Positions 1 to 22,489 of a stretch of 22,489 bases of DNA are shown here, piece by piece. The position numbers were made by a program, and so were the translations under genes. Every line of letters starts with the position of its first letter. Positions within the stretch are counted from its first letter, which is position 1. This DNA comes from a virus. The stretch lies in the IMG/VR virus record IMGVR_UViG_3300037297_000368, positions 1 through 22,489 of that record; one strand, given 5' to 3'. Under the pieces are notes generated by a model. The model was not told where the DNA came from. It ran no database searches and worked only from the letters and a program-made list of their open reading frames with translations.

Positions 1-1545
1 CCGACCACAGAGCAGGCCGGCACGGACAACGTGCACCTCGAGGCCGACGTGGACAACACGGTCGTCTTCAGCCCCAATCCGGCCTCGGACTACATCACGC
101 TGGCACTCGTCGTGATGACGCTCAAGCAAGCCTTCAATGATCACATCTGGGATTGGCCGGATGTTCATCGCAAGTGGGACAAGGACAACGAGGTCACCTC
201 TCCAGACATCTCCCTGGATCCGCCGAACCCGGCCGAGCTCGCCGCGCTCATCGTGCTGCTCAACGAGATGCGGCTCGACTTCAATAATCACATTGTGCTG
301 CTGGGCTACGACGACTTCAACGAGGAGTCCCTCTTCGCCTTTCTGGACTCGCATCTCACCCCGGCTGTCTTCGATCCCAACCTGGGCTCAGAGGGCTTCG
401 AGCGGGCCTGGGCTATCAAGGACTTGTATCCCGAGGCTCTCGACCAGATGGACATGGTCTCCGTGGACGGCCCGGGGCACTGGCGCCTGGAGATCGCTTC
501 GATCCCCGACGATGGCGACAGCATCATCATCGACGACGAGCGCGGGAATGGCCCGCTGACCTTCGAGTTCGACGACAACGGGTCATGGAATCCGGACAAC
601 ATCCGCGTGGATATCGCCGGAGCCACCACTGTGGCGCAGGTTCGCTACACCCTGGCCGGCGAGATCTCGATTTCGGCACTCCAGCTCGACGTCGACGAGC
701 CTCTATCAGACGTCATCCTGTTGACTCCGGCTGACGCTGCCAGGGCCACGGAGACCATGGTCAATCCCGGCACTGCCGGCGACCACATCGGCACGTACCT
801 GATGATTGCAAGCTGGCCCGATGGTCACGAGGAGTTCCTCTCGGTCCTCGAGTACATCGACACCGAGATTGGGATCAGGGAGCGCTTCGAGGCCTCCTGG
901 TTCTTGCCGGGGAGCACCCCTGGGGCCCCCAACGATCGCTTCCTCTCGCGCTACTTGAAGACAAGTGCGGATGGCGACTACTGGGCCTTCTCCGACGCTC
1001 AGCTGTCTGCGGGCATCACGGAGAACTTCGAGGCGGGCTGGAAGGACAACGACGAGGGCGCCACGAAATACTGGTCCGGCAGCGAGTGGCGCTTTTTGGC
1101 ATCGCACCTGTGGGTCTTCGGTGTGGGGGAGTACACCTTCGCCGACTACAACCTGCAGACCCAGGTGGGCAACACCTATCCAGCACTCACGTCTGGTGAC
1201 TTCTCTCGTCGAATGTACGCCAAGGTGACGGAGCTCATCCAGGCGAACATGCCAGCCGTGGCGATCACGTTCAAGGATGCACTGGGCGCGACCCAGAACC
1301 TGATCTTCTGGTTCGATGACCCGGATGACACGGGCCCGGATGACGAGGTGTACGACGTGTCGATCACGTTTGCCACCCCGCTGATCACGGATCCCAGGTA
1401 TAGGTTCGAAGAGCTGTTCGACGGTGTCACCGAGGTGACCTTCGCCGGTGGCTATGGCCCAGAGTCAGGCGGCGCTGTTGACATCATGGGCTGGGAGAAG
1501 GCCCACGAGGACTTCAGCGACGACTGGACCCTGAGCCTGGACTAA
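1..1545 (+). CDS. Phage virion structural protein, 5'-truncated
   Basis: The frame is open from the first base, so the true start lies upstream; a GTG at 31 is possible but has no convincing ribosome site. The N-terminal part looks helical, with two similar segments ending in FNDH (133-144) and FNNH (280-291). I have seen this FNxH helical pattern in phage structural proteins, but that is recollection. A beta module follows at about 490-780, containing DDGDSIIIDD then FEFDDNG, similar to the flagellin-IN-like modules in genes further along. The rest holds three copies of a short E-x-F-x-x-x-W motif: ERFEASW (880-900), ENFEAGW (1021-1041) and EDFSDDW (1507-1527). There is no signal peptide or membrane segment in the visible part. 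The stop TAA overlaps the ribosome site of the next gene. A role in the tail or baseplate is inferred from context; the exact function is unknown. Confidence 0.85.
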   Translation, partial: PTTEQAGTDNVHLEADVDNTVVFSPNPASDYITLALVVMTLKQAFNDHIWDWPDVHRKWDKDNEVTSPDISLDPPNPAELAALIVLLNEMRLDFNNHIVLLGYDDFNEESLFAFLDSHLTPAVFDPNLGSEGFERAWAIKDLYPEALDQMDMVSVDGPGHWRLEIASIPDDGDSIIIDDERGNGPLTFEFDDNGSWNPDNIRVDIAGATTVAQVRYTLAGEISISALQLDVDEPLSDVILLTPADAARATETMVNPGTAGDHIGTYLMIASWPDGHEEFLSVLEYIDTEIGIRERFEASWFLPGSTPGAPNDRFLSRYLKTSADGDYWAFSDAQLSAGITENFEAGWKDNDEGATKYWSGSEWRFLASHLWVFGVGEYTFADYNLQTQVGNTYPALTSGDFSRRMYAKVTELIQANMPAVAITFKDALGATQNLIFWFDDPDDTGPDDEVYDVSITFATPLITDPRYRFEELFDGVTEVTFAGGYGPESGGAVDIMGWEKAHEDFSDDWTLSLD

Positions 1546-1558
1546 GGAGAAAAGACCC

Positions 1559-2269
1559 ATGGCCGAATCAGATTTCACTCTCTTTGGCGCCTCGGCGGCA
1601 GACATCAAGCGAGGAGTGACCGCGGGCATCACCCCACCGACTGGGGGCGGCAACTTCATCTTTGGGTTCAACTCCCTGGTGGACGAGTCCGCGGCGGTGG
1701 GCTTGTACTACAACGCCACGGACTACGCCCCGCTGCGGGACAACTCGGCGAACCCGACAGGGGGCTCCGTCCGCGCCGCGCTGAAGCGAGGCCAGTCGCC
1801 CTCGCCCACGGGCTACTCCATCGGGCTGTACATCTGCCTGCAGGGTGGAAGCGCTCCGACGATCAGCGACTCGGGCTACTTCCTGGGCCTGGCCGACAAC
1901 GATCCGAGCGAAATCGTGCTGGCCAAGGTCGCACCGAACGCCGGCCTCGATCCGGAAGCCACCACGGCCCTGCGCATCTCGTCGACCACATACCTGTGGG
2001 ACACGTGGCTACATCTACGTCTCGACGCCATCGTCAACCCGAACGGCGACGTGGTGCTGAAGTGCTTCGAGAGCGACCTGGACACCTATGCCGTCTCCTC
2101 GCCCAACTGGCAGCCCATCGGCGGCATGGCCGACTACATCGACGACGCGCTGGGCATCAACTCCGGGTCCAACCCCCTGGCAGGAGGCTGGGGCGGCTGG
2201 GCTTTCCATAGCGAGCAGACCAACGCTCGTGGGTACATCGACCACTTCGAGTTCCACAGGCAGGCGTAA
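1559..2269 (+). CDS. Jelly-roll (concanavalin/LamG-like) phage structural protein
   Basis: A 236-residue protein preceded by a strong AAGGAG (1544-1549) nine bases before the ATG, which fixes the start. The whole protein reads as alternating beta strands rich in Gly, Asp and aromatics. The tail segments WLHLRLDAIVNPNGDVVLK and GYIDHFEFHRQ are typical of the closing strands of concanavalin-type jelly rolls and resemble FDYLELWE/FDYLEFSE in the two large proteins at 8467 and 11269. This fold often binds glycans, so a virion-surface or receptor-contact role is plausible, but no binding residues can be named. No signal peptide or transmembrane helix is seen, as expected for a virion protein assembled in the cytoplasm. 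It sits in a run of tail genes with a 6-base gap to the next. The fold assignment is by eye. Confidence 0.85.
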   Translation: MAESDFTLFGASAADIKRGVTAGITPPTGGGNFIFGFNSLVDESAAVGLYYNATDYAPLRDNSANPTGGSVRAALKRGQSPSPTGYSIGLYICLQGGSAPTISDSGYFLGLADNDPSEIVLAKVAPNAGLDPEATTALRISSTTYLWDTWLHLRLDAIVNPNGDVVLKCFESDLDTYAVSSPNWQPIGGMADYIDDALGINSGSNPLAGGWGGWAFHSEQTNARGYIDHFEFHRQA

Positions 2270-2275
2270 TACGCG

Positions 2276-3346
2276 ATGGCCGAGAAGAATCCATTCATCC
2301 ACGCCTACGGGGAGAGCCAGGGCCGGCAAACTCCCGGGGGCTGGACCGCGACCGACGGGGACTTCGTCTACGTCCTGGGCGACGAGAACCTGGCGACGTT
2401 CGATTTCTTCTTCAATGACTACGTCGAGGTCAAGCAGGACCTCGACCTCGCCGGCATCAACATGCTCCGGGTTGACTCCAGGATCATCCAGCCGGCCATG
2501 CCCGTCGAGCGCAACGTCGCTGTGAACCCCAGCCTGGTGCACACGGCCGTCCTCCAGCGCGGCCACGTGACGCAGAGCCTGAACCTGCGAACCAACACCC
2601 TGGCCTACCAGGTCAATCCGGGCAGCGAGACACAGCTCAAGGAGCCCTACAGCCTACCAGCCAACGCGGTGCTGCGCATCGAGGTCGATGGCGGCGGCGA
2701 CTTCGACATCGCCTTCCCGGCTTCACCGCCGGTCATGACCCTCACCGCGGCCGAGATCGTGACCATCATCAACGACGCCCTGACCCTGGGTGCCGTCCCG
2801 GCCGAAGCCCGGGTGGGCTGGGACGCTGATGACCCGACGGTGATCATCACCGCGGATTCCACCGGCAAGACGGCGACCTTTGAGGTCAAGGACTACCCGG
2901 GTCCGAGCCCGGACGCCAACGTCAGTCTGGGCTTCTTCCAGAAGGTCGCCCGGCCGCTCGCCACGGACACCAAGATCTATGGCGGCGACGACCTCTCGGC
3001 CATCGATGCCCCCGATGCGCACTTCACCCTGGCTGACCTGGGCCTACCCCTGCGGGTCACGGGGGCGACGGCTGACCCGGGCAACAACATCACCAACCAC
3101 ATCGCTGCCATCCTGGAGCCCAGCGTGGCCGTGCTCAAGCTCCCGGTGACTGCCGAGCCAGTGGGCTTCGACGCCGAGATCAGAGCGTGCCTGTGGGAGA
3201 TATCCCTGCATGTCGATGGCACCGAGGTGTTCGCCAAGCAGATCTCGTCCAACAGAACCGTGGACACGAACGATATCGCAGCAAACGTCTCCAAGCTGAC
3301 CGGGAGCTACGAGGTGCTCTTTCGGCTGAAGCTGAGGGCCGCTTAA
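2276..3346 (+). CDS. Phage structural protein with a flagellin-IN-like beta module
   Basis: A 356-residue protein starting with MAEKNPF. The ATG at 2276 is six bases after the previous stop and has only a weak AGG-type site, so translational coupling is likely. Residues ~120-215 form a module of the type 'LRIEVDGGGDFDIAF ... ADSTGKTATFEVKD ... LGFF', matching the order of elements in the repeats of the gpI-like protein at 17006 (DGDTL, VDGG, a helix ending in IN, V-x-I-x-S, LGF). Residues ~245-300 contain a second recurring pattern (DAHFTLADLG, then VTGATADPGNN) that reappears in degenerate form in the 17006 protein (VASFATTDVG, then LGSAGARN). The first 120 residues are not recognised. A tail or baseplate-associated role is inferred from neighbours only. 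Confidence 0.85.
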   Translation: MAEKNPFIHAYGESQGRQTPGGWTATDGDFVYVLGDENLATFDFFFNDYVEVKQDLDLAGINMLRVDSRIIQPAMPVERNVAVNPSLVHTAVLQRGHVTQSLNLRTNTLAYQVNPGSETQLKEPYSLPANAVLRIEVDGGGDFDIAFPASPPVMTLTAAEIVTIINDALTLGAVPAEARVGWDADDPTVIITADSTGKTATFEVKDYPGPSPDANVSLGFFQKVARPLATDTKIYGGDDLSAIDAPDAHFTLADLGLPLRVTGATADPGNNITNHIAAILEPSVAVLKLPVTAEPVGFDAEIRACLWEISLHVDGTEVFAKQISSNRTVDTNDIAANVSKLTGSYEVLFRLKLRAA

Positions 3347-3362
3347 TAGAGGAGAAGGAACC

Positions 3363-5903
3363 ATGAGCGTAGAGCTACTGAACAGCCAGGCTAAGCCTCA
3401 GCCGCCCAGCCCCAACATGAAGGCGAGCATGGGCCTTGGGGGTGAGTTTCGCCTGATCCAGTTCGACCTCGACGGGTTGAAGGGCTCCGGGCCCGGCGGC
3501 CAGATCACCTTCGAGGACCTCTGGGAGCGCCGAGCAGACGGCACCATCAAGATGCGGCACCCCCGGCGTGCCAAGGAGGTCAAGGCCAAGAACAAGTTCT
3601 TGAAGCGTGGCCTCGGCTTCCTTCTCGCCCGAGCGATCACGCAGTTCACGTCCTACCCCACGGCGGACCTGTACCCATCTGAGGTCTCCTTCGACCTCGA
3701 CGGCAACCCGTTCACCGACTTGTTCATGGTGGCCGATGCGCCGTCCATCGCGCCGGGCTACGACGGTGACGTCCGGCCGGCCTGGGACGAGAGCGACAGC
3801 GAGTACGTGTCAGTCGTTCCTCCAGCGCCCACGCCCAATGATGGCACCACCCATTACGTGGAGGAGGGCCGCAGGGGCTGCACCGCGGTGGGCACCTCGG
3901 ACTCCGCGCCGGGCCTGCGGAAGATCTCCACGGCCTGGGTGGCCCAGCCACCCTACGGTGAGCTCGAGATCGTCTTCTTCGCCGAGTCGCGCATCGACGA
4001 GCTCACCAAGGCCACAGGCTACATCGATGTGGCCTCGGTCGCCGGCTGGGTCGATGGTACGGACACCTTTACCCTGAATGACGGGGTGAACTCCACAGCG
4101 ACGGTCTTCGAGCTCGACAACGATGGCGTGGTCACCGCCGGCCGCGTCCGCGTGGACTACTCTGGCTCACCAACTCTGGCCCAGATGGCGGTGCGCATCG
4201 CGGCGGCCATCAACGGGGTGGGTGATAAGCTCTTGATCTCGGCCGAGGTCGACGATCTCATCACCACGCGGGTCAACCTGACCAACTACGCCGGAGGCAC
4301 CCCAGGCAACATCGCCATCACCGAGACCGTGGCCGATGGCAATTTCACCGTCTCTGGCATGAGCGCCGCCACCGATCCATCGATGACCAACCGGCAGATC
4401 GACAACGTGCCGTTCAAAGCCATCGGACTGGCCAGAGGTCGGGACTGCGGTAACACGGAGACCAATAGCAAGATTGGCATCCGGGCCATCATCGGTCTCG
4501 CCCCCACCATCCAGGGCAAGTGCGACAGGGCCTATGCCCACGAGTTCATCGACTACTCTGACCTCGATGCCAACCCCAGGGTGCCGCTGCACAAGTATAT
4601 CACCAGTGAGACCTTTGCCACGGAGGCCGTGGGCCTCGACGCGCCGGCAGGCTACGTGGCGAGCTCGGAAGAGACCACCGATGACATCGTGACATTCCCC
4701 ACGACGCCCAACCCGACCATCGACCGGGACAACAACACCATCGAAATTCCCAGCGCCCAGTGGATGCTGCCCGACACCATCGGCTTCGAGACCGAGCATG
4801 TCCGGATGACCCTCAACGTCTCCGGTTCGGTCTCCAACGATGGCGATTACACCATCAAGAAGCTCACCAGGGATGGCACCTACGGGCACTGTCGCAAGGT
4901 GGAGGTCTTCGAGGCCATGTCTGGCACGGGCACCGACACCTCAGCCATGACTATCAAGCTGCAGCGCACCTACATCGGGGAGAACGCCTTCGACGGCAAC
5001 GTGGAGAACGAGGGCCTGACCTACGACCCGACGCCGCCCGAGCAGGACGTCTCGGACCCATGGGCTACGGTCATTCTCGGTGAGAAGTGGGCACCGACGG
5101 GCGGCGGCCCGCACACCCTCGCGCGCATCTTCGCCACGCAGCTCAACGCGGGCACCCCGACGCCCAAGACCATCAAGGGCATCCGGATCATCGCGCCGCC
5201 TGGCACCAACGTGGAGAACCTGCCCGACCAGTTTCACATCGAGGTCCTGGATGGCGGAAGTTCGCCTCCGGCCACCATCCCGGACGACCTCGAACCCGCC
5301 AACGATAATCACTGGTCGGCGGCTGCAGGTGTCGCCGGGGAGTGGGACTTCGGTGCCGGCGAAGCCGATGCCATCTACCAGGCCGGCCAGTACGGCGTCG
5401 AGTACACCTTCACCACTCCGGTGGCCGACGTCTACGGCATCCGGCTGAGCGCGATGCGCAACCAGGGCGTCGATGCCCCCACGGAGATCGCCCAGTTCAT
5501 GTGCTTCGAGGAGCCGGCCGACATCACCCTGTCCGGCAAGCGCATTTCCTACTCCATCGACGGCGGGTCCAACTATCACTTCATGGACGTGCCGGACCAG
5601 GCGGCGACGAAGGACATGAACCTCATCGTCGATGCGCTGAACGCCGCCATCCTGGGCTACGAGGCCGAAGCCATCCGCTCGGAGTTCGGCTACCTCTGGT
5701 TCAGGGCCACGGTCCAGGGTGACAACAGCGAGCTCGACCTCAACACGGAGGCCGCCGGGAGCACCATCAACACGGACTTGGGGTTTGCGTCCGGAGCCAC
5801 GTCTCGCACCGGCACGACGCAGACCTTCGAGAAGCTGACCAAGAACGCGGCGACGATCATCTATCGCTTCGCCTTCTGGGGGAACCTGCCAGAGGCGGTG
5901 TAA
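3363..5903 (+). CDS. Large modular tail/baseplate structural protein with IN-like and discoidin-like modules
   Basis: An 846-residue protein with a clear AGGAG (3350-3354) eight bases before ATG. Residues 1-~215 are an unrecognised N-terminal domain with a basic stretch (MRHPRRAKEVKAKNKFLKRG) near 62-81. Residues ~218-340 form an IN-like module (DTFTLNDGVN, FELDNDG, AAAINGVGDK, GTPGNIAI). Residues ~450-535 hold a beta module with VSGSVSNDGDYTIKKL. Residues ~560-720 have the look of an F5/8 (discoidin-like) jelly roll: ILGEKW, an 'HTLARI' strand, IKGIRIIAPPG, FHIEVLD, YTFTTPVADVYGIRLS. Residues ~720-825 are a second, more degenerate IN-like module (GKRISYSIDGG, IVDALNAAI, LGFASGA). A discoidin-like fold would suit glycan contact. 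The module calls are fold guesses by eye; the tail-region assignment rests on context. Confidence 0.87.
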   Translation: MSVELLNSQAKPQPPSPNMKASMGLGGEFRLIQFDLDGLKGSGPGGQITFEDLWERRADGTIKMRHPRRAKEVKAKNKFLKRGLGFLLARAITQFTSYPTADLYPSEVSFDLDGNPFTDLFMVADAPSIAPGYDGDVRPAWDESDSEYVSVVPPAPTPNDGTTHYVEEGRRGCTAVGTSDSAPGLRKISTAWVAQPPYGELEIVFFAESRIDELTKATGYIDVASVAGWVDGTDTFTLNDGVNSTATVFELDNDGVVTAGRVRVDYSGSPTLAQMAVRIAAAINGVGDKLLISAEVDDLITTRVNLTNYAGGTPGNIAITETVADGNFTVSGMSAATDPSMTNRQIDNVPFKAIGLARGRDCGNTETNSKIGIRAIIGLAPTIQGKCDRAYAHEFIDYSDLDANPRVPLHKYITSETFATEAVGLDAPAGYVASSEETTDDIVTFPTTPNPTIDRDNNTIEIPSAQWMLPDTIGFETEHVRMTLNVSGSVSNDGDYTIKKLTRDGTYGHCRKVEVFEAMSGTGTDTSAMTIKLQRTYIGENAFDGNVENEGLTYDPTPPEQDVSDPWATVILGEKWAPTGGGPHTLARIFATQLNAGTPTPKTIKGIRIIAPPGTNVENLPDQFHIEVLDGGSSPPATIPDDLEPANDNHWSAAAGVAGEWDFGAGEADAIYQAGQYGVEYTFTTPVADVYGIRLSAMRNQGVDAPTEIAQFMCFEEPADITLSGKRISYSIDGGSNYHFMDVPDQAATKDMNLIVDALNAAILGYEAEAIRSEFGYLWFRATVQGDNSELDLNTEAAGSTINTDLGFASGATSRTGTTQTFEKLTKNAATIIYRFAFWGNLPEAV

Positions 5904-5913
5904 GGAGTCTACG

Positions 5914-6600
5914 ATGCTACAAGGATTCTACAAAGCAGCCGTACATGACGCCGAGCATCTCGGCTCCACACCCAAGGCGATGGATGCGCCTTTCCTGGCA
6001 GCAATCAAGGAGGGCCGCATCATGGACTTCCTCGACGGGTTGCCAAAGGTCGCCGAGGCCGAGACCGGCAACCTGACCATTCAGCTGTTCCCAGCCTGGT
6101 TGATGTATCTGGTGTTCAACGCGCCGGTGACCAACACGGACATGACCTCCGCCGGCACGGATGTCGGCCTTCGCGGTGTTGGCCTCTCCAGCCAGTCCTC
6201 GGAGCCAACCTACACAGAGTCGACCAATGTGTCCGGCTATCAGGGTAACAGCACTTGGTGCAGCAACAATGACGTCATCGGTGGCTACACCAAGCAGAAA
6301 CAGCTCCTGCTGGACAACATCGAGCCGCACCGGGTCTGGTCGGATGAGGGCGGTCGGGAGGGCATCTATCTCCGCACCAGGTTCCTGTGGCTGCCAAGCG
6401 ACGGCCTGATGAGCGACATCCGCGGGGCCATCAGCCAGTTCGGCAATGATCCGGACCATAGCAACAACAACTTCACGGCGCGTTTCGGCAGGGTGGGTCG
6501 CACCAGGTTCAAGGACTCGGGCGGCAACCCGGTCACCTTGGCCAAGACAGCGAACCAGTCGTTCTTCCTCGAGCACCTCGTCAAGCTCTTCACCAGGTAG
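5914..6600 (+). CDS. Phage virion structural protein, 228 residues
   Basis: Start fixed by AAGGAG (5902-5907), which overlaps the previous stop and lies six bases before ATG. The N-terminus (FYKAAVHDAEHLG, FLAAIKEGRIMDFLDGL) looks helical; the middle is Ser/Thr/Asn-rich; and the C-terminus has FGRVGRTRFKDSGGNPVTLA followed by KTANQSFFLEH. The latter GRxRxKDSxGNPVxLxKTxNQ pattern is one I associate with uncharacterised phage structural proteins encoded beside fibre genes; this is recollection, not a search. It has no signal peptide or membrane helix and two cysteines at most. The stop is TAG, and the next gene begins in the same frame after three codons, so rare readthrough would add the 82-residue product, though nothing shows that it happens. 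Confidence 0.85.
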   Translation: MLQGFYKAAVHDAEHLGSTPKAMDAPFLAAIKEGRIMDFLDGLPKVAEAETGNLTIQLFPAWLMYLVFNAPVTNTDMTSAGTDVGLRGVGLSSQSSEPTYTESTNVSGYQGNSTWCSNNDVIGGYTKQKQLLLDNIEPHRVWSDEGGREGIYLRTRFLWLPSDGLMSDIRGAISQFGNDPDHSNNNFTARFGRVGRTRFKDSGGNPVTLAKTANQSFFLEHLVKLFTR

Positions 6601-6609
6601 GAGGCAGCC

Positions 6610-6858
6610 ATGAGCAAGTGGTTCTATTCAGTCACCACCCCCGATGGAGTAGCCGGCGGAGAAGGCCCATTCGATACCGAGGGAGAGGCAAACACGCACA
6701 AGGCCCAGTACGACATCGACACGCCAGGCTGCACGCTGGGGGATCCATTCGAGGCCGAGGATGACTACACGTTCCCAAGGCCGCAGGCCAGGATCACCCG
6801 TGGCAACGGCACCGAGTACATGCTCTACACCGATGGAAGCACCTCGGAGCTGACGTAG
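6610..6858 (+). CDS. Small acidic protein of unknown function
   Basis: An 82-residue protein with a near-perfect AGGAGG (6599-6604) five bases before ATG, so translation is well supported despite the short length. The sequence is polar and acidic (GEGPFDTEGEA, PFEAEDDYTF), with one Cys and a C-terminal strand pair (QARITRGNG, EYMLYTDGS). I do not recognise a family. It lies between a structural gene and the His-x-His fibre gene, so it may be a minor tail component or a fibre assembly factor; the position is the only evidence for that. No export signal or membrane segment is present. Confidence 0.75.
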   Translation: MSKWFYSVTTPDGVAGGEGPFDTEGEANTHKAQYDIDTPGCTLGDPFEAEDDYTFPRPQARITRGNGTEYMLYTDGSTSELT

Positions 6859-6883
6859 CAAAGGCGCAGGCAGGAGATAAGAG

Positions 6884-8458
6884 ATGGCAATCCCAGTTGC
6901 TCAGGCAGGCGCGGACCAGTCCTTCGCCTACAGCGCGAGCCCCGTCACGGTGACACTTGCCGGTGCGGCCACCAACTCGCCGACCGCATGGGAGTGGACG
7001 ATGCTCTCGGTGCCGTCGGGCTCCTCGGCCGACTCCGGCTCGAATCAGGACTTCACCGATGGCGTGTCCAGCCTGCAGAACCCCGACTTCGACATGGACG
7101 TGCCAGGCTGCTACGTCTTGCAGCTGCGAGCCCAGAACGCCGAGGGCTGGAGCGATCCGATCCTCGACAAGGAAGGTGGGCAGACCCTCTGCTTCATGCG
7201 GACGGAGAAGTTCGACCTCGAGATCCCGGGCTACCAGGGCTACCGGTACGATCCGTACATCAACGGGTCCCTCCTCGACCTCGAGACCGGCCTCGCCGAC
7301 CACAGCGCGCGGCACGACCCCGGGGGAGACGATGCAGTCACCACGGCCGCCCCGGGCGCTACCGGCGTCGCCACGGCTTCCGCAGAAGGTTCTGCCGCGT
7401 CCTTCGCCCGCTCTGACCATGCACATCAGTCGAACACGGCTCCGGCCGATACGACCAAGGCAGCCGCTGCCATCGGGACCAGTGGGGAGCCCGCCAGGGC
7501 TGATCACAAGCACGACGTGACCACGGCGGCGCCAGCCGCGGCTGGGGTTGGAACCGCCTCCGGCGAAGGGTCGGCCACCACCCTGGCACGCTCCGATCAC
7601 TCGCATCAGTCCAACACAGCACCAGCGGATACCACAAAGGCGGCTGCGGCCATCGGTACCTCCACCGAGCCGGCCCGCGCCGATCACAAGCACGACGTGA
7701 CCACGGCAGCACCGGCGGCTGCTGGGGTCGGCACTGCTTCTGGTGAGGGGTCTGCAACGACGCTTGCTCGATCAGATCACAGCCATCAGTCCAACACGGC
7801 CCCTGCCGATGTGACCAAGGCAGCTGCAGCCATCGGTACGTCCACGGAACCGGCGCGAGCCGATCACAAACATGACGCGAGCACCGCAACTGCGGGGGCT
7901 GCCACGCCTGGCGACTCGGCCGCAGAGGGATCGGCTACCTCGCTGGCCCGCTCGGACCACCAACACAGCCTGCCCGCGTTCGGCACCGGCTCGGGGACCT
8001 TCTGTGAGGGCAACGACTCGCGGCTGAGTGACGCTCGCACGCCGACGGCCCACGACCTCGGTGGGGCCGAACACACCGCCGACGCCCTGGCTGACCTGAA
8101 CGGCAAGATCACGGACTACAGTCTGGGCTCACCCGTGACGGCTCAGGCCAGCACGCCGCTCTCCCTGACGGCCAACGACTCAGGCAAGGTCTACACGAAC
8201 GAGGGCGCCTCCGCCCAGATCGTGTTCAACCTGCCTACGGCAGCAGCCGGCCTCGACTTCACGTTCATCGTGCAGGACGCCGATGGCATCCAGGTCGTGG
8301 CTGCCTCCGGAGATACCATCAGGATCGCTGCGTCGGCGACACCGGCGGCCGGCAACATCTCAACCACGACCGTGGGGAACACGGTGAAGCTCGTCGCGAT
8401 CAATGCCACCGAGTGGGTCGCGGTGTACTACGTCGGCACCTGGACGGTTTCAAGCTAG
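6884..8458 (+). CDS. Tail fibre protein with repeated His-x-His motifs
   Basis: A 524-residue protein; AGGAG (6872-6876) is seven bases before ATG. Residues ~3-100 look like a PKD/Ig-like domain (VTVTLAGAATNSPTAWEWTM). Residues 152-361 are 3.5 copies of a 60-residue repeat, each with two DH-x-H motifs. His pairs fall at 179/181, 208/210, 239/241, 268/270, 299/301, 328/330 and 359/361. Next comes GNDSRLSDARTPTAH (376-390), a motif widely seen in phage tail fibres. Residues ~420-524 form a C-terminal beta domain (LTANDSGKVYTNEGA, FTFIVQDADG, ending GTWTVSS) of a kind common at fibre ends. In T4 gp37 and similar trimeric fibres HxH motifs bind iron along the three-fold axis; metal binding here is inferred from that. 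It probably forms a trimeric fibre shaft with a receptor-facing or baseplate-facing tip. Confidence 0.92.
   Translation: MAIPVAQAGADQSFAYSASPVTVTLAGAATNSPTAWEWTMLSVPSGSSADSGSNQDFTDGVSSLQNPDFDMDVPGCYVLQLRAQNAEGWSDPILDKEGGQTLCFMRTEKFDLEIPGYQGYRYDPYINGSLLDLETGLADHSARHDPGGDDAVTTAAPGATGVATASAEGSAASFARSDHAHQSNTAPADTTKAAAAIGTSGEPARADHKHDVTTAAPAAAGVGTASGEGSATTLARSDHSHQSNTAPADTTKAAAAIGTSTEPARADHKHDVTTAAPAAAGVGTASGEGSATTLARSDHSHQSNTAPADVTKAAAAIGTSTEPARADHKHDASTATAGAATPGDSAAEGSATSLARSDHQHSLPAFGTGSGTFCEGNDSRLSDARTPTAHDLGGAEHTADALADLNGKITDYSLGSPVTAQASTPLSLTANDSGKVYTNEGASAQIVFNLPTAAAGLDFTFIVQDADGIQVVAASGDTIRIAASATPAAGNISTTTVGNTVKLVAINATEWVAVYYVGTWTVSS
7337..7966 (+). repeat. 180-bp tandem repeat, 3.5 copies, coding for His-x-His shaft
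   Basis: Exact 180-base periodicity is seen: the GATCACAA sequence recurs at 7502, 7682 and 7862. Each 60-residue unit is two related halves of 31 and 29 residues, one ending ARSDHSHQ and the other ARADHKHD. Copies at 7502-7681 and 7682-7861 differ at 38 of 180 bases by my count but at only one of 60 residues (Thr to Val). The first and last half-units are the most diverged in protein sequence. Confidence 0.95.
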
Positions 8459-8466
8459 GAAGCTAG

Positions 8467-11265
8467 ATGGCAGGCTACGGCGAACAATACGGGGTTGGAC
8501 AGTACGGGCTGGAGAGCAGCAGTCGTGCCCCAGTCCTTCTTCAGAACCAGTCCCCTGCCGACGGCGCAGTGGATGTCACGCCGTACACGAAGATCTACCT
8601 CGAGCTGACCGACGCCGACGGCGATCTCGCCGAGGCGACTGTTCTCCTCAAGATCAACGGTGTGACGGCCTGGTCCGGCGACGCCGAGCAGCCCGGCTTC
8701 TCGGTCACCAAGACCGCGATCACCAATGGCTTCAGCTACCTCATCAGCCCCTCAAAGCCTCTCGAGCGCGGCAGCCAGGCCATCGTCGATGTCTACGCCG
8801 AAGACGGCATCGCCAACATCCTGCGAGGCCACTGGCACTTCACCGTCGGCGTCGGCGAGTGGCTGCTCAAGCGCGACCACTTTGACAACGAGACGGTGGA
8901 CGCGGATGCCTACGCCGGAAACGGTATCATCACCGAGCCCGCAGGCTCCGACCTGAAGCTCGATTGCCCCAACAGCGCAAATTGCGACTGGTACAGCAGC
9001 ATCAACAATGCGCCTCGGGCCTCCTATGCCATGGCCGACGTTGTCGGCACCAAGCCGCGTCGCACTGGCCTCTTCGTGCTTGAGTGCCGCATGACGGACT
9101 GGGCGGCCACGGCAGCAAACGTGGCTGGCGGCCTCTGCGTTTTCGATGACTACCAGAATGCCTATCAGGCCTTCTTCTACGAGCCCACCGATGACTACCG
9201 AGTCGACAGGCTGTTGGCCAACGTCGGCGCGAATCTCTACCAGGGGGGCGACGGCCAGCCGCATCCGAGCTCCAACGTCTGGAAGTTCGCCATCGTCTGG
9301 AACGATAGCGACTACACCCGGCGGGCCAGGCTCAGTGGGTTTGGCTACACGACGGCGGACTACACCGATATCCCCGGGCGGCAGATTCGCTTCTACGTCT
9401 CCGTCAACGATGGAACCTCGTGGACTCTCATGCACACGCGGACCATCGACACCGGCCTGGACCTCAACCACGTTGGCGTCTACCAGAAGAAGTGGGATGC
9501 CGGAGCTTCGGCCAACTCCCAGGCGTACTTCGACTATCTCGAGCTGTGGGAGCTTGAGCCTCCCGAGCAAGTCTACGAGCAGAAGGAACCAGGCGACGCC
9601 TTCGGCGACGTCGAAGGCTCTCAAAGCATCACACCAAAGGCCAGCATCGAGGATGCCTCCACGGTCTCGTCGGACGCCGAGGGCCCTCTCGCCCATGGGC
9701 CCCAGGTTCCCATGGGTGTCAGACTGCCCGGCCCTGCGGGCCAACAGCCCGGCACCGTTGGCCCCTTCGACGCGGCGGGCATCGAGGACGAGTCCACGCC
9801 GCTGCAGGATCTGGCCCTCACCGGCCAACCTCTGGGCATTGGCCAGCAGGCCCAGGACGACGTCCAGCTCGGACGGGCAACCGCCGGCCTCGAGGACGTC
9901 TCAGAGTACTTCGCGAGCATCGCGACTGACTACCGCACCGACACGACGGATGGTGAGGGCCATGCCCATTTCATCGGCGAGCGTGTGGTCTACGCCTTCG
10001 TCTACGAGGCCGCGAACGAGGGCGCCCTGTGGACCACACCAACAGACCCAGCCTTCACGGGCTACGGCCAGGACGGCTACGAGTACATCGCAGGCGTTCA
10101 GCAGCCCGCCGGCCCCCATGCCCCCTGGGCCACGGAGGGAGCTGGGACCGATCGGAGCTCCCGCGTCGACTTTCCGGACAAGGTGCTCATCTGTGTGACC
10201 TTCTCGGGGCACAGTCTCACCCCAGCAGAGGTGGTGATCTTCGATCTCGATGGCTACCCGACCAATTTGAACGTGTGGATGCGCTTCCGTTTTGGCACCT
10301 CTGGTGGCAACTACACCATGCTGGGCCGGGTCAACCAGAAGCCGACCAAGGTCCGCATGGCCGGCGGCGTCATGGTCGTGTGCACCGAGGAGGGCGACTA
10401 CCGCGGCGGCCTGCACATCGTCAACTTCAAGGCCTCGGGCCAGGACTGCGCCCACCACATTCGCTCTGACAACCATTTCAAGTGGGTGCCGGGCAATGGA
10501 ATCGCCGACAGGAATCTGACCGGCGCCAGTCAGTGGACCACGACCGGTGTCTCGCCCTCACTCCGCATCGAGTCCGAAGAGGTGTGGGACATCTCGATGC
10601 ACGCCGACGCAGATGATGTCTGGGTGGCCGTAGGGGGCGAGGATCCCGGCCCGAATCTTCTCCGCATCCAGGACGTCCCGAACTGGATGATCGACACCAC
10701 GGGGGATGTGGGTGAGGCCAACATCGGCGACAAGCGCAACATGATTTTCGACGAGAACGGTTGGCTGTTCCTGAGCATCGACAACCAGGTCTACCGGGTG
10801 ATCCCCCAGGACTACGAGGAGGGCCTGATCCACCTGGACTCCACGGACCGTTTCAAGCGCATCGGCAGCGAGTCGGTGACCGCTCGCATGCCGACGACCA
10901 TCAAGCAGATGGAGTCGGAGGGTCGCTACATCTACCTCGCGCTGGAGTCGGGCATCTACATGATGCACGTGGCAACAATGGACTTCTGGCTGGCCTACAC
11001 CGCCCCGGGAGATGGAGGCAAAGGGCGCGACAACGGCTCACCAGGTGCCGGCGAGCTGCTCGCTGGAGGCGACTCGGACATCAAGAGCATGGCCATCACC
11101 CGTCGCTACATGACCGAGCTCTCGACCTGGATGCACTACCTGACCGTGGCCACACGGAGCGGCGCCACCGTGATCCGGCTCTGGGACGAGGTCGTGGTGG
11201 ACAGCAGGACCTTTGACGACCTGCACGAGCCAGGCGCCTGGTTCAACGTCTCGAAAGCGGAGTAG
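8467..11265 (+). CDS. Ig + jelly-roll + propeller-like phage adhesin, paralogue A
   Basis: A 932-residue protein with AGGA (8457-8460) six bases before ATG. Residues ~20-120 form an Ig-like domain (LLQNQSPADGAVDVTPYTKI ... VDVYAEDG). Residues ~137-362 form a jelly-roll (concanavalin-like) domain starting DHFDNETVD and closing FDYLELWEL. A Pro/Gly hinge follows (PKASIED, then RLPGPAGQQPG from residue 419). A GHAH motif lies at 498-501, and NVWMRF at ~602-607 opens a beta-rich C-terminal part with repeated short strands (DDVWVAVGGED, GWLFLSIDNQVYRVI, YIYLALESGIYMMHV), which looks like a beta-propeller. The next gene is a paralogue sharing the jelly roll, hinge, HxH and WMRF segments. Both folds suit surface-glycan contact. 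No catalytic residues are recognised. It ends TAG only three bases before the next ATG, in the same frame. Confidence 0.9.
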   Translation: MAGYGEQYGVGQYGLESSSRAPVLLQNQSPADGAVDVTPYTKIYLELTDADGDLAEATVLLKINGVTAWSGDAEQPGFSVTKTAITNGFSYLISPSKPLERGSQAIVDVYAEDGIANILRGHWHFTVGVGEWLLKRDHFDNETVDADAYAGNGIITEPAGSDLKLDCPNSANCDWYSSINNAPRASYAMADVVGTKPRRTGLFVLECRMTDWAATAANVAGGLCVFDDYQNAYQAFFYEPTDDYRVDRLLANVGANLYQGGDGQPHPSSNVWKFAIVWNDSDYTRRARLSGFGYTTADYTDIPGRQIRFYVSVNDGTSWTLMHTRTIDTGLDLNHVGVYQKKWDAGASANSQAYFDYLELWELEPPEQVYEQKEPGDAFGDVEGSQSITPKASIEDASTVSSDAEGPLAHGPQVPMGVRLPGPAGQQPGTVGPFDAAGIEDESTPLQDLALTGQPLGIGQQAQDDVQLGRATAGLEDVSEYFASIATDYRTDTTDGEGHAHFIGERVVYAFVYEAANEGALWTTPTDPAFTGYGQDGYEYIAGVQQPAGPHAPWATEGAGTDRSSRVDFPDKVLICVTFSGHSLTPAEVVIFDLDGYPTNLNVWMRFRFGTSGGNYTMLGRVNQKPTKVRMAGGVMVVCTEEGDYRGGLHIVNFKASGQDCAHHIRSDNHFKWVPGNGIADRNLTGASQWTTTGVSPSLRIESEEVWDISMHADADDVWVAVGGEDPGPNLLRIQDVPNWMIDTTGDVGEANIGDKRNMIFDENGWLFLSIDNQVYRVIPQDYEEGLIHLDSTDRFKRIGSESVTARMPTTIKQMESEGRYIYLALESGIYMMHVATMDFWLAYTAPGDGGKGRDNGSPGAGELLAGGDSDIKSMAITRRYMTELSTWMHYLTVATRSGATVIRLWDEVVVDSRTFDDLHEPGAWFNVSKAE
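9721..9789 (+). repeat. Conserved hinge segment, copy A
   Basis: This codes for 23 residues beginning RLPGPAGQQPG and ending AGIED. It matches 12082-12150 in the downstream paralogue at 19 of 23 residues and 58 of 69 bases by my count, well above what surrounds it. It lies between the jelly roll and the variable middle of the protein, where a recombination crossover could swap modules. Confidence 0.85.
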
Positions 11266-11268
11266 ACC

Positions 11269-14130
11269 ATGGCCTGGGCACAGAGATTCTTCGACGACTT
11301 CGACAACGCCACGGTTGACGTCCAGCAGGACGCACAAAACGGGACCATCACGGAGCCGGCCGGTACCGAGCTCGTCCTCTCCGGTTCGGCTGGCACAACT
11401 TGTCGTTGGGACGATGCCGGGCGAGACCGTCCATGCGCCTACGAGGAGATCTTAACCCACGACCCGAAGGGGTACGGCTTCTACAAGTTCGAGGCTAAAG
11501 TCTCCGGTTTGACCAAGACCGGCGTCGAGGTCCTTGCAGGTTTGTGTTTGTGGGGTCCAACCAGCAAGCACGCATACCTGACAGGCTGGTACGACTCCAA
11601 CGACGATGTCTACCTCCAGCGCTTGTTGGAGGGTACGGAGTGGGGCACGCGGTGGAACGGTGGCAACTACGGGAACCCGGAGACCACACCGCACATCTAC
11701 CAGCTATTCGTGAACCTGACAGCCCGTCGTCAGTACATCGAGGACATCGGCGTCTATCTGGACCCGAACGAGATCGGTTTCCGCTTCAGCGCCAACAACG
11801 GCTCCAGTTATGTCTGGGCGTACAAAGAGGGCCTCGCCTTCATCCCGACGCGCTTCGGCGTCTACGCCCGCAACTGGTCCACAGGCAGCTACCGTGGATT
11901 CGATGCAGCATTTGACTACCTCGAGTTCTCCGAGTGGGACGACGTTGTCCTCAAGGTCGACGAGCCAACCGGCGAGGGCATCGAGACGCACCCTCAGCCC
12001 AAGGCCTCCATCGAGGAGGGCGCCACGCGCCTCGGGCAGAGCGGCCCGGTCGACTTCAGCCAGCAGATCGAGGGCGTCCAGCGCCTGCCCGGCCCCGTGG
12101 CCCAACAGCCCGGGTCGGTTGGGCCCTTCGACACGGCAGGCATCGAGGACCGCTCCATCCCTGGTCTGCCTCAATCTGGCGAAGACCATCACGGTCAGCC
12201 AGAGTGGGGTGACGGCCGAAAGCCGCACGTGCATCAGGCCGGCCTTGAAGTCCCTGTCTTCGGCGGCGTGGTCGACGCTGACTACCTGCCGGAGAAGGAC
12301 GACGCCGATGGCGCCGAGTTCCTCGACGGGCTGCACGTCCTGGGCATGGCCAGGATTGACACCACGGTGGGCGGCTTTGGCGATCCGACGGCCAACAACC
12401 ACTGGGGTGTGGCCCGCGACGGCAAGATCTACGCCGACGGCGTGGAGTGTGGTCCGGGTGTATTCGGCACCCTCGCCAGCGGTGTCGATCACGAGCATTG
12501 GTGCTTCTCGTTGATCGATCCATTTGGTAAGAGCGCAGTTGGCTCCATCCCATCCATGGTGGCCGACGACCAGATTCGCTTCGTGGTCTCCGGCTACTCT
12601 GGCGGTTGGGCCAATGGAGCCAAGGCCTCCTCGGAGCTGAAGTGGTTCCTCCAAGGCGACTTCGACATCCAGGTGGACTTCTCCGGTCTCTCCGTGACGG
12701 GGACGGGTTACAACCTGTGCCTATACTGCGTGGCCAACAACAGCGGTGGCGAGGGCACGAATCGGGTTCGCGTGGCCTACGACGGCACCAACTACTACCA
12801 TGCCCGCACCAACAACGGCGCGTATGTGAACAAAGGCTCGACGTCTGTTCCCGGGAACACCAGCGGCAAGCTGCGCATCACCCGCACCGGTAGCACCTGG
12901 CAGGGCTACTACTGGACAGGCTCAGCCTGGGCAACGGTGGGCTCTGCCTTCAGCGATAGCAACGTCGGCAGCGGAGACGTCTTCATCGACATCAACCTCG
13001 ACGTGAACAATGCCAACGGGCAGGTGGACTACTCCAGCTTCATCATCACCTCGGGCACCACCACCAACAGGGCCGGCTGGTACCGTGAGAGCAGCGGCGA
13101 CCACCGTGGCACTCAGGCCGACATGCCCAACGTGCTCGGTGTGGTCACAACGGATGCCTCTCTGGACCTGATCGACCTGACCAACGACAAGCTCTGGATG
13201 CGCTTCCAGCAGGGAACCAACAACGTGTTGGGTGCAACAGCTGCGAACACACGACCGCGCCGCGTCGCCTGGGACGACGGCCAGCTGTTCGTCGCCTACG
13301 GCAGCCATTCGGCAGAGGGTGGCGCAGCCATCGCGATTGACTTCACGCATGACGTGGTGCGCTGGCATCGGGAGCAGGCAGCCAGCGAGACCGGAGGAGT
13401 CTACAGGGGCACCTTTGGCCGGGCAGCCGGCGTGATTGCCCTGCGCAACAGCGCGACGGCGGGCTACAGCGGAGACGATGACGCCTGGCGTATTCCGGAC
13501 TACCGGGTCTACGACGTGGCACTCTATCGTGATAGTGGTGAGGAGTTCAGGGCCATCGCCACGTTGGAGGGCCTGGCGATGTTCAAGTGGACCCGGTGGT
13601 ACACCGCATCGCCTGGGTTCGAGTACTCGCTGAGCAACGAGACCACGCACATGCGCTGGTGCTTCATCGATCCAAGCACCGGCGAGCTCTTCTACATGGA
13701 CACCACCAAGATGTACTCCGAGCCTCGAACCACTGGCTGGGAGGCCGCCATGACGGGTGGCACCTTCACTGCCAACAGCAACAAGGATCTACCGGGCACC
13801 CGCAAGTTCGAGCCACAGTGGACTGCGGTGAAGTACGGCTCGTACCTCTTCGTTCCGGCGGCGGAGGGCGTCTATCGCGTGGATTGGCCCTCGGGATCTT
13901 GGACCTTATTCTATGGAAAGGCGGGAAGTGGCGCGACGCATGAGATCTTGAACGACTACGACCTGGTGCACACCATCACGCTGGGTAACGACGGGACGTT
14001 GGATCTCCTGGCGATTGCCACGGCCCGACGGTACGCCGGGCAGGTCACCCTGGTCAGGCTGGACACCAACGTGGTCTACGGCCTGAGTAAGGTCGAGGAC
14101 CTGAAAATCTGCAACTCGGTGGCGGCATAA
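11269..14130 (+). CDS. Jelly-roll + propeller-like phage adhesin, paralogue B with inserted lectin-like domain
   Basis: A 953-residue paralogue of the preceding gene, starting three bases after its stop with GGAG (11259-11262) six bases before ATG. It lacks the N-terminal Ig domain: the jelly roll starts at residue 7 (FFDDFDNATVD) and closes at ~222 (FDYLEFSEW). The hinge RLPGPVAQQPG starts at 272 and an HVH motif lies at 320-322. Residues ~440-600 form a second jelly-roll-like domain absent from paralogue A (GDFDIQVDFSG, YNLCLYCVANN, KLRITRTGSTWQGYYWTGSA). It sits between the hinge and the shared KLWMRF segment at 642-647, making the hinge-to-WMRF distance about 371 residues instead of 185. 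The C-terminal part is again propeller-like (RRVAWDDGQLFVAYGSH). It is probably a virion-surface glycan-binding protein. Its stop TAA overlaps the next start (TAATG). Confidence 0.9.
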   Translation: MAWAQRFFDDFDNATVDVQQDAQNGTITEPAGTELVLSGSAGTTCRWDDAGRDRPCAYEEILTHDPKGYGFYKFEAKVSGLTKTGVEVLAGLCLWGPTSKHAYLTGWYDSNDDVYLQRLLEGTEWGTRWNGGNYGNPETTPHIYQLFVNLTARRQYIEDIGVYLDPNEIGFRFSANNGSSYVWAYKEGLAFIPTRFGVYARNWSTGSYRGFDAAFDYLEFSEWDDVVLKVDEPTGEGIETHPQPKASIEEGATRLGQSGPVDFSQQIEGVQRLPGPVAQQPGSVGPFDTAGIEDRSIPGLPQSGEDHHGQPEWGDGRKPHVHQAGLEVPVFGGVVDADYLPEKDDADGAEFLDGLHVLGMARIDTTVGGFGDPTANNHWGVARDGKIYADGVECGPGVFGTLASGVDHEHWCFSLIDPFGKSAVGSIPSMVADDQIRFVVSGYSGGWANGAKASSELKWFLQGDFDIQVDFSGLSVTGTGYNLCLYCVANNSGGEGTNRVRVAYDGTNYYHARTNNGAYVNKGSTSVPGNTSGKLRITRTGSTWQGYYWTGSAWATVGSAFSDSNVGSGDVFIDINLDVNNANGQVDYSSFIITSGTTTNRAGWYRESSGDHRGTQADMPNVLGVVTTDASLDLIDLTNDKLWMRFQQGTNNVLGATAANTRPRRVAWDDGQLFVAYGSHSAEGGAAIAIDFTHDVVRWHREQAASETGGVYRGTFGRAAGVIALRNSATAGYSGDDDAWRIPDYRVYDVALYRDSGEEFRAIATLEGLAMFKWTRWYTASPGFEYSLSNETTHMRWCFIDPSTGELFYMDTTKMYSEPRTTGWEAAMTGGTFTANSNKDLPGTRKFEPQWTAVKYGSYLFVPAAEGVYRVDWPSGSWTLFYGKAGSGATHEILNDYDLVHTITLGNDGTLDLLAIATARRYAGQVTLVRLDTNVVYGLSKVEDLKICNSVAA
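12082..12150 (+). repeat. Conserved hinge segment, copy B
   Basis: This is the second copy of the 23-residue hinge (RLPGPVAQQPG to AGIED). It differs from 9721-9789 at four residues and 11 bases. A looser match, PKASIE, precedes the hinge in both proteins. Confidence 0.85.
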
Positions 14131-15623
14131 TGGCAGACCTGGACTTCCTCTCTGGCTTCACCTGGGGCGTCGAAAAGACGACGGTCACGGAGAACGATGG
14201 GCTCACGCAGCCACAGGTGACCGGTGCGTCCTCCATCGACACGAACACCATCCGGGTCACGTTCGACCAGGACATGCTATTCATCGAGGACCCAGCCTCG
14301 GTGCTCGTGCCCGGCAACTGGGAGCTCAAGGAGCAGATCTCTCTCATACCCCTGGAAGTTCTTTGGGTCACCAAGGTCTCCGAGACGCAGGTGGACGTCC
14401 ACACGCCCAACCAGAAGGCCACGGGCTACACCATCACGGCGTTGGGCGTGAAGTCGGTCTACTACACCGATATCGACACGGCGAACGACGATGCCACCCT
14501 CGTCGGCACCGCCCCGAGCTACCCGGCTCTGAGCGCCGCCACGGGCGAGTTCCACTCCTTCTTCGGCCTCGACTCTGGTCTGCAGGCCGAGGAGCAGACA
14601 GACTTCCCGCCGGACACCACGGCGCCGCAGATCGACAACGAGGATCCGGTTCCGAGCTCTATCGACCAACCGATCGACACCAACATCGTGTTCGACCTCA
14701 CGGACCTCGACCCGGGCCTCGACCTGACCACCATCGAGGTCTACATCGAGTCCACCCTGTCGTATCGTGGGGATACCGACACCTTCATCGGACCCTACGG
14801 CGGCGCCGGCTCCGGCAAGGTGGCCATCAGCGATGGCTTCACCTTCACCTTCAACCCGACGAGCGATTTCTCCTCGTACCAAACCGTCAACATCCAGGTC
14901 ATCGCCGACGACCTGAACGGCAACCATCTCGACCAGAGCTGGTGGTTCCGCGCCGTCGATACCTCGGGTCCGACGCTGCACAACGAGAGCCCCACCGGTG
15001 CGGGGAACGCCAAGGACTCCGTCATCACGTTCGAGCTCCATGATGATGGAGCCGGCGTCGACCAGAGCACCCTCGACGTGAACGTGGACGGCGTCGACGT
15101 CATCCTCGGCGGCGTGTTCCAGGGCTCCTGGACCGGCTCCATCGTGGCTAACATCTTCAATGGGTACGATGTCACGATCAACCCGCTGACGGACTGGAGC
15201 TCCTTCGACAACATCACCGTCAGCATCGCCGTGGAGGACATCGACGGCAATCCTGCGAGCCTCGGCTGGCTCTTCTCGATCGAGGACTATCTGGGGCCGC
15301 TGATTGTCCCCATCTCGCCCACGGTGGGCGAGACCGAGGTGGGCATCGCGACCCACATCACCATCCGGTTCCAGGACGAGAACCAGGTGGTCCTGACCAC
15401 CATGAAGGTGTACGTCGACATCGGCTCCGGCTTCGAGCTTGTCTATGAGGGTGGCGGAGCTCCGGACTTCAAGCCGGGCTGGGATGGCCCCTTCTCGGCT
15501 CTCACGGGTCCGGCCAGCAACCGACTTCTCGTCATCGACAGGGTGGGCAACATGCCACCCAACGAGTCCATCAGCGTGTGGGTCTTCGCACAGGATCCTG
15601 ACGGGAACCCCGAGAGGCTGTAG
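14130..15623 (+). CDS. Multi-Ig-domain tail surface protein
   Basis: A 497-residue protein whose ATG overlaps the previous stop by one base (TAATG) with only a weak GGTGG upstream, so termination-reinitiation coupling is likely. Residues ~25-125 form a SbsA-like Ig domain (VTGASSIDTNTIRVTFDQDM, then a YTITALGV strand). Three tandem bacterial Ig-like domains follow, starting near 162 (APQIDNEDPVPSS), 280 (GPTLHNESPTGAG) and 388 (LGPLIVPISPTVGE). Each has an I-x-F-x-L-x-D strand and ends with a 'V-x-A-x-D-x-x-G-N' turn. The first two finish with a W-x-F strand (SWWFRAVDT, GWLFSIEDY), but the third stops right after DGNPERL, lacking that strand. Such Ig domains decorate phage tails and fibres and often give weak glycan binding. 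No enzyme motif is seen. Confidence 0.9.
   Translation: MADLDFLSGFTWGVEKTTVTENDGLTQPQVTGASSIDTNTIRVTFDQDMLFIEDPASVLVPGNWELKEQISLIPLEVLWVTKVSETQVDVHTPNQKATGYTITALGVKSVYYTDIDTANDDATLVGTAPSYPALSAATGEFHSFFGLDSGLQAEEQTDFPPDTTAPQIDNEDPVPSSIDQPIDTNIVFDLTDLDPGLDLTTIEVYIESTLSYRGDTDTFIGPYGGAGSGKVAISDGFTFTFNPTSDFSSYQTVNIQVIADDLNGNHLDQSWWFRAVDTSGPTLHNESPTGAGNAKDSVITFELHDDGAGVDQSTLDVNVDGVDVILGGVFQGSWTGSIVANIFNGYDVTINPLTDWSSFDNITVSIAVEDIDGNPASLGWLFSIEDYLGPLIVPISPTVGETEVGIATHITIRFQDENQVVLTTMKVYVDIGSGFELVYEGGGAPDFKPGWDGPFSALTGPASNRLLVIDRVGNMPPNESISVWVFAQDPDGNPERL
14613..15623 (+). repeat. Three tandem Ig-like domain repeats (protein level)
   Basis: There are three diverged repeats of about 108-118 residues starting near 14613, 14964 and 15291. 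They are recognisable only as protein: a proline-turn start (P-x-x-x-x-x-x-P), an I-x-F-x-L-x-D-D strand, a 'V-x-I/V-x-A-x-D' strand and a GN turn. Related single copies occur at the N-terminus of the 8467 gene and the C-terminus of the 15627 gene. Confidence 0.75.
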
Positions 15624-15626
15624 ACC

Positions 15627-17009
15627 ATGGCAAGCCAGACCTACTACTGCGCCCAGCTCACTCACGGTTTCTACAAGGTCACCATCCCAAGTGGCGCATC
15701 GCCGACACCCACGGTGGCCGACAAGGTGGCCATCGGGACCTCGGTCAACTCTCGCTGGGGCATCTGGGTCTTCGGACCTACCAAGCAAGAAATCTGGGTG
15801 GCGGGCAATGGCCATGCCACTGCAGCAAGCTCGTCGACGTTGTGGCGCTCCCAGAACGGTGGCGTGTCCTTCACCAATGAGTACTCCCGGTTGACGGGCA
15901 CACCGCCGGAGCAGAACGATGTAGGCGTCCTGATGGGGATCGGAACTGCTCCGGCTGGCAATCTGTTCGCGGCGGGCAGCGCCGCGTTCGTCGGCAACAA
16001 GTTGTGGCGGGCGCCATCTCCGTTGAACGGAAATCCGTTCAGCGTGGAGATCACCCCATCCTCCGGCGGCGTCAACCAGATGTACGCCGTGGAGAACCCT
16101 ACGCGGCTGTGGACCACCGAGGGGAATGTTCTCGCTGTCGCCGTGATCCACTATTGGAACGGCAGCACTTGGACTGTGGCGAGCAAGACCGGGATCACTT
16201 GGAGGCCACCGGCCACCAATATTGGCCTATTCGGAGGTGTCTGGATCGATGCGGCCAACAACCGGGTCTACATCATGGCCCGGGACAACAACACTCCGCC
16301 GCATTACTACGTGTTCCGCAAGGCCGCGGATGCACCAGCAGATCCGTGGGTAGAAGACAACTATTTCGGCGCCATCGTGACTACAGGTTGGAGCCCGCGA
16401 GGATTCGGGAGCAATTTCTCCAGACAGCTCAACGGGTGCCAAAAAACGGGCGCAGTGTACATGCTCTATAGTGGGCTGGCCAACAAAAGCACGCTCCAGC
16501 GTCGAGATCCCGGCACCGGAGTCTGGTCACTGGTCAAAGCGACCACAGGCGTGAGCCCCCAGGTCGATCTGTGGGTGGTCGATGACGACCACCTGCTGGC
16601 CTTCCCAATCTGCAAGAACGAGACCGGCTACTACGAGATCGGTGTGGACATTCCGGCGCTCCCGGGCGGCGAGCAGCCGATGGCCGTCTGGGGCGACACG
16701 GAGTATCCGGACACCGATGCCCCATACCTGGACAATCTCAGTCCCTACGACACCGAGGTGGGCGTGGACCCATTCGGCAACATCGTGCTTGAGATCCACG
16801 ATGACGGCGACGGCGTGAACGCTGCGTCGGTGGACATCACGGTCAACGGCGATCTGGTCTGGACGGCTGACGCCGAAGCTGACCCGAGCAATTACGCTGT
16901 GAGCAAGACGGTTCTCGGCACCGGCTTCCGCTATACCATCAATCCGGTGGGCATGCTGCCTCCAGGCACGACGACCGTGCAGGTCTACGCGGAGGACCTA
17001 GCGCCATGA
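15627..17009 (+). CDS. Beta-propeller-like protein with C-terminal Ig-like domain
   Basis: A 460-residue protein three bases after the previous stop, in the same frame and preceded by GAGAGG (15612-15617). Residues ~1-350 are short beta repeats with many Trp and Gly (WGIWVFGPTKQEIWVAGNGH, NKLWRAPSPL, NNRVYIMARDNN, DLWVVDDDHLLAF). They include one Asp-box-like element, SQNGGVSF (75-82), of the type found in sialidase/BNR propellers. Catalytic sialidase residues are not evident, so a binding role is more likely. Residues 362-460 are an Ig-like domain (APYLDNLSPYDTEVGVDPFG ... TTVQVYAEDLAP). It stops before the closing strand, and the next gene begins with what looks like that strand. The stop TGA overlaps the next ATG as ATGA. 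The protein is probably part of the receptor-binding apparatus. Confidence 0.87.
   Translation: MASQTYYCAQLTHGFYKVTIPSGASPTPTVADKVAIGTSVNSRWGIWVFGPTKQEIWVAGNGHATAASSSTLWRSQNGGVSFTNEYSRLTGTPPEQNDVGVLMGIGTAPAGNLFAAGSAAFVGNKLWRAPSPLNGNPFSVEITPSSGGVNQMYAVENPTRLWTTEGNVLAVAVIHYWNGSTWTVASKTGITWRPPATNIGLFGGVWIDAANNRVYIMARDNNTPPHYYVFRKAADAPADPWVEDNYFGAIVTTGWSPRGFGSNFSRQLNGCQKTGAVYMLYSGLANKSTLQRRDPGTGVWSLVKATTGVSPQVDLWVVDDDHLLAFPICKNETGYYEIGVDIPALPGGEQPMAVWGDTEYPDTDAPYLDNLSPYDTEVGVDPFGNIVLEIHDDGDGVNAASVDITVNGDLVWTADAEADPSNYAVSKTVLGTGFRYTINPVGMLPPGTTTVQVYAEDLAP
16991..16996 (+). promoter_or_regulatory. Shine-Dalgarno inside upstream gene, with ATGA start-stop overlap
   Basis: GGAGGA lies nine bases before the ATG at 17006, within the last codons of the propeller gene. 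The ATG shares four bases with the upstream stop (ATGA at 17006-17009). This is the classic layout for translational coupling, keeping the two products near equal amounts. Confidence 0.75.
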
Positions 17010-19990
17010 GCCCCAACGTACTCGACACCAGCTACACCTTTGACACCGGCGGGGTCACCTACTCCTTCACCACAAGCCTGGGTGACATTCTCACCCGGGT
17101 GCCGATGGCCGCCTGGTATCTGGACTTCGTCAAGAAGAGCAACCTGGCGACCAATCCGGTCATCGCCAACCGATTCCCGCCGCCTCCGATTCCGGCCTCG
17201 CTGGAGGGCTCCGTCTACGAGCCCTTCGAGCTCGAGTCCGGCGATGTCCTCACGGTGGGCACCCCAATTGGGGCCTCGCTCGAATCTGCCATCGCAGAGC
17301 CCTACAACCTGTCCGATGGTGACACCCTGGAGCTGCGCATCGATGGAGGTTACACACAGGAGTTCGTGCTATCCGGCCTGACGGCCGGCGCCGCCACCGC
17401 GGAGGAAGTGGCACGCTCCATCCACGCCACCATCCGCAAGGCCCGGGCGGCTATCTCCTCCAGCGAGACCAAGGTCACCATCTACTCCAAGAGCCTGGGC
17501 GAGGACTCGCAGGTCTATGTCTCCGGGGGCACCGCGGCGGCCATCCTCGGCTTCGACACCAACCCGATCACGGGCCCCGTATTCGGCGCCGATGGCGAGG
17601 AGAGCGTCGAGTTCGACGCTGTGGCCGCCAAGGTGGACAGTGGCAATACGGCGGCCTTCGATCTGGACGACGGCGACACCCTGGACGTCAAGGTCGACGG
17701 AGGTGTCACGCAAACGATCACCTTCTCGATTGATCAGTTCGCGGACATCGATGTCGCCCTGGTCGGTGAGATCATCGCGGTCATCAACGACCAGCTGAAT
17801 GGGGCAACCGCCTCAGGAGCAGAAGGGGACTCCAAGGTCAGGATCTCCTCGCACACCCTGGGCACCGGGTCGAGCATCCAGGTCACCGGCGGCACCGCAA
17901 ACGCCGCCGGCAAGCTCAACTTCCCCACCTCGATCGAGACCGGCAGCGGGGACTTCGTCGACCTGTGGCAGGCCACGGCGGTCGAGGTCCGGGACTACCT
18001 CAATGCGAGCCTGACTCTCTCCGAGGCCTCGATCGCCGCCGAGGGCCTTCGGGTCCGCATCACCACCGCGGCCCGGGAGCGAGTGATCTGCAGTGGATCG
18101 GCAGCCCTCGCTCTGGGCATTGCCTCTTCGGGACGAGTTACGAGTAGCAACGCCGAGCCCTTCAGGATCACCAAGGGCCAAACTATAAAGGTCAAGGTCG
18201 ATGGTGGTCCAGAACAGACCATCGTCCTCACCCCTCATGGAACCCTGAACACCCAGGACCTGGCCGCAGAGGCCGTGGTCGACCTCCTCAACTTCTACCT
18301 GTCCGGCGCCACGGCGTACACCTCGGAGGACGGCACCAAGGTCGCCATCGTCTCCAACTCCACCACCACGCCCAGCACGGTCGAGGTGACCGGCGGCAGC
18401 GCCAACCCGGAGATGGCCTTCCCGGAGAACTCCGAGGGCTCCGGGGTGGGCATCTCGGACTTGTCCGTGTCGGAGGCCGGAGCCGACGAGGACATTGACC
18501 TGATGCTCTTCGACATCACGTCGTCGGGCTTCGACTGGGTCAAGATCTGGGTCAAGGGCAACTTCGAGCGCAAGCTCATCTGGGACTCCGCCCTGGCCTT
18601 CACCGAGCCGGGCTGGACCGTCACCGAGAGCAAGAGCCCATCACCTGGCTCCGGCGTCGATGACACCTGGAGCATCTCGCTGGCACACAGCACCGACTTC
18701 ACGTCCGACGAGCTCATGTACGTGGAGGTCGAGGCCGAGACCCTGGGTGCCGACAGCCTGAGCACGGTCTACTACTTCGTGGTGGAGGACGTCCGCCAGC
18801 CCACCGTGGTCAAGATCACGGTGCGGCAGCCGGATGTACTGCGCGTCCGGTTCTCCGAGCCCATGAACCAGATCGCGAGTGACTCCAGCTCCTCGCTCTA
18901 CACCCGTGACGTGTCCGGCCGCATCAGCTACTACGAGACCATCAACGTGGGCGGGACCGATTACGACAACGTCGTCGAGGCGCCCGTGGCCAGCTTCGCC
19001 ACGACAGACGTGGGCGCATTCCTCGGCTCGGCCGGCGCCCGCAACTCCCAGAACAACGGCTGCTGGGAGATTCTACAGCGCATCTCGACGACCATGGTCC
19101 AGGTCGACGCCGAGCTGGTCGACGAGGAACCGGCAGACCCTCAGTCGGAGACGCCGCCCTCCGTCTACGTCTCGCCCTACAGGATCAACCGCGTGGACCC
19201 CCCGGCCGGCACGATCCAGCCCTCGTTCCAGCCCATCGTGATCGACGCCACGGCGGTGGCCAGCTCGGCCATCCCCACGGGCGACGAGGTCGGTCGCTAC
19301 GTCGACCTGCAGCTGCACGACGCCCTCAGCCCGGAGCTGACGTACCAGCTCGAGCTCGTCCTGATCGAGGACCCCGCCGGGAACCTCATCGGCTCGACCT
19401 ACACCTTCACCTCGTGGTCTCCCTACGATGTGGAAGGTAGGGAGTTCGAGCTGTGGGAGATGCTCCCGCTGAAGAACAGAGATGAGGACAAGACCGGAGA
19501 CCTCGAGAGATTCGTCAAGTGCTTCGACGAGGCCACCAAGGTCATCCTCTACGACATCGACAGGTTCGGCCGCCTGCTGGACCCCTGGGCCTGCCAGGAC
19601 GAGGCTGTCGACCCGCTGCTGGAGCACCTCGGCAATCCCCTGGCCTTCGTCAGCAGCCTGACGTTGGATCGCAAGCGGGACCTGATTCCCATCCTCGTGC
19701 CCATGTACAAGCAGCGAGGCACCGCCGAGGGCATCGAGGACGCGGTGCAGTTCTTCCTGAACAAGACCGTGGTGGTCAAGCCCTGGAACATACCCGCCGA
19801 CACCTGGGTCCTGGGAGAGTCCCTGTTGGGCTACAACACCTACGTGGGCCCTTCCCAATCCTTCGTCCGATACTCCTTCTTCCTGGAGCACACGGTGACC
19901 TTGACGGATTCGGACAAGAGCATCATCAAAGAGATCGTGGAGTTCATTCGACCCGCGCACACCCACTTCGTGGGCTTCCAGCTGGTCTGA
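17006..19990 (+). CDS. Baseplate gpI-like protein with large Ig/IN-like N-terminal extension
   Basis: A 994-residue protein. Residues ~812-994 match the phage tail protein I (P2 gpI) family in layout: ELWEMLPLKNRDEDKTGDLE with a helix FVKCFDEATKVILYDIDRF, then LLDPWACQDEAVDPLLEHLG, a basic 'KRDLIPILVPMYKQRGTAEG' segment and a closing IIKEIVEFIRPAHTHF. In P2-like phages gpI sits in the baseplate wedge and is usually about 180 residues, so the 810-residue N-terminal part is an extension. It starts with a probable Ig strand (NVLDTSYTFDT). Then come IN-like repeats with E-P-F/Y-x-L-x-x-G-D-x-L starts at residues 72, 98, 216 (AAFDLDDGDTLD) and 384, plus a degenerate copy at ~317-380. An Ig-like region (~485-592) and a SbsA-like Ig domain (~593-810; RVRFSEPMN, LVLIEDPAGN) follow. 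The start is supported by GGAGGA and coupling to the upstream gene. Confidence 0.9.
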   Translation: MSPNVLDTSYTFDTGGVTYSFTTSLGDILTRVPMAAWYLDFVKKSNLATNPVIANRFPPPPIPASLEGSVYEPFELESGDVLTVGTPIGASLESAIAEPYNLSDGDTLELRIDGGYTQEFVLSGLTAGAATAEEVARSIHATIRKARAAISSSETKVTIYSKSLGEDSQVYVSGGTAAAILGFDTNPITGPVFGADGEESVEFDAVAAKVDSGNTAAFDLDDGDTLDVKVDGGVTQTITFSIDQFADIDVALVGEIIAVINDQLNGATASGAEGDSKVRISSHTLGTGSSIQVTGGTANAAGKLNFPTSIETGSGDFVDLWQATAVEVRDYLNASLTLSEASIAAEGLRVRITTAARERVICSGSAALALGIASSGRVTSSNAEPFRITKGQTIKVKVDGGPEQTIVLTPHGTLNTQDLAAEAVVDLLNFYLSGATAYTSEDGTKVAIVSNSTTTPSTVEVTGGSANPEMAFPENSEGSGVGISDLSVSEAGADEDIDLMLFDITSSGFDWVKIWVKGNFERKLIWDSALAFTEPGWTVTESKSPSPGSGVDDTWSISLAHSTDFTSDELMYVEVEAETLGADSLSTVYYFVVEDVRQPTVVKITVRQPDVLRVRFSEPMNQIASDSSSSLYTRDVSGRISYYETINVGGTDYDNVVEAPVASFATTDVGAFLGSAGARNSQNNGCWEILQRISTTMVQVDAELVDEEPADPQSETPPSVYVSPYRINRVDPPAGTIQPSFQPIVIDATAVASSAIPTGDEVGRYVDLQLHDALSPELTYQLELVLIEDPAGNLIGSTYTFTSWSPYDVEGREFELWEMLPLKNRDEDKTGDLERFVKCFDEATKVILYDIDRFGRLLDPWACQDEAVDPLLEHLGNPLAFVSSLTLDRKRDLIPILVPMYKQRGTAEGIEDAVQFFLNKTVVVKPWNIPADTWVLGESLLGYNTYVGPSQSFVRYSFFLEHTVTLTDSDKSIIKEIVEFIRPAHTHFVGFQLV
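17219..18450 (+). repeat. Diverged flagellin-IN-like repeats in the gpI-like protein
   Basis: Repeat starts fall at 17219 (a short, incomplete copy), 17297, 17651 and 18155, with a degenerate copy from about 17954. The full copies share the order GDTL, VDGG, a helix ending near IN, 'KVxIxSxxLG', then VxGGxAN and LxFP. They are recognisable at protein level only; I saw no extended DNA identity. Confidence 0.75.
19439..19990 (+). other. gpI-like baseplate domain (C-terminal of the 994-residue protein)
   Basis: This marks the part that identifies the gene's role: an acidic 'LP-x-x-x-x-x-D' entry, a long helix, a 'D-x-x-x-x-x-LLEHLGNPL' segment, and the K-R-D-L-I-P-x-x-x-x-x-Y-K-Q-R-G-T signature typical of gpI-family tail proteins. 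The family name comes from memory of the pattern, not from a search. Confidence 0.8.
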
Positions 19991-20003
19991 GAGAGGTAAA
20001 GCG

Positions 20004-22148
20004 ATGGCCGACAGAAGAGACTTCTACTACCGTCAAAAGGTCCTCGAGGAGGAACTCGATGCGGCCTATGAGGGCCTGGAGAACGCCGAGCGCGCCCTGG
20101 CCAGCGATTTGGACTTCGTGGGCAGAACCCCACCCTCCACGAAGGCTGATTTCGGTGGCATCGTGTGGGGTCTGGACGTCACTTTCGGCGGGGGCCTCAA
20201 CATCATCGTCGCCGCGGGTGCCGCCTACGGCGAACTGGGTATCAGGGCCCACGTGCCGTCCGACACGACCGTCACTCTGTCCAGCCAGGGCGACACCCAG
20301 ATCGGTCAGGGCGGCACCGGCGACGGTGCGCCCATCGCCCTGGCGAGCGGCACGGAGTGCTGGGTGACCGTCTTCCTCAGGTTCGATCGGCTTCTCAGCG
20401 ACCAACGCTACGATGGCTACAACAACCTGGTCTATCACCAGCGCGACGAGAGCTTCTACTTCACCCTGGAGCAGGGCACACCGCGCACGATCGGCTCGCT
20501 CACCGTGGGAGACAAGCCGGCCCGAAAGCTCTACCACACCCTCCTCGCTGACGTTCACATGAAGAACACTGGTGGAGGCATCTTCATCGACTCCATCGAC
20601 ACCGGCGACGATACGCAACGCACCGAGTGGTACTTCGACTACGAGGCCACCAACCCCATCTATGGCAACCCGGCCAGGCGCATCCATGCCAAGAAGAACA
20701 TCCGTGACGCGCTGGCCCAGATGCTCGAGTACTACAACGACCACGCAGCCGGCCTCGAGGACAAACACAAAGCGATCGATATCCTGTGGACGGCGTCCGA
20801 GGCCTGGGCTGACGGCGAGTCCGTCAGCGCCACCGATGTCTACAACGCGCTCAACGAGATCATCGCAGACCTCGCAGTCAAGCAGCCCTCCGGCACGGCG
20901 TCATCTGGCTCCCGCAAGATCGGCACCAGGGCCGCAGCCGGCGGCGCTGGGTACATCGACAGCGGCAGTCCCTACTCCATCCCCCAGACCACGGTGCAGG
21001 ATGTTCTCGAACAGCTCACCGAGCAGGTCAACGGGCGTGTCTTCCGCGGCGGCGATAGCTCTGTGGACTACTTGTATCCACGGGCTATCGGCACCGAGCT
21101 CGGCGACCCGGCGGGCAACAAGTGGGATGCCTACCTCAGAGACTTGGTCGTTGACCGGTATTTGCAAAGTGCCCTCATCCCGGAGATCGCCGACGACAAC
21201 AGCTTCGACCTGGGCACCGCCTCGGCTCGCTTCCGCAACCTGTTTCTGGGCACCTCGCTCACCAACGACGGCGTCACGCAGCTGAATGACAACCTGACCG
21301 TGGAAGGGTACTCGACCTTTGAGAAACGGGTCGAGATACAGGCGCCCTACGCCGATCACGGACTCGTCGTCACGCAGGCTGGAGCAGCCACCGATGGCGG
21401 CTACATCTTCCAGATGCAGAGCAAAGTCCTGGCGCTGAACTCCTTCATGAAGGTCGACAAGTTTGGTCACTTCAGCCATACGCCGCACTTCATCGAAAAC
21501 TTCCAGCACTACGCGCAAAAGCTCGCTTCGAGCTCGCTGGCCACGCATGTGCCCGACACGCGCTGGGAGGGCTTCAGCGGCTTCTCGACGCCCTCGTACC
21601 AGATCGTGGGTGGCGGCTCGAACTCGCAAGGCCTTCAGGTCTTCGGTACGGTGCCGGAGACGGGACCGAAGACAGTCGGCCTGAGCTCGGGCCCGCAGTG
21701 GGAAATCGGCCAGGCGCGAGGCATAGCAGCCATGTTCGAGATGGGCCCGGCCTACACCGGCATCCCGCAGGCGACCGAGCTCATCGTGGGCGGGTTCACG
21801 GGCGTCTTCTACGGCGTCGAGATTCTGATCCGCATGGACCTCAACGGAGCCTGGGGCTACTTCGACAACGGCACCTCCATCGCCTACGGCGCCACGAACC
21901 TGATGACCGGCCCGCCAGTGGCCAACGGACGCTACACCTTCAGGATTCTCATCCTTGATACCAACACCGTCGCCGTGCAGGGCCCCAATGGCTGGGAGAG
22001 CCTGGTGCCATCGAGCGGCTCGATGAACGCCGCTGAGGTGGCCAACTTCGACTTCTACTTCTCCCGTGCTTCAGGCGCCTACGCCGGGCGAGGCGCCAAC
22101 TTCCACTACTTGTGCGTCAGCGAGCAGGAGACGCGGGATCTCGGCTAA
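20004..22148 (+). CDS. Tail fibre / baseplate-attached fibre protein
   Basis: A 714-residue protein with AGAGG (19992-19996) seven bases before ATG. The N-terminus (RRDFYYRQKVLEEELDAAY, then LENAERALASDLDFVG) is a short helical motif I associate with phage fibre or baseplate-attachment proteins encoded after the tail baseplate genes. It is followed by a beta domain (GGLNIIVAAGAAYGELGIRA). Residues ~227-300 are helical (KKNIRDALAQMLEYYNDHAA). Residues ~400-435 hold a fibre-type 'SFDLGTASARFRNLFLGTSL' motif as in many tail fibres. Residues ~500-714 are an all-beta, Gly-rich C-terminal domain (ELIVGGFTGVFYGVEILIRM, TVAVQGPNGWESLVPSS) that could be a jelly-roll receptor-binding tip. Its place right after the gpI-like gene fits the gpI-gpH order of P2-like phages. 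Receptor specificity cannot be read. Confidence 0.88.
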   Translation: MADRRDFYYRQKVLEEELDAAYEGLENAERALASDLDFVGRTPPSTKADFGGIVWGLDVTFGGGLNIIVAAGAAYGELGIRAHVPSDTTVTLSSQGDTQIGQGGTGDGAPIALASGTECWVTVFLRFDRLLSDQRYDGYNNLVYHQRDESFYFTLEQGTPRTIGSLTVGDKPARKLYHTLLADVHMKNTGGGIFIDSIDTGDDTQRTEWYFDYEATNPIYGNPARRIHAKKNIRDALAQMLEYYNDHAAGLEDKHKAIDILWTASEAWADGESVSATDVYNALNEIIADLAVKQPSGTASSGSRKIGTRAAAGGAGYIDSGSPYSIPQTTVQDVLEQLTEQVNGRVFRGGDSSVDYLYPRAIGTELGDPAGNKWDAYLRDLVVDRYLQSALIPEIADDNSFDLGTASARFRNLFLGTSLTNDGVTQLNDNLTVEGYSTFEKRVEIQAPYADHGLVVTQAGAATDGGYIFQMQSKVLALNSFMKVDKFGHFSHTPHFIENFQHYAQKLASSSLATHVPDTRWEGFSGFSTPSYQIVGGGSNSQGLQVFGTVPETGPKTVGLSSGPQWEIGQARGIAAMFEMGPAYTGIPQATELIVGGFTGVFYGVEILIRMDLNGAWGYFDNGTSIAYGATNLMTGPPVANGRYTFRILILDTNTVAVQGPNGWESLVPSSGSMNAAEVANFDFYFSRASGAYAGRGANFHYLCVSEQETRDLG

Positions 22149-22162
22149 CGAGGCAATAAGCG

Positions 22163-22453
22163 ATGTCAGAAAAATCGAAGAGAGAAAAGAAGAAGCTGGA
22201 GCCGAACGACGTCACCGGGGCACAAGAGGCCGGAGGCACCGTGTCCGTGTTGGCACTCAAGTCGATCCCCTGCCCCGAATGCAACGCCGAGCATGTCTTC
22301 ATCGAGTTGGCCGGCGGTGGCGCACGCCCCCTGTTGGGGCACAGGACCTACACCAGGGCGCCGTCCGAAGGCCTGTCCGAAGCGACCATGGAGGCATCCC
22401 GCGCGCTGGTTTGCCACTGCGGTGCGGTCTTCAAGGTGCCGGCGCCTGCCTAG
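22163..22453 (+). CDS. Small probable zinc-ribbon protein
   Basis: A 96-residue protein starting with a very basic, charged segment (MSEKSKREKKKLEPND). It contains CPEC (Cys37, Cys40) and CHCG (Cys84, Cys86), a four-cysteine layout consistent with a zinc ribbon, with two C-terminal strands (RALVCHCGAVFKV). The ribosome site is modest (GAGG at 22150-22153, nine bases before ATG). It is a different type of protein from the beta-rich structural genes before it. It could be a small DNA/RNA- or protein-binding factor or an assembly accessory; the function is unknown. Only 36 bases follow it in the window, with no recognisable feature. Confidence 0.75.
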   Translation: MSEKSKREKKKLEPNDVTGAQEAGGTVSVLALKSIPCPECNAEHVFIELAGGGARPLLGHRTYTRAPSEGLSEATMEASRALVCHCGAVFKVPAPA

Positions 22454-22489
22454 CCCGGCGCCAGGTACCGCACGTGCACCCAGCCTGTC

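Follow-up and report, generated by a model that had tools for sequence, protein, structure and literature searches.

Why do neighbouring repeats in a phage fibre gene encode almost the same protein with largely different codons? We addressed this question in a 22,489-base virus record (IMGVR_UViG_3300037297_000368), the whole of which is referred to here as the window. A preliminary description of the locus offered two explanations, an old duplication held under strict protein selection, and selection against the DNA identity that would let repeats recombine out. Our data support the former: the silent divergence of the repeats is what strong selection on a protein ordinarily produces, with no evidence of hiding from recombination.

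A repeat array in a tail-fibre-like gene

The gene that carries the array (Table 1) lies within a tail/baseplate cluster, and its 524-aa product matches PHROG 1197 'tail protein' over residues 329–458 only, in the C-terminal part (E 4e-11). The cluster includes a gene at 17006–19990 which matches TIGR02242, a phage tail protein domain (E 1.8e-21), and falls slightly short of the cut-off for Tail_P2_I. At 994 aa, the product of this gene is unusually long for the baseplate type; repeated stretches ahead of its TIGR02242/Tail_P2_I-like C-terminus match PHROG 15814 (three stretches). The motif LPGPxxQQPGxVGPFDxAGIEDxS is common to two neighbouring large genes, 8467–11265 and 11269–14130, paralogues that have diverged to 30% identity (over 413 aa, E 7e-35).

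The array consists of three 180-bp copies and a half copy, each later copy retaining 72% nucleotide identity to the first. Every 180-bp repeat comprises two units of ~30 aa with DHxH at the unit end, and the protein contains seven DHxH motifs in all, spaced 29/31 aa. At the protein level R1 is closest to R2 and vice versa (31/31 residues in the first half), and they differ from R0 by 9 and 10 residues, respectively, as expected if the duplications were successive. The nearest protein match of the half copy reaches 90% (in the array L009), and its best match inside its own gene is 58%. A short module after the repeats, at 7970–8060 ('GTFCEGNDSRLSDARTP'), is found in tens of otherwise unrelated viral contigs, with several occurrences per contig in some cases (L030 and L045, for example).

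Table 1. Positions of the gene and its repeats in the window.
Feature	Position	Strand	Basis or remark
Tail-fibre-like gene, 524 aa	6884..8458	+	single open frame; holds the repeat array
Repeat R0, 60 aa (two DHxH half-units)	7337..7516	+	repeat search; 51/60 residues in common with R1
Repeat R1	7517..7696	+	59/60 residues in common with R2
Repeat R2	7697..7876	+	third-position GC 0.55 versus 0.82 expected from residues
Half-repeat R3A, a different unit type	7877..7969	+	closest protein match in another phage
26-nt stretch across the R0/R1 joint	7502..7527	+	exact repeat at 7682–7707 (R1/R2 joint)

Synonymous sites between the repeats are saturated

A codon-by-codon recount of 7502–7681 against 7682–7861 agrees with the preliminary description: 34 of 60 codons differ (38 nucleotides), 33 of them synonymously, the sole residue change is Thr (ACC) to Val (GTG), the first eight codons (DHKHDVTT) are the same, and Ser 34 switches codon family (TCG versus AGC). 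Such a switch is easily made via a non-Ser intermediate since Ser 34 is the x of DHxH, a position free to vary in the family (entropy 2.8 bits). The silent differences are therefore real, but the term 'heavily recoded' does not hold if it means an excess over chance, the amount being that of saturation. Given the gene's own codon usage, R1 and R2 should have the same codon at 24.3 ± 3.5 of their 59 shared residues, and they do so at 24; the other pairs are equally at chance level (R0/R1, 21/51 with 21.6 expected; R0/R2, 21/50 with 21.2 expected). Protein identity between the central repeats is far above chance. Chance-level codon identity in all three pairs demonstrates that synonymous sites between the repeats are saturated.

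The codon-identity bound places the synonymous divergence of the repeats at no less than ~1.6 substitutions per site, and NG86 estimates are dN 0.037 and dS 2.0 for R1/R2 and dN 0.109 and dS 3.4 for R0/R1, giving a dN/dS between copies of ~0.02–0.03. A saturated dS carries little timing information and dates the copies no more finely than 'old'.

Codon identity among relatives and the origin of the repeats

Scanning viral contigs twice and genome contigs once yielded 41 distinct arrays, our own included, with 235 units. The unit skeleton, G-x6-R-x-D-H-x-H, is almost invariant and nearly all remaining positions are variable. Counted from the motif end, G at –13 is conserved in ~100% of units, R at –6 in 94% and D at –4 in 99%, His conservation being no evidence here because the search pattern demanded both His and favoured D, E or N at the preceding position. 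The repeats had no Pfam match and no meaningful PDB sequence match, and an AlphaFold2 model of the array as a single chain (pLDDT 45) was too poor to use. A unit so widely shared and lacking a Pfam match merits a family model.

The combination of frozen protein and random codons extends across phages. For pairs of units that agree in 93% or more of their amino acids, codon identity is within chance (z<1.5) in 9/11 pairs within genes and in 48/52 pairs between loci; one unit is identical between L019 and L083 at 31/31 residues and 8/31 codons, another between L002 and L005 at 29/29 residues and 10/29 codons. Because copies in separate phages cannot recombine each other out, a cause related to recombination is unnecessary to explain this pattern. 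Five relatives (L006, L009, L010, L016 and L087) represent intermediate stages, in which the repeats retain significant DNA similarity: exact matches reach 46 nt in L006, 50 nt in L010 and 26 nt in L016, and L009, with a 128-aa period, has 90% amino acid identity and 72/113 identical codons (z +7). On a contig of 407 kb, L010 has a fibre-like frame of 1,747 aa that contains 28 DHxH motifs, and in it larger periods of 130 and 263 aa are nested over the 31-aa unit. The preliminary description had named two observations that would count against it. Near-identical DNA repeats in relatives were found in part, as the DNA-similar repeats of these five arrays. Synonymous divergence is, as far as testable, no higher between the repeats than in single-copy sequence, the module after the repeats being also codon-randomised between phages; none of six relatives carries the baseplate gene of our phage, sought as a single-copy clock, and only the short module is shared.

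Selection against DNA identity would favour synonymous changes that lower the homology of neighbouring copies, identical copies being lost by recombination or slippage. Codon identity was compared with four null expectations (gene usage, rest-of-genome usage, repeat-only permutation and between-phage pairs) and showed no general deficit, and adjacent repeats pooled over genes are at or above chance (Stouffer ~+4). The longest in-register exact match between copies is 26 nt, against a mean of 14–16 nt under synonymous-codon shuffling along the gene (P = 0.012–0.022 for a match of at least 26 nt), which is the opposite of what this selection predicts. The excess is located at the R0/R1 and R1/R2 joints, where the eight unchanged codons form a modest local excess of identity and no protected element, since the residues DHKHDVTT are coded variously in other phages. 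The most protein-identical tandem arrays (L001–L004), a group picked after the fact, have codon identity slightly below the rest-of-genome expectation (z –0.8 to –1.4 each), but the deficit shrinks to Stouffer –0.8 with a repeat-only permutation, which reflects repeat-local codon usage. The unusual codons of R2 also speak for avoidance, but different phages show the same recoding relative to each other, and codon evenness in the arrays is not raised overall and follows no family-wide trend. A further point in its favour is that in no array does any pair join very high identity in protein to very high identity in DNA (small numbers), which also weighs against an old duplication, under which young duplicates should exist. 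However, short-read metagenome assembly will probably collapse or break near-identical 180-bp repeats. This absence is thus uninformative, as such assembly probably hides identical repeats in any case, and the lack of young duplicates is probably an assembly bias. Our literature search, limited in scope, turned up no account of phage fibre repeats being recoded against recombination. We consider selection against DNA identity improbable as the cause of the divergence, and this half of the preliminary description is not borne out.

The composition of R2 is the one point that an old duplication leaves unexplained. Its third-position GC is far below the prediction from its residues (z –5.4), R0 and R1 are mildly low (z –2.0 and –1.7) and the gene flanks are normal. 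The deviation resides mainly in the first half of R2 (7697–7786; z –5.1 over 30 codons), which is lower than every other overlapping 30-codon block of the window (453 blocks, the lowest at –4.2). The matching unit of L002, the closest relative, is also low (z –5.0), and the two have the same codon at 12/29 positions. Long neutral drift in place is expected to bring third positions close to the equilibrium usage of the genome, although this outcome is not strictly defining. R2 is too low in third-position GC for long drift in this genome, and so part of its divergence may stem from elsewhere: an old import of the unit or local selection on codons could account for it. We give little credence to a more specific proposal, that selection against homologous deletion gave R2, as the newest copy, its unusual codons and left its protein identical; if this were true, the depressed third-position GC of R2 and its L002 counterpart would be the footprint of selected recoding.

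Import could also be invoked for the array as a whole, the units arriving from other phages by recombination at the conserved DHKHDVTT joints, such that the copies had no recent shared DNA ancestor within the gene. Consistent with this, 175 of 235 units find their nearest protein relative in another phage and 47 in their own gene, the third positions of R2 look foreign, the longest exact DNA match sits at the joints, and phages that share units have no other detected gene in common with the window. But R1 and R2 are closest to each other as protein, no donor with matching DNA was found (the best has 78% nucleotide identity and 12/29 codons), and the third-position GC of arrays is no more variable than that of other blocks (Levene P 0.43), with no family-wide trend. 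We therefore regard wholesale import as unlikely. We found no closely related genome, and a search of the collection for isolate phages with the array, which would be free of assembly bias, returned none for the repeats and only short matches to a linker stretch, an absence to which the BLAST low-complexity filter may add. A chance resemblance or comparison artefact, such as a wrong frame or an assembly error, has a negligible probability: the gene is one long open frame with the 180-bp copies in register, and matching arrays occur in tens of independent contigs.

The explanation we favour, and consider likely, is an old tandem duplication of trimeric fibre-shaft units, with the protein held by strong purifying selection and silent sites drifting to randomness. 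The shaft would be a trimer built from ~30-aa units, each ending in G-x6-R-x-D-H-x-H; by analogy with known fibres, each unit may contribute an HxH pair on the three-fold axis, and the metal ion that the motif probably binds would lie on the fibre axis. The number of units would have grown long ago by tandem duplication within the gene, purifying selection on the shaft protein would have held the units nearly identical, and synonymous sites would have drifted meanwhile until mutually random. A point against this view is that many of the sites at which R1 and R2 agree are variable elsewhere in the family, which demands strong selection on sites lacking a universal constraint. The saturated silent sites, the low dN/dS and the same frozen protein in unrelated phages accord with the old duplication under strict protein selection originally proposed. 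The array provides a clean worked case of protein-frozen repeats whose DNA is fully randomised at silent sites, and for 'recoded' repeats the codon identity expected by chance should be the first comparison, ahead of any appeal to selection against recombination.

Metal-binding fibres, polyubiquitin and other protein repeats

The precedent for iron binding by HxH is structural and comes from trimeric phage fibres (PMC6116203, PMC11705849). An HxH pair on the three-fold axis has been solved for the R-type pyocin fibre shaft, the T4 gp37 tip and the P2 gpV and phi92 spikes (PMC6116203), and Alteromonas phage R22Y provides a further iron-binding fibre (PMC11705849). Fibres of this class have a beta-rich trimeric shaft with an octahedral metal site. 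Our array resembles these in its repeated His-x-His within a tail protein and in its tail-module neighbourhood, and differs in its regular 29/31-aa spacing, in the G-x6-R-x-D that precedes HxH and in having no Pfam or PDB sequence match. Its trimer and its metal site are putative.

Polyubiquitin also consists of in-frame tandem repeats with identical protein and synonymous differences between copies, and the long debate over the balance of purifying selection and homogenisation is the subject of a review in PMC10457151, where Nei et al. 2000 and Sharp and Li 1987 are cited. The array has the polyubiquitin-like combination of saturated dS (~2 or more) and low dN (0.037). In contrast to polyubiquitin, it appears to be a phage shaft module, its protein is more variable between lineages, and R0–R2 give no sign of ongoing homogenisation. 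In a survey of protein repeats, Persi, Wolf and Koonin (2016) emphasised that new copies diverge faster (PMC5120217). The repeats described here share with theirs a position within one protein, a probable origin by tandem duplication and purifying selection (dN/dS < 1), but differ from that emphasis in the very low dN/dS between copies (~0.02).
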